Origin: Streptomyces violaceusniger Tu 4113
GTDB lineage: Bacteria > Actinomycetota > Actinomycetes > Streptomycetales > Streptomycetaceae
Direction of reading: 5' to 3'
NCBI RefSeq assembly: GCF_000147815.2
Contig: NC_015957.1
Coordinates: forward strand, 3,658,001 to 3,722,000
DNA length: 64,000 bases
Of this stretch, positions 1 to 64,000 are shown one piece after another; within the stretch, counting starts at the first letter, position 1, and each line of letters begins with the position of its first letter. Position numbers and translations under genes: made by a program. Under the pieces are notes generated by a model that made no database searches, was not told where the DNA came from, and saw only the letters and a list, made by a program, of their open reading frames with translations.

Positions 1-509
1 CAGTGCCACCCGGGTCGGCCCATGACGGTGTCGTAGAGGGGGGTGAAGTACAGCAGCACCAGCCCGCCGATGGTCAGCAGCAGGGCGGTGACGGGGTGGG
101 CGAGCAGCCGCGCGGGGCGGGAGCGCAGCACGGCGGTCAGCCGTCGGCCGCGGTGCGGGGGCAGGGCGCGCAGCAGCAGGGTGACCGGGGCCGCGAGCAC
201 CAGGGCGAGGGGTGCGTACATCCCGAGCAGCAGATGCTGGGCCATATGGCCGCGGAAGTCCCGATGGGCGAACGGTGCGAGCGGAGGCAGCAGCGCCATG
301 GCGAGGAGGGCGAGCCCGGCGGCGAAGCTCATCGATCGCGCGGGCGGCCAGCCCTGGGCGGGGTTACGGCGACGGGCGCGGCGGACCATCAGCGCGTAGG
401 CGGCGGCACACACCAGCAGGGCGAGGGCCGGCGGCCATACGTCCAGGGGGCCGCTGCCCCCGGCGCCCCCGCCGTGTCCGTGGCCGGGATGCGCCGCGCC
501 ACCACCCAT
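1..509 (-). CDS. CtaG-like cytochrome c oxidase assembly protein (partial, 3' end outside window)
   Basis: Polytopic membrane protein of the caa3-type CtaG family, linked to copper delivery and assembly of cytochrome c oxidase. The visible 169 residues have a Gly/His-rich N-terminus (HPGHGHGGG), several hydrophobic segments, and a family-like HMAQHLLLGMYAPL stretch. Near the window edge comes LYFTPLYDTVMGRPGWH, after which the frame runs off the window. The ATG at 509 overlaps the stop of the upstream DUF2243 gene by one base (TGATG), so the two are probably co-translated. Family assignment is by sequence recognition; the exact role is inferred. Confidence 0.8.
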   Translation of the reverse strand, partial: MGGGAAHPGHGHGGGAGGSGPLDVWPPALALLVCAAAYALMVRRARRRNPAQGWPPARSMSFAAGLALLAMALLPPLAPFAHRDFRGHMAQHLLLGMYAPLALVLAAPVTLLLRALPPHRGRRLTAVLRSRPARLLAHPVTALLLTIGGLVLLYFTPLYDTVMGRPGWH

Positions 510-1063
510 CACACGTGCCCGGTGGCGCGGGGTGCCTCGGGGTCGGAGGGCGCCCCGCCGCGCTGCAGCAGATAGCCGCCGGCCACCAGAAGGGCGCCCA
601 GGATCAGGAAACCGGCGTCCCACCACGGCTGCTCCGGGCCGCTGTGGACATGGTGGATGCCGAGGATCTGGTGGTCCAGCACCCCCTCGACCAGGTTGAA
701 CAGGCCCCAGCCGACCAGGATCCAGCCCCACAGGACGCGCGAGCCCCACACCCGGCGCCGGTCGTGGGTGACCCGGGCGTAGAGCAGGGCCAGCCCCAGC
801 AGGACCGCGATCCAGCACACGGCGTGGAAGATCCCGTCCCACACGGTGTTCATCTCCAGCCCGGAGACGGTGTGCGGGTTGTAGTACCTGACCCCGATGC
901 GGTCGTGGTTGGTGCTGCTCAGCATGTGGTGCCACTGCAGCAGTTGGTGCAGCAGGATCCCGTCGAGGAATCCGCCGAGCCCCACGCCCAGCACGATCCC
1001 CGGCAGCCGGATGGTGTGCGGCGCGGGCAGACCGGCCCGGGTTTCGTCCGCCGTGGTGGCCAT
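509..1063 (-). CDS. DUF2243 family membrane protein
   Basis: A 184-residue predicted inner-membrane protein with about four hydrophobic segments. The first contains GIVLGVGLGGFLDGILLHQ, followed by LLQWHHMLSS, a His-rich patch typical of DUF2243. Its stop overlaps the start of the CtaG-like gene by one base. The pairing suggests a role in copper handling or respiratory-chain assembly, but DUF2243 has no established activity. The start ATG at 1063 sits close behind GGAGAGCC, a plausible ribosome binding site. Confidence 0.8.
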   Translation of the reverse strand: MATTADETRAGLPAPHTIRLPGIVLGVGLGGFLDGILLHQLLQWHHMLSSTNHDRIGVRYYNPHTVSGLEMNTVWDGIFHAVCWIAVLLGLALLYARVTHDRRRVWGSRVLWGWILVGWGLFNLVEGVLDHQILGIHHVHSGPEQPWWDAGFLILGALLVAGGYLLQRGGAPSDPEAPRATGHV

Positions 1064-1174
1064 TACGGCTCTCCGTCCTGACGACAGTCCGGACGGCAGG
1101 GTGTTCCCGCGCGCCCTTCGCCACCACGGCTTCCCGGCCGGACCGGCTTCGTCACCGGTCCGCGCCGTCTTTCC

Positions 1175-1280
1175 GCCATACGCCGAGCCGGGGCGGGGGT
1201 ATGGCGTGGGCTCAGCCGAGCCGGGGCGGGACGAGGCGGGCCGGGGCGGGGCGAGGCGGGCCGGGCCGAACCGGGGCGAG
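1175..1280. repeat. Degenerate GC-rich repeats downstream of the VOC gene
   Basis: A short low-complexity stretch repeats variants of GAGCCGGGGCGGG and GAGGCGGGCCGGG in the gap between the DUF2243 promoter and the end of the VOC gene. No gene is visible here. It may be slippage-derived filler. Confidence 0.5.
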
Positions 1281-1287
1281 TCGTCCG

Positions 1288-2061
1288 TCAGGCGGTGGTG
1301 ACGGTGAACAGCCCGCCGTCCGGGTCGCGCAGGATCGCCTGACGGCCCGTGGGGGAGGCGGTCGGCGCGAGGGCGACCGTGCCTCCCGCGGCACGGGCCG
1401 CAGCCACCGCGGCGGTTACATCGGGGACGCGGAAGTGGACGTACCAGCGCGGCCGGACCTCCGGGTCGGGGGCCTGCTCGACGGCGCCGCCGTGGACCAC
1501 CGCCAGCTTGCGCCCCGCCTCGCGCACGATCACCTCGTCGTTCTCGTACTCGATCGAGCAGTTGCCCGCCGGGGACGCCCAGCCGAAGACCTCGCCGTAG
1601 AAGAGGGCGGCCGCGAACGCGTCACGGGTCCGCAGCTCCAGCCAGGCCGGGGCGCCGTCCGGGCCCGACGGCCAGCCGGGCAGCGCCTCCCCCGCCCAGA
1701 AGCCGAAGACGGCGCCGTCGCGGTCGGCGGCCAGCGCGGCGCGGCGGCCCGGGCCGAAGGGGAGCGGGCCGACGCCGACAGTGCCGCCCCGCTCATGGAT
1801 CCGTGCCGCGGTGGCGTCCGCGTCCTCCACGGCGAAGAACGGCGTCCAGGCGGCCGCGCTCCGGAGGCTGCTCGCGAGCGCTCCGACCCCGGCCACCGGC
1901 GCGCCGCCGAACAGCGCCGTGCGGAATTCCTCACCCAGCCCGGTGGGGCGCCAGGTCCACCCGAGCACCGCGGTGTAGAACTCCTGCGCCGCCCGGAGGC
2001 TGGGGGCGGCGAGACTCACCCAGCAGGGGAATCCCGGCCGTACGTGGCCGATCGGCTTCAT
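1288..2061 (-). CDS. VOC family protein with two glyoxalase-like domains
   Basis: A 257-residue protein made of two tandem vicinal-oxygen-chelate half domains. The first starts at GHVRPGFPCWVSLAAPSL and includes EFYTAVLGW; the second starts near PAWLELRTRD and includes ALFYGEVFGW. Each half has the betaalphabetabetabeta pattern of glyoxalase/bleomycin-resistance proteins, as in the mycobacterial CFP30B type. The substrate is unknown. The ATG at 2061 is chosen because GAGGAG lies 8 bases upstream; a GTG at 2070 would overlap that site. It stands alone on its strand. Confidence 0.85.
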   Translation of the reverse strand: MKPIGHVRPGFPCWVSLAAPSLRAAQEFYTAVLGWTWRPTGLGEEFRTALFGGAPVAGVGALASSLRSAAAWTPFFAVEDADATAARIHERGGTVGVGPLPFGPGRRAALAADRDGAVFGFWAGEALPGWPSGPDGAPAWLELRTRDAFAAALFYGEVFGWASPAGNCSIEYENDEVIVREAGRKLAVVHGGAVEQAPDPEVRPRWYVHFRVPDVTAAVAAARAAGGTVALAPTASPTGRQAILRDPDGGLFTVTTA

Positions 2062-2132
2062 GGGCACCACTCCTCACACTCCGCCCCGACATCACCGCGG
2101 GGACTGCAGCGGTGTACCCCGACGGCCGGGTG

Positions 2133-3314
2133 CTATGCCCCGGCGGTGGCGCGGGGCCAGGTCTCCGGGGCGATGTCATGCCAGATGTTCTGGGCCTGGA
2201 TCAGCAGGGTGCCCAGGACGGCGGTGGTGGCGGCGGAGACGATGCGCTCGTCGGTGAGCTGTTTGTGCAGGGCGTTGTGGCGCCGTTCCACGGAGTCCAG
2301 CGCCTCGTCCAGCCGGGCGTGCGCGTCTTCGGGGGCGGAGGACAGGCAGATCAGATCCGCCCGGACCCGGCAGGCGCTCGCCAGATCGGCGAGAAGGCGG
2401 CCGTAGTCGCGCAGCGGCTGCTGGTCGGGGGTGGGGATGGTGCGGTTCTCGTCGGCGATGTCGATCATGGTGTCGACGACGGCGCCGACCTGGGCGACGA
2501 TCGAGCCCCATCGCTGATCCTCGTTCTCGGAGGGAAGCGGCGGCAGATTCCTGCGCGACTTCCACGGCAGTCTGGGATTCAGCCGGAGGCTCTCGTGGCT
2601 CCACAGCCGCGCGGATCGCAGGCTCTCCTGCCGCTGTTGGAGCTGGTCGGCCAGGCGTCGCCAGTCGGCGGCCGTGTCCTCGGACCAGTCCTCCTGGGCC
2701 AGCCCCGCGGCGATGCCCGTCAGCATCTCCTCCGTCCCGCGCGCCAGTCTGCTGAGGTTCTCCCGTACGTTCCGCAGATGGACCGGCGGGAAGATCAGCG
2801 CGTTGACCGCGATGCCGATCACGGCGCCCAGCAGCGCCTGCAGCAGCCGGTGGGAGACCGTGAGGCCGGACACCGGGCCCGAGATGAGGGTGAACAGGGC
2901 GGTGGTGGGCCCGTAGATGCCCTGGTCGCCGAGGCGCGGCCAGTTGCTGAGCAGCATCACGACCGGCAGGACCAGGGCCACCGAGGCCAGGGTGTTCCCC
3001 GTCAGGGCTTCGGCCCCCGCCGCCAGGAGCGTGCCGACGGCGATGGCCACCAGTTGCTGCAACCCTTTGAACAGCGAACGGTAGACGGTGGCCTGGACCA
3101 GGACCACCGCCACCCAAGGCGCCATCAGCGCCACCGGATCCTTCAGCCACCACCCCGAGACCGCCCAGGCGAGCGTGGCCGCCCCGGCCGCCTTCAGCGA
3201 CTGCACGACCAGGTCGCGCTCCCGCCCCGGCCCCCGCCACGCCCGCACCGCCGCGCCCGCGATCCCCCGGGGTTCGGCTCGTATCACATACAGCTTCTCG
3301 ATCATGTGCCCCAT
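2133..3314 (-). CDS. FUSC / aromatic acid exporter-like membrane protein
   Basis: A 393-residue protein. The N-terminal half carries several membrane segments (AGAATLAWAVSGWWL, APWVAVVLVQATVYRS, ALVLPVVMLLSNWP and others), and the C-terminal half is a long charged helical cytoplasmic region rich in Glu and Arg. This is the layout of FUSC/DUF939-type putative exporters of aromatic acids. The reading frame is open well upstream into the next gene, but the product begins at ATG 3314, with AGGAA about 11 bases ahead; ATG 3305 is an alternative. Transport substrate unknown. Confidence 0.8.
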   Translation of the reverse strand: MGHMIEKLYVIRAEPRGIAGAAVRAWRGPGRERDLVVQSLKAAGAATLAWAVSGWWLKDPVALMAPWVAVVLVQATVYRSLFKGLQQLVAIAVGTLLAAGAEALTGNTLASVALVLPVVMLLSNWPRLGDQGIYGPTTALFTLISGPVSGLTVSHRLLQALLGAVIGIAVNALIFPPVHLRNVRENLSRLARGTEEMLTGIAAGLAQEDWSEDTAADWRRLADQLQQRQESLRSARLWSHESLRLNPRLPWKSRRNLPPLPSENEDQRWGSIVAQVGAVVDTMIDIADENRTIPTPDQQPLRDYGRLLADLASACRVRADLICLSSAPEDAHARLDEALDSVERRHNALHKQLTDERIVSAATTAVLGTLLIQAQNIWHDIAPETWPRATAGA

Positions 3315-3406
3315 GGCGTAGTGGGTTCCTGGGTCACGTCGGCTTATGCATGGCTGATGGGGGCGGGCCGGGCCGCTTATGCGGGACGGGCCGGGCCGCG
3401 GTCCGC

Positions 3407-4273
3407 TCAGCCCGTCGCCAGCAGCAGCGTCCCGACCAGGGCGAGTCCAGCGCCCGTGGCCTGGACCACGCGCAGCCGCTCGCCGAGCAGCGCGCGGGCG
3501 GCGAGGGCGGTCACCACGGGGTAGAGGGAGGCGAGCACCGCGGCGACGGTGACCGGGCCGTGGTGGGCGGCGAGGTTGTACGTGCCGTTCGCGGCCACGT
3601 CGGCGAGGCCCACGAAGGCGAGCGCGGGCAGCGACGCCCACACCACGCCCATCCCGCCCTCGGGCAGCCCGGGGTTTCCGCGCCGTACGGAGAAGAGGAG
3701 CGCGGTGCCGCCGACCGCCACATTGCACACCCGCTGGACGAACAGCGCGAGGAAGAGCCCGGTCAGCGTGGACGACGCCTCGGCGATCAGCGCCATCACC
3801 GAGCCGAAGCCCAGCGCGGCGACCAGGGTGAGCAGCAGCGTCTGCCGCTGGACGGGCGCACCGCCGGTCTGCGGACCGCTCGCCAGGACCACGCCCGCGA
3901 CCGCCACCACGACCCCCGAGACCTGCAGCAGCCCGGGCCGCTCGCCGAGCACCAGCGCGACGCCGAGCGGCACGATGACCCCGCCGAGCGCGCCGAGCGG
4001 GGAGACGACGCCCATCGGGCCGAGCGCGAGGGCGCGGTAGAAGCACAGCATCGCGGCCGGGCCGACCACACCGGCCGCCGCCGCGAACCATAGCTGCGGG
4101 CCCGCCTCGGACCATCCGCCGGTGGCCACCACGATGGCGCCGAGGGCGGTCATCGCGATGATCTGGGAGGCGACAACCACGGTGAGCGCGGGTGTGCGCC
4201 GGGTGAGCAACCCTCCGCCGAAGTCGGCCAGCCCCCAGAGCAGGCTGGTGGCAAGAGCGAAGAGCGCGGACAT
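3407..4273 (-). CDS. EamA/DMT family transporter
   Basis: A 288-residue integral membrane protein with about ten hydrophobic segments in two EamA repeats, the fold of drug/metabolite exporters such as RhaT or YdcZ relatives. It begins MSALFALATSLLWGLADFGGG, and a GAGG site lies 8 bases before ATG 4273. It is divergent from an XRE-cupin regulator, a common arrangement in which the regulator controls the exporter. Substrate unknown; amino acids or small metabolites are typical for the family. Confidence 0.88.
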   Translation of the reverse strand: MSALFALATSLLWGLADFGGGLLTRRTPALTVVVASQIIAMTALGAIVVATGGWSEAGPQLWFAAAAGVVGPAAMLCFYRALALGPMGVVSPLGALGGVIVPLGVALVLGERPGLLQVSGVVVAVAGVVLASGPQTGGAPVQRQTLLLTLVAALGFGSVMALIAEASSTLTGLFLALFVQRVCNVAVGGTALLFSVRRGNPGLPEGGMGVVWASLPALAFVGLADVAANGTYNLAAHHGPVTVAAVLASLYPVVTALAARALLGERLRVVQATGAGLALVGTLLLATG

Positions 4274-4372
4274 GGTGAAACCTCGCCGTACAGTGTGGTG
4301 GACGTGGGAGTACAGCCCACAGTAGTTCACTGCACTCGACTACGCCATTCACTATTTTGGACGGACCGGATC
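4274..4372. promoter_or_regulatory. Divergent promoter region of exporter and XRE-cupin regulator
   Basis: The 99-bp gap between the divergent genes carries two copies of TTCACT 22 bases apart (4326-4331 and 4348-4353) and a GTAGT/ACTAC inverted repeat spanning them. TATTTT at 4353-4358 could be a -10 element giving a very short leader for the regulator. Operator function is inferred from the layout only. Confidence 0.35.
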
Positions 4373-4945
4373 GTGACGGACCTCGATCAGCTCACGCAGT
4401 CGCTCGCCCGCAACCTCAAGCGGTGCCGCAACGAACGCGGCTTCACCCTCGATGCCCTCGCGGCCCGCGCCGGGGTCAGCCGGGGCATGATCATCCAGAT
4501 CGAGCAGGCCCGTACGAATCCGAGCGTGGGCACCACGGTCAAGCTCGCGGACGCGCTCGGCGTGAGCATCACCACCCTGCTCGACTACGAGCACGGGCCG
4601 CGGGTGACCTTCGTCCCGCCCGAGCAGGCGGTACGGATGTGGTCCACCGAAGCGGGCAGCTACACCGCGCTGCTCGTCGGCACCGAGGCGGGCGGTCCGC
4701 TGGAGATGTGGGGATGGCGGCTGATGCCCGGCGACGAGAGCGCCTCCGATCCGCATCCGTCCGGCACGGTCGAGCTGATCCATGTGACGGCGGGCGAGCT
4801 CACCCTGGTGCTCGGCGGCGAGGCGCACACCGTCCCGGCCGGCACCTCCGCGGCGTTCGAGGCGAACACCCCGCACACCTACCGCAACGAGGGGACGGCG
4901 CCGGTGGAGATGACCATGGCGGTGTCGGTACCGCCCGCGCGCTGA
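4373..4945 (+). CDS. XRE family regulator with C-terminal cupin domain
   Basis: A 190-residue transcription factor. Residues ~10-65 form an HTH_3 domain (LKRCRNERGFTLDALAARAGVSRGMIIQIEQ). Residues ~110-185 form a cupin_2 barrel with the GTVELIHVTAGELTLVLGG strand pattern and PHTYRNEG at the end. Proteins of this build sense a small ligand in the cupin and repress a neighbouring transporter or enzyme. GTG 4373 starts exactly at the conserved N-terminus; upstream in-frame codons fall in the promoter. No strong ribosome site is visible, so a short or absent leader is possible. Confidence 0.88.
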   Translation: MTDLDQLTQSLARNLKRCRNERGFTLDALAARAGVSRGMIIQIEQARTNPSVGTTVKLADALGVSITTLLDYEHGPRVTFVPPEQAVRMWSTEAGSYTALLVGTEAGGPLEMWGWRLMPGDESASDPHPSGTVELIHVTAGELTLVLGGEAHTVPAGTSAAFEANTPHTYRNEGTAPVEMTMAVSVPPAR

Positions 4946-4990
4946 CGCCGCCGGGCCCTCGTACCCCGCCCCGCCTGCTAGTTTGGCGGC

Positions 4991-5554
4991 ATGAGTACGC
5001 CGATGGATGCCTTCGACGAGGTCCGGCCCGCCGTCGAGTGCCTGGATCTGCTGACCGCCCCCGTCGCCGAGGCGCTGCGCGACTGGCGTGGCTCGGAGCC
5101 GGTGGAGCAGGTGCTGTTCGTGGACACGGACCCGGACAAGGCCGACACCGCCGTACTCGTCGAGAACTACGGCCCCTGGCTGCTGGAGCAGTCCGCCAAC
5201 TGCGTCGTCGTCGCGGGCAAGCGGGGCGGTGAGACCACCCTCGCCGCCTGTCTGGTCCTCGCCCACACCCGCGCGGACGTCAACGGCGTGGTGCGTCGCC
5301 AACTCGGCGCACGCAAGGCGTCGTTCGCCCCGGTCGACACGGCGACGGGCGAGAGCGGCATGGAGTTCGGCGGCATCACCCCGATCGGCCTGCCCGCCAC
5401 GTGGCCGCTCCTGGTGGACTCGGCCGTGGCGGACATCCCCTACGCGCTCATCGGCAGCGGCACCCGACGCGGCAAACTCATCGTGCCGGGCAAGCTGCTC
5501 GCCGGGTTGCCGGGCGCGGTGGTCCTGGAGGGCTTGGGCGCGCCTGGCGCCTGA
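4991..5554 (+). CDS. YbaK/EbsC-type aminoacyl-tRNA deacylase family protein
   Basis: A 187-residue protein with a YbaK/ProX domain over most of its length. The family hydrolyses mischarged aminoacyl-tRNAs such as Cys-tRNA(Pro) or Ala-tRNA(Pro) in the cytoplasm. Recognisable elements are the central strand ANCVVVAGKRGG, the segment LGARKASFAP that corresponds to the family's substrate-binding lysine region, and the late GGITPIGLPATWPLLVD motif. Exact tRNA specificity cannot be read from the sequence. It sits alone between the XRE regulator and a convergent TetR gene. Confidence 0.85.
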   Translation: MSTPMDAFDEVRPAVECLDLLTAPVAEALRDWRGSEPVEQVLFVDTDPDKADTAVLVENYGPWLLEQSANCVVVAGKRGGETTLAACLVLAHTRADVNGVVRRQLGARKASFAPVDTATGESGMEFGGITPIGLPATWPLLVDSAVADIPYALIGSGTRRGKLIVPGKLLAGLPGAVVLEGLGAPGA

Positions 5555-5753
5555 ACCCGTCCACGCTGCGACGCCCGGCTGGGTGTGCTGTCCGGCGGAT
5601 CATGACCGGGGTCGCGATGCCTATCACGCGTACCTCGCCGTGTTGTCGGAATTGCCTCCGTGCACCCCGTACCAGGACGACCCTCCGCCTTGTGGTCGTA
5701 GGCCCCGGGCGCCGCCCAGCCTGGCCGAACGACAGCACCTTGTCGAAAACGCT

Positions 5754-6344
5754 CTACTGACCGGGCGATGTGCTGGCTTGAACCAGGACTCGTGCCAGGT
5801 CAGTGCTCTCCGGAAGGCTGTCGAGCGAGAGGGGCTGCGTGGCGACAGCACCCTCGTGCAGCACGAGGAGTTGGGTGGCGAGGGTGGCCGGGTGCGAGCA
5901 GCCCGCCGTGGCGGCGAGTTCCTTGAACAGGTTCAGCAGCCAGAGCTTCTGGTTCGCGGCGATGCGGTATGCGGGATGCGAGGGATCCGGGAGTTCTGCC
6001 AGTGCGTTGATGAAGGCGCATCCGCGGGTGTTGGTCTCGCTCCAGGTCCGCAGGGCCTCGAAGGGGGCGGTGACGGCCTCGGCCGGAGTGTCGCCGGCGT
6101 CAACGGCGGCACGGACGAGTGACCGCCAGCGCTGGTCGCGTTCCGTGAGATAGGCCGCCACGAGGCGGTCTTTCGAACCGAACTGGTTGTACAGGGTCCG
6201 CTTGGTCGCGCCCGAGCGCTCGGCGATCAGATCCACACCGACCGCCGCGATGCCGCGGTTGTAGAACAACTCCTCGGCGGCCGCCACGATGCGGCGGCCG
6301 GCCGGCGTCATAGGCCGCGCTTGCTGCACGACGGGCCCCTTCAC
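5754..6344 (-). CDS. TetR/AcrR family regulator
   Basis: A 196-residue repressor. The N-terminal helix-turn-helix reads IVAAAEELFYNRGIAAVGVDLIAERSGATKRTLYNQFGSKDRLVAAYL (given in pieces: recognition core SGATKRTLYNQFGSKDRL). The C-terminal ligand domain is helical and resembles TetR_C_11-like enzymes regulators. The start is GTG 6344, inside one of two direct repeats that are likely its own operators. It is divergent from a quinone oxidoreductase gene, which it presumably controls, as in many redox-responsive TetR/oxidoreductase pairs. Confidence 0.9.
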   Translation of the reverse strand: MKGPVVQQARPMTPAGRRIVAAAEELFYNRGIAAVGVDLIAERSGATKRTLYNQFGSKDRLVAAYLTERDQRWRSLVRAAVDAGDTPAEAVTAPFEALRTWSETNTRGCAFINALAELPDPSHPAYRIAANQKLWLLNLFKELAATAGCSHPATLATQLLVLHEGAVATQPLSLDSLPESTDLARVLVQASTSPGQ

Positions 6345-6384
6345 AGATCGGTGTACGGTGGGGGAGGTTCACAGATCAGTATAC
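6340..6384. promoter_or_regulatory. Tandem operator candidates for the TetR regulator
   Basis: Two 17-bp direct repeats, TTCACAGATCGGTGTAC (6340-6356) and TTCACAGATCAGTATAC (6368-6384), lie 28 bases apart in the divergent promoter. They differ at two positions. The first overlaps the regulator's own start codon; the second ends just before the oxidoreductase ribosome site. Position and repetition fit TetR binding; not experimentally shown. Confidence 0.6.
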
Positions 6385-6403
6385 CTGCGAGGAGGTTCAA
6401 GCG

Positions 6404-7453
6404 ATGGGTGTGTCCGATTTCATGCGAGCGGTGCGCATCACCAGGCACGGAGGACCGGAGGTCCTTGAGCTGACGGAGGTCGCCGTCCCCGCCCCTCAGG
6501 CAGGGGAGGTGCTGGTCCAGGTCGGCGCGGTAGCGCTGAACAACACCGACCTGTGGACCCGGGAAGGCGCCTACGGCCGTCCGGACGACCCGAAGGCGCT
6601 GTCGGGCTGGCGAGGCCCGATCGACTTCCCGCGCATCCAGGGCGCCGACGTGGCCGGCCGGGTCGTGGCCGTCGGGACCGGCGTAACGGGGGGCCTCGTG
6701 GGACGCCGAGTGGTCGTCGACCCCGCGATCTACGACACCGAAGGGCCGGACGCCCACCCGGTGGGCCTGATGGGGAGCGAACGCGACGGCGGATACGCGG
6801 AGTACGTGACGGCGCCGGTGGAGCGTGTACACGACGTGACGGAATCTCCGCTTACGGACGAGCAGCTCGCGACGCTGCCGACCGCCTACGGCACGGCGCT
6901 GGGCATGATCGAGCGAGGCCGGCTACGGAAGGGGGAAACCGCCCTGGTCTCGGGAGCCTCCGGCGGCGTCGGCCTCGCGCTGGTGCAGATCGCCCGTGCA
7001 CGCGGCGCAAGGGTGCTCGCCATCAGTAGTGGACCCAAGATCGACGCGGTGCGCGAAGCAGGCGCGCACGAAGTCATCGACCGTGCGGGAGACATCGCCG
7101 AACAAATCCGCGCCGCCGCCCCGGAGGGCATCGACGTCGCACTCGACGTCGTGGCCGGCGAACTGGTCAGCGAGGGGCTGCCGCTGCTGCGCGAAGGGGG
7201 CCGGTGGGTCATCGCCGGCGCACTCGGTGGCTACGAATTGACCTTTGACGTGCGCCGCCTCTACCTGCACAACGCCCAGGTCATCGGGTCCGCGATGCAC
7301 ACGCCCACGCACTTCGACCTCCTCATGAACCTCGCTCGTCGGGCAGAGGTCCAGCCCGTCGTCGCCGCGACCTTCCCACTGAACCAGGCCGCTCAGGCGC
7401 AAGAAGAACTCTCCCTCAGGGGGCACGTGGGAAAGATCGTCATGCACCCCTGA
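6404..7453 (+). CDS. Zinc-type MDR family NAD(P)-dependent quinone oxidoreductase
   Basis: A 349-residue medium-chain dehydrogenase/reductase. Residues ~1-140 form the GroES-like substrate domain (EVLVQVGAVALNNTDLWTREG, IQGADVAGRVVAVG). The Rossmann domain carries ALVSGASGGVGLALVQIARARG, the NADPH-binding motif of quinone reductases. The usual structural zinc cysteines are absent, which fits the zeta-crystallin/quinone oxidoreductase branch. ATG 6404 has an excellent GAGGAGG site at 6389-6395. The gene is divergent from the TetR regulator and probably derepressed by an electrophile or quinone. Confidence 0.9.
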   Translation: MGVSDFMRAVRITRHGGPEVLELTEVAVPAPQAGEVLVQVGAVALNNTDLWTREGAYGRPDDPKALSGWRGPIDFPRIQGADVAGRVVAVGTGVTGGLVGRRVVVDPAIYDTEGPDAHPVGLMGSERDGGYAEYVTAPVERVHDVTESPLTDEQLATLPTAYGTALGMIERGRLRKGETALVSGASGGVGLALVQIARARGARVLAISSGPKIDAVREAGAHEVIDRAGDIAEQIRAAAPEGIDVALDVVAGELVSEGLPLLREGGRWVIAGALGGYELTFDVRRLYLHNAQVIGSAMHTPTHFDLLMNLARRAEVQPVVAATFPLNQAAQAQEELSLRGHVGKIVMHP

Positions 7454-7474
7454 GTTCCATCCGACGGATCACGA

Positions 7475-7720
7475 GTGGAGCCATCAGCGGACCGCCGCGA
7501 CGGTGACGGTGCCTTGGAAGACGTCGGGTACGACCCGAAGAATTACGATCCGGAGGTCCTGGACCGAACGAAGCTACGGATCTCCGAACTCGGATTTTCG
7601 ATCGATGGCGATTTATGGGGGGCGCCGGACTCGGACGTGGCCACCGTGGCGGCAAAGTGCCAGCACGGGAAGGACGACGGCCCGATCATCGTCCAGCCGA
7701 AGCCCAAGCCCACCGACTGA
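7475..7720 (+). CDS. Small hypothetical protein (81 aa)
   Basis: An 81-residue acidic protein with no recognised domain. The C-terminal two thirds (YDPKNYDPEVLDRTKLRISELGF) has the codon bias of real genes, and it ends in a Pro/Lys tail. The assigned GTG 7475 has no clear ribosome site, so the true start may lie further in, around codon 10-15. It follows the oxidoreductase by 21 bases and precedes another very small gene; the two may form a unit. Function unknown. Confidence 0.45.
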   Translation: MEPSADRRDGDGALEDVGYDPKNYDPEVLDRTKLRISELGFSIDGDLWGAPDSDVATVAAKCQHGKDDGPIIVQPKPKPTD

Positions 7721-7756
7721 CGCGTAGGCTGCGGGCCACCGGAAGGGAGGACGAGC

Positions 7757-7909
7757 ATGGCGCGCATGGAATGGATCGACCCGCGGTACGCGGATCTGGT
7801 CGCGGCCATGAGGAAGGCCCAGGCGGAGACCTCCAGGCAGGCCCCGCCTGACAACTGGCCGATCCGAGGGTTCATCATCCCCGACGTCGACCGCAGACCG
7901 CCTCGCTGA
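7757..7909 (+). CDS. Very small hypothetical protein (50 aa)
   Basis: A 50-residue reading frame beginning MARMEWIDPRYADLVAAM and ending in VDRRPPR. It has a strong AAGGGAGG ribosome site 6 bases before ATG 7757, which is the main support for its being expressed. It has no membrane segment or known motif. It follows the 81-residue gene by 36 bases and ends just before a bidirectional terminator hairpin. Function unknown. Confidence 0.55.
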   Translation: MARMEWIDPRYADLVAAMRKAQAETSRQAPPDNWPIRGFIIPDVDRRPPR

Positions 7910-7926
7910 CGTCGCAGCCTGATTGC

Positions 7927-7959
7927 GGCCCCGCCCGTGCGCTGGCGGCGGGCGGGGCC
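7927..7959. terminator. Bidirectional hairpin terminator
   Basis: Perfect 11-bp arms GGCCCCGCCCG (7927-7937) and CGGGCGGGGCC (7949-7959) flank an 11-base loop, followed by TCTT. It sits between a plus-strand gene ending at 7909 and a minus-strand gene ending at 7963, so it can serve both. Confidence 0.75.
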
Positions 7960-7962
7960 TCT

Positions 7963-8217
7963 TCACGTCTCGCGTCGGCCGTAGCGCAGGTTCCTGACCG
8001 CGGCCACGGCCATGGGGGATAGGCCGATCACCATCGGGTGTTCGTCGACGTGGCGCACGAGGATCCAGCCCTTGGAGCGGAGAGACGCGACATCCCTCAT
8101 CACGTCGCCGCCGGCGGCACGCGACAGCTCGTCGGCGGTGGGAGCGTCGCCGGCGTCCAGATGGTCAACGATGAGGAACAGAACGCGCTGCTCATCCGCG
8201 CTGATGCGGAACTCCAT
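7963..8217 (-). CDS. Hypothetical protein, possible winged-helix fold
   Basis: An 84-residue protein, MEFRISADEQRVLFLIVDHL at the start. The helix pattern around TADELSRAAGGDVMRDVASLRSKGWI and the following beta-like VRHVDEHPMVIGLSP resemble a small winged-helix DNA-binding domain, but similarity is too weak for a firm call. Convergent with the small plus-strand genes; 23 bases separate its start from the CoA-binding gene's stop, so the two may be cotranscribed. Confidence 0.6.
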   Translation of the reverse strand: MEFRISADEQRVLFLIVDHLDAGDAPTADELSRAAGGDVMRDVASLRSKGWILVRHVDEHPMVIGLSPMAVAAVRNLRYGRRET

Positions 8218-8240
8218 ACATCGACAGTACGGCGGTGCGC

Positions 8241-8648
8241 TCAGTCGAGCCGAGGGATCTCGATGGCCGGGCAGCGGTCCATGACCATGGCGAGCCCGGC
8301 GGCGCGGGTGCGGTCGTAGGCCGCAGGGTCGATGACGCCGAGCTGGAACCAGACGGCCTTGGCGCCGATGGCGACGGCCTCGTCGGCGACCGGGCCCGCC
8401 AGATCACTGTTGACGAATACATCCACGACATCGAGTTCGAACGGAATTGCGGACAGTGTCGAGTACCCCCGCTCGCCATGCACCGATTCCGCTTTGGGAT
8501 GCACGGGTATGATCCGTTTGCCGTAGCGCTGGAGAACACCCGCGACCCCATAGGCCGCACGCTGCTGGTTGGAGGACAGGCCGACTACCGCCCAAGTGTC
8601 TCCCAGCTCTGTGAGGATCTTGCGGACCGTCGCCGGGTCGCCGTACAT
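8241..8648 (-). CDS. CoA-binding protein (YccU-like)
   Basis: A 135-residue single Rossmann-type CoA_binding_2 domain, as in succinyl-CoA synthetase alpha N-termini and E. coli YccU. Visible elements are TWAVVGLSSNQQRAAYGVAGVLQRYGKRIIPVHPK at the nucleotide/CoA-binding end (motif core VVGLS...A.GV...L...G), VDVFVNSDLAGPVADEA, and KAVWFQLGV. ATG 8648 is preceded by AGGAGG. A decayed second copy lies at 13999-14163. GC is lower than in surrounding housekeeping genes. Biological role unknown; probably binds CoA or acyl-CoA. Confidence 0.85.
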   Translation of the reverse strand: MYGDPATVRKILTELGDTWAVVGLSSNQQRAAYGVAGVLQRYGKRIIPVHPKAESVHGERGYSTLSAIPFELDVVDVFVNSDLAGPVADEAVAIGAKAVWFQLGVIDPAAYDRTRAAGLAMVMDRCPAIEIPRLD

Positions 8649-8669
8649 GCGTGCCTCCTGTGGGTACGA

Positions 8670-8684
8670 CAAACAACCTGTTTG
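8670..8684. promoter_or_regulatory. Short perfect inverted repeat in CoA-binding gene promoter
   Basis: CAAACA-ACC-TGTTTG forms a perfect 6-bp inverted repeat 22 bases ahead of the start of the CoA-binding gene. It may be an operator. The rest of 8685-8989 holds no gene I can support, only a GC-rich hairpin-prone stretch around 8800-8880. Confidence 0.3.
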
Positions 8685-8989
8685 CCACAACGGGCACCAC
8701 ATTCCAGGGATTCCCAAGCGCCGGGGTGATCGAAGAAAACGCCGTGGCCGGATCGCTCCGGCGTCGAGGGAGTGCATCTGCCTGGGCAGAACCCTGGGCC
8801 CCGGGCTGGGCTGGAAGGCCCACCGGGGGTGACGTCGGGGGCTGCCAGTCGGGGGCGCCCTCCCGGGCAGGGTGGAACGGTGGTCCCGTGAGTTGTGGCC
8901 GCTTGGAGAGGCGTTATCCACCCAATTGCACACGAGGGCATCCAGACATTAGGCCCCTGAGGTAAGTCATTGGGTGATCGAGTGAGTAA

Positions 8990-9400
8990 GGCGCCCGGTC
9001 GGATTTTCTTGGCGCCACCAGAGTGGCGAGCATAATGCCGGATATGTGACCGCCGTCCCGGTGAATGTCCCCGCGGAGCAGGCCGACGACCTGGCCGACG
9101 CGCAGCGCGCACGCGCCGAGCAAGGCGACCATGCAGCGGTCGCGAGCGGTCTGTGCAGCGCGCAGGAGTGCGGCGAACTCCTCGTGGCTGGCGGCCGGCG
9201 CCCGCCCGGAAGCGTGGCTCGGCCGCGCATCGACACGGATGCGTGGCTCCAGGACGAGTTTCCCCGTCGCCGGGTGCGGAGCGGTGACGAACAGGGCGTC
9301 GACCGCCTTCGTGCTGATCCGGCGGAGGTCGGCCAGGTGGAGGTAGAAGCCGTGGATTGCTGCCAGGGCGGGGGCGAGCGTGGAGTCCTGTGGGAGCTGC
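8990..9400 (-). pseudogene. Tyrosine recombinase/integrase remnant
   Basis: This fragment encodes part of a site-specific integrase. It has a core-binding-like helix segment (LAPALAAIHGFYLHLADLRR) and the beginning of the catalytic domain (ALLRAAQTARDRCMVALLG, then ACALRVGQVVGLLRGDIH with the first catalytic Arg). The C-terminal half with the H-x-x-R and Tyr boxes is missing, and a frame change seems to occur near 9030. It abuts a truncated transposase at about 9400, so it is a junk junction product. Functional activity is very unlikely. Confidence 0.65.
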
Positions 9401-10061
9401 CCTTGGCCGCGGCCACTTGTGCCGTGGCGCCGAGGGTCCGCACGCGGCGGGTGGCGTGCTCGATCACCGCGAGGACGTACAGCGTCGCTCCGGTCAATGA
9501 CTTGGTCTCGAAGAAGTCGGCGGCGAGGATGGACTGGGCCTGGGAGCGTAGGAAGGTCGCCCAGGTAGTGCGGTCGCGTTCGGGTGTGGGGTCTATGCCG
9601 TGTTCCTTGAGGATGTTCCACACGGTGCCGGCGGCGAGCTTGATGCCGAGGGCTGCGAGTTCGCCGTGGATGCGCCGGTAGCCCCAGCTGGAATTTTCTC
9701 GTGCCAGCCGTAGCACCAGGGCGCGGATGGATCGTACGGTGCGGGGTCGTCCCGGCCGTTTGGGACGGGAAGCCTTCGCGTGGCGGCGGCGCAGCAGCTC
9801 ACGGTGCCAGTGCAGCACCGTGTCAGGTGAGACGATCAGATGTAGTTGGCGAAGACGTACACGGGGGAGGGAATGCAGGAGGGCGGCCAGCAGCGCACGG
9901 TCTGGCCAGGTGAGCTTCGGTTTGTGGGTCTGTCGCTGCAGCACGGTGAGTTGGTGGCGTAGGGCCAGTATCTCGGCGTCTTTGTCGTGGTCACTCCTCG
10001 GTAGGAGGCGTATCAGGGTGAACATGCTCGTCAAGGTCAGATAGAGCAGTCGCAGCAGCAC
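9401..10061 (-). pseudogene. Truncated rve-family transposase
   Basis: About 220 residues are recognisable, from LLRLLYLTLTSMFTLIRLLP through the helix-turn-helix region and the start of the catalytic core (LAADFFETKSLTGATLYVLAV, with the first catalytic Asp). It aligns along its length with the intact transposase at 10923-12014, but the homology stops abruptly after LGATA, before the second Asp and the Glu. The remaining 3' part is replaced by integrase sequence. Inactive remnant of an element related to the intact one. Confidence 0.75.
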
Positions 10062-10145
10062 TCCACCATGCTGGTGGGGGAGAGGCTGGGGCGGCAACGA
10101 GGCTGGCGGGCCCACCGCAGCGTTCGCCCATCATGACCAGCACGG

Positions 10146-10167
10146 ATGAGGTTTCTGGCACCTACAC
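10146..10167. repeat. Surviving terminal inverted repeat of the truncated IS
   Basis: ATGAGGTTTCTGGCACCTAC here resembles the end of the intact element (ATGATTTATCGGCACCCGCA at 12114-12133), at the matching distance upstream of the truncated transposase start. The opposite end is lost. Confidence 0.5.
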
Positions 10168-10276
10168 GATCCTGTTGCCCATTTACTGTTTGTGCTGGTC
10201 GGGGTGTTGATCGTTGCGGCAGGCTGGTCTGGTGGCCGGTCCTTTTCGTTCCCGGTCACGGAGCGGGAGGGGTTCC

Positions 10277-10893
10277 GTGTCGATGGAGCCGCAGTCGTGG
10301 CCGGAGCCGGCGCCGGAGGTGGCTCGGGCGGTGCGGGCAAAGTACCGGGGACGTCAGGTGCCGCTGCCGGTCGTGGTGCGTGATCGGCTCGGTGAGTTGT
10401 TCGCGGATGCCGAGTTCGCGGAAGCGTTCGCGGTGACGGGGCCGCGTGGCTGGTCACCGGGCCGCTTGGCACTGGTCACGGTGCTGCAGATGGCCGAGAA
10501 CCTGACCGACCGGCAAGCTGCCGAGGCGGTGCGGGACAAACTCTCGTGGTCCTACGCGCTCGGACTGGGCCTGGAGGATCCCGGCTTCGATTTCAGTGTC
10601 CTGTCCCAGTTCCGTACCCGGGTCGCCGCCCATGGCCTGGAAGAGAAGGTGCTGGACTTGTTGGTGGCCAGGCTGGTCGAACAAGGCCTGCTGGCCGCAG
10701 GAGGCAAGCAGCGCACGGACTCCACCCACGTGACCGCGGCGGTGCGCGACCTGAACCGGCTGGAGCTGGCCGGGGAAGCGGTCCGCGGCGCACTGGAAGC
10801 GCTGACCTGCGCGGAACCGGACTGGGTCGCACAGACAGTGGACGTGACCTCATGGAGCAAGCGGTACGGACCACGGGTGGACAGCTGGCGCCT
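10277..10893 (+). pseudogene. IS1182-type transposase, 5' fragment
   Basis: About 205 residues of an IS1182/IS5-like transposase: MEPQSWPEPAPEVARAVRAKYRGR at the N-terminus (start GTG 10277 or ATG 10283 behind GGGAGG), then FAVTGPRGWSPGRLALVTVLQMAE, and KQRTDSTHVTAAVRDLNRLE with a catalytic Asp region. The frame is cut at 10893 by the inverted repeat of another IS, and no continuation is found beyond 12133. The C-terminal DDE half is therefore deleted, and the gene cannot work. Confidence 0.8.
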
Positions 10894-12133
10894 TGCGGGT
10901 GCCGATAAATCATTCGTGCAGTTCACGCCGCGTGCTGGTATTCGTGGAGGGTTCCGCCGAGTCGGTCTCGTCTGTGGATTTCCAGGTGGGCGAGTTGGGC
11001 TTGTTGGGTGATGGGCGTGGGTAGCGGGCGGCATGGGGCCGCCTGCTCCAGGGCCCTGTGCGGGCGGTGCTCGTTGTAGAAGGATTCGTACTCGCGCAGG
11101 GCGCGGAGAAGGTGGCTCTGGTTCCAGATCAAGGTCCGGTCCAGCAGCTCCCTGCGGCAGGTCTGTATCCAGCGCTCCATGAGCGAGTTCATCCTCGGCA
11201 TCCGAATGCCGGTGGTGACGACCTTCAGGCCGGCATCGGTCATCAAGGCGTCGAAGGCGGCTGTGAACTTTGCGTCGCGGTCGCGGATGAGGAACTTCGC
11301 CTTGCTGCCTGCGTCCTCGAGGTCCATGAGGAGGTTGCGTCCGAGCTGCACGATCCACTCCGCGGTGGGGTGCGGGGTGGCGCCGAGGATCCTGATGCGA
11401 CGGGTGGTGTGCTCGATGACGGCGAAGACGTACAGGCGCGCCCCGGTCAGCGTGCGGACTTCGAAAAGATCGCAAGCGAGTAGAGCTTTGGCCTGGCTGC
11501 GGAGGAAGCGGGCCCAGGTGGTGTTCTGCCGTTCGGGTGCGGGTGGGATGCCGTGCTCGCGGAGGATCTCCCCGACGGTGGAGGCGGCGACTTTGATCCC
11601 CAGCGCGGTGAGTTCGCCGTGGATCCGGCGATATCCCCACGAGGCATTCTCTCTGGCCAGGCGCAGGACCAGGGCGCGGATCGAGCGGATGGTGCGTGGG
11701 CGTCCACGTCGTCTGGGTGCGCGGGTCGCGGCATGGCGCCGCCTGAGCAGGTCGCGATGCCAGCGCAGGACCGTCTCGGGGCGTACCAGGAGCAGAAGGT
11801 GTCGCAGTGTGTTTTTGGGGAGGTGGTGGAGCAGACCGGCGAGGATGGCGCGGTCTGTGTCGGTGAAGGTCGGCTTGCCGACCCGGCGTTGCAGGACCAG
11901 CAGTTGGTGCCGGAGTACGAGGATCTCAACGTCCTTCTGTTTGTCGCTCATCGGCAGGAGGCGTAGGAACGCCAGGGCGTTGGTCGCGGCGAGGTAGGCC
12001 AGGCGCAGGAGCACGACAGATCATGATGCCGCCAGGGCCCTGCGCAGGTGCAGACCCCGGGCTGAACGTCGAGGAGAACCGGAGATCCGTGGTCAGGCTT
12101 CCGACCTGCGTGGATGATTTATCGGCACCCGCA
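10894..12133. mobile_element. Complete IS of the rve (IS3/IS481-like) superfamily, 1240 bp
   Basis: The element is bounded by perfect 20-bp inverted repeats TGCGGGTGCCGATAAATCAT (10894-10913, inverted at 12114-12133), with imperfect pairing continuing about 11 bases further in. It holds one full-length transposase gene. It interrupts an IS1182-type transposase. The two flanks (GGCGCCT and CAGTCCA) show no target duplication, which suggests a deletion next to the element after insertion. Confidence 0.85.
10923..12014 (-). CDS. Integrase-core transposase of the intact IS
   Basis: A 363-residue single-ORF transposase. The N-terminal helix-turn-helix region contains LVLRHQLLVLQRRVGKPTF and LRWHRDLLRRRHA. 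An HTH_21-like segment RENASWGYRRIHGELTALGI follows, then the rve catalytic core. DDE residues are visible in LACDLFEVRTL, LIRDRDAKFTAAFD and MNSLMERWIQTCRREL. It ends with the usual YNEHRPHRALEQAAPCRP tail. GTG 12014 matches the start of its truncated relative. Probably still active. Confidence 0.9.
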   Translation of the reverse strand: MLLRLAYLAATNALAFLRLLPMSDKQKDVEILVLRHQLLVLQRRVGKPTFTDTDRAILAGLLHHLPKNTLRHLLLLVRPETVLRWHRDLLRRRHAATRAPRRRGRPRTIRSIRALVLRLARENASWGYRRIHGELTALGIKVAASTVGEILREHGIPPAPERQNTTWARFLRSQAKALLACDLFEVRTLTGARLYVFAVIEHTTRRIRILGATPHPTAEWIVQLGRNLLMDLEDAGSKAKFLIRDRDAKFTAAFDALMTDAGLKVVTTGIRMPRMNSLMERWIQTCRRELLDRTLIWNQSHLLRALREYESFYNEHRPHRALEQAAPCRPLPTPITQQAQLAHLEIHRRDRLGGTLHEYQHAA

Positions 12134-12249
12134 CAGTCCACGCAGGTGAGCCGCACCGATGTTACTGGAGTGTTCGGTCTTCACTTGCGGCGAAGTCGTC
12201 GCTGCTCAGCGCGTAAACGGTGCAGGGACGGCGGGAACCGGGAGGCGCT

Positions 12250-13098
12250 CTACCGGCGGATCGCCGAGATCAGTCCGCCGGGCCGCTCCTCGCGCTGCGG
12301 CGGGGTGCTGATCGGACGGCCGTAGGCGGCGGCGCGCTCGCGCAGGGTGTGGCTGTCGGCCTCCCAGCCGTGCCCGGCCAGCCAGCCCACCGGGTCGTCG
12401 GGCATCTCCGAGACCCACATGGACGCCGCCGATCCCGGCGCGGCGTCCGCGCCGAAGCGCTCGATTACGCCGCGCGAGCCCAATGTCAGCCCCATCCGAC
12501 TGCCTGCCGCCGACTGCGTGCTGATCCTGGCCAGCAGTAGCTCCACCGCGTCGTCGGGCAGATAGATCAGTAGTCCTTCGGCGATCCACGCGGTCGGCAC
12601 GGTCGGGTCGTGCCCTGCGGCGGCCAGCGCGCCTGGCCAGTCATCACGCAGATCCACCGCGACGGTGATCCGCTCGCAGCGTGCGACGGCCCGCTCCTGG
12701 CGCAGCACCGAAGCCTTGAAGTCCAGTGGCGCGGCAGTGTCGACCTCGAACAGCCGGGTGCCCTCGGGCCAGTCGATTCGGAAGGCCCGGCTGTCCATGC
12801 CGGCGCCGAGCAGCACGACCTGCCGGACTCCGGACGCGGAGGCCTGCTGCAACAGGTCGTCGAGGAACTTCGTCCTGATGACGATGGAGTACGACACGGC
12901 CAGTCGGCGGCGTCGCGCTGCTTCGTCATCGGGCGGCGGCGAGGAGGGCCACAGGCCGCCGGCGGTGGCGAATGACTGTGCCAGTGGGTCGCGGAACAGC
13001 GCGTTCTCCCGCTCGGTCTCCAGCGCCCGCACCCTGGCCACCCCCACCGCCGTGGCCCACACTCCCGACGGCTGCACCGGCTCCTGGTCATCAGTCAC
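12250..13098 (-). CDS. Class I SAM-dependent methyltransferase (TIGR00027/LCMT type)
   Basis: A 282-residue protein of the actinobacterial leucine-carboxyl-methyltransferase-like family. It begins SGVWATAVGVARVRALETERENALFRDPLAQ, has the SAM-binding motif VVLLGAGMDSRAFRIDWPEGTRLFEVD, and carries AWIAEGLLIYLPDDAVELLL typical of the family. The substrate is unknown; members often lie near secondary metabolism genes. It sits just outside the intact IS; 116 bases between them show no gene. The start ATG 13098 has no strong ribosome site. Confidence 0.85.
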   Translation of the reverse strand: MTDDQEPVQPSGVWATAVGVARVRALETERENALFRDPLAQSFATAGGLWPSSPPPDDEAARRRRLAVSYSIVIRTKFLDDLLQQASASGVRQVVLLGAGMDSRAFRIDWPEGTRLFEVDTAAPLDFKASVLRQERAVARCERITVAVDLRDDWPGALAAAGHDPTVPTAWIAEGLLIYLPDDAVELLLARISTQSAAGSRMGLTLGSRGVIERFGADAAPGSAASMWVSEMPDDPVGWLAGHGWEADSHTLRERAAAYGRPISTPPQREERPGGLISAIRR

Positions 13099-13177
13099 CG
13101 CGCCAGCCTAGACGTTCCATTCCAAGGGGCCTGATGGGGGGAGCCAGGTTCATGCGCGGCCGGCCAGTCATGCGCGC

Positions 13178-13273
13178 AGCAACGCGCTTTATCAGCGCAT
13201 CGGATACGTCCATGTCACTGACTTCACCGGGTACAGGTTCCCCGCCGCCGCACCGGAGACGGGCCAAGTCTGA
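13178..13273 (+). pseudogene. GNAT acetyltransferase C-terminal remnant
   Basis: Only about 31 residues remain, reading SNALYQRIGYVHVTDFTGYR then FPAAAPETGQV and stop. SNALYQRIGY is the hallmark of the last helix and strand of GNAT N-acetyltransferases. No matching N-terminal domain exists upstream; the sequence before it is unrelated. The 330 bases that follow (13274-13600) hold no gene I can support. Confidence 0.55.
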
Positions 13274-13601
13274 GAAGTCGAAGAACGGAAACGACGGTCA
13301 GCTTTCGTGGGCACGGTGGCGGGGTTGAAGAGCACTCCTGGGAGTCCGTGGCGACGGCGTCGCTCCGGTCGGCCAGTCCCTGGCGGATGTTCCGCTGGTG
13401 CAGGGGCCAGAAGCACTGGATCGACTCCGTAGCGCTGGGGTGTGGGCGACCTGGTGGAGTTCTTCCTGCGCGGTGAGCACGTCCGCTCGAAGACGTCTTC
13501 CGGGCCGGCGCAGGCCTGAGCGCGAGCCACCGGCGGTCCGCTCGACGGCGCGGCTGATCCGGTGGGGCGATGCAGAGGATCAGTCAAACCGGAGGCACGG
13601 G

Positions 13602-13754
13602 TCAGTGGTCCTTCAGCAGAAGGTGCAGCAGCGTCACCACGCCGACGCCGACCAAGAGAGCGGTGCCGAAGGAAGGATGTTCGAATGCGACGTACACGGA
13701 GCCACCGCCCGCCAGCAGCAACAGCGCTGTCCGCTGGTCCATCTGACCGCCCAT
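13602..13754 (-). CDS. Small membrane protein (50 aa)
   Basis: A 50-residue protein, MGGQMDQRTALLLLAGGGSV at the start, with two short hydrophobic stretches (ALLLLAGGGSVYVAF and TALLVGVGVVTLLHLLL) and a charged KDH end. It looks like a two-helix hairpin or single-pass membrane peptide. GGGAGGG lies 6 bases before ATG 13754, a convincing ribosome site. It is flanked by decayed genes but itself looks intact. Function unknown. Confidence 0.6.
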   Translation of the reverse strand: MGGQMDQRTALLLLAGGGSVYVAFEHPSFGTALLVGVGVVTLLHLLLKDH

Positions 13755-13998
13755 GAGTAAGCCCTCCCAAGTGGTACGGCCCGCGCGTGGTTTTTAGCGG
13801 GCCTGCCATGGAGAGAGCGCATCGGCGGAGTCATTACGCGGGTTTCTCGCGCAATCCACGTGTCGTGGATCACATCTGACCTGGCGGACGGGACAGCGGC
13901 CCCGGTGCCCACCGTTGGTGCTCTGTCAGCCCTCCGAATCGAAGGGCGCATCGACCCTCGTCTCCTCGTAAGTGTTGGATCACGACCTCAGGACACTG

Positions 13999-14163
13999 TC
14001 CCCACCGGGAAGGGGATCTCGGTGAGCGAGGCGTACCCCCGCTCGCCGTGCACGGTCTCGGCCTTCGGGTGCACGGGCACGATGCGCTTGCCGAAGCGCT
14101 GGAGGACATCGGCGACGCCGTAGGCGGCACGCGAGGGATTCCCCCGGTGTCGGGGTGATCGCG
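13999..14163 (-). pseudogene. Decayed second copy of the CoA-binding protein gene
   Basis: The minus strand encodes a fragment RAAYGVADVLQRFGKR then IVPVHPKAETVHGERGY and ASLTEIPFPVG, clearly homologous to the middle of the CoA-binding gene at 8241-8648. Next to it, 14135-14163 matches the intergenic sequence 8702-8733 upstream of that gene. Relative to the intact copy, about 130 bases spanning the start codon region are deleted, and the C-terminal part is missing. Residual duplicate, no function expected. Confidence 0.7.
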
Positions 14164-14187
14164 CAACAGGTCAGCGTAAGGAGGCTC

Positions 14188-15066
14188 TCAGCCCGCGGAC
14201 GCGGGCAGCTCGGTGCCGCGGAGCCCGGCTGCCGAGCGGACGAGTGAGGCGACCGCGGGGGAGCGACTGCTGGGTGGCCAGGCGATCACCGTGGTGACGT
14301 CCGGTGCGTCGACGACGGGCACCGCGACGTGATCGGGCCACTGCCAGGCACGGCTGGAGGCGGGGATGACGAGGAGCGTCCTGCCGAGCGCCACGAGCTG
14401 AGCGAGCTGTGACTGGGTGTGCACCTCCGGACCGGGCCCGTCCGGGTAGGTCCCGTCGAGCTGGGGCCATCGAGCGATCGGCAGGTCCGGCACATCGCGG
14501 ACCTCCGCCAGCGTGAGCTGTTCGTGTGACGCGAGCGGATGGCCCGCGGGAAGGAGTGCGATCTGGCCTTCGGTGTGGAGGTCCTCGGTGTCGAACCCGG
14601 CGAGGTCGTCGAACGGCCGGTGCATCAGCGCCACGTCGGCGCGCCCGTCGCGCAGGAGCCCGGCCTGCTCGCCGACCTCGCACAGGAGGACGTCGACCGG
14701 TGCCGCACCGGGTTCGCTCGCCAGCGCGTCGAGGAGCCGTTGCAGCAGCTCGTGGGAGGCCCCGGCCTTCGTCACGAGCACCAGCGGACGCTTCGGATCC
14801 GCGGCACGCCGCGTCCGGCGCGCGGCGGCCGCGACCGCGTCGAGGGCCACGTTGGCTTCGCGGAGCAGCACCCGGCCGGCGTCGGTGAGCGCCACTCCAC
14901 GACGGTCCCGGTCGAGGAGCCGGACCCCGAGCCGCTGCTCCAACTGGCGGATCGCGCGGGAGAGCGGCGGTTGCGCGATCCCGAGCCGATCGGCGGCACG
15001 TCCGAAGTGCAGCTCCTCGGCGACGGCGACGAAGTAGCGGAGCTGACGGGTCTCGAGATCGTCCAC
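14188..15066 (-). CDS. LysR family regulator
   Basis: A 292-residue LysR-type transcription factor. The N-terminal winged helix reads [20 protein letters not shown], then [20 protein letters not shown], the classic HTH_1 motif. The remaining ~200 residues form the periplasmic-binding-like effector domain ([20 protein letters not shown] to the C-terminus). It is divergent from an SDR oxidoreductase, with a LysR-type palindrome in between, so it probably controls that gene. Effector unknown. Confidence 0.92.
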
Positions 15067-15083
15067 GGACGGAGCCTACCGCC

Positions 15084-15102
15084 TGATACCTGGCGAGTAT
15101 CA
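15084..15102. promoter_or_regulatory. LysR-type T-N11-A operator
   Basis: TGATACCTGGCGAGTATCA is a perfect 6-bp-arm palindrome (TGATAC-N7-GTATCA) in the LysR/SDR divergent promoter, 18 bases from the LysR start. It matches the T-N11-A rule for LysR regulators. Confidence 0.7.
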
Positions 15103-15149
15103 CAGCCTGCCCAATCGGTCTTGGACAGCGAGTGCGCGATGCGCCGAGC

Positions 15150-15875
15150 ATGGATCGGGTGAACAACACGAAGATCGCGCTGGTCACCGGCGCGAACAAG
15201 GGAATTGGCTTCGCCATCGCACAGGGTCTCGGAGCGATCGGCTTCACGGTCGCGGTGGGCGCCCGCGACGATGCCAGGCGGAAGGAGGCCGTGGAGCGTC
15301 TGCGTGCCGCGGACATCGACGCGTTGGGGGTCGCCCTCGACGTCACCTCCGACGACAGCGTCGCGGCGGCAGCGGCGACGATCGAGGAGACGGCGGGACG
15401 GCTCGACGTGCTCGTCAACAACGCGGGCATCGGCGGCCGGACCGACGGTGGTGCACAAGATCCGACGACGCTCGACCTCGACGTCGTGCGCACCGTCCTC
15501 GACACCAACGTATTCGGGGTCGTCCGGGTGACGAACGCGATGCTCCCGCTGCTCCGCCGCGCGGACGCGCCGCGCATCGTCAACATGTCGAGCAACATGG
15601 GCTCGCTGACACTGCAGACCGGCCCGATCATGGCCGCGTACGCACCGTCGAAGTCGATGCTCAACAGCGTCACGGCACAGTACGCCCGCCGGCTCGCCGA
15701 CACGAACGTCATCGTGAACGCCGCCTGCCCCGGCTATGTCGCGACCGACTTCACCGGCTTCAACGCGCTGCGGACGCCCGAGCAGGGCGCCGCTATAGCG
15801 ATTCGGCTCGCCACCCTGCCGGACGACGGGCCGCGCGGCGGCTTCTTCGACGACGGGGGTGTCGTCCCCTGGTGA
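15150..15875 (+). CDS. Short-chain dehydrogenase/reductase
   Basis: A 241-residue classical SDR. It has the cofactor motif TGANKGIG near residue 13, NNAG in LDVLVNNAGIGG, a catalytic Ser in IVNMSSNMGSL, and Y-x-x-x-K as YAPSKSML. The build resembles carbonyl-reductase-like SDRs that accept NADPH. Start choice is uncertain: ATG 15150 keeps the full nucleotide-binding strand, GTG 15159 is also possible, and no strong ribosome site is visible for either. It is likely regulated by the divergent LysR protein. Substrate unknown. Confidence 0.88.
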   Translation: MDRVNNTKIALVTGANKGIGFAIAQGLGAIGFTVAVGARDDARRKEAVERLRAADIDALGVALDVTSDDSVAAAAATIEETAGRLDVLVNNAGIGGRTDGGAQDPTTLDLDVVRTVLDTNVFGVVRVTNAMLPLLRRADAPRIVNMSSNMGSLTLQTGPIMAAYAPSKSMLNSVTAQYARRLADTNVIVNAACPGYVATDFTGFNALRTPEQGAAIAIRLATLPDDGPRGGFFDDGGVVPW

Positions 15876-15899
15876 CATGACGGGCCGACGTGGCGCTTC

Positions 15900-16554
15900 C
15901 GGGGGCCCTGCCCGCCAGGGTGTCAACCCCGACGAAGGTCAGGTGCCCGTCCTCGCCGTTCACCAGAGGCGGCGGGCCTTCGCCGTTCCTACGGTCACTG
16001 TCCCCGGACCGGTCGGCGAAGGGATCGGCCGTCATCGCGTAGTACTCAAGAACGGCTCCCCCCGGTTCGGCCGCCGTCGGTCGGCCGGTCTGGCGCCTGG
16101 GCAGATACTCCGCGATCCGGTCACGGTCCTGTCCGGTGCGCAGCCGGGCGTAGTCGTCCGGGGGCAGCACCGACTCCCGGGCCCTCAGCGTGTCCCACGC
16201 CGCAGCGCCCCGATCAGCAGGGCGCCCGCGACGGGGGGCACCATGAGGGCCGCGACCAGGGTGCGGCCGAGCCGGCGGCGGGCGCGGCGGTGGTCATCCG
16301 CCACCGCGCCGTCCGGGTTGTCGGGGGCGTCGGTGCCGTCGGGGGCGCCCGAGCTGTGCGTGCCGCCCGCGCCGCACGGGGCGTCCTTGCCGTCCGGGCC
16401 GCCACCCCGCCGTGAACGCGCACCGAGCCGTGGGCACCACCCACCACAGACTGACCACGCTCAACCCGGCGGTGGCGACGGTGGCCGCGAGCGGAAGGTG
16501 CCCGGTCAAGAAGGCCCCCGGGCGGCCGGTGAATCCGGTTCTGTGTGTCGTCAT
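15900..16554 (-). pseudogene. Frameshifted membrane-protein gene
   Basis: Three different frames of the minus strand carry parts of what looks like one protein. From ATG 16554 (behind GGGGGA) comes MTTHRTGFTGRPGAFLTGHL and a hydrophobic segment. A second frame gives DGKDAPCGAGGTHSSGAPDG, then the helix LVAALMVPPVAGALLIGALR, stopping at 16185. A third gives WDTLRARESVLPPDDYARLR, then TGQDRDRIAEYLPRRQTGRP and AVLEYYAMTADPFADRSGD. The joined order is a membrane anchor followed by a soluble domain seen in Streptomyces hypothetical proteins. At least two frameshifts make it a probable pseudogene, unless the sequence contains errors. Confidence 0.5.
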
Positions 16555-16789
16555 GTCCCCCACCTGCGTGATCAGCCGATTCGCAGAGGTGACCTTACGA
16601 AAACCGTGGACCGGCGGACACTGCCGAAAGACCGATACCCACCTGCGCACACCGCACGGCATCCGGCCGACGCCCAGGAGACGCATGCTGGTTATAGGAG
16701 CGGAAGCAGGGGGAACCCGACTCATGCGCTCGGCAATCATGAACCGCCGACCGCGACCGACCGAGGGGGCGGAAGGAGAGGAAGAGACC

Positions 16790-17122
16790 ATGCCCGCAGG
16801 ATCCAGCCGTAAGCGTGAACGGCAGTACGAGCACATCAAGGAAGGCGCCGAGGAGCGCGGTGCCTCCACCGGCCGGGCGAAGGAAATGGCCGCCCGTACG
16901 GTGAACAAGGAGCGCGCCCGCTCCGGGGAGTCCAAGTCCGCCGGCAAGACCTCGACCCAGGACCCGAAGTCCGCTCCGCAGCGTGGTGGCCAGCGCTCCG
17001 GCAACCGGACGGGACCCAAGGGTCCGACGCGCGACCAGCTCTACAACGAGGCCAAGCAGCGCGGTATCGAGGGCCGCTCGAACATGACCAAGGACCAGCT
17101 GGCCAAGGCCCTGGGCCGCTGA
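16790..17122 (+). CDS. Small basic Rho-N/SAP-like protein (often called plasmid stabilization protein)
   Basis: A 110-residue, very basic, mostly disordered protein (rich in Lys, Arg, Ser, Gly). It ends in a compact helix-extended-helix motif, PTRDQLYNEAKQRGIEG then SNMTKDQLAKALGR, which resembles the Rho N-terminal or SAP nucleic-acid-binding motif. In Streptomyces such proteins are commonly labelled plasmid stabilization proteins, without functional proof. A GGAAGGAGAGGAAG stretch provides the ribosome site for ATG 16790. DNA or RNA binding is inferred. Confidence 0.8.
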   Translation: MPAGSSRKRERQYEHIKEGAEERGASTGRAKEMAARTVNKERARSGESKSAGKTSTQDPKSAPQRGGQRSGNRTGPKGPTRDQLYNEAKQRGIEGRSNMTKDQLAKALGR

Positions 17123-17287
17123 CCTGGATACCGCCGCCCCTTCCCGGGGTGCGCCGCCCTCCCCGCGAGACAGCGGGGCCGGGCGGCGTCCGCCTGGTGG
17201 GGCGGCCTCGCTGGTGTCCACCCCTGGCCGCTGCTCACGGGGGACACACGCGGGACCAGCGCACAGGCCGGGACATAGGGTGGCCTG

Positions 17288-17914
17288 ATGCAGGAGCGGT
17301 ACCGGACGGTCGCGCGCGAGGGCGTGCACGAGATCGAGATCAACAGATCGCGCTTCCTCTGCACGCTCGCGCCCGCCGCGACCGAGCAGGAGGCGCAGAA
17401 CGTCGTCCAGCGCGTCAGGAAGGAGCACCCCACCGGCACCCACAACTGCTTCGCGTACGTCATCGGCGCGGACGGCGGTGTGCAGAAGGCGAGCGACGAC
17501 GGGGAGCCGGGCGGTACGGCCGGGGTGCCGATGCTGCAGATGCTGCTGCGCCGTGAGGTCCGGTACGCGGTGGCCGTCGTCACCCGCTACTACGGGGGCG
17601 TGAAGCTCGGCGCGGGCGGTCTGATCCGGGCCTACGGCGGCGCGGTCGGCGAGGCGCTCGACGCGCTGGGCACCGTCACCCGGCAGCGGTTCCGGCTGGT
17701 GACCGTCACTGTCGACCACCAGCGGGCCGGAAAGCTGGAGAACGATCTGCGGGCGACGGGGCGGGCGGTCCGGGAGGTGCGCTACGCCGAGGCCGTGACC
17801 ATCGAACTGGGGCTGCCCGAGGCCGATGTGGACGCCTTCCGCGACTGGCTGGCGGACGCCACCGCCGGCACCGCAGCACTGGAGCTCGGCGGCGAGGCGT
17901 ACCAGGACGCATGA
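17288..17914 (+). CDS. YigZ/IMPACT family protein
   Basis: A 208-residue UPF0029 (Impact N-terminal) protein with a C-terminal DUF1949-like domain. Visible signatures are INRSRFLCTLAPAATEQEA at the start, then HNCFAYVIG, ASDDGEPGGTAGVPML and VTRYYGGVKLGAGGLIRAYG, the family hallmark. Bacterial members have been linked to translation or nucleic-acid binding, but no enzyme activity is established. ATG 17288 follows a start-proximal GTGGCCTG rather than a good ribosome site. It is alone on its strand ahead of sbcD. Confidence 0.92.
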   Translation: MQERYRTVAREGVHEIEINRSRFLCTLAPAATEQEAQNVVQRVRKEHPTGTHNCFAYVIGADGGVQKASDDGEPGGTAGVPMLQMLLRREVRYAVAVVTRYYGGVKLGAGGLIRAYGGAVGEALDALGTVTRQRFRLVTVTVDHQRAGKLENDLRATGRAVREVRYAEAVTIELGLPEADVDAFRDWLADATAGTAALELGGEAYQDA

Positions 17915-18082
17915 GACCGGGAGGTCTCCGGGATCCCGACACGGGCGGGAAATACGAGGTCCGTGAGATACCGGGCACCGACCGCGGCTAACGTGGTCGG
18001 TGCCCGGGCCGTGCGTACGCCGCGGGTGTGATGCTGGCCACTGGGGTGGAGGAAGGACAGAAGTGCAGGTCGGAGACCGCTT

Positions 18083-19318
18083 GTGAGAATGCTGCACACC
18101 TCCGACTGGCACCTCGGACGGTCCTTTCACCGGGTCAGCCTCCTTGCCGCGCAACGGGAGTTCATCGACCACCTCGTCACCACCGTGCGCGAGCGGCACA
18201 TCGACGCGGTGGTCGTCGCCGGTGACATCTACGACCGGGCCGTGCCGCCGCTCGCCGCCGTCGAGCTCTTCGACGACGCCCTGCACCGGCTCGCGGACCT
18301 CGGCGTGCCCACGGTCATGATCTCCGGCAACCATGACTCGGCCCGCCGTCTCGGCGTCGGCGCCGGGCTGATCGACCGGGCCGGGATCCACCTGCGCACC
18401 GACCCCGCCGGATGCGCCACCCCCGTCGTCCTCTCCGATGACCACGGCGAGGTGGCCTTCTACGGTCTGCCGTATCTCGAACCCGGGCTGGTGCGCGAGG
18501 AGTTGGGCGCCTCCGCGGCCGGTCATACGGCGGTGCTGGGCGCCGCCATGGACCGGGTGCGCGCCGACCTCGCCACCCGGCCGTCCGGCACCCGGTCCGT
18601 CGTCCTCGCGCACGCGTTCGTCACCGGTGGCGCGGTCAGCGACAGCGAGCGGGACATCACGGTCGGCGGAGTCGCCTCCGTACCCGCCGACGTCTTCGAC
18701 GGCGTCGACTACGCCGCGCTCGGCCATCTCCACGGCTGTCAGACCATCACCGAGCGCATCCGCTATTCGGGCTCCCCGCTCGCGTACTCCTTCTCCGAGG
18801 CGGCGCACCGCAAGTCAATGTGGGTGGTGGAGCTGGAGGTGGCGGGCGAGGCGCCGTCGTGCGAACGGGTGGACTGCCCGGTGCCGCGCCCGCTGGCCCG
18901 GATCCGCGGCCGGATCGAGGGGCTGCTGGACGACCCGGACCTCGACCGCCATGAGGAGGCGTGGGTCGAGGCCACGCTGACCGACGCGGTGCGGCCGCAT
19001 GAGCCGATGGCCCGGCTGGCGCGGCGCTTCCCCCACGTACTCACGCTGGTCTTCGACCCCGAGCGGCCCCCCGAGGATCCGCTCGCCTCGTACGCACAGC
19101 GGCTGCGCGGCCGCTCGGACCGGCAGATCGCCGAGGACTTCGTGGCCCATGTGCGGGGCGGCCGCGGCCCGGACGAGGCGGAGCGCGCGCTGCTCGGCGA
19201 CGCGCTGGAGGCCGTACGGAGCGAGGCGCACGAGGGGGTTGTGCCCGGTGAGGAGCACGGCGCGGCGGCGACCGCGACGGCGAGGGCCGGGGCGACGGCG
19301 GGGGAGGTGGCGCGATGA
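18083..19318 (+). CDS. sbcD: Exonuclease SbcCD subunit D
   Basis: A 411-residue Mre11-type nuclease subunit. Metallophosphatase motifs appear in order: SDWHLG, VVAGDIYDR, SGNHDSARR, AHAF and GHLHGCQ, binding two Mn ions. With SbcC it opens DNA hairpins and trims blocked double-strand ends. The C-terminal ~60 residues form the family cap and a low-complexity Ala/Thr tail. GTG 18083 is supported by GGAG 7 bases ahead; ATG 18089 is a second option. Its stop overlaps the sbcC start (ATGA), which implies translational coupling. Confidence 0.95.
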   Translation: MRMLHTSDWHLGRSFHRVSLLAAQREFIDHLVTTVRERHIDAVVVAGDIYDRAVPPLAAVELFDDALHRLADLGVPTVMISGNHDSARRLGVGAGLIDRAGIHLRTDPAGCATPVVLSDDHGEVAFYGLPYLEPGLVREELGASAAGHTAVLGAAMDRVRADLATRPSGTRSVVLAHAFVTGGAVSDSERDITVGGVASVPADVFDGVDYAALGHLHGCQTITERIRYSGSPLAYSFSEAAHRKSMWVVELEVAGEAPSCERVDCPVPRPLARIRGRIEGLLDDPDLDRHEEAWVEATLTDAVRPHEPMARLARRFPHVLTLVFDPERPPEDPLASYAQRLRGRSDRQIAEDFVAHVRGGRGPDEAERALLGDALEAVRSEAHEGVVPGEEHGAAATATARAGATAGEVAR

Positions 19319-22300
19319 GGCTGCACCGGCTCGCCGTCACGGCCTTCGGCCCGTTCGGCGCCACCCAGGGGATCGACTTCGATGAGCTGTCCGCCGCCGG
19401 GCTCTTCCTGCTGCACGGGCCGACCGGCGCCGGTAAGACGTCCGTCCTGGACGCGGTCTGCTACGCGCTGTACGGCCAGGTGCCCGGCGCCCGCCAGGGC
19501 AACGGGCTCTCGCTGCGCAGCGACCACGCCGAACCGCTGACCCCGACCGAGGTCGTTCTCGAATTCACCGCCGGGGAGCGGCGCTTGGAGATCACCCGGC
19601 GCCCCGAGCAGCCGCGCCCCAAGAAGCGGGGCACGGGCATGACCCGGGAGAAGGCGCAGACCCTGCTGCGCGAGTACGCCCCGGCAGCGGCGTCCGCTTC
19701 GGTATCCGGCTCGGCTTCCGGGCCGGGGCAGTGGAAGGCACTCAGCCGCTCCCACCAGGAGATCGGCGAGGAGATGGGGCAGTTGCTCGGCATGAGCCGG
19801 GAGCAGTTCTGCCAGGTGGTGCTCTTGCCGCAGGGCGACTTCGCCCGCTTTCTGCGCGCGGACGAACTGGCGCGCGGCAAGCTGCTGGGCAAGCTGTTCG
19901 ACACCGGCCGCTTCGCCGCCGTCGAGGAACGGCTGGCGGAGCTGCGGCGGGCGGCGGAGAAGCGGGTCGCGACCGGGGACGAGCGGCTGCTCGCACTCGC
20001 CCATCGGATGGGGCAGGCGGCGGGCCGCACCACGGAGCTCGACGGGCATCCGCTGCCCGAGCCGACCCCCGGTGAACCGGGGCTGGCCGACGCCGTCCTG
20101 GAGTGGGCCGCCGTCGCCCGCACCGGCGCGCGCGAACGGCGGGACATCGCGCTCTCCGCCGTACGGGCCGCCGAGGCGGCCCACGACGCCGCCCAGCGGG
20201 CCGCCGACGCGACACGCGAACGGGCCGAACTGCAGCGCCGCCACGCCGAGGCCCGCCGCCGGGCGGACGACCTCGAACGGCAGCGGCCCGACCACGACCG
20301 GCTGCGCGAGCTGCTGGAACGAGCCCGCGCGGCCGACGCGGTGGTCCCCGCACTCGACCTGCGCACCGCCGCCGCCCGCGACCACGACACCGCCGAAACC
20401 ACCGAACGCCAGGCCCGCGCCCGCCTGACCGCCGAACCCGGCCTTGCGGCGTCGGCCCTCGCGGTGATCGCGGACATCCCCGACCAACGCACGCCCGCTG
20501 CCCCGGCGACATCGCCCGGCACGTCCCTGCCCGCACAGGGCACCGCGACCCCGGACGAGACCACCCGGCACGCGAGGGGCGCGGCGGTTGCGCACGGCGG
20601 GCACGGACGAGGGGCTTGGCCGGGCCCGGCGTCATCCGGTGAAGCGCGCGCTTCGGGGCGGGAGGCGGTGGCCTCGGGCGAACGTGCTCCGTACGGCTCG
20701 GACGCGTCCGCGGTGCTCGGCGAGGCCGATGCCGAGTGGTTGGGGCGGGTTGAGCGGCGGGTGCGGGAGGAGCTTGGGGCGTTGGGGGCCGCGCGGCGGG
20801 GGGAGGCGCGGGCGGAGGCCGTGGTCGGCGAGATCGGTGCGCTCGACGGGGAGGCCCGTGCCGACGACGAGGCGATCGAGGAGGCCGCCGAGTGGCTCGC
20901 CGGGTGGGAGGAGACCCACCGGGCGCATCAGCGGCGGATCGAGGCCGCGCAGGAGGCCGTCAACCAGGCCGAGCAGTTGGGCGGGCGGATCGAGCCCGCC
21001 GAGCGGCGTCTTGAGGCCGCCCGGCGGCGGGACCGGCTCGCCGGGCAGGAGCGGGAGGCGCGGGACGAGCTGTTGCGCGCCCGCGAGGGGGCCGCCGCCG
21101 CGCGGCAGCACTGGCTCGACCTCAAGGAGGCCCGGCTGCGCGGCATCGCCGCCGAGCTGGCGGCCGGGCTGCGCGAGGGGGAGCCCTGTGCGGTGTGCGG
21201 GGCGACCGAGCACCCGGGTCCGGCCCGGCCCGGGGCCGGGCATGTGGACCGTACGGCGGAGGAGACCGCGCTGGCGGACTACCAGCGTGCCGAGGAGGTC
21301 CGCGAAGAGGCCGAGCGCACGCGGAACGCGCTACGGGAGGCCCACGCGGGCGCGGAGGCCACGGCGGAGGGCGAGGACGCGGCCGAACTCGACCGGGCCT
21401 TGGCCGAGTTGCGGGCCGCGTACGCCGAGGCCCGTGACGCGGCGGCCGACGGGCACGCCGCCCGCGCGGCCCTGGACCGGGCCGAGGGCGAGCACGCACG
21501 GCGTACGGCGCAGCGGCAGGAGGCCGAGCGGCGGGCGGCCGCCCGCACCTCGCGCCGCGAAACCCTGGCCCGGGAGCGGGCCGCGCTGCTGGCGGAGCTG
21601 GAGCGGGCGCGCGGCGCGGACGCCACCGTCGCCGAGCGTGCGGCGCGGCTCGAGCGGCAGGCGGGGCTGCTGGCCCACGCCGCCGAGGCGGCGCGGGCTG
21701 CCGACGCGGCCGCGACCCGGCTGAAGGAGGCCGACGCCCGGCTCGCGGACGCCGCGTACCGGGCCGGGTTCGCGACTCCGGAGCAGGCCGCCGAGGCCGT
21801 GCTGCCCCCGGACCGGCAGCGCGAGGCGCGCCGTCGTCTCGACGCATGGCAGACGGAGTCGGCGGCGGCCGGGGCCGAGCTGTCCGACGCCAGGGTGCTC
21901 GCCGCCGCGCAGGCGCCGCCCGCCGACCCCGTGGCGGCGCAGACGGCGGCCGACGCGGCCACCCGCGCGCTGCGCGAGGTCTCGGCCGCGGACGCCGCGG
22001 CCCGCACCCGCTGCGAGGACCTCGACGCGCTCTCCGCGCAGGCGGTCGCGGACGCCCGCAGGCTCGCCCCGCTGCGCGCGGAGCACGACCGGATCGCCCG
22101 CCTCGCCTCGCTCGCCGCGGGCACCTCCACGGACAACGAGCGCAGGATGCGGCTGGAGGCGTATGTTCTGGCGGCCCGGCTGGAGCAGGTCGCGGCGGCG
22201 GCGAGCGCCCGGCTGCGCCACATGTCCTCCGGGCGTTACACCTTGGTGCACTCCGACGCCCGCTCCGGCGGGCGCGGCCGCTCCGGTCTCGGACTGCATG

Positions 22301-22644
22301 TCATCGACGCCTGGACCGGCAGCGAACGCGACACCGCCACCCTCTCCGGCGGCGAGACCTTCTCCGCCTCGCTCGCCCTCGCGCTGGGCCTGGCGGACGT
22401 GGTCACCGACGAGGCGGGCGGGGTCCGCCTGGACACCCTCTTCATCGACGAGGGGTTCGGCAGCCTCGACGAGCAGACCCTGGACGAGGTCATGGACGTG
22501 CTCGACTCGCTGCGCGAGCGGGACCGTACGGTCGGCATCGTCAGCCATGTCGCCGATCTGCGCCGGCGGATCCCCGCCCAGTTGGAGGTCGTCAAGGGCC
22601 GAGAGGGCTCGGCCGTACGCCACCGTACGGCCGCCGCGCACTAG
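19315..22644 (+). CDS. sbcC: Exonuclease SbcCD subunit C (SMC-like ATPase)
   Basis: A 1109-residue Rad50-type ATPase. Walker A is GPTGAGKTS near residue 35. Two long coiled coils rich in Ala/Arg/Glu flank a zinc-hook-like CAVCGATEHPG turn near residue 625. The C-terminal lobe has the ABC signature TLSGGETFSASLALALG and Walker B in LDTLFIDEGFGSLDEQT. It partners SbcD in DNA end processing. The gene is intact, but its TAG stop lies within the left end of an IS982 element, so any native downstream context has been displaced. Confidence 0.95.
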   Translation: MRLHRLAVTAFGPFGATQGIDFDELSAAGLFLLHGPTGAGKTSVLDAVCYALYGQVPGARQGNGLSLRSDHAEPLTPTEVVLEFTAGERRLEITRRPEQPRPKKRGTGMTREKAQTLLREYAPAAASASVSGSASGPGQWKALSRSHQEIGEEMGQLLGMSREQFCQVVLLPQGDFARFLRADELARGKLLGKLFDTGRFAAVEERLAELRRAAEKRVATGDERLLALAHRMGQAAGRTTELDGHPLPEPTPGEPGLADAVLEWAAVARTGARERRDIALSAVRAAEAAHDAAQRAADATRERAELQRRHAEARRRADDLERQRPDHDRLRELLERARAADAVVPALDLRTAAARDHDTAETTERQARARLTAEPGLAASALAVIADIPDQRTPAAPATSPGTSLPAQGTATPDETTRHARGAAVAHGGHGRGAWPGPASSGEARASGREAVASGERAPYGSDASAVLGEADAEWLGRVERRVREELGALGAARRGEARAEAVVGEIGALDGEARADDEAIEEAAEWLAGWEETHRAHQRRIEAAQEAVNQAEQLGGRIEPAERRLEAARRRDRLAGQEREARDELLRAREGAAAARQHWLDLKEARLRGIAAELAAGLREGEPCAVCGATEHPGPARPGAGHVDRTAEETALADYQRAEEVREEAERTRNALREAHAGAEATAEGEDAAELDRALAELRAAYAEARDAAADGHAARAALDRAEGEHARRTAQRQEAERRAAARTSRRETLARERAALLAELERARGADATVAERAARLERQAGLLAHAAEAARAADAAATRLKEADARLADAAYRAGFATPEQAAEAVLPPDRQREARRRLDAWQTESAAAGAELSDARVLAAAQAPPADPVAAQTAADAATRALREVSAADAAARTRCEDLDALSAQAVADARRLAPLRAEHDRIARLASLAAGTSTDNERRMRLEAYVLAARLEQVAAAASARLRHMSSGRYTLVHSDARSGGRGRSGLGLHVIDAWTGSERDTATLSGGETFSASLALALGLADVVTDEAGGVRLDTLFIDEGFGSLDEQTLDEVMDVLDSLRERDRTVGIVSHVADLRRRIPAQLEVVKGREGSAVRHRTAAAH

Positions 22645-23650
22645 ATGAATGAGTCCAAGGGATGGCCTGCGGACATGAGGCGAGGGCGTCCAATGTCGAT
22701 GTGTGACGAACGACCTGAACACCCTCGCAACGGCACTGTACGCCCGGATCGACGATGAGTTGAAGGCTTCGCCGTGGCTGGCCCCGGCGCGGCCCGCGGT
22801 GGGGATCGCTCCCCGGCTCAGTGACGCGGAGCTGCTCACGCTCGCTGTGATGTCGGCGGTGCTCGGCTACACCTCCGAGCGGCGCTGGCTGCGCCGTGTC
22901 GACCAGGACTTCCGCCATCTCTTTCCCCGTGTGCCCCAGCAGTCTGGCTACAACAAGCGCCTGCGTGCCGCGTCGTCCCTGCTCATCAGCATGATCCGGA
23001 TTCTGGCCCGGGACACCTCGCTGTGGAGCGACGACGTGTGGCTGGTCGACTCCACCCCGGTCGGCTGCGGATGTTCCCGGGAAACAGCCAAACGCTCGGA
23101 CCTGGCCGGATGGGCCCAGTACGGCTACTGCGCATCCCACTCCCGGTACTTCTGGGGGCTGCGGCTGCACCTGGTGTGCACGCTCGGCGGCCTGCCGGTC
23201 CTGTTCGCGCTGACCGGCGCCAAGGCCGATGAACGCGAAACGCTGAGGGACATGCTCGACACCGCGCCGGACGTGACCGCCTCCCACCCCGGACAGACGA
23301 TCATCGCCGACAAGAACTACTACGGCTACGAGTTCGAGCACGACCTCGCGGAGCGTCACCTCGTCCTGCTGCGGCCAGCCCGCAAGGGCGAGCCCGAGCG
23401 GGCCGGAGCGCACCTGTTCAAGCCCCTTCGCCAGGTCATCGAGTCGATCAACCAGACTCTCAAAGGCCAGCTCGATCTGGAACGGCATGGCGGCAAGAGC
23501 CCACGTGGCGTGGTCGCACGCGTTCTGTGCCGGATCCTCGCGCTGACCGCGGCCGTCTGGCACAACGACCTCACCAGACAGCCGGTCAAGCGATCACTGA
23601 TCGCCTATGACCACTGACCGTGACAACACCCCTTGGACTCATTCATCTAG
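22641..23650. mobile_element. IS982-family element inserted at the sbcC stop codon
   Basis: A 1.0-kb element bounded by inverted repeats of at least 17 bp (ATGAATGAGTCCAAGGG inward from each end, 22645-22661 and 23630-23646). CTAG occurs on both outer sides (22641-22644 and 23647-23650). Because CTAG is a palindrome it could be either a 4-bp target duplication or part of the repeats. It contains one intact transposase gene on the plus strand. Confidence 0.85.
22703..23617 (+). CDS. IS982 family transposase
   Basis: A 304-residue DDE transposase. Family features are PRLSDAELLTLAVMSAVLGY, the DDVWLVDSTPVGCG segment with the first catalytic Asp, KRSDLAGWAQYGYCASHSRY, TIIADKNYYGYEFEHDL with the second Asp, and LRQVIESINQTLKGQLDLER with the Glu. 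It ends RSLIAYDH like other actinobacterial members. No frameshift or stop is seen, so the element may be active. GTG 22703 is the likely start. Confidence 0.93.
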   Translation: MTNDLNTLATALYARIDDELKASPWLAPARPAVGIAPRLSDAELLTLAVMSAVLGYTSERRWLRRVDQDFRHLFPRVPQQSGYNKRLRAASSLLISMIRILARDTSLWSDDVWLVDSTPVGCGCSRETAKRSDLAGWAQYGYCASHSRYFWGLRLHLVCTLGGLPVLFALTGAKADERETLRDMLDTAPDVTASHPGQTIIADKNYYGYEFEHDLAERHLVLLRPARKGEPERAGAHLFKPLRQVIESINQTLKGQLDLERHGGKSPRGVVARVLCRILALTAAVWHNDLTRQPVKRSLIAYDH

Positions 23651-23713
23651 CGCGAGGGCGGGCCGTCGCACCAACGAGCAGGCGAGCCCGGGCACTACGG
23701 GTGTCCGGCGGAC

Positions 23714-23835
23714 CACGCGGCGGAGCCGCATATCGATGCTTTCCCCTCCCCGCCCCTTCCCTCGGCATCGATATGCGGCTCCGCTGCGTGGCAGGGGCTC
23801 CGCCCCTGGACCCCGGGGTCCAGGGGCGGAGCCCC
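23714..23835. repeat. Palindromic repeat unit (two long hairpins)
   Basis: Two hairpins fill the gap after the IS. The first has 20-bp arms, GCGGAGCCGCATATCGATGC (23720-23739) and its exact complement at 23765-23784. The second is a perfect 42-bp palindrome (23794-23835) centred on CCCCGGGG, with GGGGCTCCGCCCC arms. A 24-bp piece, 23714-23737, recurs at 43827-43850 with two changes. The remaining 23836-23995 is GC-rich and without a gene. Confidence 0.85.
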
Positions 23836-23995
23836 GGTTGGGGAAGGGGCGGGGAGGGGCGGGGAGGGGAGCAGCCAGCCGCCGGCGGCAAGATCCGCCG
23901 GACGCCTCCTGGCGGGAGGGCGAGCCCTCGCACCAGCGGGAGGACGGGCCGCACCCCGTGAGGATCGCGGCCCGCCCCGCGCGCTCAGCGGAAGC

Positions 23996-25678
23996 TCAGA
24001 GCGCCGACAGCTCCTCCACCAGGTCGTCAAGCCCCAGCGAACCCTGCGACAGCGCCGCCATATGCCACTTCTTGGCGTCGAAGGCGTCGCCGTGCGCCTT
24101 ACGGGCCGCCTCCCGCCCCGTCAGCCAGGCCCGCTCGCCCAGCTTGTAGCCGATGGCCTGGCCCGGCATGCCCAGATAGCGCACCAGCTCACTGTCGAGG
24201 AACTCCGCCGGACGGCCGCAGTGCAGCCCGAAGAACTCGCGCGCCAGCTCCGGGGTCCACCGCTCACCGGGGTGGAAGGGCGAATCGGCGGGGATGTCCA
24301 GCTCCAGATGCATCCCGATGTCGACGATCACCCGCAGCGCCCGCATCATCTGCGCGTCCAGATAGCCCAGCCGCCGCTCCGGGTCCGACAGGAAGCCCAG
24401 CTCGTCCATGAGCCGCTCCGCGTACAGCGCCCAGCCCTCGGCGTTGGCGCTGACCATGCCGACCGTGGCCTGGTAGCGGGAGAGCTGGTCGGAGACGTGT
24501 GCCCACTGGGCGAGCTGCAGATGGTGGCCGGGGACGCCCTCGTGGTACCAGGTGGAGACCAGGTCGTAGACGGGGAAGCGGGTCTCGCCCATCGTGGGCA
24601 GCCAGGTCCGGCCGGGGCGGGAGAAGTCCACCGACGGCTGGGTGTAGTACGGCGCCGCCGCGCTGCCCGGCGGGGCGATCATCGACTCGACCCGCTTGAC
24701 CCGCTCGGCCAGGTCGAAGTGGGTGCCGTTCAGCTCCTCGATGGCCTCGTCCATCAGCTCCTGCAGCCACACCCGCGTCTCCTCGACGCCCTCGATATGG
24801 GCACCGTGGGTGTCGAGGTGGCGCAGCGCCTCCCACGGGTTGGCGCCGGGCAGGATCTTCTCGGCCTCGGTGCGCATCTCGGCGTGGATACGGTGGAATT
24901 CCGCCCAGCCGTACGCGTACGCCTCGTCCAGGTCGAGATCGGTGCCGTTCCACATCCGGGCCCAGCGGCGGTAGCGCTCGCGCCCCACCACATCGGCGGC
25001 GCCCTCGATGGCCGGGGCGTAGGTCCCGCGCAGCCAGTCGCGGAGCTCGACCAGCGCGCCCCTCGCCGCGGCGGCCGCCTCGTCCAGCTCACCGCGCAGC
25101 GCGTCGGGCCCCCCGGCGGTGAAGTCGGCGAACCAGCCGCCGTCCGTGCCGATCCACTCCGTCAACTGATCGAGGACCGTGGCCACCTGCCGGGGGCCGG
25201 CCGGCAGGCTGCGCCGCAGCCCCTCGGCGAGCGAGGCGCGGTAACCCTCCAGTGCGGCCGGTACGGCGCGCAGCCGGGCCGCGACGGCCGACCAGTCCTC
25301 CTCGGTCTGGCTGGGCATCACGGTGAAGATGCCGCGCACCGAGTGCAGCGGGGAGCTCAGGTTGCTGACCGCGCGCAGCCCCTCGTGGGCGTCGTGCACG
25401 GCGAGCTCGGCGGTCAGCCGCTCCCGCAGCAGCCGGGCGCAACGCCGCTCGGCGTCGCTGTCCGCCCCGGGGCGCGCCTCGGCCTCGGCCAGCCGGGCCA
25501 GGGTGGTGCGGGAGAGGTCGGCGACGGCCTCGGCCCCGTCGGGGGAGAAGTCCGGGAGGCGCCGGGAGCTTTCGGGAACGCCCAGGTAGGTGCCGGTGAT
25601 CGGGTCGAGTTCGATGAGGGCGTCGACATAGCTGTCGGCGACCTGACGGGGCAGCGGAGCGTTCTTGGTATCGGACAT
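23996..25678 (-). CDS. DUF885 family protein (zinc peptidase-like)
   Basis: A 560-residue cytoplasmic protein. Near residue 360 it carries WYHEGVPGHHLQLAQW, an HExxxxH-like metal-binding motif typical of DUF885 proteins, which are related to M32/M2-type gluzincins. N-terminal helical region LPRQVADSYVDALIELDPIT and C-terminal GQAIGYKLGERAWLTGREAA match the family. Peptidase activity is inferred from the motif. ATG 25678 is chosen because GAGG is 9 bases upstream; ATG 25687 would leave no room for a ribosome site. Confidence 0.88.
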   Translation of the reverse strand: MSDTKNAPLPRQVADSYVDALIELDPITGTYLGVPESSRRLPDFSPDGAEAVADLSRTTLARLAEAEARPGADSDAERRCARLLRERLTAELAVHDAHEGLRAVSNLSSPLHSVRGIFTVMPSQTEEDWSAVAARLRAVPAALEGYRASLAEGLRRSLPAGPRQVATVLDQLTEWIGTDGGWFADFTAGGPDALRGELDEAAAAARGALVELRDWLRGTYAPAIEGAADVVGRERYRRWARMWNGTDLDLDEAYAYGWAEFHRIHAEMRTEAEKILPGANPWEALRHLDTHGAHIEGVEETRVWLQELMDEAIEELNGTHFDLAERVKRVESMIAPPGSAAAPYYTQPSVDFSRPGRTWLPTMGETRFPVYDLVSTWYHEGVPGHHLQLAQWAHVSDQLSRYQATVGMVSANAEGWALYAERLMDELGFLSDPERRLGYLDAQMMRALRVIVDIGMHLELDIPADSPFHPGERWTPELAREFFGLHCGRPAEFLDSELVRYLGMPGQAIGYKLGERAWLTGREAARKAHGDAFDAKKWHMAALSQGSLGLDDLVEELSAL

Positions 25679-25751
25679 GCGGCCCATCCTCGTACGTTCC
25701 GGGGCGCGGCGTCAGCACCACGGGAGTGTGACGAGCGGGAACAGAGGTGTG

Positions 25752-26246
25752 CTACGAGATTGCCGAGCCGTCTCGGGCGGGCGGCAGCAGCGGGCCGCAG
25801 CTCCACTGCTGGAAGATCAGCCGGGTCTCGACCCGGGTCACCTCGCGGCGCGAGGTGAACTCGTCCAGCACCAGCCGCTGCAGATCGGCGGTGTCGGCCA
25901 CCGCGACATGCACCAGATAGTCGTCCGGCCCGGCGAGGTGGAAGAGCGCCCGGGACTCGGGCAGTGCCCGGATCCGCTCCACGAACGGGCCGACCAGTTC
26001 CCGGCGGTGGGGCCGTAGCTGGACCGAGAGCAGGGCCTCGAGACCGCGTCCCAGCTTGGTGGGGTCCAGACGGAGTTCATGGCCGAGGATCACGCCGGAG
26101 CGGCGCAGCCGGGTCACCCGGTCCAGACAGGTCGAGGGCGCCACGCCGACCTGGGCGGCCAGATCGCGGTAGGTGGTCCGGGCGTCGTTCTGCAGCAGCC
26201 GCAGAATCTGGAGGTCCACCGGATCGAGAGCGACGGTTTCGGCCAT
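25752..26246 (-). CDS. Lrp/AsnC family regulator
   Basis: A 164-residue regulator with an N-terminal HTH (LDPVDLQILRLLQNDARTTY, DLAAQVGVAPSTCLDRVTRL) and a C-terminal RAM domain (LLSVQLRPHRRELVGPFVER, ALFHLAGPDDYLVHVAVAD). Such proteins sense amino acids as octamers. ATG 26246 is used, since upstream in-frame codons run into the divergent promoter. The divergent gene is a PLP-dependent C-S lyase, the classic partner, so it probably responds to methionine, cysteine or a related amino acid. Confidence 0.92.
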   Translation of the reverse strand: MAETVALDPVDLQILRLLQNDARTTYRDLAAQVGVAPSTCLDRVTRLRRSGVILGHELRLDPTKLGRGLEALLSVQLRPHRRELVGPFVERIRALPESRALFHLAGPDDYLVHVAVADTADLQRLVLDEFTSRREVTRVETRLIFQQWSCGPLLPPARDGSAIS

Positions 26247-26305
26247 CGGCCGAACGTAGCACGGACATCTGCCGCGAGAGTCCGGTGGTTGTTCACCCTT
26301 CACCC

Positions 26306-27649
26306 ATGGACATCAGGGAGAGCACGGAGAGCACGGAGAGCATGGGGACCACGGGGGCCACGGGGACCACGGGGACCACGCCGGGCACACGGGGCCCGCG
26401 CGGCGAGGCCGGACGGCGCGCGTTCGCCACCGAGGCCGTCCACGCCGGGCGCGAGGACCTTCCGGCCATGGGACTGCACGCCGTACCCCTGGATCTGTCG
26501 ACGACCTATCCCTCGTACGACAGCCGCCAGGAGGCCGCCAGGATCGACGCGTTCGCCGCCACCGGCGCCCGGCCGGACGGCCCGCCCGTCTACGCCCGCC
26601 TGGACAATCCCACCGTGGCCCGCTTCGAGACCGCCCTGGCCCGGCTGGAGGGCACCGAGAGCGCGGTCGCGTTCGCCAGCGGCATGGCGGCGCTCAGCGC
26701 GTGTCTGCTGGCGCGCGGGTCCCAGGGGCTGCGGCATGTGGTCGCGGTCCGCCCGCTGTACGGGTGCAGCGACCATCTGCTGGACGCCGGGCTGCTGGGC
26801 ACCGAGGTCACCTGGGTGGATCCGGCCGGGATCGCGGAGGCGATACGCCCCGACACCGGTCTCGTCATGGTCGAGACCCCGGCCAATCCGACGCTCGCCG
26901 AAGTCGATCTGCGGGCCGTCGCCCACTCCTGCGGTACGGTCCCGCTGCTCGCGGACAACACCTTCGCCACACCGGTGCTGCAGCGCCCGGCCGAGCGGGG
27001 CGCGAGCGCCGTACTGCACAGCGCCACCAAGTACCTCGGCGGACACGGCGATGTGATGGGCGGCGTGGTGGCCTGCGACGAGGAGTTCGCCCGGGCGCTG
27101 CGGCAGGTGCGGTTCGCCACCGGCGGGGTGCTGCATCCGCTCGCCGGATATCTGCTGCTGCGCGGACTGTCCACGCTGCCCGTACGGATGCGGGCCGCCT
27201 CGGCGACCGCGGCCGAGCTGGCCAGGCGGCTGGCCGCCGATCCCCGGGTGGCCCGCGTCCACTATCCGCGGATCGGCGGGGCGATGGTCGCCTTCGAGAC
27301 CCGCGGCGATCCGCATGCGGTGATCTCCGGGGTGCGGCTGATCACCCCGGCGGTCAGCCTGGGCAGTGTGGACACCCTCATCCAGCACCCGGCCTCCATC
27401 AGCCACCGCATCGTGGCCGAGGGGGACCGCCACTCCTCGGGGATCGGCGACCGGCTGCTGCGGATGTCGGTCGGGCTCGAGGACGTCGCGGATGTCTGGC
27501 GCGACCTGGACCAGGCGCTCGACGGCGGCCCGGCGGGGCGCGGCGCCCACCGGGCGGAGCGCGCGGCCTACAGCGATGTCCCGGCCGGTCTCAGCGCGAG
27601 TGCGGCAGCGGGGGGACCGGTGCCGGTGCCGGGTCCAGGCGGGCGCTGA
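26306..27649 (+). CDS. Cys/Met metabolism PLP-dependent enzyme (cystathionine gamma-lyase/synthase type)
   Basis: A 447-residue fold type I PLP enzyme. AVHAGREDLPAMGLHAVPLD and YARLDNPTVARFETALARLE belong to the family N-terminal half; ETPANPTLAEVDL follows. The PLP lysine is in HSATKYLGGHGDVMGG. HRIVAEGDRHSSGIGDRLLR and MSVGLEDVADVW close the domain. It probably acts in transsulfuration or methionine degradation. The N-terminus has Thr/Gly-rich micro-repeats; ATG 26342, behind GGAGAGC, is a plausible alternative start. The C-terminus extends about 35 residues and overlaps the convergent gene by 59 bases. Confidence 0.9.
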   Translation: MDIRESTESTESMGTTGATGTTGTTPGTRGPRGEAGRRAFATEAVHAGREDLPAMGLHAVPLDLSTTYPSYDSRQEAARIDAFAATGARPDGPPVYARLDNPTVARFETALARLEGTESAVAFASGMAALSACLLARGSQGLRHVVAVRPLYGCSDHLLDAGLLGTEVTWVDPAGIAEAIRPDTGLVMVETPANPTLAEVDLRAVAHSCGTVPLLADNTFATPVLQRPAERGASAVLHSATKYLGGHGDVMGGVVACDEEFARALRQVRFATGGVLHPLAGYLLLRGLSTLPVRMRAASATAAELARRLAADPRVARVHYPRIGGAMVAFETRGDPHAVISGVRLITPAVSLGSVDTLIQHPASISHRIVAEGDRHSSGIGDRLLRMSVGLEDVADVWRDLDQALDGGPAGRGAHRAERAAYSDVPAGLSASAAAGGPVPVPGPGGR

Positions 27650-28853
27650 TCACCAGCGTGCCCTGCTCGATCTGGTAGTCCAGCGGCAGTTCGAGGGAGC
27701 GCATCGCGGTCACCATACCGGTGTTGGCCGACTGGGTGACGGCGTAGACGCTTCCGTAGCCGGTCTCGGCGGCCATCGCGACCAGCCGCCGCAGCAGCTC
27801 CCCGCCGACGCCGCGCCGCTGCCACTCGTCCTCGACGATCAGGGCGACCTCGGCCTCGTCCCCGTCCCACAGCAGATGGCCGAGGGCGACCAGCCGCCCG
27901 GAGGCGGTGTACGCGGCCAGGGTGCGGCCGAAGCGCGGGCTCAGCAGATGGGCGAGGTAGCGGTCGGCGTCGCCGACCGGTCCGTGGTAGCGCAGCGAGA
28001 GCGTCGCGGGGGAGCAGCGGGCGTGCATCTCGCGGGCCGCGGTCAGGTCGCCGGCGTCGGCGCGGCGCACGGTGATGGCGTTGCCCTCGGGCAGCGTCAG
28101 CACATCACCGTCGTGCGGGATCCGCGGGCCGAGCCGGGCGTCCAGCTCGACCAGCGCGCGGGCCCGGGCGAACTCGGTCGGGGTGAAGGGCAGATACGGC
28201 CGCTCGATGACGATCGCGCCGCCGGACGGGTCGCGCAGCCGCATCACGGTCTCCTCCAGGACACCTTCGGCGGGCGGTGTGCTCTCCAGGGAGCGGCCGC
28301 TGAAGGACTTGGCGGGAACCGAGCGGATGGTGCAGCGGCCGAACAACTGGCGCAGGGCGAGCGGGAGTTCGGCGGCGTCCAGGGCGGTACGGGTGGCCAG
28401 GGTCAGCGCCCGGGTCGGCGCGTCCACCAGGTCGTGGGCGTCGGCCCGCTCGACCCAGGTGTCGCTGCCGCCCGCGGCCGCGACGGCGTCGGTCAGCTCG
28501 ACGGACGGCAGGGCCTCGGGCGCGCGCAGCAGGAATTCGTCCACCGTGCCGTCCGTCAGCGGATGGGTCTGCAGGGCCAGGATGTCGACCCGGTGCCCGG
28601 CCAGTGCCGCGCACAGCGCGGCGAGGGTGCCCGGCTCGTCCCTTACGGTCGTGCGCATCCGCCACAGCGTGGTGGGCTCGGGGGTCGTGGTCTGCGGGGC
28701 GCCCGCGGCGTGGGCGTTGTGCGCGTCGGCCGCGGGCGAGGGTGAGCTGCCCGGGGGTGCGTGGTCCTGGCGCCGTGACCACCATGCGACCAGCTCGCGC
28801 CGCCAGCGGGGGCGGTGCCGGGAAGGGTGCTCGGGGGTCGCTCGAAATGTCAT
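27591..28853 (-). CDS. ACT-like domain / GNAT N-acetyltransferase fusion
   Basis: A 420-residue protein. Residues ~65-130 form an ACT-like domain (MRTTVRDEPGTLAALCAALA, VDILALQTHPLTDG), usually an amino-acid sensor. The C-terminal ~160 residues are a GNAT fold, with ITVRRADAGDLTAAREMHAR and acetyl-CoA loop VEDEWQRRGVGGELLRRLV. The combination suggests acetylation, perhaps of lysines, controlled by an amino acid. ATG 28853 has GAGGGTG 6 bases ahead. It converges with the PLP enzyme, with overlapping 3' ends. Confidence 0.85.
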   Translation of the reverse strand: MTFRATPEHPSRHRPRWRRELVAWWSRRQDHAPPGSSPSPAADAHNAHAAGAPQTTTPEPTTLWRMRTTVRDEPGTLAALCAALAGHRVDILALQTHPLTDGTVDEFLLRAPEALPSVELTDAVAAAGGSDTWVERADAHDLVDAPTRALTLATRTALDAAELPLALRQLFGRCTIRSVPAKSFSGRSLESTPPAEGVLEETVMRLRDPSGGAIVIERPYLPFTPTEFARARALVELDARLGPRIPHDGDVLTLPEGNAITVRRADAGDLTAAREMHARCSPATLSLRYHGPVGDADRYLAHLLSPRFGRTLAAYTASGRLVALGHLLWDGDEAEVALIVEDEWQRRGVGGELLRRLVAMAAETGYGSVYAVTQSANTGMVTAMRSLELPLDYQIEQGTLVISARLDPAPAPVPPLPHSR

Positions 28854-28976
28854 GCAAACACCCTCGCGCAAAGGTGTTGCGTGATCACGAACGGACTGTG
28901 ACCTATGGGTTAAGGGTGCATCTGATAACAGAAGCTCATTTTGTCCGAAATTAAAAAGTTGAAGTCCGAGGTTCCG

Positions 28977-29510
28977 TCACCCTACCGTCCACCTGCGCAG
29001 TACCCTGCCGCAACGCCGTGCGTACGCCCGCTGGAAGAGCGGCACCAGCGGCCCGCCGGCCCGGCTGAACCAGGAATCCGGGCGGCTGAACGCCGTCACC
29101 GTCAGCACCACCGAGCCATCCGGCTCCAGGTCCACCAGGAACGACTCCTCGCCGCGCTCCGGATGGCCGGGCAGCGTGCCGTACGCGAAGCCGGTCCGGG
29201 TCTCCTCCGCGACCGTCCACACCACCTCGCACGGCGCGCGCAGCCGCAGCCGTCCGACCCCCAGGCCCACCACGACCGGCCGCCCGGGGGTGGCGACCGG
29301 ATCCGCGGCGCGGATCGACACCCCCACCGCCCGGTGCATCCGCCAGTCCATGACCGCGCGCCCGGCCGCCTCGAACGTGCCCCGCCCGTGGCCGATGCGG
29401 GTCCGCACCCGTAGCCGGCGATAGCCGGCGGGCAGCGGCCACCGTCGGGTGGCGCCCACCTCCGGATAGGTGAGACGGGAGGCCGGGTCGGGGGCGTCGG
29501 TGGATCCCAT
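28977..29510 (-). CDS. DUF1990 family protein
   Basis: A 177-residue protein recognisable as DUF1990 from LTYPEVGATRRWPLPAGYRR, VGLGVGRLRLRAPCEVVW, GFAYGTLPGHPERGEESFLV and FSRPDSWFSRAGGPLVPLFQ. The family has no established activity and looks like a START/SRPBCC-type beta-rich ligand-binding fold. The 123 bases between its stop and the acetyltransferase start are unusually AT-rich (TTTTGTCCGAAATTAAAAAG), probably promoter DNA. Confidence 0.88.
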   Translation of the reverse strand: MGSTDAPDPASRLTYPEVGATRRWPLPAGYRRLRVRTRIGHGRGTFEAAGRAVMDWRMHRAVGVSIRAADPVATPGRPVVVGLGVGRLRLRAPCEVVWTVAEETRTGFAYGTLPGHPERGEESFLVDLEPDGSVVLTVTAFSRPDSWFSRAGGPLVPLFQRAYARRCGRVLRRWTVG

Positions 29511-29514
29511 GCCC

Positions 29515-29669
29515 GTACGGTACGCGGCGGCCTTACGACGAGCGGCGCCGGAACGCGGCGGCCTTACGGTGCCCAGCGCGGGAACACGGCGGCCTTACGG
29601 TCGCGGTCAGGCTTGCGCGGCGGCCTTACGGTGCCCGGCGCGGGAACGCGGCGCCCTTACGGTGCCTTC
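29515..29669. repeat. 31-bp tandem repeat, five copies
   Basis: CCTTACG recurs at 29531, 29562, 29593, 29624 and 29655, exactly 31 bases apart each time. The unit consensus contains GCGGCGGCCTTACGGTGCCC, preceded by GGCGCGGGAAC. Copies 1 and 4 are the most diverged. A partial sixth copy (CGGGAACG) begins near 29671. There are no distinct spacers, so it is a minisatellite. It fills the region upstream of phoD. Confidence 0.9.
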
Positions 29670-29710
29670 TCGGGAACGCCCCGCGGGGCACTTCCCCGGT
29701 GCGGGCGCCC

Positions 29711-29736
29711 GGTTATTCACTGGGCGTTCGTAAGAG
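29711..29736 (+). promoter_or_regulatory. Weak PHO-box-like direct repeats upstream of phoD
   Basis: TTCAC (29716) and TTCGT (29727) lie exactly 11 bases apart, the spacing of direct-repeat units bound by PhoP in Streptomyces (GTTCACC-type). The match is limited to two short units. The gene downstream is a phosphatase, which makes phosphate control plausible. Confidence 0.35.
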
Positions 29737-29798
29737 CGGCATCTTGTACGGATAACAAACACAACAGCACAGCAGTTCTACGAGCAACGGAGGGCACC

Positions 29799-31388
29799 AT
29801 GGGGCGGGAATCCGGCAGAGGGATCGGACGGCGCACGGTATTGCAGGGATCGGCGGCCGCGTCGGCGGCGCTCGCGGTGCCCGCCGTGGCGTCGGCCGCG
29901 TCGGCCACGTCCGGCGCGCCCGCTCAGGCGCTGTCGGGGCGTCCGAGCGCCCAGTGGGGCGTTCAGGTGGGCGATGTGACGACGTCTTCGGGGCTGGTGT
30001 GGGTCCGCTCCGACCGTCCGGCCCGCATGATCGTGGAGACGTCCGCGACCGAGTCGTTCGCGCGGGCCAAGCGGTGGCGGGGCCCGCTGGTCGGCCCCGG
30101 CACCGACTTCACCGGCCGCACCGCACTGCACGGCCTGCCCGCCGGGAGCCAGGTGCACTACCGGGTGCTGCTGGCCGACCCGGAGGACCCGCGCCGCACC
30201 AGTGAGGCGGTGCACGGCACGTTCCGCACGGTTCCCGAGCGCCGTAAGGACGTGCGTTTCGTCTGGTCGGGCGATCTGGCGGGGCAGGGCTGGGGCATCA
30301 ACCCGGACCACGGCGGCTACCGCATCTTCGAGGAGATGCGCCGCCGCGAGCCGGACTTCTTCCTGTGCAGCGGCGACAACATCTACGCCGACGGCCCGAT
30401 GACCGAGACCGTCAAGCTGCCCGACGGTTCCACCTGGCGCAATCTCATCACCCCGGAGAAGACCAAGGTCGCCGAGACGCTCGACGAGTACCGCGGCAAC
30501 TTCCGGTACAACCTGCTCGACTCCGCGTTGCGCCGCTTCCACGCCGAGGTGCCGACCATCACCCAGTGGGACGACCACGAGGTGCTCAACAACTGGTACC
30601 CGGGCGAGATCCTGGTCGACGACCGCTACACCGAGAAGAACGTCGACGTGCTGGCCGCCCGCGCGCGCCAGGCGTTCGCCGAGTACTTCCCGATCAGCAC
30701 GCTGCGGCCGGACGCGAGCGGCCGCGTCTACCGGGTCCAGCACCACGGCCCGCTGCTGGACGTCTTCGTGCTGGACTGCCGCACCTACCGCGACCCCAAC
30801 TCGCCGGGCCGCCAGCCGAAGGACGCCCAGGGCATCCTGGGCGCCGAGCAACTCGGGTGGCTCAAGCGCGAGCTGTCGCGGTCGCGCGCGGTGTGGAAGG
30901 TCATCGCCTGCGATATGCCGCTGGGCCTGGTGGTCCCGGACGGGGACACCGACTTCGAGGCCGTCGCGCAGGGCGACCCGGGCGCCCCGCTCGGCCGTGA
31001 GCTTCAGATGGCCGACCTGCTCCGGCACATCAAGCACCGGAAGATCACCGGCACGGTGTGGCTGACGGCGGACGTCCACTACACCTCGGCGCAGCACTAC
31101 GACCCCTCGCGGGCGGCGTTCAAGGACTTCGCGCCGTTCTGGGAGTTCGTCTCCGGTCCGCTGAACGCGGGTGCCTTCCCCTCGGTGAAGCTGGACGGCA
31201 CGTTCGGCCCCGAGCAGCCCTTCGTCAAGGCGCCGACCGTGGCGAACGTCTCGCCCGCCGAAGGCTTCCAGTTCTACGGCGAGGTGGACATCGACGGCGA
31301 CAGCGCCGAGATGACGGTCCGGCTGCGCGAGGATGGCGGCAAGGTGCTCTTCACCAAGGTCCTGCGTCCGGGTCTGGTCGGCCAGTAG
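29799..31388 (+). CDS. phoD: Alkaline phosphatase D family protein, Tat-secreted
   Basis: A 529-residue secreted phosphatase/phosphodiesterase. The N-terminus has a twin-arginine signal (GRRTVLQGSAAASAALAVPA). An N-terminal fibronectin-like domain (VQVGDVTTSSGLVWVRSDRP) precedes the metallophosphatase domain with VWSGDLAGQG, LCSGDNIYADG, TQWDDHEVLNNW and WLTADVHYTS, binding Fe/Ca. It releases phosphate from phosphodiesters outside the cell. A GGAGGG site precedes ATG 29799. A weak PHO-box-like repeat lies upstream and a hairpin terminator follows. Confidence 0.92.
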   Translation: MGRESGRGIGRRTVLQGSAAASAALAVPAVASAASATSGAPAQALSGRPSAQWGVQVGDVTTSSGLVWVRSDRPARMIVETSATESFARAKRWRGPLVGPGTDFTGRTALHGLPAGSQVHYRVLLADPEDPRRTSEAVHGTFRTVPERRKDVRFVWSGDLAGQGWGINPDHGGYRIFEEMRRREPDFFLCSGDNIYADGPMTETVKLPDGSTWRNLITPEKTKVAETLDEYRGNFRYNLLDSALRRFHAEVPTITQWDDHEVLNNWYPGEILVDDRYTEKNVDVLAARARQAFAEYFPISTLRPDASGRVYRVQHHGPLLDVFVLDCRTYRDPNSPGRQPKDAQGILGAEQLGWLKRELSRSRAVWKVIACDMPLGLVVPDGDTDFEAVAQGDPGAPLGRELQMADLLRHIKHRKITGTVWLTADVHYTSAQHYDPSRAAFKDFAPFWEFVSGPLNAGAFPSVKLDGTFGPEQPFVKAPTVANVSPAEGFQFYGEVDIDGDSAEMTVRLREDGGKVLFTKVLRPGLVGQ

Positions 31389-31406
31389 CCGTATGCGGCG
31401 CGGTGC

Positions 31407-31437
31407 GCGGCCCCGTGCGGAACACCCGCGGGGCCGC
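31407..31437 (+). terminator. Hairpin terminator after phoD
   Basis: Perfect 9-bp arms GCGGCCCCG (31407-31415) and CGGGGCCGC (31429-31437) lie 19 bases after the phoD stop, between it and the convergent hydrolase pseudogene. There is no T tract, as is usual in high-GC actinobacteria. Confidence 0.65.
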
Positions 31438-31496
31438 GGACCGGGCGGCGCGCGGGAACGGCGGGTGATCCGGGGTGCCGGGCGGGAAGCCGGTCG

Positions 31497-32320
31497 TCAG
31501 CGGCTGCCGTCCAGGATGACGCGGGCGACCAGCGCGGGGTCGTCGTTCATGGGCACATGGCCGCAGCCGGGGAGGCGGACCAGCCGGGCGCCGGGGATGA
31601 CCCGCTTGGCGCGGACGCCCTGGCGGCGCGGCAGCACCCGGTCGCGCGAGCCCCAGGCGATGGTGACCGGGACATCGGGGATGTCATGCGTGAACAGCTC
31701 GGAGTTTCCGGCGGCCAGCGTGGCGTCGAAGCCGACCGCCTCACGCATCGCCCGCGTCTCGGCGACGACCGCGGCCGGTGAACGCCGCGCGGGCCGGGCG
31801 TAGATGGCGCCGGTCAGTGCGGCCCGTCCGGCCGCGCCGCGGGCCAGCCAGGCCACCAGCGGCGGCGGCAGCACCCGCGCGCCGGCCCGCATGGCGGACA
31901 GCACGCCGAAGGCGTAGCGCCGCTCGGCCTCGTTCCAGAACTGGGCCGGGGACAGCGCGGTGACGGACCGTACGAGTCCGAGTCGGCCCAGCTCCAGGGC
32001 GAACAGCCCGCCCAGCGAGCCACGTCGGGGCGCTTGACACCAAGGGTCTCGAAGAGCGCGCCGAGCACCCGTATGACGCCGTCGAGGTCGTAGGGGATGC
32101 CGTCCGGCAGCGCGTCCGACGCCCCGAAGCCGGGCAGATCCACGGCGATCACCTCGCGGTCGACCGCGAGGATGTCCAGCACCGGCTCCCACGCCTGCCA
32201 GTGGTGGCCGATGCCGTGCAGCAGTACCAACGGCCGCCCCGCGCCGCGCCGTTCGTGGACGACCCGGGCGGTGCGGGGGCCGCCGGGGGTGGCGACGGAA
32301 AAGGAGAGGGACGCGGGCAT
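31497..32320 (-). pseudogene. Alpha/beta hydrolase with a frameshift at the nucleophile elbow
   Basis: Two overlapping frames encode the halves of one hydrolase. From ATG 32320 (behind GAGGAG): LVLLHGIGHHWQAWEPVLD, VIAVDLPGFGASDALPDG and ETLGVKRPDVA. In the other frame to 31497: GSLGGLFALELGRLGLVRSV, VTIAWGSRDRVLP with the acid, and LPGCGHVPMNDDP with the His. Family members read VAGNSLGG at the join. Here about 7 bases are missing near 32027, removing part of the Gly-x-Ser-x-Gly elbow and shifting the frame. The product should be inactive unless the sequence has an error. Confidence 0.75.
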
Positions 32321-32390
32321 GGGATGGCTCCTCGCGATCGGCGTTCGGGCAGGCGCGCATGCGGCGTATGAGACAGCATGTCAGCAAGAG

Positions 32391-32403
32391 TTACCGGAGG
32401 GTA
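32391..32403. promoter_or_regulatory. TTACC/GGTA inverted repeat upstream of hydrolase
   Basis: TTACCGGAGGGTA, an imperfect palindrome, lies 70 bases ahead of the hydrolase. Similar TTACC-GGTAA motifs are bound by TetR-type regulators of lipid genes in actinobacteria. No regulator is adjacent. The rest of 32330-32621 holds no gene I can support. Confidence 0.3.
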
Positions 32404-32621
32404 GCCCCGGTGCCTGTGCATACGCCTACGCCGACCGCGAGCGGTGCGCGCCCCGCGCGAGTGAATCGCCGAGGGGCTGGCCCGTCGGCTCTCGGGGCGA
32501 ACGGCCCCGGCGTCATGTCGACGTGCCCACACCGCGATTCCCGGCGACCCTGAGCGGCGCCGCGAGCTGAACGGCGCCTTCGCGCACTGAACGGGACCCC
32601 GGCGCCCGGGGCGCGGCGCGG

Positions 32622-33404
32622 TTACAGCCCGCCCGCGACCCGCAGCACCGCGCCCGTCGTGTACGACGCATCCGGCGACAGCAGCCACGCCACCGCGCCC
32701 GCGATCTCCTCCGGCTCCCCCGGGCGTCCCATCGGCACCCGCCCGGGGTTGCGCCACGGCCGCTCGGGGTCGCCCATCCGTGCGTGGATGTCGGTCAGCG
32801 TCATCCCGGGCTGGACGGAGTTGACCCGGATCCCCTCCGCCGCCAGCTCCTTCGACAGTCCGACGGTCATCGTGTCGACCGCCGCCTTGCTGGCCGCGTA
32901 GTGCACATACTCCCCGGGGCTGCCGGTCGTCGCCGCGCCCGAGGAGATGTTGACGATGGCGCCGCCCTGCCCGCCGTGGCGCGTGGACATCTCGCGCGCC
33001 GCGCGCCGGGCGCACAGCAGGGCCCCGGTCACATTGACGTCCACGACGCGGCACATCACCTCGGGTGAGGTCTCGGTGAAGCGGCCCAACGGCCCGGTGA
33101 TCCCGGCGTTGTTGACCAGGCCGGTGATCGGCCCCAGCTCCTCCCGCACCCGGTCGAACATCGCCTCGACCTGCTCCGCGTCGCTGGTGTCGGCCTGGAC
33201 GACCACCGACCGCACACCCTCCGCGCGCACCGCCGCCGCCCACCGCTCGGCCGCGTCCTGGGCGCTCTCGTAGCCGATGGCGACGCTGTGCCCGGCGCGG
33301 GCGAGCCGCACCGCCACCGCCGCACCGATACCGCGACTGCCCCCGGTGACCACCGTGACCTGGTCCGTGCCCATCCGCTTGCTCAGCTCCGCCCCGTAAC
33401 GCAT
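32622..33404 (-). CDS. SDR family oxidoreductase (FabG-like)
   Basis: A 260-residue classical SDR. It has the cofactor motif VVTGGSRGIGAAVAVRLARAG, VNNAGITG, the catalytic Ser in IVNISSGAATTGS, Y-x-x-x-K in HYAASKAAVDTM, and a VNSVQPGMTLTDI loop. This matches 3-oxoacyl-ACP-reductase-like glucose/ribitol dehydrogenases; substrate unknown. The start may be ATG 33404 (after GGAA) or ATG 33374, the more typical N-terminus (MGTDQVTVVTGG). It is divergent from a DasR-like regulator with a dre-like site in between. Confidence 0.9.
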   Translation of the reverse strand: MRYGAELSKRMGTDQVTVVTGGSRGIGAAVAVRLARAGHSVAIGYESAQDAAERWAAAVRAEGVRSVVVQADTSDAEQVEAMFDRVREELGPITGLVNNAGITGPLGRFTETSPEVMCRVVDVNVTGALLCARRAAREMSTRHGGQGGAIVNISSGAATTGSPGEYVHYAASKAAVDTMTVGLSKELAAEGIRVNSVQPGMTLTDIHARMGDPERPWRNPGRVPMGRPGEPEEIAGAVAWLLSPDASYTTGAVLRVAGGL

Positions 33405-33441
33405 TTCGTTCCGACGGTCACCGACGATAACCGGTCAAAGG

Positions 33442-33457
33442 ATTGGTCTTGACCAAG
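33442..33457. promoter_or_regulatory. dre-like (DasR-type) operator
   Basis: ATTGGTCTTGACCAAG contains TGGTCTTGACCA, one base away from the DasR responsive element core TGGTCTAGACCA. It lies between the SDR and a GntR/HutC regulator gene. DasR, or this DasR-like paralogue itself, could bind it. Confidence 0.6.
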
Positions 33458-33568
33458 TTCGCACGCCGCCTTATGGTCACATTGATACTGCAACAACCTT
33501 TAATAAAGAAGCGCGCATAACTGTGAAGGCGCGCACGCCTGTCGGCCGTCGGAATCAAGGGGGACAGA

Positions 33569-34315
33569 GTGGGGACCACGCAGCTTGAATCGGTGCCTGA
33601 GCCCAAGTACTGGCATCTGAAGACCGTGCTCAGCGACGCGCTCGACTCGGAGTTCGCGGTCGGGGAGATCCTGCCCAACGAGCGTGAGCTGGCAGCCCGC
33701 TTCGGCGTCGCCCGCGCCACCCTCCGGCAGGCCCTCGAGCAGCTTGAGCTGGAGGGCAGGCTGCAGCGCCGCCGCGGCGTCGGCACCACCGTCGCCCCGC
33801 CCCGCGTCGGCGTGGCCGTCGGGGACTACGCCCACGGCTGGACCGACACCTCCGGTGAGGACACCTGGCAGACCGTGGACAGCACCGAGGCCGTGCCGCC
33901 CGCCGAGGTCGCCCGGCTGCTGGAGCTCGACCCCGACACCCCGGTCCACCGGGTGCGCCGCACCAGGATGACCCACGGCCAGCCGCTCGCCGCCGAGCTG
34001 CTGTACGTACCGGCCGACTCCGTCCCCGGCCTCGCCGCCATCGACACCCCCAGCGGGCTGGCCCGCGCCCGCGCGGTGCTGCGCGAGCTGCGCCGGCTTG
34101 AGCTGGAGGGCCGTGAGCAGACCGTGGAGCTCGGCTCGGCCCGCGCGGACGACGCCAAGGAGCTCGACCGGCTGCCCGGCGCCCCCGTCCTCCTCGTGAC
34201 CACCCGCTATGTGGCCGAGGGCCGCACCGCGGCCGTCGCCGTGGCCACCTACCGGGCCGACACCTGCCGGCTCACCTTCGGTGACGCGGCGGGCGAGGAG
34301 CTTCTGGCGGGCTGA
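33569..34315 (+). CDS. GntR/HutC family regulator (DasR-like)
   Basis: A 248-residue regulator. The N-terminal winged helix includes FAVGEILPNERELAARFGVA and RATLRQALEQLELEGRLQRR; a RGVGTTVAPPRV linker follows, then a UTRA ligand domain (DTPVHRVRRTRMTHGQPLAA, ELLYVPADSVPGL). This is the DasR/NagR plan; those proteins sense amino-sugar phosphates. It is diverged from DasR, so it is more likely a paralogue. GTG 33569 is supported by an AAGGGGG site. A dre-like box upstream suggests autoregulation or DasR control. Confidence 0.9.
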   Translation: MGTTQLESVPEPKYWHLKTVLSDALDSEFAVGEILPNERELAARFGVARATLRQALEQLELEGRLQRRRGVGTTVAPPRVGVAVGDYAHGWTDTSGEDTWQTVDSTEAVPPAEVARLLELDPDTPVHRVRRTRMTHGQPLAAELLYVPADSVPGLAAIDTPSGLARARAVLRELRRLELEGREQTVELGSARADDAKELDRLPGAPVLLVTTRYVAEGRTAAVAVATYRADTCRLTFGDAAGEELLAG

Positions 34316-34416
34316 TCCGGGCCCGTTCTGTGTCGTGGGCGCGTCTCGCGTCGCCGCCGCGTACGGCACTCCGAAACCCAGATCCCCCAACGCCCCGGCC
34401 CGCCCCGCGTCCCGCG

Positions 34417-35637
34417 TCAGCGGCTCGCGCGGCGGGTCGTCACCGTACTGTCGACCGCGAAAAGCTCCTGCTCCACATGGTCGAGGGCCAGCCGCAGCGC
34501 CCCCGTGGTCACCGCCGCCTCGCCCAGCAGCGAGAGCGTGACCTCCGGGGCCCGCAGACAGTAGCGGGACAGCTCATCGCGCAGCGGGGCCAGCACACCG
34601 TCCAGCCCGGCGGCCCAGCCGCCGACCACGACGACCTCTGGGTCCAGCGCCAGCACCAGGGCCGCCGTGTCGTGCACCAGCCTGCGGACGAAGCGGTCCA
34701 CGGCCGCGCGGGCGCGTAGGTCGCCGTCTCGGGCCAGCGCGAAGACATGCGCGACCTGCGCCTCGTCCAGCGGGTTCAGCGGCTCCCCGGTCGTGGAGAG
34801 CACCTCCTCCGGGGCGGCCTCGCGGCCCAGCAGATGCAGCGCCCCGATCTCCCCGGCGGCGCCGCCGAAGCCACGGTGGAGCCGGCCGCCGATCAACGAC
34901 CCGGCCCCCGGGCTCAACCCGGCCAGGACGAAGACCACATCGTCCGAGCCGACCGCCGCGCCCTTCCAGTGCTCGGCCACCGCCGCCGTGTTCGCGTCGT
35001 TCTCCACCAGCACCGGACAGCGGAAGGACCGCCGCAGCCGCTCGCCCAGAGGCAGCCCGGTCCAGCCGGGGAGCGCGGTGCACAGATGGACGGTGCCGTC
35101 GGCCTCGACGATGCCGGGGCTGCCCACCCCGACCGCGCGCAGCGAGAACCGGGCGACCCCCGCGCGCCGCAGCAGGTCCGCGACGGCGGTGCGCACCCGC
35201 TCCAGGCGCTCGTCGGCCGACGCCTTCTCCGAGACCTCGCGCACGATCGAGCCGAGCGCGTGTCCGTCGAGGTCCGACAGGAGCGCGGCGACCCGGTGTG
35301 CCCCTATTTCTATGCCCAGCAGATGCCCTGCCTCGGCCCGGAAGCGGAAGCGGCGCGCGGGGCGGCCCTGGCGGCGGATGCCGCCCTCCTCGGCGGGCAC
35401 CTCGACCACCAGACCACTGTCGGCCAGCCCGTCGATCACGCCCTCGACGGTGGGCCGGGACAGCCCGGTCACCCGCGTGAGATCGGTGAGGCTCGCGCTT
35501 CCGGCACAGCCGCCCGCGTCGTCCGGGCCACCCTCGGTGGCCGTGCCGGACGCGGTCGCGGCGCGCAACGCGTGCAGTACCACGGCGGAGTTGATGCGTC
35601 GCAGCAGAGACGGATCCCCGCCGGTGAGCCGCCCCAA
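34417..35637 (-). CDS. ROK family transcriptional regulator
   Basis: A 406-residue NagC/XylR-type repressor. It has an N-terminal winged helix (LLRRINSAVVLHALRAA, LTDLTRVTGLSRPTVEGVID) and a ROK sugar-kinase-like domain (LLGIEIGAHRVAALLSDLDG, VGVGSPGIVEADGTVHL, VENDANTAAVAEHW). The catalytic/zinc Cys cluster of ROK kinases is not obvious. The start is set at TTG 35637 because a strong GGGAGGGAGG lies 6 bases upstream; longer frames have no ribosome site. It converges with the DasR-like regulator, which suggests a carbohydrate-control neighbourhood. Confidence 0.88.
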   Translation of the reverse strand: MGRLTGGDPSLLRRINSAVVLHALRAATASGTATEGGPDDAGGCAGSASLTDLTRVTGLSRPTVEGVIDGLADSGLVVEVPAEEGGIRRQGRPARRFRFRAEAGHLLGIEIGAHRVAALLSDLDGHALGSIVREVSEKASADERLERVRTAVADLLRRAGVARFSLRAVGVGSPGIVEADGTVHLCTALPGWTGLPLGERLRRSFRCPVLVENDANTAAVAEHWKGAAVGSDDVVFVLAGLSPGAGSLIGGRLHRGFGGAAGEIGALHLLGREAAPEEVLSTTGEPLNPLDEAQVAHVFALARDGDLRARAAVDRFVRRLVHDTAALVLALDPEVVVVGGWAAGLDGVLAPLRDELSRYCLRAPEVTLSLLGEAAVTTGALRLALDHVEQELFAVDSTVTTRRASR

Positions 35638-35666
35638 CGTCGGCCTCCCTCCCAGTGCGTATCTGC

Positions 35667-35679
35667 CGGATCGTATCCG
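35667..35679. promoter_or_regulatory. Small palindrome ahead of ROK regulator
   Basis: CGGAT-CGT-ATCCG lies 30 bases upstream of the ROK regulator start, in the region shared with the divergent hypothetical gene. It could be an autoregulatory operator; the short arms leave this uncertain. Confidence 0.3.
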
Positions 35680-35786
35680 CTGGACGGGGAGGCGGCGAGT
35701 GCCTCCTCCCACCCGGGCCGCCCGGCCGCCGAAATGGTCATTCTGACGGGCGGCCAGATGTCCGACCCGCGCTGTTTACTGACGCC

Positions 35787-36227
35787 ATGACCAGTACGGC
35801 GGACCAGGTGGCCACGATCGATCAGCTGCGCGCGCGGGACTTCCCCGCGCAGCGGGCCGCCGACGGGCGGGTGGAGAGCGGCCCCGGCTTCCATGTCGCC
35901 GACCTCCGCGTCAGCGAGGACTTCTGGGATGCCGATCTGACCCGGATCGAGGAAGTGCTGGAGGAGTTCGAGGCCGAGCTGAGCGTGCTGGTCCAGGTGC
36001 TGACCTTACGGTGGGGCGCCCCCGATGTCCTGGATCTCACCGGCTCCCTGGAGCGCTCGGCGATGGGCGAGCCCGTTCCGCCCCCGCTGGACACCCTGTG
36101 CGGTTACGTGCCCGAGCTGAGCATCTGGCGCCTCGACGGCCGCTGGGTCGGGCTGGGCGTGGGGCAGGGCGACCGCGAGCTGCCGTTCCAGCTCCTGGTG
36201 GCGATAGGTGAGGAGGGGACGATATGA
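35787..36227 (+). CDS. Hypothetical protein (146 aa), Streptomyces-type
   Basis: A 146-residue acidic soluble protein. After TSTADQVATIDQLRARDFPA it has a helix RIEEVLEEFEAELSVLVQVL and a beta-rich C-terminus (YVPELSIWRLDGRWVGLGVG). This pattern fits a small immunity- or chaperone-like fold, but I do not recognise a family. ATG 35787 is used, because earlier in-frame codons are in the promoter of the divergent ROK gene. Function unknown. Confidence 0.7.
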   Translation: MTSTADQVATIDQLRARDFPAQRAADGRVESGPGFHVADLRVSEDFWDADLTRIEEVLEEFEAELSVLVQVLTLRWGAPDVLDLTGSLERSAMGEPVPPPLDTLCGYVPELSIWRLDGRWVGLGVGQGDRELPFQLLVAIGEEGTI

Positions 36228-36267
36228 CGCCCCTCCCTCCGGCCTCGGCCTCCGCCCTCGGGTCCGC

Positions 36268-36810
36268 CTAGCCGTCCGCCTCGGCGGCATGGCGGAGGCG
36301 GCCGTACTCCTCCGCCATCGTCGCCAGTGTCCAGTGCGCGTTGAGCCCGCTGGGATTCGGCAGGGCCCAGATGCGGGTGTCCCCTATCGTGCGCGTCTGC
36401 GGGCCGATCGTCGCCTTCTTGTCGCCGAACGCGGCGCGGTAGGCGGTGACCCCCGCCACCGCCAGCCAGCGCGGCCGCAGCCGGAGCACCTTCTCCTCCA
36501 GGATCCGGCCGCCCTCCCGGTACTCCTCGTCGCTCAGCTCATCGGCCCGCGCACTGGCACGTGCCACCACATTGGTGATGCCCAGGCCATGGCGCACCAG
36601 CTCCGCCTGCTCGGACGGATCGAGTCGGCGAGGGGTGAAACCCGAGGCGTGGAGGGCGGGCCAGAATCGGTTGCCGGGGCGGGCGAAGTGGTGGCCGGTG
36701 GCGGCCGTCATCAGCCCGGGGTTGATACCGCAGAAGAGGACCCGCAGGCCGTCCCCGACCACATCGGGGACGAGGCGGTCGCGGGCGGCCTCCAGTTCGG
36801 CGGGGGTCAT
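36268..36810 (-). CDS. mug: G/U mismatch-specific DNA glycosylase
   Basis: A 180-residue MUG-type uracil-DNA glycosylase (UDG family 2). It carries the catalytic motif LFCGINPGLMTAATGHHFAR, then PGNRFWPALHASGF, and the minor-groove motif LPNPSGLNAHWT. It removes uracil or ethenocytosine mispaired with guanine in base excision repair. Length and motifs are typical. It ends beyond the hypothetical gene on the other strand and starts 8 bases after the purB stop, so it may be read through from purB. Confidence 0.93.
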   Translation of the reverse strand: MTPAELEAARDRLVPDVVGDGLRVLFCGINPGLMTAATGHHFARPGNRFWPALHASGFTPRRLDPSEQAELVRHGLGITNVVARASARADELSDEEYREGGRILEEKVLRLRPRWLAVAGVTAYRAAFGDKKATIGPQTRTIGDTRIWALPNPSGLNAHWTLATMAEEYGRLRHAAEADG

Positions 36811-36818
36811 CGCCGGCG

Positions 36819-38252
36819 TCAGAGGATCGAGCCGGGGGTGTAGGCGGCGGCCGCCGGGCGCTCCTTGACGATCTCCTCGATCCGGGACACCACCGCACCG
36901 ACCTGGTTCGCGGCCGCGCCCGTGAAGGAGAGCTTGTCGTCCATCAGCGCGTCGAGACCGGCCCGGTCCAGCGGGATGCGCTCATCGGCGGCGAGCGAGT
37001 CGAGCAGCTCATTGCGCTCGGCGCCCTGCTCGCGCATCGCCAGCGCCGCGCCCACCGCGTTCTCCTTGATCGCCTCATGGGCGACCTCGCGGCCCACCCC
37101 GGCCCGGACGGCACCCATCAGCACCTTCGTCGTGGCGAGGAAGGGCAGGTAACGGTCCAGCTCACGGGCGACGACGGCGGGGAAGGCGCCGAACTCGTCG
37201 AGCACGGTCAGGAAGGTCTCCAGCAGCCCGTCCAAGGCGAAGAACGCGTCCGGCAGCGCGACCCGGCGCACCACCGAGCAGGAGACATCGCCCTCGTTCC
37301 ACTGGTCGCCCGCCAGCTCCCCGGTCATCGAGGCGTAGCCGCGCAGGATCACGGCGAGGCCGTTGACGCGCTCGCAGGAGCGGGTGTTCATCTTGTGCGG
37401 CATCGCGGACGAGCCGACCTGGCCGGGCTTGAAGCCCTCGGTCACCAGCTCGTGCCCGGCCATCAGCCGGATGGTCTTGGCCAGCGAGGACGGAGCCGCG
37501 GCGAGCTGCACCAGCGCGGTGACGACGTCGTAGTCCAGCGAGCGCGGATAGACCTGGCCGACGGAGGTGAACGCCTGCGCGAAGCCGAGGTGGGCGGCGA
37601 CCCGCCGCTCCAGCTCCGCCAGCTTCTCCGCGTCGCCACCGAGCAGGTCCAGCATGTCCTGCGCGGTGCCGACCGGGCCCTTGACGCCCCGCAGCGGATA
37701 GCGGCCCAGCAGGTCCTCCAGCCGTCCGTACGCCACCAGCAGCTCGTCCGCCGCGGTGGCGAACCGCTTGCCGAGCGTGGTGGCCTGCGCCGCCACATTG
37801 TGCGACCGGCCGGCCATCACCAGCTCGGCGTGCTCGGCGGCCAGCTTGCCGAGCCGGGCCAGCACCGCGACCGTACGGTCCCGTACCAGCTCCAGGGAGA
37901 GCCGGATCTGGAGCTGCTCCACGTTCTCGGTGAGATCGCGGGAGGTCATGCCCTTGTGGACGTGCTCATGGCCGGCGAGGGCGTTGAACTCCTCGATCCG
38001 GGCCTTCACATCGTGGCGGGTGACCTTCTCTCGCTCGGCGATCGAGGCCAGGTCGACGATCTCCAGGACCCGCTCGTAGTCGGCGAGGGCGGCGTCCGGC
38101 ACCTCGATTCCGAGGTCCTTCTGGGCGCGCAGCACGGCGAGCCACAGCCGCCGCTCCAGCGTCACCTTGTACTCGGGGGACCACAGGACGGCCAGCTCCG
38201 CGGAGGCGTAGCGGTTGGCCAGGACGTTCGGAATGCGCGGCTTACCAGTCAC
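36819..38252 (-). CDS. purB: Adenylosuccinate lyase
   Basis: A 477-residue fumarase/aspartase superfamily enzyme. It cleaves adenylosuccinate to AMP and SAICAR to AICAR in purine synthesis. Visible regions are GMTSRDLTENVEQLQIRLSL, AGRSHNVAAQATTLGKRFAT with the general acid His, and the signature GSSAMPHKMNTRSCERVNGL. GTG 38252 gives VTGKPRIPNVLANRYAS, the typical actinobacterial N-terminus. No clear ribosome site is present. It heads a possible two-gene unit with mug. Confidence 0.96.
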   Translation of the reverse strand: MTGKPRIPNVLANRYASAELAVLWSPEYKVTLERRLWLAVLRAQKDLGIEVPDAALADYERVLEIVDLASIAEREKVTRHDVKARIEEFNALAGHEHVHKGMTSRDLTENVEQLQIRLSLELVRDRTVAVLARLGKLAAEHAELVMAGRSHNVAAQATTLGKRFATAADELLVAYGRLEDLLGRYPLRGVKGPVGTAQDMLDLLGGDAEKLAELERRVAAHLGFAQAFTSVGQVYPRSLDYDVVTALVQLAAAPSSLAKTIRLMAGHELVTEGFKPGQVGSSAMPHKMNTRSCERVNGLAVILRGYASMTGELAGDQWNEGDVSCSVVRRVALPDAFFALDGLLETFLTVLDEFGAFPAVVARELDRYLPFLATTKVLMGAVRAGVGREVAHEAIKENAVGAALAMREQGAERNELLDSLAADERIPLDRAGLDALMDDKLSFTGAAANQVGAVVSRIEEIVKERPAAAAYTPGSIL

Positions 38253-38371
38253 GTGCACAGAGTCTACTGGCCGTCCTCGCAGGCCAGACCGGTGGCCGAG
38301 GGACCCCTCCGAAGGGCCCCGGGGCGCGGGCGGGCGCGGGCCCTGCGGATCAGCCGCGGATGAGCTGAGGA

Positions 38372-39142
38372 TCAGTCCTCGTACGGCAGCAGCTCGGCGC
38401 GCTTGGGGGCGCGACCGTCGCCCGAGGAGCGGCCGGTCAGCCGCCTGCCGATCCACGGCCCGAGGTGCTGGCGGGCGAACCGCACATCCGAGGTGCGGCG
38501 GGCTGTCCAGCCGACGGGCACCGCGGGCGGCAGCGGCGCGTTCCAGTCGGCCTCCGGCTCATGGCCCAGCGCCTGCCATATGGCCTCGGCGACCCGCCGG
38601 TGCCCCTCGGCGTTCAGATGCAGCCGGTCCTCGTCCCACATCCGGGGGTCCCCGACGGCCTGGGAGGCGAACAGGTCCACGACGGTCGCGTCATGCCGTG
38701 CGCCCAGCTCGTCGATGACCGAGAACAGCCGCTCCATCCGCGGCTGGAACCGCTCGAACACCGGCCCGCGCCGCCCCGGGCTGCGCATCAGCACCAGCCG
38801 CTTGCAGGTGGGCGCCAGCCGCTCGACGGCCTCCTCCAGCAGGGCGCACACCCGGCCCACATCGCATTTCGGCCGCAGCACATCGTTCAGCCCGCCGACC
38901 AGGGTCACCAGATCGGCGCCCATGGCCGCCGCCGGGCCCGTCTGCTCCTCGACGATCTGCCCGATCAGCTTGCCGCGGACCGCGAGGTTGGCGTATCGGA
39001 AGCCGGGGCTGTGGGCCGCGAGCCGCCCGGCGAGCAGATCCGCCCAGCCTCGGTAGGTGCCGTCCGGGAGCCGGTCCGACATGCCCTCGGTGAAGGAGTC
39101 GCCGACCGCGACAAAACTGCTGTAGGTGATGTTCGTCTGCAT
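38372..39142 (-). CDS. SGNH/GDSL-type hydrolase
   Basis: A 256-residue SGNH hydrolase. Block I is SSFVAVGDSFTEGMSD with the nucleophile Ser, block II has the oxyanion Gly in NLAVRGKLIGQIV, block III is LVGGLNDVLRP with the Asn, and block V is DRLHLNAEGHRRVA with the catalytic Asp and His. There is no signal peptide, so it is probably cytoplasmic. The C-terminal tail after residue 205 is Arg/Pro-rich. Esterase or lipase activity is inferred; substrate unknown. Confidence 0.9.
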   Translation of the reverse strand: MQTNITYSSFVAVGDSFTEGMSDRLPDGTYRGWADLLAGRLAAHSPGFRYANLAVRGKLIGQIVEEQTGPAAAMGADLVTLVGGLNDVLRPKCDVGRVCALLEEAVERLAPTCKRLVLMRSPGRRGPVFERFQPRMERLFSVIDELGARHDATVVDLFASQAVGDPRMWDEDRLHLNAEGHRRVAEAIWQALGHEPEADWNAPLPPAVPVGWTARRTSDVRFARQHLGPWIGRRLTGRSSGDGRAPKRAELLPYED

Positions 39143-39196
39143 GGCGCAGGCGATCCTATCCCGGTGGGCGGGCTGCGTTGACCGCCGACCGCGAGC

Positions 39197-39445
39197 ATGA
39201 TGAGCCGCATGGCGATGACCCACATCTACTTCGAGGGCGGGGCCCGGAACGGGACGACCGCCGGCTGGAATGTGGAGCCCGGCGCGGACATCTACGACGA
39301 CAACATCTTCCGGCCACCGGAGCTGTACCGGCGGACGAACCGCACCAAGGTCATCGGCCGGGTCGAGTACGTGATCTTCCGCTACGACCCGATGGGCACC
39401 CGGCCCGGCACCGGCCCAGGCAGCGCCTCCGGCCCCCGGCGCTGA
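39197..39445 (+). CDS. Small hypothetical protein (82 aa)
   Basis: An 82-residue protein, core THIYFEGGARNGTTAGWNVE then PGADIYDDNIFRPPELYRRT and VIGRVEYVIFRYDPMG. The beta-strand-like alternation suggests a small compact fold. I recognise it only as a Streptomyces-type hypothetical protein. There are several in-frame ATGs (39197, 39209 and one more), so the start is uncertain. It is divergent from the GDSL hydrolase. Confidence 0.6.
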   Translation: MMSRMAMTHIYFEGGARNGTTAGWNVEPGADIYDDNIFRPPELYRRTNRTKVIGRVEYVIFRYDPMGTRPGTGPGSASGPRR

Positions 39446-39537
39446 GCCTCGCGCGGCCGTCCGGGCGATGCCCTCCGGTTGGCCCGCTTGGACCGCGCGG
39501 GGTTCCGCGCACCGCGTGGCGGGGCAGTCTGGTCGAC

Positions 39538-39792
39538 GTGGATGCCTTCGAATGCGACCGCACGACCATGGCCATCGTCGCCGCCGCGCTCGCCGACGAC
39601 GGGGAGGGCGCCGCCGCCCTCCTGGAGCCGCTCGAGATGCGCGATGCGTGCCGGGTCGCGGTGCGGCTCGCCGCGATGGCCGCCCATGCGCTGGTGGCGG
39701 TGGCCGAGGAGGGCGGCGGCGGACGGGAGGAGGCGCTGGCCCACTGGCAGGAGTGCATCATCGCCCATGAGTCCAGACGCACCGAGGAGTGA
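39538..39792 (+). CDS. Small hypothetical helical protein (84 aa)
   Basis: An 84-residue protein, predicted mostly helical: MAIVAAALADDGEGAAALLE, RVAVRLAAMAAHALVAVAEE, ALAHWQECIIAHESR. GTG 39538 has a GGGG stretch about 13 bases upstream, not a strong site. It lies 92 bases after the previous small gene. No family recognised. Confidence 0.55.
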   Translation: MDAFECDRTTMAIVAAALADDGEGAAALLEPLEMRDACRVAVRLAAMAAHALVAVAEEGGGGREEALAHWQECIIAHESRRTEE

Positions 39793-39853
39793 CCGGAGGC
39801 GACGAGGAATGAGGTGCCCGACCACATAGGTGATCGGGTCAGGCCAGATGCGA

Positions 39854-40858
39854 TCAGGCCACCAGCTCGCGCAGCACGTCCTCCATGGTCACCAGTCCCT
39901 CCAGCCGTCCGTCCGCGGCGATGACCGCCGCGAGGTGGGTGCGGCTGTCGCGCATCGCGGTGAGCACGTCGTCCAGCGGCGTATGGGACCGCACCCGGGG
40001 GATCGGGCGTAGCTGATCGGGGCGGAACGGCACATCCCGCGGCCGTGCGTCCAGCGCGTCCTTCACATGCAGATAGCCCAGGATCCGCCCGGAGTCGTCG
40101 ACCACCGGGAACCGTGAGAAGCCGGTCCGCGCCGCCAGCTCTTCCAGTTCCTCGGGGGTCACTCCGAGCTGCGCCTTGACCACCTGATCCATGGGCAGCA
40201 CCACATCCCGCACCCGTCGCCGGCCCAGCTCCAGCGCGTCCCGCAGCCGCTCGGTGGACCGGTCGTCCAGCAGTCCGGCCTCACTGGAGTCCGAGACCAT
40301 CCGGGCCAGCTCGTCGTCCGAGAAGGTCGCCGCGACCTCGCCCTTGGGCTCCACGCGCATCAGCTTCAGCAGCCCGTTCGCCAAGGCGTTCACCCCGAAG
40401 ATCACCGGGCGCAGGGCGCGGGCGAGGGCGACCAGGGGCGGGCCGAGCAGCAGCACGGTGCGCACCGGCTCGGCCAGCGCCACGTTCTTCGGCACCATCT
40501 CGCCGAACAGCATGTGCAGATAGGTGGCCACGGTCAGCGCGATCACGAACGAGATCGGGTGCACCAGCCCCAGTGGGAGCCCCACCACATGGAAGAACGG
40601 CTCCAGCAGATGCGCGATGGCCGGTTCCGCGACGGCGCCCAGCACCAGCGTGCACAGCGTGATCCCGAGCTGGGCCGCGGCCAGCAGCGCGGAGAGGTGC
40701 TCCAGGGCCCACAGCACGGACCGCGCCCGCCGGTCGCCCTGCTGGGCATGCGGATCGATCTGACTGCGGCGCACCGAGATCAGGGCGAACTCCGCGCCCA
40801 CGAAGAAGGCGTTGAGGACCAGTGTCAGCAGGCCGATCAGCAACTGGAGGACGGTCAT
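39854..40858 (-). CDS. CNNM/hemolysin-C family membrane protein, short form
   Basis: A 334-residue membrane protein. The N-terminal DUF21/CNNM transmembrane domain (LLIGLLTLVLNAFFVGAEFA, FVIALTVATYLHMLFGEMVP) is followed by a pair of CBS domains (VRDVVLPMDQVVKAQLGVTP, RVRSHTPLDDVLTAMRDS). It ends EDVLRELVA without the C-terminal CorC_HlyC domain that its neighbour has. The family takes part in magnesium or cobalt efflux. Its ATG overlaps the stop of the upstream paralogue by four bases (ATGA), so the pair is co-translated and may form a heterodimer. Confidence 0.92.
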   Translation of the reverse strand: MTVLQLLIGLLTLVLNAFFVGAEFALISVRRSQIDPHAQQGDRRARSVLWALEHLSALLAAAQLGITLCTLVLGAVAEPAIAHLLEPFFHVVGLPLGLVHPISFVIALTVATYLHMLFGEMVPKNVALAEPVRTVLLLGPPLVALARALRPVIFGVNALANGLLKLMRVEPKGEVAATFSDDELARMVSDSSEAGLLDDRSTERLRDALELGRRRVRDVVLPMDQVVKAQLGVTPEELEELAARTGFSRFPVVDDSGRILGYLHVKDALDARPRDVPFRPDQLRPIPRVRSHTPLDDVLTAMRDSRTHLAAVIAADGRLEGLVTMEDVLRELVA

Positions 40859-42219
40859 CGGCCCGCCGCCCCGTCGGCCCCGGGCCCGCCGCCGTCGCCA
40901 TCGCTCCCGGCACCGCGCAGCGGCGCCCGCAGCCGGACCCGGGCCGCCCGGTGGCTCCTCACCTTCCGCACCTCCAGAGACCAGCCCGCCAGCTCGACGG
41001 TGTCGCCGACGGCCGGGATCCGGCCCAGCTCCGAGGCGATCAGCCCGGCCAGTGTCTCGTACGGGCCCGGCGGCACTCGCAGCCCGATGCGCTCCAGCTG
41101 ATCGACGCGGGCCGCGCCGTCCGCGTCGTACAGCGTATGGCCCTCCGTGTCCCGGCCCATCGGCATCAGATGGGGGGTCTCGTGCGGATCGTGCTCGTCG
41201 CGGACCTCGCCGACCACCTCCTCGACGATGTCCTCCAGGGTGACGACCCCGGCCGTACCGCCGTACTCGTCGATGACCACCGCCATGCTGCGCTGCGCCG
41301 AAAGCCGGTCCAGCAGCCGGTCCACGGTGAGCGACTCGGGGACGAACAGCGGTTCGCGCATCAGATCGGAGACCGGGCGGCGGGGCCGCTCCCCGGCGGG
41401 GACCGCCAGGACGTCCTTGATGTGCACGATGCCGACGACGGTGTCCAGGCTGCCCTGGTAGACGGGGAAGCGGGACAGCCCGGTGGCGCGGGTGGCGTTG
41501 GCGACGTCCTCGGCGGTGGCCCGTACGTCCAGCGCCACCACCCGCACCCTCGGGGTCATCACGTTCTCTGCGGTGAGCTCGGAGAGGTTGAGGGTGCGGA
41601 CGAACAGCTCGGCGGTGTCCTTCTCCAGCGCGCCCTCCTTGGCGGAGTGGCGGGCGAGGGCGATCAGCTCCTGCGGGCCGCGCGCGGAGGCCAACTCCTC
41701 GGCGGGCTCCAGGCCCATCCGGCGCACGGTGCGGTTGGCGGTGTTGTTGAGATGGCTGATCAGCGGGCGGAAGACGGAGCTGAAGACGCGCTGCGGGGTG
41801 GCCACGGCCTTGGCGACCGGCAGCGGTCGGGAGATGGCCCAGTTCTTGGGCACCAGCTCGCCGACGACCATCAGCACGACGGTGGACAGAAAGGTGCCGA
41901 GCACCAGCGCGGCCGAGCGGACGGCCGACTGGGGTACGCCGATCGCGGTGAGCGGCCCGGCCAGCAGGGCCGCGACGGACGGCTCGGCCAGCATGCCGAC
42001 GACCAGATTGGTCACGGTGATGCCGAGCTGCGCGCCGGAGAGCTGGTAGGTGAGGCTCCGTACGGCCTTCAGCGCCCCGGCCGCGCCGCGCTCCCCGCGT
42101 TCGGCCGCCCGTTCCAGCTCGCTGCGCTCGACCGTGGTCAGCGAGAACTCCGCCGCGACGAAGGCGCCACAGGTCACCGCAAGGAGGAGCGCCACGGCCA
42201 GGAGGAGGACTTCGGTCAT
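40855..42219 (-). CDS. CNNM/CorC family membrane protein, long form
   Basis: A 454-residue paralogue of the neighbouring short protein. It has a DUF21 membrane domain (LLLAVALLLAVTCGAFVAAE, GTFLSTVVLMVVGELVPKNW), two CBS domains (TAENVMTPRVRVVALDVRAT, TVDRLLDRLSAQRSMAVVID, EYGGTAGVVTLEDIVEEVVG), and a C-terminal CorC_HlyC domain (YDADGAARVDQLERIGLRVP). Likely Mg2+/Co2+ transport or its regulation. Tandem long/short pairs are common in actinobacteria. The start ATG 42219 has GGAGGTG-like sequence upstream. Confidence 0.92.
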   Translation of the reverse strand: MTEVLLLAVALLLAVTCGAFVAAEFSLTTVERSELERAAERGERGAAGALKAVRSLTYQLSGAQLGITVTNLVVGMLAEPSVAALLAGPLTAIGVPQSAVRSAALVLGTFLSTVVLMVVGELVPKNWAISRPLPVAKAVATPQRVFSSVFRPLISHLNNTANRTVRRMGLEPAEELASARGPQELIALARHSAKEGALEKDTAELFVRTLNLSELTAENVMTPRVRVVALDVRATAEDVANATRATGLSRFPVYQGSLDTVVGIVHIKDVLAVPAGERPRRPVSDLMREPLFVPESLTVDRLLDRLSAQRSMAVVIDEYGGTAGVVTLEDIVEEVVGEVRDEHDPHETPHLMPMGRDTEGHTLYDADGAARVDQLERIGLRVPPGPYETLAGLIASELGRIPAVGDTVELAGWSLEVRKVRSHRAARVRLRAPLRGAGSDGDGGGPGADGAAGR

Positions 42220-42301
42220 CGGTTCACCTCCGTCCCATGATCCGCCAGGGACCGGAGGAATGCAGCCCCCGCGCGGCCGTGCCGAGGACGGTCATGCCGG
42301 G

Positions 42302-42727
42302 TCAGGGGGACAGCGGCTTGACCCAGCGGCTCCACTGCGGCTGGCGCGCATAGCCCGCCGCGCTCCACGCATGGTGGGCCGGCCCGTTCTCGTTGAGCAC
42401 CATCGCGTCCCCGCGCCGTCCGCCCAGGGCCGTGAAGCGCTCCTCGGCCGCCGCCAGCAGGGCCGTCGCCACGCCCCGGCGGCGGTGCCCGGGGTGGACG
42501 GCCAGCCGGTAGAGATGGCAGCGCCAGCCGTCGAAACCGGCGATCACGGTTCCGGCGAGCTCCCCGTCCCACTCGGCCAGCAGCAGCGACTCCGGGTCGC
42601 GGTCGAGCAGCCGGGCCACCCCGTCCCGGTCGTCGCTGATGCTGGTGCCCTCCGCCGCCTCTTTCCAGAAGGCGAGCACGGTGTCGAGGTCGGCGGGGGC
42701 CGCGGCCCGTATCCGAAGATCGTTCAT
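42302..42727 (-). CDS. GNAT family N-acetyltransferase
   Basis: A 141-residue single-domain GNAT. It opens with LRIRAAAPADLDTVLAFWKE, has LYRLAVHPGHRRRGVATALL with the R/Q-x-x-G-x-A acetyl-CoA loop, and closes with AHHAWSAAGYARQPQWSRWV. The acceptor substrate is unknown. It lies alone between the CorC pair and the luciferase-like oxidoreductase on the same strand, with intergenic gaps of 82 and 52 bases. Confidence 0.9.
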   Translation of the reverse strand: MNDLRIRAAAPADLDTVLAFWKEAAEGTSISDDRDGVARLLDRDPESLLLAEWDGELAGTVIAGFDGWRCHLYRLAVHPGHRRRGVATALLAAAEERFTALGGRRGDAMVLNENGPAHHAWSAAGYARQPQWSRWVKPLSP

Positions 42728-42779
42728 GGCCGCATCCCACCATCAGGAGGACCGCGGCGTCGACGGGAATGCCGCCCGG

Positions 42780-43697
42780 TCAGCTTCCGCGCAGCTCCTC
42801 GATCACCGGGGCGAGCGCCTCCATGTTGTGCTCCAGCACGGTGAAGTACGAGAAGCCGAACCGTTTGCGGTGGGCCCGCAACTGCTCCGCCATCTCCTTC
42901 GCGTCGCCCAGCAGCAGCGCCGGGTGCTCCAGCATCTGGTCCTCGGTGAGGCCCGGTGCGTACCCGGACAGCTCACGCACCTTGGCGCGTCGGTCGGCGC
43001 TGGGCCCGGCCATCTGGATGAGGTAGTTCAGCTCGATCGCCTCACCCGGCTCATCGGCCCCCTCCGCCCGCCCCGCCTCGGCGGCGAAGCGGCGGAAGGC
43101 GCCCACCCGCTCCTCCAGTGCCTCGGGGCTGATCAGCTGCAGGGCGCCCTGGGGTTTGCCGGGGGCCTGCACCGCCCCGGTGAAGGCCGCGATGTCCGCA
43201 TGGCGCGCGGCCAGCCGCAGCAGCCGGTCGCCGTTGCCGCCGAGCAGCAGCGGCGGGCGCGGGGACTGGACGGGCCGGGGCCGGTGCTCGGACTCGGTCA
43301 GCAGACGCTCCAACTCGGCCACGGTATGTACGAGGTGGTCCACCCGCTCCCGTGGTGAGCCGAAGGGCAGCCCGGCGCTGTCGTGCTCGGCCTTGACATA
43401 GCCGGCGCCCAGGCCGAGCTCCAGCCGGCCGTCGGTGAGCGCGTCGCAGGTGGCCACCTCCCGGGCGAGCAGCGCGGGATTCCAGAAGCCGGTGTTGAGC
43501 ACGAAGGTGCCCAGCCGTGGGCGCTCGGTCGCCTCGGCGGCGGTGGCCAGCGCCGGGAACGGGGCGGGGTTGCCGAGGTGGTCGGGGGTCAGCAGTACGT
43601 CATAGCCGAGCTGCTCGGCATGGCGGCACTTCGCCCGCCATGCCTCGGCCGATTCAAGGGTGAGCAGATTGACTCCGAAGCGGAACGGCCTTGCCAT
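42780..43697 (-). CDS. LLM class F420-dependent oxidoreductase
   Basis: A 305-residue luciferase-like monooxygenase fold protein. FRFGVNLLTLESAEAWRAKC, LLTPDHLGNPAPFPALATAA, LGTFVLNTGFWNPALLAREV and TDGRLELGLGAGYVKAEHDS match the F420-dependent TIGR03621-like group. It probably uses coenzyme F420; the substrate is unknown. A strong AAGGAGGGC ribosome site precedes ATG 43697. A palindromic operator candidate lies 17 bases further upstream. Confidence 0.9.
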   Translation of the reverse strand: MARPFRFGVNLLTLESAEAWRAKCRHAEQLGYDVLLTPDHLGNPAPFPALATAAEATERPRLGTFVLNTGFWNPALLAREVATCDALTDGRLELGLGAGYVKAEHDSAGLPFGSPRERVDHLVHTVAELERLLTESEHRPRPVQSPRPPLLLGGNGDRLLRLAARHADIAAFTGAVQAPGKPQGALQLISPEALEERVGAFRRFAAEAGRAEGADEPGEAIELNYLIQMAGPSADRRAKVRELSGYAPGLTEDQMLEHPALLLGDAKEMAEQLRAHRKRFGFSYFTVLEHNMEALAPVIEELRGS

Positions 43698-43713
43698 GAG
43701 CCCTCCTTGAGCG

Positions 43714-43734
43714 CGGATACGGCGAACGTATCCG
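43714..43734. promoter_or_regulatory. Inverted repeat ahead of F420 oxidoreductase
   Basis: CGGATAC-GGCGAAC-GTATCCG is a perfect palindrome with 7-bp arms, starting 17 bases upstream of the oxidoreductase start. Its size and arm spacing suit a TetR or similar dimeric repressor. No regulator gene is adjacent. Confidence 0.5.
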
Positions 43735-43826
43735 AGATCGGCGCCGTTCGGGATCGCAAAGCGCTCCGCTGGAAGTGCGCTGAGCTGCCGTCGATCGTCT
43801 GCGGCGCCGTCGTGGCTGGTCGCGCC

Positions 43827-43850
43827 CACGCGGCGGAGCCGCACATCGAC
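43827..43850. repeat. Second copy of dispersed GCGGAGCCGC repeat
   Basis: CACGCGGCGGAGCCGCACAT and the next four bases match 23714-23737 at 22 of 24 positions. It sits downstream of the ABC ATPase gene, which suggests a small dispersed repeat family. Confidence 0.6.
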
Positions 43851-43884
43851 ACAGCCCCGCGCTCCTTCGGGGCGCCTCAGGGGC

Positions 43885-44697
43885 TCAGCTCAGCGGGTCG
43901 GGTTCCGGTTCGGCCCCGGGCGTGGCACTGGTGAAGATATGCATCCGCTCCAGCACCGCCTCGGCCGTGGGCCGCTCCATCCGGTCCACGATCCGGCCGT
44001 CGGCGAGGAAGAGCACCAGGTCGGAGTGGGCGGCGGCGCTCGGGTCGTGGGTGACCATGACGACCGTCTGGCCCAGCTCGTCGACGGCCTCCCGCAGAAA
44101 GCGCAGCACCTCCAGGCCCGACCGTGAGTCCAGGTTGCCGGTGGGCTCGTCCGCGAAGATCAGCTCGGGGCGGGAGGCGAGCGCCCGGGCGCACGCCACC
44201 CGCTGCTGCTGTCCGCCGGAGAGCTGGGCGGGCCGGTGCCGCAGCCGGTCCCGCAGCCCGAGCTTGTCGATGACCCGGTCCACCCACTCCCGGTCGGGTT
44301 TGTGGCCCGCGATGTCCATGGGCAGGGTGATGTTCTCGGCCGCGTTGAGCGTGGGCAGCAGATTGAACGACTGGAACATGAAGCCGATCCGGTCGCGGCG
44401 GAGCTGGGTCAGCTCCTTGTCGCCCAGGCCGGTGATCTCGGTGTCGCCCAGCCAGGCCTGGCCCGACGAGACCGTGTCGAGACCGGCCAGACAGTGCATC
44501 AGGGTGGACTTGCCGGATCCGGACGGGCCCATCACCGCGGTGAACCTGCCCCGTTCGATCTCCACGTCCACCGCGTCCAGCGCGAGCACGGCCGTTTCGC
44601 CGCTGCCGTACGCCTTGGTCAGGGACCGGGCGCGGGCCGCCGCATGGGCGCCGCCCTCCGCGAACCCGTCCGTCTTCGTTGCCGCCGGTGTGGACAC
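43885..44697 (-). CDS. ABC transporter ATP-binding protein (MacB/LolD type), orphan
   Basis: A 270-residue ATPase with Walker A GPSGSGKST, Q-loop FMFQSFNLLP, signature QLSGGQQQRVACARALASRP, Walker B ELIFADEPTGNLDSRSG, and H-loop VMVTHDPSAAAHSD. This is the family that pairs with FtsX/MacB-type permeases. GTG 44697 is preceded by GGGGAGG. No permease gene is adjacent on either side: downstream is a dispersed repeat and an oxidoreductase. The partner is therefore elsewhere or was lost. Confidence 0.92.
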   Translation of the reverse strand: MSTPAATKTDGFAEGGAHAAARARSLTKAYGSGETAVLALDAVDVEIERGRFTAVMGPSGSGKSTLMHCLAGLDTVSSGQAWLGDTEITGLGDKELTQLRRDRIGFMFQSFNLLPTLNAAENITLPMDIAGHKPDREWVDRVIDKLGLRDRLRHRPAQLSGGQQQRVACARALASRPELIFADEPTGNLDSRSGLEVLRFLREAVDELGQTVVMVTHDPSAAAHSDLVLFLADGRIVDRMERPTAEAVLERMHIFTSATPGAEPEPDPLS

Positions 44698-44871
44698 GAT
44701 GCCTCCCCGTATCGGAACGTCGTGCCCTCGATGGTAGGGACCCGGCCGCCGATGCGCCCCCCCATGGACGCGGGCGTACACGAATGCGATGACCGACGGG
44801 AGGGCGACGCGGGGGCGCGAACGCGATGCCGGGCGCGCCCGCGGTGACGACGGGAACGTGATGCCCCGGCG

Positions 44872-45555
44872 TTACGGATGCGCAGGCGAGACCGGACGGC
44901 GCGCGGCGCCCAGCACGCACGGGGACGTCGGCAGCGTCGGGCCCCGCTCGGGGATGCGCAGCCGGCGGTGGCCGATCGGCTCGAAGCCCGCGGCCGCGAT
45001 CGCCGATCGCACCTCGCGCGCCGTATGGCAGCCGCCGAACATCAGCGGCCACACCGTGCGGTCCAGCGCCCGCTGGGTGGTCGCCAGGACCCGCCCCTCG
45101 GCGCGTCCGTGCTCGAGGAAGCGCAGTTCACCGCCGGGCCGCAGCACCCGCAGCAGCTCCGCGAGCGCGCGCCGCACATCGCGCACCGAGCACAGCACCA
45201 GACAGGCCACCGCCGCGTCGAACGCCTCGCTCTTGACCGGCAGCGCCTCGGCGACGCCCGGCACCACGTCCACCGGCACTCCGGCCCGCAGCCCCACCCG
45301 AGTGGCCAGCCGCCGCAGATGGCGCTCGGGTTCGATGGCGACCACCTCGGAGACGGCTTCGGGGTAGTGGGGGAAGTTCAGCCCGTTGCCCGCGCCGATC
45401 TCGATGACCCGGCCGGACAGCCCGGCCAGCAGCTCGCCGCGCAGCTCACCGACCCCCGCCCGCTCGTCGGCCAGTGGGCCCATTCTGGCGTAGCAGCGGG
45501 CGAAGAGCGGGTGGTGGACGGCGTCACGCGGGGGTGTGCGACGGCATACGGGCAT
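44872..45555 (-). CDS. Class I SAM-dependent methyltransferase
   Basis: A 227-residue Methyltransf_11 protein. HPLFARCYARMGPLADERAG leads in, the SAM motif is VIEIGAGNGLNFPHYPEAVS, motif II appears as FDAAVACLVLCSVRDVRRAL, and ELLRVLRPGGELRFLEHGRA follows. The pattern resembles UbiE/phosphatidylethanolamine-methyltransferase-like enzymes, and the substrate is unknown. ATG 45555 has GGGGGAG ahead of it. It lies just downstream of bioD, on the same strand with a 70-base gap, but no link to biotin is apparent. Confidence 0.88.
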   Translation of the reverse strand: MPVCRRTPPRDAVHHPLFARCYARMGPLADERAGVGELRGELLAGLSGRVIEIGAGNGLNFPHYPEAVSEVVAIEPERHLRRLATRVGLRAGVPVDVVPGVAEALPVKSEAFDAAVACLVLCSVRDVRRALAELLRVLRPGGELRFLEHGRAEGRVLATTQRALDRTVWPLMFGGCHTAREVRSAIAAAGFEPIGHRRLRIPERGPTLPTSPCVLGAARRPVSPAHP

Positions 45556-45625
45556 GGGAGCTCCCCCTTGTCCCAGGTACGGACGATGGACCGATACCGG
45601 GATTCTGCCCACGCGGGGGGCGTCG

Positions 45626-46330
45626 CTACGCGGCCAGCCGCACCGCGTCCCAGCTCCCGTCCAGCCGGGGCGCCAGCCAACCGGGCGCCTGGGTGCGGAA
45701 GTCGGCCGGCGGAAGGGCGGGGGCGCCCTGGGGGATGGCGCCCAGCAGCGGGACACCGGACGAATCCGGCAGATCGGCCACATTGCAGCGGGAGGCGAGA
45801 TCCGCGGCGGCGGGCCAGCTTCCGATGACGACCCCGGGGCACTCCAGCCCGCGGACGCGCAGCGCCTCGGTGGTCAGGGTGGTCGCGTTGAGCGTGCCGA
45901 GGCCCGCGTGGGCGACGACGAGGACGGGCGCGCCGAGCAGCCGGGCCGCGTCGGCGAGCGTCGCCCCCGTCTCGTCGAACCGTACGAGCAGCCCGCCCGC
46001 GCCCTCGACCAGCACCAGATCGTGCTCGGCGGCCAGCTTCTCGGCCGCCTCCGCCACCTCGTGCGGCCGCACCGGCGGCCGTCCGGCGCGGCGGGCGGCG
46101 GTGGCGGGGGCCAGCGGCTCGGGGTAGCGGGCGAGTTCGAGCAGGGTCACCGCACCGGCGAGCCGGGCCACCTCGGCGGCGTCGCCCGGTTCGCCCTCCG
46201 CGACACCGGTCTGGGCGGGTTTGAGCACCGCCACCGAGCGGCCGCGGGCGAGCGCCGCGGCGGCGACGGCCGCCGTGCTGACGGTTTTTCCGATTTCGGT
46301 GCCCGTGCCGGTGACGACCAGTACTGACAT
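45626..46330 (-). CDS. bioD: Dethiobiotin synthase
   Basis: A 234-residue ATP-dependent carboxylase that forms dethiobiotin from 7,8-diaminopelargonate and CO2. The P-loop is [20 protein letters not shown], the substrate lysine is in [11 protein letters not shown], and [20 protein letters not shown] follows. ATG 46330, preceded by GGAAACGAAG, is preferred; ATG 46342 would add METK. Last gene of the bioB-bioA-bioD run, 106 bases after bioA. Confidence 0.94.
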
Positions 46331-46436
46331 CTTCGTTTCCATTGCCTTTCGCTTTCGTTCGTGCTCCCGGTCTGCCCCGGTGTGCGGCCGGTCCCCTCCT
46401 GTGGGTGGGAGGCCGACCGCGAGCGGAGCAGGCGGG

Positions 46437-47753
46437 TCAGACGGCCGCGGCCGCGGCCGCCCGTACCGCCGTGCAGATCCGGGCCAGATCGTGGTCGCCC
46501 GTGATGTACGGCGGCATGGTGTACAGCAGATCGCGGAACGGGCGCAGCCATACGCCCTCGCGCACCGCGGCCCGCGTCGCCGCCGCCATCCCCGCGTCGT
46601 CCAGCGGACGGTCCAACTGGACGACGCCGATCGCGCCGAGCACCCGCACCTCCCGGACGCCCGGCAGCTCGGCCGCCTCCGCGAGCCCGTCCCGAAGCCC
46701 GGTCTCGATCCGCTTGACCTCCTGCCGCCAGTCGTAGGAGAGCAGCAGATCGATCGAGGCGCAGGCGACGGCCGTGGCCAGCGGATTGCCCATGAACGTC
46801 GGGCCGTGCGCGAGCACCGGCACCTCGCCGCGCGAGATGCCGTCCGCCACCCGCGGGGTGCACAGCGTGGCGGCGAGGGTCAGATAACCCCCGGTCAGCG
46901 CCTTGCCCAGACACATCACATCGGGGCACACCCCCGCGTGCTCGGCCGCGAAAAGCGTGCCCGAGCGGCCGAAGCCCGTGGCGATCTCGTCGAACACCAG
47001 CAGCACATCGTGCTCGTCGCACGCCTCGCGCAGCACCCGCAGCAGCGCGGGGGAGTGGAAGCGCATCCCGCCCGCGCCCTGCACCACCGGCTCCACGATC
47101 ACCGCGGCCAGCTCATGGGCGTGACGGGCCACCAGCTCACGTACGTGTGCCTCGTACGCCGGGTCGGGGTCCGCGTCGAATCCGGGCGGCGGCGCGTCCG
47201 CGAAGATCTGCTCTGGCAGCACACCGGACCACAGCCGGTGCATTCCGCCGTCCGGGTCGCACACCGCCATCGGCTGCCAGGTGTCGCCGTGGTAGCCGCC
47301 GCGCCAGGTCAGCAGCCGCCGCTTGGCGGGGCGGCCGAGGGAGCGCCAGTACTGCAGGCACATCTTCACCGCGACCTCGACCGACACCGAACCGGAGTCG
47401 GCCAGGAACACATGGCGCAGCGGCTCCGGTGTGATCTCCACCAGACGGGTGGCCAGCCGGACGGCGGGCTCATGGGTGAGCCCGCCGAACATCACATGGC
47501 TCATCCGGTCAAGCTGACCCCGCGCGGCGTCGTTGAGCGCCGGGTGGTTGTAGCCGTGGATGGCGGACCACCACGACGACATGCCGTCCACCAGCTCGCG
47601 GACGCCCTCCACCGGCTCGGCCAGCCGCAGCCGGACCCCGGCCGCGGACTCCACGACCAGGGGGTCCTGGCGGCCGGGCATCGGGCCGTACGGATGCCAG
47701 ACGTGCTCGCGGTCCAGCGCCCGCAGCTCGGCCGGGGTCAGCGGCTCAGGCAT
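46437..47753 (-). CDS. bioA: Adenosylmethionine-8-amino-7-oxononanoate aminotransferase
   Basis: A 438-residue class III PLP aminotransferase that makes 7,8-diaminopelargonate with SAM as amino donor. It has the N-terminal [51 protein letters not shown], metal/PLP region [20 protein letters not shown], and the PLP Lys in [13 protein letters not shown] 47753 overlaps the bioB stop by 8 bases, so bioB and bioA are translationally coupled. Confidence 0.96.
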
Positions 47754-48966
47754 TGGGCGGCAGATCCGTGCCCGCGCCGCGGCGGCGCACCGCGACCAGA
47801 TCGGCGTGGGACCCCTCCGTGGCCGCCGGGGTGGAGACCGTGGCGCCGGCCGTCGCCTGGGCGGGTACGGCGTCGGCGGGCGCGGCGTCACCGCACGGGC
47901 CGCAGCCACCGCCCTCCGCGCCGTGGCCGCCGCAGCCGGAACCGGCGGCGGCGAGCGCGTCCGCGCGGTGCGCGGGCAGCGTCGTGGTGTCGGTGCCCTC
48001 CACCTCGAAGCCCGCGTCGGCGATCATCGCCAGATCGTCCTCGCCCGCCTGGCCCTCGGTGGTCAGATAGTCGCCGAGGAAGATCGAGTTCGCCAGGTTC
48101 AGGGCCAGCGGCTGCAGCGTCCGCAGATGGATCTCGCGGCCGCCCGCGAGCCGCACCTCCACGTCCGGGCAGACGAACCGCACCATCGCCAGGATCCGCA
48201 GACAGCGCTGCGGGGTGAGGTTCCAGTCCCCGGCCAGCGGGGTGCCCTCGATCGGGATGAGGAAGTTGACCGGCACCGAGTCCGGGTCCAGGTCGCGCAG
48301 CGAGAAGACCACGTCCACCAGGTCCTCGTCCGACTCGCCCATGCCCGCGATCAGGCCGGAGCAGGCGGACATCCCCGCCGCCTGGGCCTGCTGCACGGTC
48401 GAGACCCGGTCGGCGTAGGTGTGGGTGGTCGTGATGTCGCCGTAGGTCGCCTCGGAGGTGTTGAGGTTGTGGTTGTACGCGTTCGCCCCCGCGTCCTTCA
48501 GCCGCTCGGCCTGGCCGTCGGACAGCAGCCCCAGACAGGCGCAGATCTCGACATCCTGGTGCTCCTCCTTGATGGCGGCGATGGTCTGGGAGACCCGGTC
48601 CACGTCGCGGTCGGTGGGACCGCGTCCGCTGGCCACCAGGCACACCCGCTTGGCGCCGCCCGCGACCCCGGCGCCCGCCGCGGCGGCCGCCTGCTCCGGC
48701 TTGAGCCAGGTGTACTTGAGGATCTCGGACTTCGAGCCCAGCCGCTGCGAGCAGTAGGAGCAGTCCTCGGGGCACAGCCCCGACTTCAGGTTGACCAGAT
48801 AGTTGAGCTTCACCCGCCGCCCGAACCAGGCGCGGCGCACCTTGCCCGCCGCGGCCACCACATCGAGCACCTCGTCATCGGAGGTCGCCAGGACGGCGAG
48901 CGCTTCTTCGCGGGTCGGCGATTCGCGCCGCAACCCCTTGTCCACCAGCGTGTTCAGCAGGTCCAT
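47746..48966 (-). CDS. bioB: Biotin synthase
   Basis: A 406-residue radical-SAM enzyme inserting sulfur into dethiobiotin. The 4Fe-4S motif is [11 protein letters not shown] (C-x3-C-x2-C). [40 protein letters not shown] and [12 protein letters not shown] are typical of BioB. After residue 335 comes a Gly/Cys-rich extension ([18 protein letters not shown]), common in actinobacterial BioB. It is the first gene of the operon, divergent from bioF with a palindrome in between. Confidence 0.97.
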
Positions 48967-49032
48967 GGCGACGATCCTTTCCTACCCCACCGCTTCCGGC
49001 CAAGGAGGGACCGTACAAGACGCGCGGATCGG

Positions 49033-49052
49033 GGTGTGGGTATTGCCACACC
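49033..49052. promoter_or_regulatory. Palindrome in bioB/bioF divergent promoter
   Basis: GGTGTGGGTATTGCCACACC has perfect 7-bp arms GGTGTGG/CCACACC and a 6-base centre. It is 66 bases from bioB and 82 from bioF, so it could control both. It does not match the E. coli BirA box closely. Confidence 0.55.
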
Positions 49053-49134
49053 ATGACCGGGCATGGAGGGGGCTACGTTCTATCCGGACCCGACAGTCGG
49101 TGCCCTTGACGAGGCCAGGAAGGCGAGACAGCCG

Positions 49135-50340
49135 ATGCCCCAGGACCGCCCGGACGACGCGTTCGCATGGATCGACGCACAGCGGGAGCGGCGCGACCGG
49201 GCCGGGCTGGTGCGCCGGCTCAGCCCCCGGCCCGCCGACTCCCCGCTGCTCGATCTGGCGAGCAACGACTATCTGGGGCTGGCCCGCCACCCGGAGGTGA
49301 CGGCCGCCGCGGCCGCGGCGGCAGAGCGCTGGGGTGCGGGGTCGACCGGATCGCGCCTGGTCACCGGCTCGACCGAGCTGCACACCACACTGGAGCGGGA
49401 ACTCGCCGACTTCTGCGGTTTCGAGGCGGCCCTGGTGTTCTCCTCCGGCTACGCCGCCAATCTGGCCGCCGTCTCCGCGCTGAGCGGCCGGGACGCGCTG
49501 ATCGTCTCCGACGCGGGCAATCACGCCTCGCTCATCGACGGCTGCCGGCTCTCCCGCGCCGAGGTCGCCGTCGTCCCGCACGCCGACCCGGACGCTGTGC
49601 GCAAGGCGCTGGGCGCGGCCGATGAGGACGCGCGGGGCGAGGCCACCGAGGAGACCGGAGCGGTCCCCGCGCGCCGGCGCGCCCTCGCCGTCAGCGACTC
49701 GGTCTTCTCCGTCGACGGCGACGCCGCCCCGCTGGCCGCCCTCGCCGGGGCCTGCCGTGCCCACGGCGCGGCGCTGGTGGTGGACGAGGCGCACGGCCTG
49801 GGGGTGCTCGGCGAGGGCGGACGCGGCGCGGTGCACGGGGCCGGGCTCGCGGGCGCGCCGGACGTGGTGGTCACGGCCACCCTCTCCAAGTCGCTGGGCA
49901 GCCAGGGCGGGGTGGTGCTGGGGCCCGCCCGGGTGATCGAGCACCTGGTGAACACCGCACGCACGTTCATCTTCGACACCGGACTCAACCCGGCGGCCGT
50001 GGGCGCCGCCCTGGCGAGCCTGCGGCTGCTGCGCCGGGGACCGGAGCGCGCCGCCCGCGTCCGTACGGTCGCCATGGGGCTGTACGGACGGCTGACCGCC
50101 GCCGGGCTGACCGCGGTGCGGCCGGACGCGTCGGTGGTGTCGGTGCGGGCCCCGTCGCCGGAGCAGGCGGTGCGCTGGGCGGCGGATTGCCGCGCGGCCG
50201 GGCTGCTGGTGGGGTGCTTCCGCCCGCCGTCCGTCCCGGACGGCATCTCGCGGCTGCGGCTGACGGCGCGTGGGGACCTGACGGATGAGCAGGTCGAGAG
50301 GGCGGTCGACGTGATCGTGAAGACCGCGCCGACCGCCTGA
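49135..50340 (+). CDS. bioF: 8-amino-7-oxononanoate synthase
   Basis: A 401-residue alpha-oxoamine synthase joining a pimeloyl thioester with L-alanine. It has LDLASNDYLGLARHPEVTAA, WGAGSTGSRLVTGSTELHTT, LVVDEAHGLGVLGEGGRGAV, and the PLP Lys in VTATLSKSLGSQGG. MPQDRPDDAFAWIDAQRERR is the typical start; a longer in-frame start at 49063 exists but runs into the promoter. Divergent from bioBAD; no bioC, bioH or bioW is seen in the window. Confidence 0.95.
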   Translation: MPQDRPDDAFAWIDAQRERRDRAGLVRRLSPRPADSPLLDLASNDYLGLARHPEVTAAAAAAAERWGAGSTGSRLVTGSTELHTTLERELADFCGFEAALVFSSGYAANLAAVSALSGRDALIVSDAGNHASLIDGCRLSRAEVAVVPHADPDAVRKALGAADEDARGEATEETGAVPARRRALAVSDSVFSVDGDAAPLAALAGACRAHGAALVVDEAHGLGVLGEGGRGAVHGAGLAGAPDVVVTATLSKSLGSQGGVVLGPARVIEHLVNTARTFIFDTGLNPAAVGAALASLRLLRRGPERAARVRTVAMGLYGRLTAAGLTAVRPDASVVSVRAPSPEQAVRWAADCRAAGLLVGCFRPPSVPDGISRLRLTARGDLTDEQVERAVDVIVKTAPTA

Positions 50341-50360
50341 TGGCTCACTGACGGGAGGGA

Positions 50361-50379
50361 TGAACGGATCAGCCGTTCA
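50361..50379. terminator. Inverted repeat between convergent bioF and DUF397 gene
   Basis: TGAACGG-ATCAG-CCGTTCA, perfect 7-bp arms with a 5-base loop, lies in the 67-base gap between the bioF stop and the DUF397 stop. It is most simply a bidirectional terminator, although TGAAC-type arms also resemble TetR operators. Confidence 0.45.
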
Positions 50380-50407
50380 CAGGCGGAACAGATACTTCAC
50401 TGACGGA

Positions 50408-50644
50408 TCAGCTTCCGGTTCCGGCCGAGCGGGAAGTGGCGGAGCCGGGGCCGTCGTCCTTGAGCCCCTCGAGGAAGGAGACCCAGGTCGACGGGGTGAA
50501 CAGCAGGACGGGGCCCGCCGTGTTCTTCGAATCGCGCACGCCGAGCTGGTCGGACCCCAGCAGGGCCGTCTCGACGCAATTGTTCATGCCGACGCTGTAG
50601 CTGCTGCGCAGCCAGTGGACGGACTTGGCGGACATACTGAACAT
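50408..50644 (-). CDS. DUF397 domain-containing protein
   Basis: A 78-residue protein of the DUF397 family, which occurs almost only beside XRE-DUF5753 regulators in Streptomyces. It has the SVHWLRSSYSVGMNNCVETA start, LGVRDSKNTAGPVLLFTPST in the middle, and WVSFLEGLKDD. In known trios (WhiJ/AbaA-like loci) it acts with the HTH protein in developmental or antibiotic regulation. ATG 50644 has GAGGGG 5 bases ahead. It starts 9 bases after the HTH gene's stop, hence one operon. Confidence 0.9.
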   Translation of the reverse strand: MFSMSAKSVHWLRSSYSVGMNNCVETALLGSDQLGVRDSKNTAGPVLLFTPSTWVSFLEGLKDDGPGSATSRSAGTGS

Positions 50645-50653
50645 GGTGCCCCC

Positions 50654-51523
50654 TCAGGCGCCGCCCCCGATTTTGTTGATGAAGGACAACGATTCCTCAG
50701 GTGTCAGGGCGCGGGTCCGCAGTACTTCGAACGCGGCGCTGTACGCCCGGAGGTCTTCTTTCCGCTCCAGATAGAGGCTACTCGTCAGGTGGTCGAGAAC
50801 TACTACGTCCAGGTCACTAATGTGCGGAAAAGAGAAAATAATGAAAGGACCTGTCATACCAATGGGCATTCCGATGGAGAATGGCAGCACCTGCAGCTCC
50901 ACCTGAGGCAATACGCAGAGTTTGGCCAGATGGCTCAATTGCGCCGCCATCACGTCGGGTCCGCCCACCTCGCGCCGCAGCGCCGCCTCGTCCAGCACCG
51001 CGTGCAGCCGCAGCGGCCGCTCGCCGTGCAGCACCGACTGCCGCGCGATCCGCACCTCCACCAGCGAGTCCACCTGGGCCCGCGGCAGATCCGGGAGCGC
51101 CGCGAGGGTCACCGCCCGGGCGTAGTCCGGCGTCTGCAGCAGACCCGGCACCACCGTGGTCTCCAGGGTGTACGCGTCCGACGCCTCCGCCTCCAGGCTG
51201 ATGAAGTCCCGGTAGGCGGGCGGCAGTAGATCGCGATACGCGTACCACCAGCCGCGCCGTGACCCCTCCGGATCCGAGGCGCCCCCGCGGCACAGCGCCT
51301 CCAGCAGGGCGCGCAGCTCCGGGTCGGCGACCTCGTAGACCTCCAGCAGCCGCGCCACATCCGAGGGTTTGGCCCCGCTCCGGCCGGTCTCGATCCGGCT
51401 CACCTTCGACTGATGCCAGCCCAGCCGGAGGGCGACCTCACCACTGGTGAGTCCGGCCAGATCGCGCTGGCGGCGGAGTTCCGCGCCGAGCTTGCGACGG
51501 CGCACCGCCGGGCCGTACCGCAT
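50654..51523 (-). CDS. XRE family regulator with DUF5753 (WhiJ-like)
   Basis: A 289-residue protein. N-terminal HTH_31 domain is LGAELRRQRDLAGLTSGEVA then LRLGWHQSKVSRIETGRSGA. From residue ~100 the DUF5753 domain includes FISLEAEASDAYTLETTVVP, GLLQTPDYARAVTLAALPD, LSHLAKLCVLPQVELQVLPF and VVLDHLTSSLYLERKEDLRA. WhiJ-type regulators repress development genes together with DUF397 partners. ATG 51523 is supported by GGGAGGGAG. The upstream 274 bases contain an AT-rich stretch (GATATATGCATAACTC) likely to hold divergent promoters. Confidence 0.92.
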   Translation of the reverse strand: MRYGPAVRRRKLGAELRRQRDLAGLTSGEVALRLGWHQSKVSRIETGRSGAKPSDVARLLEVYEVADPELRALLEALCRGGASDPEGSRRGWWYAYRDLLPPAYRDFISLEAEASDAYTLETTVVPGLLQTPDYARAVTLAALPDLPRAQVDSLVEVRIARQSVLHGERPLRLHAVLDEAALRREVGGPDVMAAQLSHLAKLCVLPQVELQVLPFSIGMPIGMTGPFIIFSFPHISDLDVVVLDHLTSSLYLERKEDLRAYSAAFEVLRTRALTPEESLSFINKIGGGA

Positions 51524-51797
51524 GAGTTCTCCCTCCCGCCTTTCCCTTGCCGGCGCGTCACCCACAGCGCGTGTCGCACCAGTGGCCCAGTGTGCCTTCC
51601 AAATCCGGTTTTCCGTAGCAGAGTTCACCGCTTTGGGCGACAGATATATGCATAACTCGGTGGATCGCCCCCGTTACAGCGGCCATCGGTGGCACTCTGA
51701 CGCGTAGAGCCGTCAGGGCAGCCCACGACACCGGCTTCGCAGCTCCACCTTCCAACGCGTCCGCAGCCGGGCCCCGGCGGGAAAGGGACAGGCCGTC

Positions 51798-52226
51798 ATG
51801 GCAGACCATCAGGAAGCATCCGTCACTCTGCCGAGCGCACCGGCGTCGGTTCCCGCGGCACGCGCTTATGTCACGGACGTGCTCGCCGAATGGGGGCTCG
51901 GGCAGGGCGGAGAGGCCGCCGACACCGTGCGGCTGATCGTCTCCGAGCTCGCCACCAACGCCGTGGAGCACACCGTGGGCCAGTCGCCCACCTTCACCGT
52001 GGACCTACGGCTCGACCGCGAGCAGCGGCTGGAGATCGGGGTCACCGACAGCCACCCCCAATGGCCCCGCTGGCTGCCGCTGGCGACCCAGCAGGACAGC
52101 GGGCGCGGCATGGTCATCGTGCGCTGTCTGGCCGCGGAGTCGGGCGGCGAGGTGTTCGTCACCCCGACCGCGGACGGCGGCAAGACCGTCTGGATCGCCC
52201 TGCCGTGGACCGTGCCGGTCCGTTGA
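51798..52226 (+). CDS. RsbW-like ATP-binding protein (HATPase_c_2)
   Basis: A 142-residue anti-sigma-type GHKL ATPase. ARAYVTDVLAEWGLGQGGEA starts the domain, the N-box is VRLIVSELATNAVEHTVGQS, then RLEIGVTDSHPQWPRWLP, and the G-box is QDSGRGMVIVRCLAAESGGE. It may be an anti-sigma kinase or the AbaA-like member of the XRE/DUF397 locus from which it diverges. Six bases separate its stop from the convergent cyclase-like gene. Partner sigma factor unknown. Confidence 0.92.
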   Translation: MADHQEASVTLPSAPASVPAARAYVTDVLAEWGLGQGGEAADTVRLIVSELATNAVEHTVGQSPTFTVDLRLDREQRLEIGVTDSHPQWPRWLPLATQQDSGRGMVIVRCLAAESGGEVFVTPTADGGKTVWIALPWTVPVR

Positions 52227-52232
52227 CCCCGC

Positions 52233-53453
52233 TCACAGCACGCGCTGGGCCTGCCCCTCCGAGGCCCGCGCCTCGGCGAGCTGACGGATCCGGGTGAAGA
52301 CCCGCCCGGCGTCCGGGCCGATCAGATAGTGCGGCATGTCGCCGCGCTCGATCACCCCGTACCGGCTCGTGCCCAACAGATACGAGGAGTACAGGATCAG
52401 CCCGCTCGGCCGGTGCATATCGACGGTGAGCGCCGAGAAGCCCGGGAACTCGTCCGTCTGATAGACGTGCAAGCCGTCCGCCTCCGCTCCATAGCGCTCC
52501 TTGAAACGCCCGAACCGCTCCAGCGAATCCTTGATCTTCCGCGTCATGTCCTCCTGGTACTGCCGGGAGAGCGTGGCCGCCGCGTCCGAGGACGGGTCCA
52601 GCAGATAGCAGCGGTAGGTGCCGCCCCGGCGCAGCAGCCCGAGGATCGCGTCGCGGAAGCGGGCCGGACGCTCGGTGGTGACCAGCCGGCCGGAGGAGGT
52701 GCGCAGCGCCGTCCCCATGTCGAGGACCTCCTCGCCCGCCGCGTCCAGCAGCCGCGCCTTCTCCTGGGGGCTCGGCCGCTCCGGATACGCGTGCACCGGG
52801 GAACCGTCCGAAAGCCCCCGGCCCGCGAGCCACGCCTTGGCCGCCCCGCCCGGACCGCCGTCGCCCGCCATCAGATAGACGTCCTTGCCCTCATGGCTTC
52901 CCACATGGGCGAACAGCTCCGCATACGGCCCCGCGGTGCGGTACACATCCTCCGATACCGCGAGGCAGTCCGCCGGAGTCGCCTTCTCCAGATGCGCGGC
53001 CAGATTGATGTCGGGGGAGTGGATGGTGCCGGTCCGGCCCTCGCCGGTGTGCCGTATCGCCCCCTTGTGCAACGCCATCCGCACATGCAGCTCCCCGTCC
53101 ACCCCCGCCTGGGCGAACTCGTCGCGCAGATGGCGCAGATCCAGGGTGAGAAAGGTGCGGGCCGCCTCCAGCGCGACATCGCGGGCCACGCTCTCGCTGT
53201 CGTCGTGGACCGCGAAGAAGCCCCCGTCGCCGCGCCAGCTCCATAAGTCGCTGCGGGCACAGCGCCGCTGCGCCGAGAGCTGCCCGATCCGGGCGCGCAT
53301 CCGCTCGCGCAGCAGATCGAAGGCGTGCGCGGCGCGGTCCCTGGGGTTCGAGCGGACGATCGTCGAATACCCGGAGGTGTCGACGAAGAGGAGATACACC
53401 TGGTCGTAGGTCCGGTCGGCCTGGAAGGGCTCGCCGTGCAACGGGTCGTTCAT
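52233..53453 (-). CDS. Class III nucleotide cyclase-like domain fused to PLD-like (DUF5919-type) domain
   Basis: A 406-residue cytoplasmic protein. Residues ~15-185 resemble a class III cyclase: VYLLFVDTSGYS with metal Asp25, WSWRGDGGFFAVHDD with metal Asp76, and SPDINLAAHLEKA, where Asn150 is kept. The transition-state Arg expected four residues later is His154. Residues ~260-395 (RDAILGLLRRGGTYRCYLLD, ALTVDMHRPSGLILYSSYLL) resemble the inactivated phospholipase-D-like domains seen in Streptomyces signalling proteins. It may make, sense or only bind a nucleotide. ATG 53453 has no strong ribosome site. It converges with the RsbW-like gene. Confidence 0.6.
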   Translation of the reverse strand: MNDPLHGEPFQADRTYDQVYLLFVDTSGYSTIVRSNPRDRAAHAFDLLRERMRARIGQLSAQRRCARSDLWSWRGDGGFFAVHDDSESVARDVALEAARTFLTLDLRHLRDEFAQAGVDGELHVRMALHKGAIRHTGEGRTGTIHSPDINLAAHLEKATPADCLAVSEDVYRTAGPYAELFAHVGSHEGKDVYLMAGDGGPGGAAKAWLAGRGLSDGSPVHAYPERPSPQEKARLLDAAGEEVLDMGTALRTSSGRLVTTERPARFRDAILGLLRRGGTYRCYLLDPSSDAAATLSRQYQEDMTRKIKDSLERFGRFKERYGAEADGLHVYQTDEFPGFSALTVDMHRPSGLILYSSYLLGTSRYGVIERGDMPHYLIGPDAGRVFTRIRQLAEARASEGQAQRVL

Positions 53454-53614
53454 ACCGGCACCGGACCGCGCTCGACGCCGCCGCGCTCCCGGCGGAACCC
53501 ATCGTCGTCGTCGGGATACGCCATGCGATGCCTCCGGTGGTCGACGGGGCCGGTCCACAGCGGTGTGGCCCGGCCCCGTCAACCTACCCACGGTCACTGA
53601 CACCTACGGCGGGG

Positions 53615-54091
53615 TCAGCGCACATGTCCGTACCAGACCTTCTTGGTCCAGATCCGCTCCAGCCGCACCACCGTGCCGGTCTTGGGGGCGTGCCAGATCC
53701 GGCCGCCGCCCGCGTACAGGCCGACGTGGTAGACCCCGCTCCCGGAGTGGAAGAACACCAGGTCCCCGCCCTTGCGGGAGCCGGCCTTGATGTGGCGGGT
53801 CCGGTTGTACTGCGCGGCCGCGGTGCGCGGCAGCCGCTTCCCGGCCCGCTTGTAGGCGTACAGCGTCAGCCCGGAGCAGTCGAAGCGCTTGGGCCCCTCC
53901 GCGCCGTACTTGTACGGTGCGCCCTTCTTGGACGCCGCGATCCGCAGCGCCTTGGCCGCGACGGTCGCCGCCTCGGCCTCGGGTGGATACCCCGGGGTCG
54001 CCACGGTGCCCCCCACAGCGGCGACGGTGAGGGCGGAGACGGCGCTGGCTCGCGAGAACATCCTGGGGATACGTATGTGCGCAGACATCAC
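53615..54091 (-). CDS. Secreted NlpC/P60 family peptidase
   Basis: A 158-residue cell-wall hydrolase. A Sec signal (SRASAVSALTVAAVGGTVAT) precedes a compact C40 domain: APYKYGAEGPKRFDCSGLTL with the catalytic Cys, LPRTAAAQYNRT, GDLVFFHSGSGVYHVGLYAG with the His, and RIWHAPKTGT with the third polar residue. It probably cleaves peptidoglycan stem peptides. The start may be GTG 54091 or ATG 54088 (AGGGTGG upstream fits both). No SH3 or LysM domains. Confidence 0.9.
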   Translation of the reverse strand: MMSAHIRIPRMFSRASAVSALTVAAVGGTVATPGYPPEAEAATVAAKALRIAASKKGAPYKYGAEGPKRFDCSGLTLYAYKRAGKRLPRTAAAQYNRTRHIKAGSRKGGDLVFFHSGSGVYHVGLYAGGGRIWHAPKTGTVVRLERIWTKKVWYGHVR

Positions 54092-54373
54092 GCGCCACCC
54101 TTCGTGGGCCGACCCCGCCCCGGTGTGGTGGCGGAGTCCTGTCGTCCCCTGGGATGGTCACGCAGCCGCGCGGCCGGTTCCGAGTCGAGAGGGCGCGGTG
54201 TGACGGTGGTCACGGCGGGGCCGTTCGGGTGGTGCCGGTCGCTCCGCCCCACGTCCGTGACCTGCGCGAACGGGCGCGTCGAGGCATGGTGGGGCGGGCG
54301 GGACGCGGACCCGGGGCGCCCGCGGGCCGCAAGCCGACCCCGCCCCGGCCGCCGGAATCCCGCTCCGCCGTTC

Positions 54374-54480
54374 GGGCGACGGCTCGTGCCCCGGCGGGCG
54401 ACGGTCCCGCGCCCCTGGCGGGCGACGGTCCCGCGTCCCCGGCGGGCGACGGTCCCGCGTCCGCGGCGGGCGACGGCCCG
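54374..54480. repeat. 24-bp tandem repeat upstream of NlpC gene
   Basis: GGGCGAC recurs at 54374, 54396, 54420, 54444 and 54468 with periods of 22, 24, 24 and 24 bases. The unit reads approximately GGCGGGCGACGGTCCCGCGT plus four bases. Openness in several frames follows from the period being a multiple of three. The rest of 54092-54373 holds no gene I can support. Confidence 0.75.
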
Positions 54481-54498
54481 CGCCCCGACGGGCGCGTC

Positions 54499-54816
54499 TC
54501 AGGCGCGCAGCGCCGGGGGCAGTGTGACCCGCTCCGCGCGTCGCTCCCCGTCCAGCACCCGCAGCGCCCGGGCCAGGGTCGCGGTGTGCAGCTCGCTCTC
54601 CCCGCGCTCATGCATCAGCGCCAGCGCGTCCCGTAGCGCGGTGGCCTTCCCCACCAGGGCCTGGGCGGCCCGCAGACCGCCGTAGGTGTCGCGGCCGCGC
54701 GCCGGATTGATCCGGCCCAGCAGATCGACCACGTCCAGATAGCCGTCCACGACGCTCCCCTCGGCGCGGGTGAGCGCGGGCAGCGGTGGCAGCTCGGGTG
54801 GCAGCACCGCGCTCAC
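54499..54816 (-). CDS. Hypothetical protein (105 aa) downstream of clpP
   Basis: A 105-residue helical protein: [60 protein letters not shown] and [20 protein letters not shown]. No family recognised. Its ATG overlaps the clpP stop by four bases (ATGA), so the two are co-translated, and it may be an adaptor or partner of the protease; this is inference. Downstream lies the 24-bp repeat. Confidence 0.7.
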
Positions 54817-55448
54817 CTCGACCGCAGCGGCGCGCCCGGCCGCTTACGGCTCTGGGTGACCTGGTCCACCAGCCCGTACGCCACCGCGCTCTCGGCGTCG
54901 AAGATCTTGTCGCGGTCGATATCGGCCCGGATCCGCTCGGCGCTCCGGCCGGTGTGCCGCACCAGCATCTGCTCGAGCGTCTCCTGGGTGCGCCGCAGCT
55001 CATTGGCCTGGATCTCGAGATCGGAGGTGGTGCCCTCGACCGGCTCGGCGAACCCGGCCTGGTGGATGAGGATCCGCGCCCCCGGCAGGGCCAGCCGCTT
55101 GCCCGGGGTGCCGGCGGCCAGCAGCACGGCGGCCGCCGAGGCGGCCTGGCCCAGGCAGATCGTCTCGACGTCGCAGGAGATGAAGTGCAGGGTGTCGTAG
55201 ACCGCCGTCATGGCCCCGAACGAGCCGCCGGGCGAGTTGATGTAGAGCGAGATGTCCTGGCCGGGCGCGGCGTGCTCGAGATGGATGAGCTGCGCGATCA
55301 CATCGTTGGCGGCGGTGTCGTCGATGGGGGTGCCGAGGAAGACGATGCGCTCGGAGAGCAGCTTGGAGTACGGGTCCATGGTGTGCGTCCCCGAACTGGT
55401 GCGCTCGGTGAACTCGGGCAGGACATAGCGCGCGGTCGATCGTTCCAT
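54813..55448 (-). CDS. clpP: ATP-dependent Clp protease proteolytic subunit (paralogue)
   Basis: A 211-residue serine protease subunit. The catalytic Ser104 lies in [16 protein letters not shown], His129 in [10 protein letters not shown], and the likely Asp is in [20 protein letters not shown]. The substrate strand [20 protein letters not shown] is typical. It is a stand-alone clpP without clpX or a second clpP beside it; Streptomyces have up to five. GAGAGGTGACG precedes ATG 55448. It is divergent from a Phd/YefM antitoxin gene. Confidence 0.94.
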
Positions 55449-55498
55449 CGCGTCACCTCTCGGCGTCGTCGGGCGTCGTTGGCTTGGCTCCGTAAGAA

Positions 55499-55515
55499 AT
55501 GTACAGGACGTACAT
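55499..55515. promoter_or_regulatory. YefM/Phd-type palindrome between clpP and antitoxin
   Basis: ATGTAC-AGGAC-GTACAT is a perfect inverted repeat containing TGTACA (55500-55505), the core hexamer bound by YefM antitoxins. TATGAT at 55521-55526 could be a -10 element that starts transcription at or next to the antitoxin ATG 55533, giving a leaderless message. Confidence 0.65.
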
Positions 55516-55532
55516 CCCGATATGATGGGAGC

Positions 55533-55847
55533 ATGGCTTACGAGATTCCGGTGACGCAAGCCCGTGCAGAGCTCGCGGAGCTGATCAACCGCGTGGTGTA
55601 CGGCGGCGAGAGGGTGGTCGTCACGCGCCACGGGAAGCCGCTTGTCGCCCTGGTCTCCGCCGCTGACCTGCGGCGGCTGGAGGAGATGGAGGCGGACGCG
55701 GAGGAGCGCGCGGAGGAGCAGGTGATCAGTACCGTGTCATCGACGCGCCCCACCTCGTCCGCTCCGGGCGAACGGCGGCGCTTCGGCATCGCGGCGGAAC
55801 ACAACGGCCCGGACGCCGGGGATCGGCGTCCGGGCCGCGAGAAGTGA
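55533..55847 (+). CDS. Phd/YefM family antitoxin (orphan)
   Basis: A 104-residue protein with an N-terminal Phd/YefM DNA-binding domain: [60 protein letters not shown]. The C-terminal third is disordered and Ser/Pro/Arg-rich, where toxin-neutralising sequence would be. No YoeB, Doc or other toxin gene follows; the next gene is on the opposite strand. Probably leaderless. It may act as a stand-alone repressor of itself and of the divergent clpP. Confidence 0.9.
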
Positions 55848-55895
55848 CGGACGGGACGAGACCGGCTCAGCGCCGGTCGGGTGCTGGGACGCTCG

Positions 55896-56909
<1,014 letters not shown>

Positions 56910-57051
56910 TCATGAGAATCGGGGGTACGCGGCGGGCCGTCAAGTGCGATAGGCGGACACAGGGGTCCGCCGAGCGGAAATCGGGTGCGGGGCCGGAGCG
57001 TGTCCGAGACCCGCCCGACCGGCTTGACCAGCGTCGATGGGGACTGATCAG

Positions 57052-57067
57052 TTAACGCTGACGAAAC
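57052..57067 (+). promoter_or_regulatory. GlnR-box-like site ahead of ureA
   Basis: TTAAC-GCTGAC-GAAAC matches the GlnR half-box pair (gTnAC-N6-GAAAC) at nine of its key positions, 96 bases upstream of ureA. GlnR control of urease genes is established in other streptomycetes. The remaining 56850-57051 holds no gene I can support. Confidence 0.6.
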
Positions 57068-57162
57068 GCCATGGAACTAGCCTGCTCAGGCCGGGTGCGA
57101 GCCGCCCCGGACGTGCTGAGCGGGTGGTTTCCGCCGGGCAGGACGAGGATGAGGTGGGAAGC

Positions 57163-57465
<303 letters not shown>

Positions 57466-57480
57466 CGGGAGGGCGTATCC

Positions 57481-57792
57481 GTGATCCCCGGAGAGATCCG
57501 CCACGCCGATGAGCCGGTGACCCTCAACGAGGGGCGGCCCGTCACCCGTCTCACCGTGCTCAACGCCGCCGACCGGCCCGTCCAGGTCGGCTCCCACTAC
57601 CACTTCGCCGAGGCCAACCCCGGCCTCGACTTCGACCGCGCCGCCGCCCACGGCAAGCGGCTGAATATCGCCGCGGGCACCGCCGTGCGCTTCGAACCGG
57701 GCATCCCCGTCGAGGTCGCCCTGATCCCGATCGCGGGGGAGCGGATCGTGCCGGGGCTGCGCGGGGAGACGGGAGGACGGCTCGATGGCTGA
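57481..57792 (+). CDS. ureB: Urease subunit beta
   Basis: A 103-residue beta subunit: [40 protein letters not shown] and [20 protein letters not shown] are the family landmarks. GTG 57481 has GGGAGG upstream. Its end overlaps ureC by 8 bases, indicating coupled synthesis of structural subunits. Fifteen bases separate it from ureA. Confidence 0.97.
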
Positions 57793-59506
57793 GCTCCACC
57801 GCGCGGCGTACGCCGATCTCTTCGGCCCCACCACCGGGGACCGCATCCGGCTCGCCGACACCGACCTGTTCATCGAGATCGAGGAGGACCGCAGCGGCGG
57901 TCCCGGCCGGGCCGGGGACGAGGCGGTCTTCGGCGGCGGCAAGGTGATCCGCGAATCCATGGGCCAGTCCCGCGCCAGCCGCGCCGAGGGCACCCCCGAC
58001 ACCGTGATCACCGGCGCGGTCGTGCTCGACCACTGGGGCGTCGTCAAGGCGGATATCGGCCTGCGCGACGGCCGTATCACCGGCATCGGCAAGGCCGGGA
58101 ACCCCGACACCATGGACGGCGTCCACCCCGACCTCGTCATCGGGCCCGAGACCGAGGTCATCGCGGGCAACGGCAGGATCCTCACCGCTGGCGCCATCGA
58201 CGCCCATGTCCACTTCATCTCCCCGACCCTCATCGACCAGGCGCTCTGCTCCGGGATCACCACCCTCGTCGGCGGCGGCACCGGCCCCGCCGAGGGCACC
58301 AAGGCGACCACCATCACCCCCGGCCCCTGGCATCTCGCCCGGATGTTCGAGGCCTTGGAGGGATATCCGGTCAACATCGGACTGCTCGGCAAGGGCAACA
58401 CCGTCGCGCGCGAGGCGATGTGGTCCCAACTGCGCGGCGGAGCCCTCGGATTCAAGATCCATGAGGACTGGGGGGCGACCCCCGCCGCCATCGACGCCTG
58501 CCTCGGCGTCTGCGAGGAGAGCGGCGCCCAGCTCGCCATCCACACCGACACCCTCAACGAGGCGGGCTTCGTCGGTGACACCCTCGCCGCCATCGCCGGG
58601 CGCTCCGTCCACGCGTATCACACCGAGGGCGCGGGCGGCGGGCACGCACCCGACATCATCACCGTGGTCTCCCAGCCGAATGTGCTGCCCAGCTCCACCA
58701 ATCCGACCCGCCCGCACACCGTCAACACGGTCGATGAACACCTCGACATGCTGATGGTCTGCCACCACCTCAACCCGGCCGTCCCCGAGGACCTCGCCTT
58801 CGCCGAGTCCCGCATCCGGCCCAGCACCATCGCCGCCGAGGACGTACTGCACGACCTCGGCGCGATCTCGATCATCTCCTCCGACTCCCAGGCCATGGGA
58901 CGGATCGGCGAGGTGGTGCTGCGCACCTGGCAGACCGCGCATGTGATGAAACGGCGGCGCGGAGCCCTCCCCGGCGACGGCCGCGCCGACAACCACCGGG
59001 CGCGTCGCTATGTCGCCAAATACACCATCAACCCGGCGGTGGCCCAGGGCCTCGACGGGGAGATCGGCTCCATCGAAACCGGGAAGCTGGCCGATCTCGT
59101 GCTGTGGGACCCCGCGTTCTTCGGCGTCAAACCGCAACTGGTGATCAAGGGCGGACAGATCGCCTACGCGCAGATGGGCGACGCCAACGCCTCCATCCCG
59201 ACCCCGCAGCCGGTCCTGCCGCGCCCCATGTTCGGCGCGCTCGGCCGCGCGGCGGCCACGGGCTCGGTCAACTTCGTGACCCAGGCGGCGCTGGACGACG
59301 GGCTGGTGGACCGGCTGGCGCTCGGTAAGCGGTTCGCCCCGATCCGCTCCACGCGAGGGGTCACCAAGGCGGACATGCGGGAGAACGACGCCCTGCCGCG
59401 AGTCGAGGTCGACCCCGACACGTTCACGGTGACGATCGACGGCGAGCCCGTGGAACCCGCCCCGGCGGCGGAACTCCCCATGGCCCAGCGGTACTTCCTC
59501 TTCTGA
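57785..59506 (+). CDS. ureC: Urease subunit alpha
   Basis: The 573-residue catalytic subunit. Nickel ligands and active-site residues are visible: [12 protein letters not shown] (two His), [12 protein letters not shown] (carbamylated Lys), [20 protein letters not shown] (His), [12 protein letters not shown] (His), the flap His in [20 protein letters not shown], and the Asp in [15 protein letters not shown]. Length is standard. It hydrolyses urea in the cytoplasm and needs UreDFG for nickel loading. Confidence 0.98.
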
Positions 59507-59517
59507 CGGGGCCCGTC

Positions 59518-60978
59518 ATGACCACGAACGAGATCCCGCAGCCCACGCCCCGGGACGGCCGCGGCGGTCCGGCCACGGGTGGGCCGCCGGCGGACCTTCC
59601 CCAACCCCGCCCCTCCCCGCAACCAGGGGGCGCCGCCCCCTGGACCCCCGACAACCCGCCCCCGGACGGACCGCATCAGGCCCGCCGGCCGGCGGGAGGC
59701 ATGCCGGTAGGGCGAGCGGCGGGGGCGGGGCGACGGGGCATGCATGGGGGGCCCGGGGCCGGGGGTGCGGCGCCCGGCGGGGTTCGGGGTGATGTGGGTG
59801 GTGGGGTTCGGGGTGAAGTCCCCGGCGGGGCGCGTGGTGATGTGCGGGGCGAGGTCTGGGGTGACGCCCGCGGCGGGGTTTGGGGTGATGTGGGTGGTGG
59901 GGTTCGGGGTGAAGTCCCCGGCGGGGCGCGTGGTGATGTGCGGGGCGAGGTCTGGGGTGACGCCCGCGGCGGGGTTTGGGGTGATGTGGGTGGTGGGGTT
60001 CGGGGTGAAGTCCCCGGCGGGGCGCGTGGTGATGTGCGGGGCGAGGTCTGGGGTGAAGCCCTTGGCGGGGTTCGGGGCGAAGTCCCCGGCGGGGTCCGTG
60101 GCGATGCGCCCGGTGAGGTCCGGGGCGCCACCCCCGGCGGGTCTCAGGGCGAAGCCTGCGGTGAGTCCCGGGGCGAAGCGCCCGGTGGGCTCTGGGGCGA
60201 AGCCTGCGGCGAGGTTCAGGGCGAAGGCCGTGGTGGGGCTCGGGGGGACACTCCCGGACGGGTCCGTGGTGACGCGCCCGGTGAGGTCCGGGGCGGAGCC
60301 CAGGGTGGGGTCGCCGCGTTGCTGATTCTGGCCGATGGCCGGTTCCCGGCCGGAGGCCATGCCCACTCCGGCGGGGCCGAGGCTGCCGTCGCCGCGGGGC
60401 GGATCCGCGACGCGGCCTCCCTGGAGGCGTTCTGCCGGGGCCGGTTGCACACCGCCGGGCTCACCGCGGCCGGGCTCGCCGCCGCTGCCGCCTCCGGGCT
60501 CGACCCGCTCGCGCTGGACGAGGCGGCGGACGCCCGTACTCCCGTCCCCACGCTGCGCACCACCGCCCGGCGGCTCGGCCGCCAGTTGATGCGCGCCGCC
60601 CGCGCCACCTGGCCGTCGCCCGAGCTGGACGCCCTGGCCGCCGCCCGGCCGCGCGGGGCGCATCAGCCCGTGGTGCTCGGACTCGTCGCGCGCGCCGCCG
60701 GACTCGGGTCGCGGGACGCCGCGTACGCCGCCGGGTACGAGGCGGTGAGCGGGCCCGCGACCGCCGCCGTACGGCTGCTGAGCCTGGACCCCTTCCACGC
60801 CACCGCCGTCCTCGCCCGCCTCGCCCCCGAGCTCGACCGGGTCGCGGCGCGGGCCGCCGAGGCGGCTCGGCGCGCCCTCGACGAGGGCCCGGGCGCGCTG
60901 CCCGCCGCCTCCGCACCCCTGCTCGACATCGCCGCCGAACAGCACGCCACCTGGTCCGTACGTCTCTTCGCCTCATGA
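59518..60978 (+). CDS. ureF: Urease accessory protein UreF with long Gly-rich repeat extension
   Basis: The C-terminal ~220 residues are Ure[66 protein letters not shown]-like [15 protein letters not shown] and [18 protein letters not shown]. UreF works with UreD and UreG in nickel insertion. Ahead of it the frame is open for ~265 residues of 8-residue Gly-rich repeats, including three 32-residue copies. No in-frame ATG or GTG lies between about 60040 and the core. The start is therefore ATG 59518, a GTG inside the repeats, or TTG 60319 behind GGTGGGG. Confidence 0.85.
59788..60075. repeat. 96-bp tandem repeat (three copies) at the 5' end of ureF
   Basis: Three near-identical 96-base units lie at 59788-59883, 59884-59979 and 59980-60075, each starting GGTGATGTGGGTGGTGGGGT. 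They are embedded in a wider array of degenerate 24-base units from about 59770 to 60310. In the ureF frame a unit encodes [20 protein letters not shown] plus [12 protein letters not shown]. Copy 3 diverges at its end. Confidence 0.95.
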
Positions 60979-61030
60979 CCGAGGCGGTGACCCCTATCCC
61001 CCCGCACCCCGTTGGAACCACGGAGCCGTC

Positions 61031-61723
61031 ATGCATCTCGACCACGCGGACACCTACCCCCCGCGCCACACCTACGGCGCCGCCGCCCCCCACCGCCCCG
61101 ACGGCACCCGCCGGGCGCTGCGCATCGGCCTCGGCGGACCGGTGGGCTCGGGCAAGACCGCGACCGTCGCGGCGCTGTGCCGGGCGCTGCGCGACCAGCT
61201 CTCCATCGCCGTCGTCACCAATGACATCTACACGCGCGAGGACGCCGAGTTCCTGCTGCGCAACGCCGTACTGCCGGCGACACGCATCACCGCCGTGGAG
61301 ACCGGCGCCTGCCCGCACACCGCGATCCGCGACGACATCTCCGCCAACCTGGAGGCGGTCGAGGAGCTCGAGGAGACCGTGGGCCCGCTCGATCTGATCC
61401 TCGTCGAGTCCGGCGGCGACAACCTCACCGCGACCTTCTCCAAGGGCCTGGTCGACGCGCAGGTGTTCGTCATCGATGTCGCGGGCGGCGACGACATCCC
61501 CCGTAAGGGCGGCCCCGGCGTGACCACGGCCGATCTGCTCGTCGTCAACAAGACCGACCTCGCCCCGTACGTCGGCTCCGACCTGGAGCGCATGGCCCGC
61601 GACGCCAAGGCCCAGCGCGGTGAACTCCCCGTCGCCTTCACCTCCCTGGTCGCCGAGGACGGCGTCCGCCCCATCGCCGACTGGGTCCGCACCCGCCTGG
61701 CCGCCTGGACGGCGGCGGCATGA
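61031..61723 (+). CDS. ureG: Urease accessory GTPase UreG
   Basis: A 230-residue SIMIBI GTPase that powers nickel transfer. The P-loop is [20 protein letters not shown]; other landmarks are [33 protein letters not shown] with the metal Cys-Pro-His, and [13 protein letters not shown]. The N-terminus has a short His stretch ([16 protein letters not shown]) that may help metal binding, since ureE is absent. ATG 61031 has GGAG upstream. Its stop overlaps ureD (ATGA). Confidence 0.97.
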
Positions 61724-62697
61724 CGCCCGCTCAGGACGCGGCGGCCCGCGCGGAGCCGCCGTGGGCGGGCGATCCGGCCGCGTCGGGCGGGGCACGGCCG
61801 CACCCCTCGCCGCGGACGTCCGGGCGCGGCTCGGCGCGGGAAACCCCGGACAACGGACGCGCCCCGGGTGCCTCAGGTACGAAGGCCGCCCCCGGTACGT
61901 CGGGCGCTTCCGCTGCACCAGCCACCCCCGGCACCCCCGCCACCCCAAGCACCGGCCTGCAGGCCACCGCCCGCATCGTCGCCGAGGCGGACGGTCGCGG
62001 CGGTACCGCGCTGCCCGTCCTCGCCGGGGACGGCCCGCTCGCCCTACGGCGCACCCGGGCCGTGGGCGGGGAGGCGCGCGTTACCGTGGTCGGGGCCATG
62101 AGCGCGCCCCTCGGTGGGGATCGCATCGCCCTGGAGGTGACGGCCGGACCGGGGGCCCGGCTGCACATCGGTTCCGCCGCGGCCACCATCGCCCTGCCCG
62201 GGCGGACGGGCCGGCCCGCCCACTACGAGATCCGGCTGACCGTCGCCGACGGTGCGACCCTGCACTGGCTGCCCGAGCCCCTGATCTCCGCCCAGGGCAG
62301 CGATCTGCGCATGACCACCAGGGTCGAACTCGCCCCCACCGCCCGTCTGGTGCTCCGCGAGGAGCAGATCCTGGGCCGTACCGGCGAATCTCCGGGCCAT
62401 CTGACGGCCCGCCTCACCGTCCACCGCGCCGGGCGCCCCCTCCTCGACCAGGAGCTCTCCTACGGCCCCGGCGCCCCCGGCTGGGACGGCGGCGCGGTAC
62501 TCGGCGGCCATCGCGCGGTGGGCCAGCTCCTCGTCGTCGACCCGTCCTACGCCACCGGCCCCGTCGCCCCCCGCGCCCTCACCGGGACCGCCGTCCTCAC
62601 GCCGCTGACCGGCCCCGCCGCCCTGGCCACCGCCGCGGCCCCGGACGCCCTCCACCTCCGCCGCGCGCTCGATGAGGCGGGCGCGGCCGTGGGCTGA
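61720..62697 (+). CDS. ureD: Urease accessory protein UreD/UreH
   Basis: A 325-residue UreD-type scaffold. After an Ala/Pro-rich, apparently disordered first 75 residues, the domain shows [74 protein letters not shown] and [20 protein letters not shown]. It links UreF/UreG to apo-urease. The final gene of the ureABCFGD operon, with a four-base overlap with ureG. Confidence 0.93.
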
Positions 62698-62828
62698 TGT
62701 TCACGTCTTGATAAAGAATCGGCGGTTTGCCCTGTACTCGGCGGTAAGCAAGACAGAAGAATCCTGCCTGACACTCTGTGATCATCGCCGCTCCAGGCGG
62801 CGCAACAACCAAGCAGGGGGATTACTAC

Positions 62829-64000
62829 GTGAGACGCACAGCACTCTTCGGCGTGGCCGGTGGTGTGATCACCGGGGCGCTGATAACCGGTGCGCTGGCC
62901 GCCCCCACGGCTGGGGCCTCGGAGCGGACGCCCGCTGGGGCCGCCGAGGCGCGTGGCGTGGCGGTGGCCGCGGCCAAGGCCGCGAAGAAGGGCATCGACT
63001 GGACGGACTGCCCGGCCGACTGGGGGCTGGCGAAGCCCATCCAGTGCGGCTATGTCACCGTCCCGCTCGACTACGCCAAGCCGAACGGCCGCACCATCAA
63101 GCTCGCGGTGGACCGGATCGGCAACACCGGCACCGCCTCCGAGCGGCAGGGTTCGCTGATCTACAACCCGGGCGGGCCCGGCGGCTCCGGGCTGCGCTTC
63201 CCGACCAGGGTCACCACCAAGAACCCGCTGTGGACGAAGACTTCGAAGGCGTACGACTTCGTCGGCTTCGACCCGCGCGGGGTGGGTCACTCCACGGCCA
63301 TCTCCTGCGCGGACCCGCAGGAGTACGTCAAGGCCCCGAAGCCGGACCCGGTGCCCGACAGCGAGGCGGACAAGCGCGTCCAGCGCAAGCTGGCCCGGGA
63401 GTACGCCGAGGGCTGCAAGGAGCGCAGCGGCTGGATGCTGCCGCAGATGACGACGCCCAACACCGCCCGTGACATCGACGTCATCCGGGCCGCGCTCGGC
63501 GACAAGAAGCTCAACTACCTGGGCGTGTCCTACGGAACGTACATCGGGGGCGTCTACGCGACGCTCTTCCCGACCCATGTGCGCCGGCTGATCGTGGACA
63601 GCGTGGTCAACCCCTCGCGGGAGAAGATCTGGTACCAGGCCAACCTGGACCAGGACGTCGCCTTCGAGATGCGCTGGAACGACTGGAAGGCGTGGGTCGC
63701 CAAGAACGACGCCGCCTACCACATCGGCGACACCCCCGCGAAGGTCCAGAAGCAGTGGGAGACGCTGCGCGCGGCCGCCAAGAAGAGCCCCATCGGCGGG
63801 GTCGTGGGCCCGGCCGAGCTGCTCGGGCTCTTCCAGAGCGCTCCGTACTACGACTCGTCGTGGGCCACCGTCGCCCAGGTGTGGAGCGACTACCTCGCCG
63901 GCGATGAGAAGGCGCTGGTCGAGGCCGCGGGCCCGGACATGTCCGACACCGCGGGCAACATCGCCTCGGAGAACGGCAACGCCGTCTACACCGCCGTCGA
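62829..64000 (+). CDS. Secreted alpha/beta hydrolase, tripeptidyl aminopeptidase type (partial at window end)
   Basis: At least 390 residues are visible. An N-terminal signal (RTALFGVAGGVITGALITGA) precedes IDWTDCPADWGLAKPIQCGY, the oxyanion segment YNPGGPGGSGLRFP, YDFVGFDPRGVGHS, and nucleophile motif YLGVSYGTYIGGVYA. These fit the Tap/SlpD-E group of mycelium-associated tripeptidyl aminopeptidases; the Asp, His and C-terminal TAP-like domain lie beyond the window. GTG 62829 has AGGGGGA 8 bases ahead. The 131 bases after ureD are AT-richer and likely promoter. Confidence 0.9.
   Translation, partial: MRRTALFGVAGGVITGALITGALAAPTAGASERTPAGAAEARGVAVAAAKAAKKGIDWTDCPADWGLAKPIQCGYVTVPLDYAKPNGRTIKLAVDRIGNTGTASERQGSLIYNPGGPGGSGLRFPTRVTTKNPLWTKTSKAYDFVGFDPRGVGHSTAISCADPQEYVKAPKPDPVPDSEADKRVQRKLAREYAEGCKERSGWMLPQMTTPNTARDIDVIRAALGDKKLNYLGVSYGTYIGGVYATLFPTHVRRLIVDSVVNPSREKIWYQANLDQDVAFEMRWNDWKAWVAKNDAAYHIGDTPAKVQKQWETLRAAAKKSPIGGVVGPAELLGLFQSAPYYDSSWATVAQVWSDYLAGDEKALVEAAGPDMSDTAGNIASENGNAVYTAV

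What the first reader, a model, noticed from the sequence alone, without database searches (positions are those of the whole stretch)
59518..60321. UreF frame carries a ~265-residue Gly-rich repeat extension
The sequence shows an open ureF-frame extension built of 24-bp (8-codon) units, including three near-identical 96-bp copies. UreF family proteins normally start almost directly at [19 protein letters not shown]. Because units are multiples of three, copy number changes keep the frame. No ATG or GTG lies in frame in the last 270 bases before the core, so some repeat sequence is translated unless TTG 60319 is used. It could be a flexible tether, a phase-variable modulator of nickel loading, or an expanding minisatellite between ureC and ureF. 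A second plus frame is also open here, so openness alone is not proof.
Basis: partly seen in the sequence, partly recalled or inferred. Interest (0 to 1): 0.8.

Follow-up and report, generated by a model that had tools for sequence, protein, structure and literature searches.

The report
Growing repeat tails on urease chaperones
In one group of Streptomyces soil bacteria, the urease helper protein UreF, and its partner UreD too, seems to carry a long, floppy, fast-changing front end made of tandem repeats; the reading frame is nearly always kept while the UreF tail's amino acids drift freely, so it is probably a tolerated tail and not a switch.

Summary
From ATG 59518, 11 nt after the ureC stop, the frame is open into the UreF core, adding 267 codons with twenty-two 24-bp units and three 96-bp copies. 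Eight relatives also have extensions. In all nine the ureF frame has no stop (1,356 codons; 43 stops in the other two forward frames). In eight of nine an in-frame ATG lies just after the ureC stop; in G188 it is the only in-frame ATG/GTG/TTG, so translation is very likely. G380 is the exception: its start is out of frame. The alignable part of the tail shows no amino-acid constraint (pN/pS 0.99; core 0.24), which argues against a sequence-specific function. The main units are multiples of three, so copy number does not switch the frame. New here: UreD has the same kind of tail (10-206 aa, 10 of 10 in frame from a start overlapping the ureG stop); UreG does not. Unrelated hexapeptide tails occur on UreF of another actinobacterial lineage. 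Some database entries start inside or after the tail. Best reading: coupling fixes the start codon at the preceding gene's stop, so minisatellite growth behind it becomes tolerated protein. A solubility or tether role is untested.

The parts
57163..57465 (+). ureA (urease gamma)
   Evidence: Pfam PF00547 in the translation from 57124; start at 57163 set by eye from the ORF translation
57481..57792 (+). ureB (urease beta)
   Evidence: Pfam PF00699
57785..59506 (+). ureC (urease alpha), stop TGA 11 nt before ATG 59518
   Evidence: Pfam/NCBIfam urease alpha
59518..59775 (+). non-repeat first part of the UreF tail ([22 protein letters not shown]...), alignable among relatives
59624..59648 (+). GC-rich hairpin element inside the tail, one of a small dispersed family
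   Evidence: 9 copies (this one included) with at most 1 mismatch to a family pattern in 11.1 Mb, 0 in the reversed control; stem-loop in the predicted RNA fold
59776..60303 (+). 22 tandem units of 24 bp (8 codons, GGVRGEAP-like)
59776..60063 (+). three near-identical 96-bp copies (4 units each), a recent amplification
60304..60978 (+). end of tail and UreF core ([18 protein letters not shown]...)
   Evidence: Pfam UreF PF01730, protein residues 296-436, 98.9 bits
60319..60321 (+).
   Evidence: TTG in 5 and CTG in 4 of 9 tailed species
59744..60325 (+). second open plus frame (193 aa), GC3 0.93; judged compositional
   Evidence: no Pfam match; no constraint in any frame of the alignable segment
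61031..61723 (+). ureG; N-terminus not extended in relatives
   Evidence: TIGR00101
61720..61962 (+). UreD N-terminal low-complexity tail, 81 aa; ATG overlaps the ureG stop (ATGA)
61963..62697 (+). UreD core
   Evidence: Pfam UreD PF01774

Best explanation
ureF is translated from ATG 59518, coupled to the end of ureC. Everything between that ATG and the UreF core is a probably disordered N-terminal tail that has grown by in-frame tandem duplication of 24-bp units. The start codon stays beside the ureC stop (termination-reinitiation; no clear Shine-Dalgarno), so DNA gained between start and core becomes protein and is purged only if it shifts the frame or brings in a stop. The UreF core does its usual job in the UreF-UreD nickel tunnel; the tail is exposed, tolerated and nearly free to drift. 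The same process has acted on UreD, whose start overlaps the ureG stop. Shown: open frame, start position beside the ureC stop, in-frame lengths in nearly all relatives, no amino-acid constraint in the alignable UreF tail segment, UreF and UreD tails in one clade, unextended UreG. Inferred: actual translation, disorder, tolerance, reinitiation.
For: Nine of nine tailed loci (window plus 8 species) have 0 stops in the ureF frame over 1,356 codons, against 43 in the other two forward frames, 19 of them in the window's own repeats and flanks. In 8 of 9 an in-frame ATG lies 1-14 nt after the ureC stop; in G188 it is the only in-frame ATG/GTG/TTG before the core, 166 aa upstream. All 12 of 130 genus loci with a ureC-to-core gap over 150 nt are open in the ureF frame back to the ureC stop. 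A first peptide M(T/P)TNE(I/T)P is shared by seven species, window included. UreD: 10 of 10 loci in frame from a start overlapping the ureG stop, tails 10-206 aa; the eight longest ureG-stop-to-UreD-core distances of 111 loci belong to this clade, S. sabulosicollis (L092) counted in it by its tail and 91% UreF core identity. UreG not extended in 7 of 7 relatives. pN/pS of the first 60 codons 0.99 against core 0.24. One UreF match in the genome, with ureABC, ureG and ureD open, so it should be the working copy. N-terminal GST-UreF and Strep-UreD constructs were used in published work (PMC10121161 passages; whether the GST stayed on in the assays I did not see), and a UreE-UreF fusion is called soluble and functional in the title of Kim 2006, seen only in a reference list.
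Against: No direct evidence of translation. ATG 59518 has a weak Shine-Dalgarno (-5.0 kcal/mol, near the window median of -4.3; ureB -12.4, ureC -12.7), the G188 start is weaker still (-1.7), while internal ATG 59740 (-11.1) and TTG 60319 (-7.9) look better. Repeat codons are atypical: GC3 0.66 against 0.92 in the core, and the alternative plus frame has GC3 0.93. In G380 the conserved start is out of the ureF frame, so that strain would need an internal start unless the assembly is wrong. pN/pS near 1 is also what an untranslated spacer would give. Variation within the arrays is greatest at ureF third positions (p 0.008), but the synonymous share (47%) lies just inside the 95% bound of a column-shuffle null (47.7%), so it does not prove coding. 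The first 40 codons of the UreD tail give pN/pS 0.55, so that tail may not be neutral. Public entries of relatives start inside or after the tail. Eight of 8 other hairpin copies and 3 of 4 array-like matches lie outside coding-like ORFs. Charge-hydropathy puts the UreF tails on the order/disorder boundary, not clearly disordered.
Confidence: 0.7

Rival explanations
1. The 801 bases are an untranslated spacer with a minisatellite; UreF begins at TTG 60319 and the frame is open mainly because the DNA is GC-rich.
For: pN/pS near 1; atypical GC3; P of no stop in the window alone 0.088; G380 frameshift; a database entry whose core matches that of G188 at 100% is given as 219 aa.
Against: TTG is CTG in 4 of 9 tailed species and G188 has no ATG/GTG/TTG other than the far ATG; 9 of 9 open, product P 3.5e-5 if independent; the start would cut into the conserved AALL block; UreD tails, whose start is fixed by the ureG stop overlap, are in frame in 10 of 10.
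Confidence: 0.13
2. Initiation inside the tail (ATG 59740 or the in-frame GTGs of the array) makes one or several shorter UreF forms; repeat number then sets the number of start sites.
For: Six in-frame GTGs at 48-bp steps and ATG 59740 with a strong SD-like match; database entries of relatives begin inside the tail; G380 needs it.
Against: G188 has none of these starts, and internal starts sit at different places in the other relatives. GGGG tracts like those of the array may pair with the anti-SD anywhere (inference).
Confidence: 0.17
3. The paired tails are an adaptation: hydrophilic bristles that keep UreF and UreD soluble, or tethers between chaperones.
For: Two partner proteins extended in one clade and UreG not; an unrelated Gly/Pro/charged tail on UreF of another actinobacterial lineage; a UreE fusion is called soluble and functional (title only); UreD tail segment pN/pS 0.55.
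Against: No amino-acid constraint in the UreF tail segment; lengths vary widely, 49-270 aa for UreF and 10-206 aa for UreD; no UreF-UreD distance correlation outside the clade (rho 0.10, p 0.31, n 101).
Confidence: 0.15
4. ORF 59744-60325 or an antisense ORF is the real gene and the ureF frame is its shadow.
For: GC3 0.93 in ORF 59744-60325; antisense ORFs open; one antisense frame has a synonymous share of 53% in the arrays, above that of the ureF frame, because its third positions coincide.
Against: No Pfam match for three such ORFs; synonymous share only 10% in the frame of ORF 59744-60325; no constraint in any of six frames of the alignable segment.
Confidence: 0.03
5. The repeat number is an assembly artefact.
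For: Three near-identical 96-bp copies; the S. sabulosicollis contig ends inside the tail (L092).
Against: G188 and G407 hold their own, different arrays of the same unit; the window lies in a 10.66-Mb contig.
Confidence: 0.04

Closest known systems
UreF urease accessory protein (Pfam PF01730; solved structures 2wgl, 3o1q, 3sf5, 4hi0, 3cxn, 8hc1, 6jc4)
   Same: Core matches PF01730 and, through an alignment profile, the solved UreF chains; place between ureC and ureG
   Different: 267 extra N-terminal codons of repeats; most Streptomyces UreF of the sample start within 15 aa of the core
UreD urease accessory protein (PF01774)
   Same: Core match and place after ureG
   Different: 81-aa low-complexity tail here, up to 206 aa in G395
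Hexapeptide-repeat N-terminal tail on UreF of Streptosporangiaceae and metagenomes (P0036, P0083, P0085 and others)
   Same: Gly/Pro/Arg/acidic repeat tail before the UreF core
   Different: Different unit, (D/E)xGxxP; 24 proteins found among 8000 scored candidates, 22 with the UreF domain, 2 with UreF-like sequence by eye; two of the 24 bear the name Streptosporangiaceae, most others are unnamed
His-rich N-terminal extension of UreG in Aspergillus fumigatus (PMC10100864, one passage seen)
   Same: N-terminal extension on a urease accessory protein
   Different: On UreG, His-rich, proposed to replace UreE; the UreF tail here has 2 His in 267 residues
Low-complexity regions in prokaryotic proteins (PMC6821194, passages seen)
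   Same: Gly/Pro/Ala-rich LCR; bacterial LCRs are enriched in these residues
   Different: Here on two partner proteins of one operon, frame kept but UreF tail sequence unconstrained

Membership tests
UreF (PF01730) | Profile match above gathering score over the whole domain | tested here: met
   98.9 bits (cut-off 23.3), profile 1-151 of 151. No NCBIfam match, but two ordinary-length UreF proteins (P0003, P0163) have none either
UreF (PF01730) | Place in a urease operon with open partner genes | tested here: met
   ureABC-F-G-D open and matched
UreF (PF01730) | Supports urease activation with UreD and UreG | not testable with these tools
   needs an activity assay
UreF (PF01730) | UreF fold by structure prediction | not tested
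   prediction tool accepted no jobs
Phase-variable contingency locus | Repeat number changes switch frame or promoter | tested here: not met
   all array periods of the window are multiples of three (one weak 26-bp row in G383); no sigma-70-like site in 59400-60400
Translated low-complexity tail | Frame kept across relatives | tested here: met
   0 stops in 9 of 9, start in frame in 8 of 9; UreD 10 of 10 in frame
Translated low-complexity tail | Protein detected | not testable with these tools
   no proteomics data at hand
Functionally constrained disordered region | pN/pS well below 1 | tested here: not met
   UreF tail segment 0.99; UreD tail segment 0.55 on 40 codons, inconclusive
Intrinsically disordered region | Charge-hydropathy on the disordered side | tested here: inconclusive
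   seven UreF tails lie at the boundary (-0.022 to +0.073), core -0.285, five hexapeptide tails +0.24 to +0.38

The most novel reading that the evidence does not exclude
Coupled start codons act as a ratchet: where a start is fixed at the previous gene's stop, spacer growth is forced into protein, and in this clade both proteins of the nickel tunnel, UreF and UreD, have thereby gained long disordered tails that now work as built-in solubility bristles on chaperones that otherwise aggregate.
Probability: 0.12. Interest if true: 0.65.

Novelty: new variant of a known kind. Interest (0 to 1): 0.45.

Why it matters
It looks like a natural series for watching spacer DNA become protein: closely related species hold UreF tails of 49 to 270 residues and UreD tails of 10 to 206, in frame with one exception (UreF of G380), the UreF tail drifting freely in front of a well conserved core. 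If the tails are translated, it would show how little the N-termini of UreF and UreD matter for nickel delivery, offer natural fusion tags to test for solubility, and correct gene models that begin inside or after the tail in at least some database entries.

Tried and rejected
Phase variation by frame shift: not supported. Separate gene in the second plus frame or antisense: no Pfam match, no constraint. Plasmid origin: no match in the plasmid collection in 'near' mode only. Dispersed copies of the array in the genome: four short matches besides itself, with 40 of 159 candidates scored. G-quadruplex as driver: stretches at 59401-59801 are the most G4-rich of the window, but the array's coverage (105 of 543 bases) is close to that of base-shuffled versions (mean 92, largest 207), so not pursued. 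RNA structure: no unusual stability in three stretches folded. Metal-binding tail: 2 His and 2 Cys in 267 residues. Sigma-70-like promoter or terminator in 59400-60400: none. Rfam over 56800-61100 at gathering threshold: only a hit antisense within ureC. Matches that reach far into the tail: in the five I looked at (L014, L024, L027, L028, L030) the upstream stretch is ureC read out of frame, with normal 23-38 nt gaps. Literature: ten searches; in the titles and abstract starts listed I saw no paper on such a UreF or UreD tail. Two listings were cut (15 of 25; 8 of 14). The three papers holding 'UreF' and 'N-terminal extension' speak of other proteins at that phrase. The library is open-licence PMC papers only.

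Length-change control: 64 predicted window genes plus UreF against 77 kb of G188; 16 had no hit in that block, the antisense shadow of ureF was left out, 48 remained, 5 of them (UreF included) under 80% coverage were dropped. Of 43 kept (UreD among them) 38 differ by at most 5 aa, 34 by nothing. The method fails on repeats: UreF was dropped and UreD scored +1; their true differences (486 against 382 aa, 325 against 405 aa) come. Five of 43 exceed 5 aa: +482 (dubious ORF at 15793), +112 (at 52233, the extra piece upstream of its likely start), +21 (at 29631), -10 (at 19315), -7 (at 25964).

Full report
What is there. The window is a Streptomyces chromosome segment (own genome 11.1 Mb; window at G000 C3:3658001-3722000; genus inferred from the named relatives). 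The urease operon reads ureA, ureB, ureC, ureF, ureG, ureD. The ureF frame is open from ATG 59518, 11 nt after the ureC stop, to the stop ending at 60978 (486 aa). Pfam UreF covers residues 296-436. In front lie 267 codons: a non-repeat part with a hairpin element (59518-59775), then 22 units of 24 bp, four of which were recently amplified as a 96-bp block present three times.

How unusual. Of 131 distinct UreF loci drawn from the best matches of four searches (a sample biased towards close matches), 130 included the ureC stop. The median distance from ureC stop to core motif is 39 nt; 109 of 130 have an in-frame ATG/GTG within 15 aa of the core, 11 at 16-30 and 10 beyond 30. Twelve have distances over 150 nt, and in 12 of 12 the ureF frame is open back to the ureC stop. 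On a tree of 130 UreF cores these 12 need three gains or losses (two forced by well-supported branches); nine of them fall in the window's fork of ten, whose tenth member, L123, has a 22-aa extension (several forks are weak).

Relatives of the window. Tails: G188 166 aa, G407 183, G383 108, G395 84, G119 237, G203 (the S. himastatinicus locus) 56 with a different first peptide, S. rugosispiralis 49, and G380, whose start is out of frame. G188 and G407 carry the same 24-bp unit in their own arrays. G119 has a 144-bp unit x2 and G383 a 27-bp unit x3. So the tail has grown several times with different units; the main periods are multiples of three, one weak 26-bp row in G383 (2.2 copies, 75%) is not. 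In these nine loci the ureF frame has no stop in 1,356 codons; the other two forward frames have 43 stops, 19 of them in the window. A first-order Markov simulation gives P of no stop between 0.09 and 0.75 per species, product 3.5e-5 if independent, which related species are not. In 8 of 9 the start ATG lies in frame 1-14 nt after the ureC stop. In G188 no other in-frame ATG, GTG or TTG exists before the core. TTG 60319 is CTG in G188, G407, G383 and G203. Database entries begin inside or after the tail, for example a 234-aa S. antimycoticus entry starting MSGGVRGEARGGV and a 219-aa S. violaceusniger entry; their DNA was not seen.

Constraint. Over the first 60 codons in seven species (21 pairs; S. 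rugosispiralis only 35-38 aligned codons) pooled pN is 0.211 and pS 0.213, ratio 0.99; the core gives 0.039 and 0.165, ratio 0.24. No other frame of that segment shows constraint (0.89-1.07). Within the arrays (35 unique units of three species) third positions of the ureF frame vary most (entropy 0.54, 0.74, 1.11; p 0.008), but the synonymous share, 47%, is just inside the 95% bound of a column-shuffle null, and one antisense frame scores 53% because its third positions coincide. The frame is kept and the sequence is not, which fits a tolerated tail and does not support a sequence-specific function. Openness alone would also fit an untranslated spacer; the start-codon evidence is what speaks against that.

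UreD does the same. The ureD start (ATG in 8, GTG in 2) overlaps the ureG stop in 10 of 10 clade loci, all in frame with the UreD core, with tails of 81 (window), 161 (G188), 37 (G407), 46 (G383), 83 (G380), 206 (G395), 95 (G119), 10 (G203), 48 (S. rugosispiralis) and 167 aa (S. sabulosicollis) (the 69 nt before the GPLALRR motif counted as core). Stop counts say nothing here, since the other frames are nearly open too; the evidence is the fixed start and the in-frame lengths. In 111 loci the median ureG-stop-to-core distance is 86 nt, 106 are in the in-frame class (the other five have their first start 1-9 nt after the ureG stop), and the eight largest are all in this clade. G188 has about thirteen degenerate 18-bp units there (read). 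The first 40 codons of seven UreD tails give pN/pS 0.55 (core 0.28), so the UreD tail may be partly constrained. UreG is not extended in 7 of 7 relatives. As a control, of 43 predicted window genes (UreD among them) that align over at least 80% to the syntenic block of G188, 38 differ by at most 5 aa (the dropped rows, exceptions and failure on UreF/UreD are told under Tried and rejected). Outside the clade UreF and UreD distances do not correlate (rho 0.10, p 0.31, n 101); over all 110 loci rho is 0.29, p 0.002, which the clade drives.

A second lineage. Some UreF proteins, two of them named Streptosporangiaceae and most from metagenomes, carry an N-terminal tail of degenerate hexapeptides, (D/E)xGxxP. 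A search with that tail found 24 proteins at E up to 1e-3 among 8000 scored candidates; 22 have the UreF domain and the other two continue into UreF-like sequence by eye. No DNA of that lineage could be fetched, so its constraint is untested.

Mechanism. ATG 59518 has little Shine-Dalgarno (-5.0 kcal/mol, window median -4.3; ureB -12.4, ureC -12.7, ureG -5.8, ureD -6.4), which fits reinitiation after ureC. I infer that coupling fixes the start beside the previous stop, so spacer growth becomes tail. The hairpin element belongs to a family of nine near copies; the eight others (two of them 71 bp apart) lie outside coding-like ORFs, so the tail may hold captured spacer DNA. The caveat is that the tail itself also fails that ORF criterion. 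The UreFD tunnel paper (PMC10121161, passages seen) used N-terminally tagged GST-UreF and Strep-UreD constructs, and the title of Kim 2006 (seen only in a reference list) calls a UreE-UreF fusion soluble and functional; both suggest that N-terminal additions are tolerated. That UreF and UreD of Klebsiella are poorly soluble alone is recalled and comes from no call.

Verdict. Translation of the tail is likely (about 0.85, my judgement); a specific function is not supported. The UreF and UreD tails in one clade and the unrelated hexapeptide tails elsewhere make it more than a curiosity, but it remains a variant of known low-complexity tails on a known protein.

Noticed in passing
61720-61962 and loci L175-L181, L096, L092: UreD carries its own low-complexity, often repeat-rich N-terminal tail in the same clade, in frame in 10 of 10 loci.
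   Followed up: yes
L153 / L178 (G380): The conserved ureF start is out of the ureF frame although the rest of the tail is open; real frameshift or assembly error.
   Followed up: partly
54358-54494: Another 24-bp tandem array (about 5 copies), between two predicted minus-strand genes.
   Followed up: no
29518-29666: 31/62-bp tandem array at the upstream end of the ORF at 29631; that ORF differs by 21 aa from its G188 counterpart.
   Followed up: no
57945-58239, minus strand: Rfam RF02514 (5' ureB sRNA) scores above threshold antisense within ureC; probably conservation of the urease alpha codons.
   Followed up: no
P0022, P0024: UreF proteins with a repeat-rich insertion inside the core, a second place that tolerates growth (by eye).
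   Followed up: no
L029 (G012): UreF core preceded by an in-frame SDGQG pentapeptide repeat in a Streptomyces outside the clade; a GTG 8 aa before the core exists there.
   Followed up: no
P0084: 784-aa protein with urease alpha and UreF domains, a possible UreC-UreF fusion.
   Followed up: no
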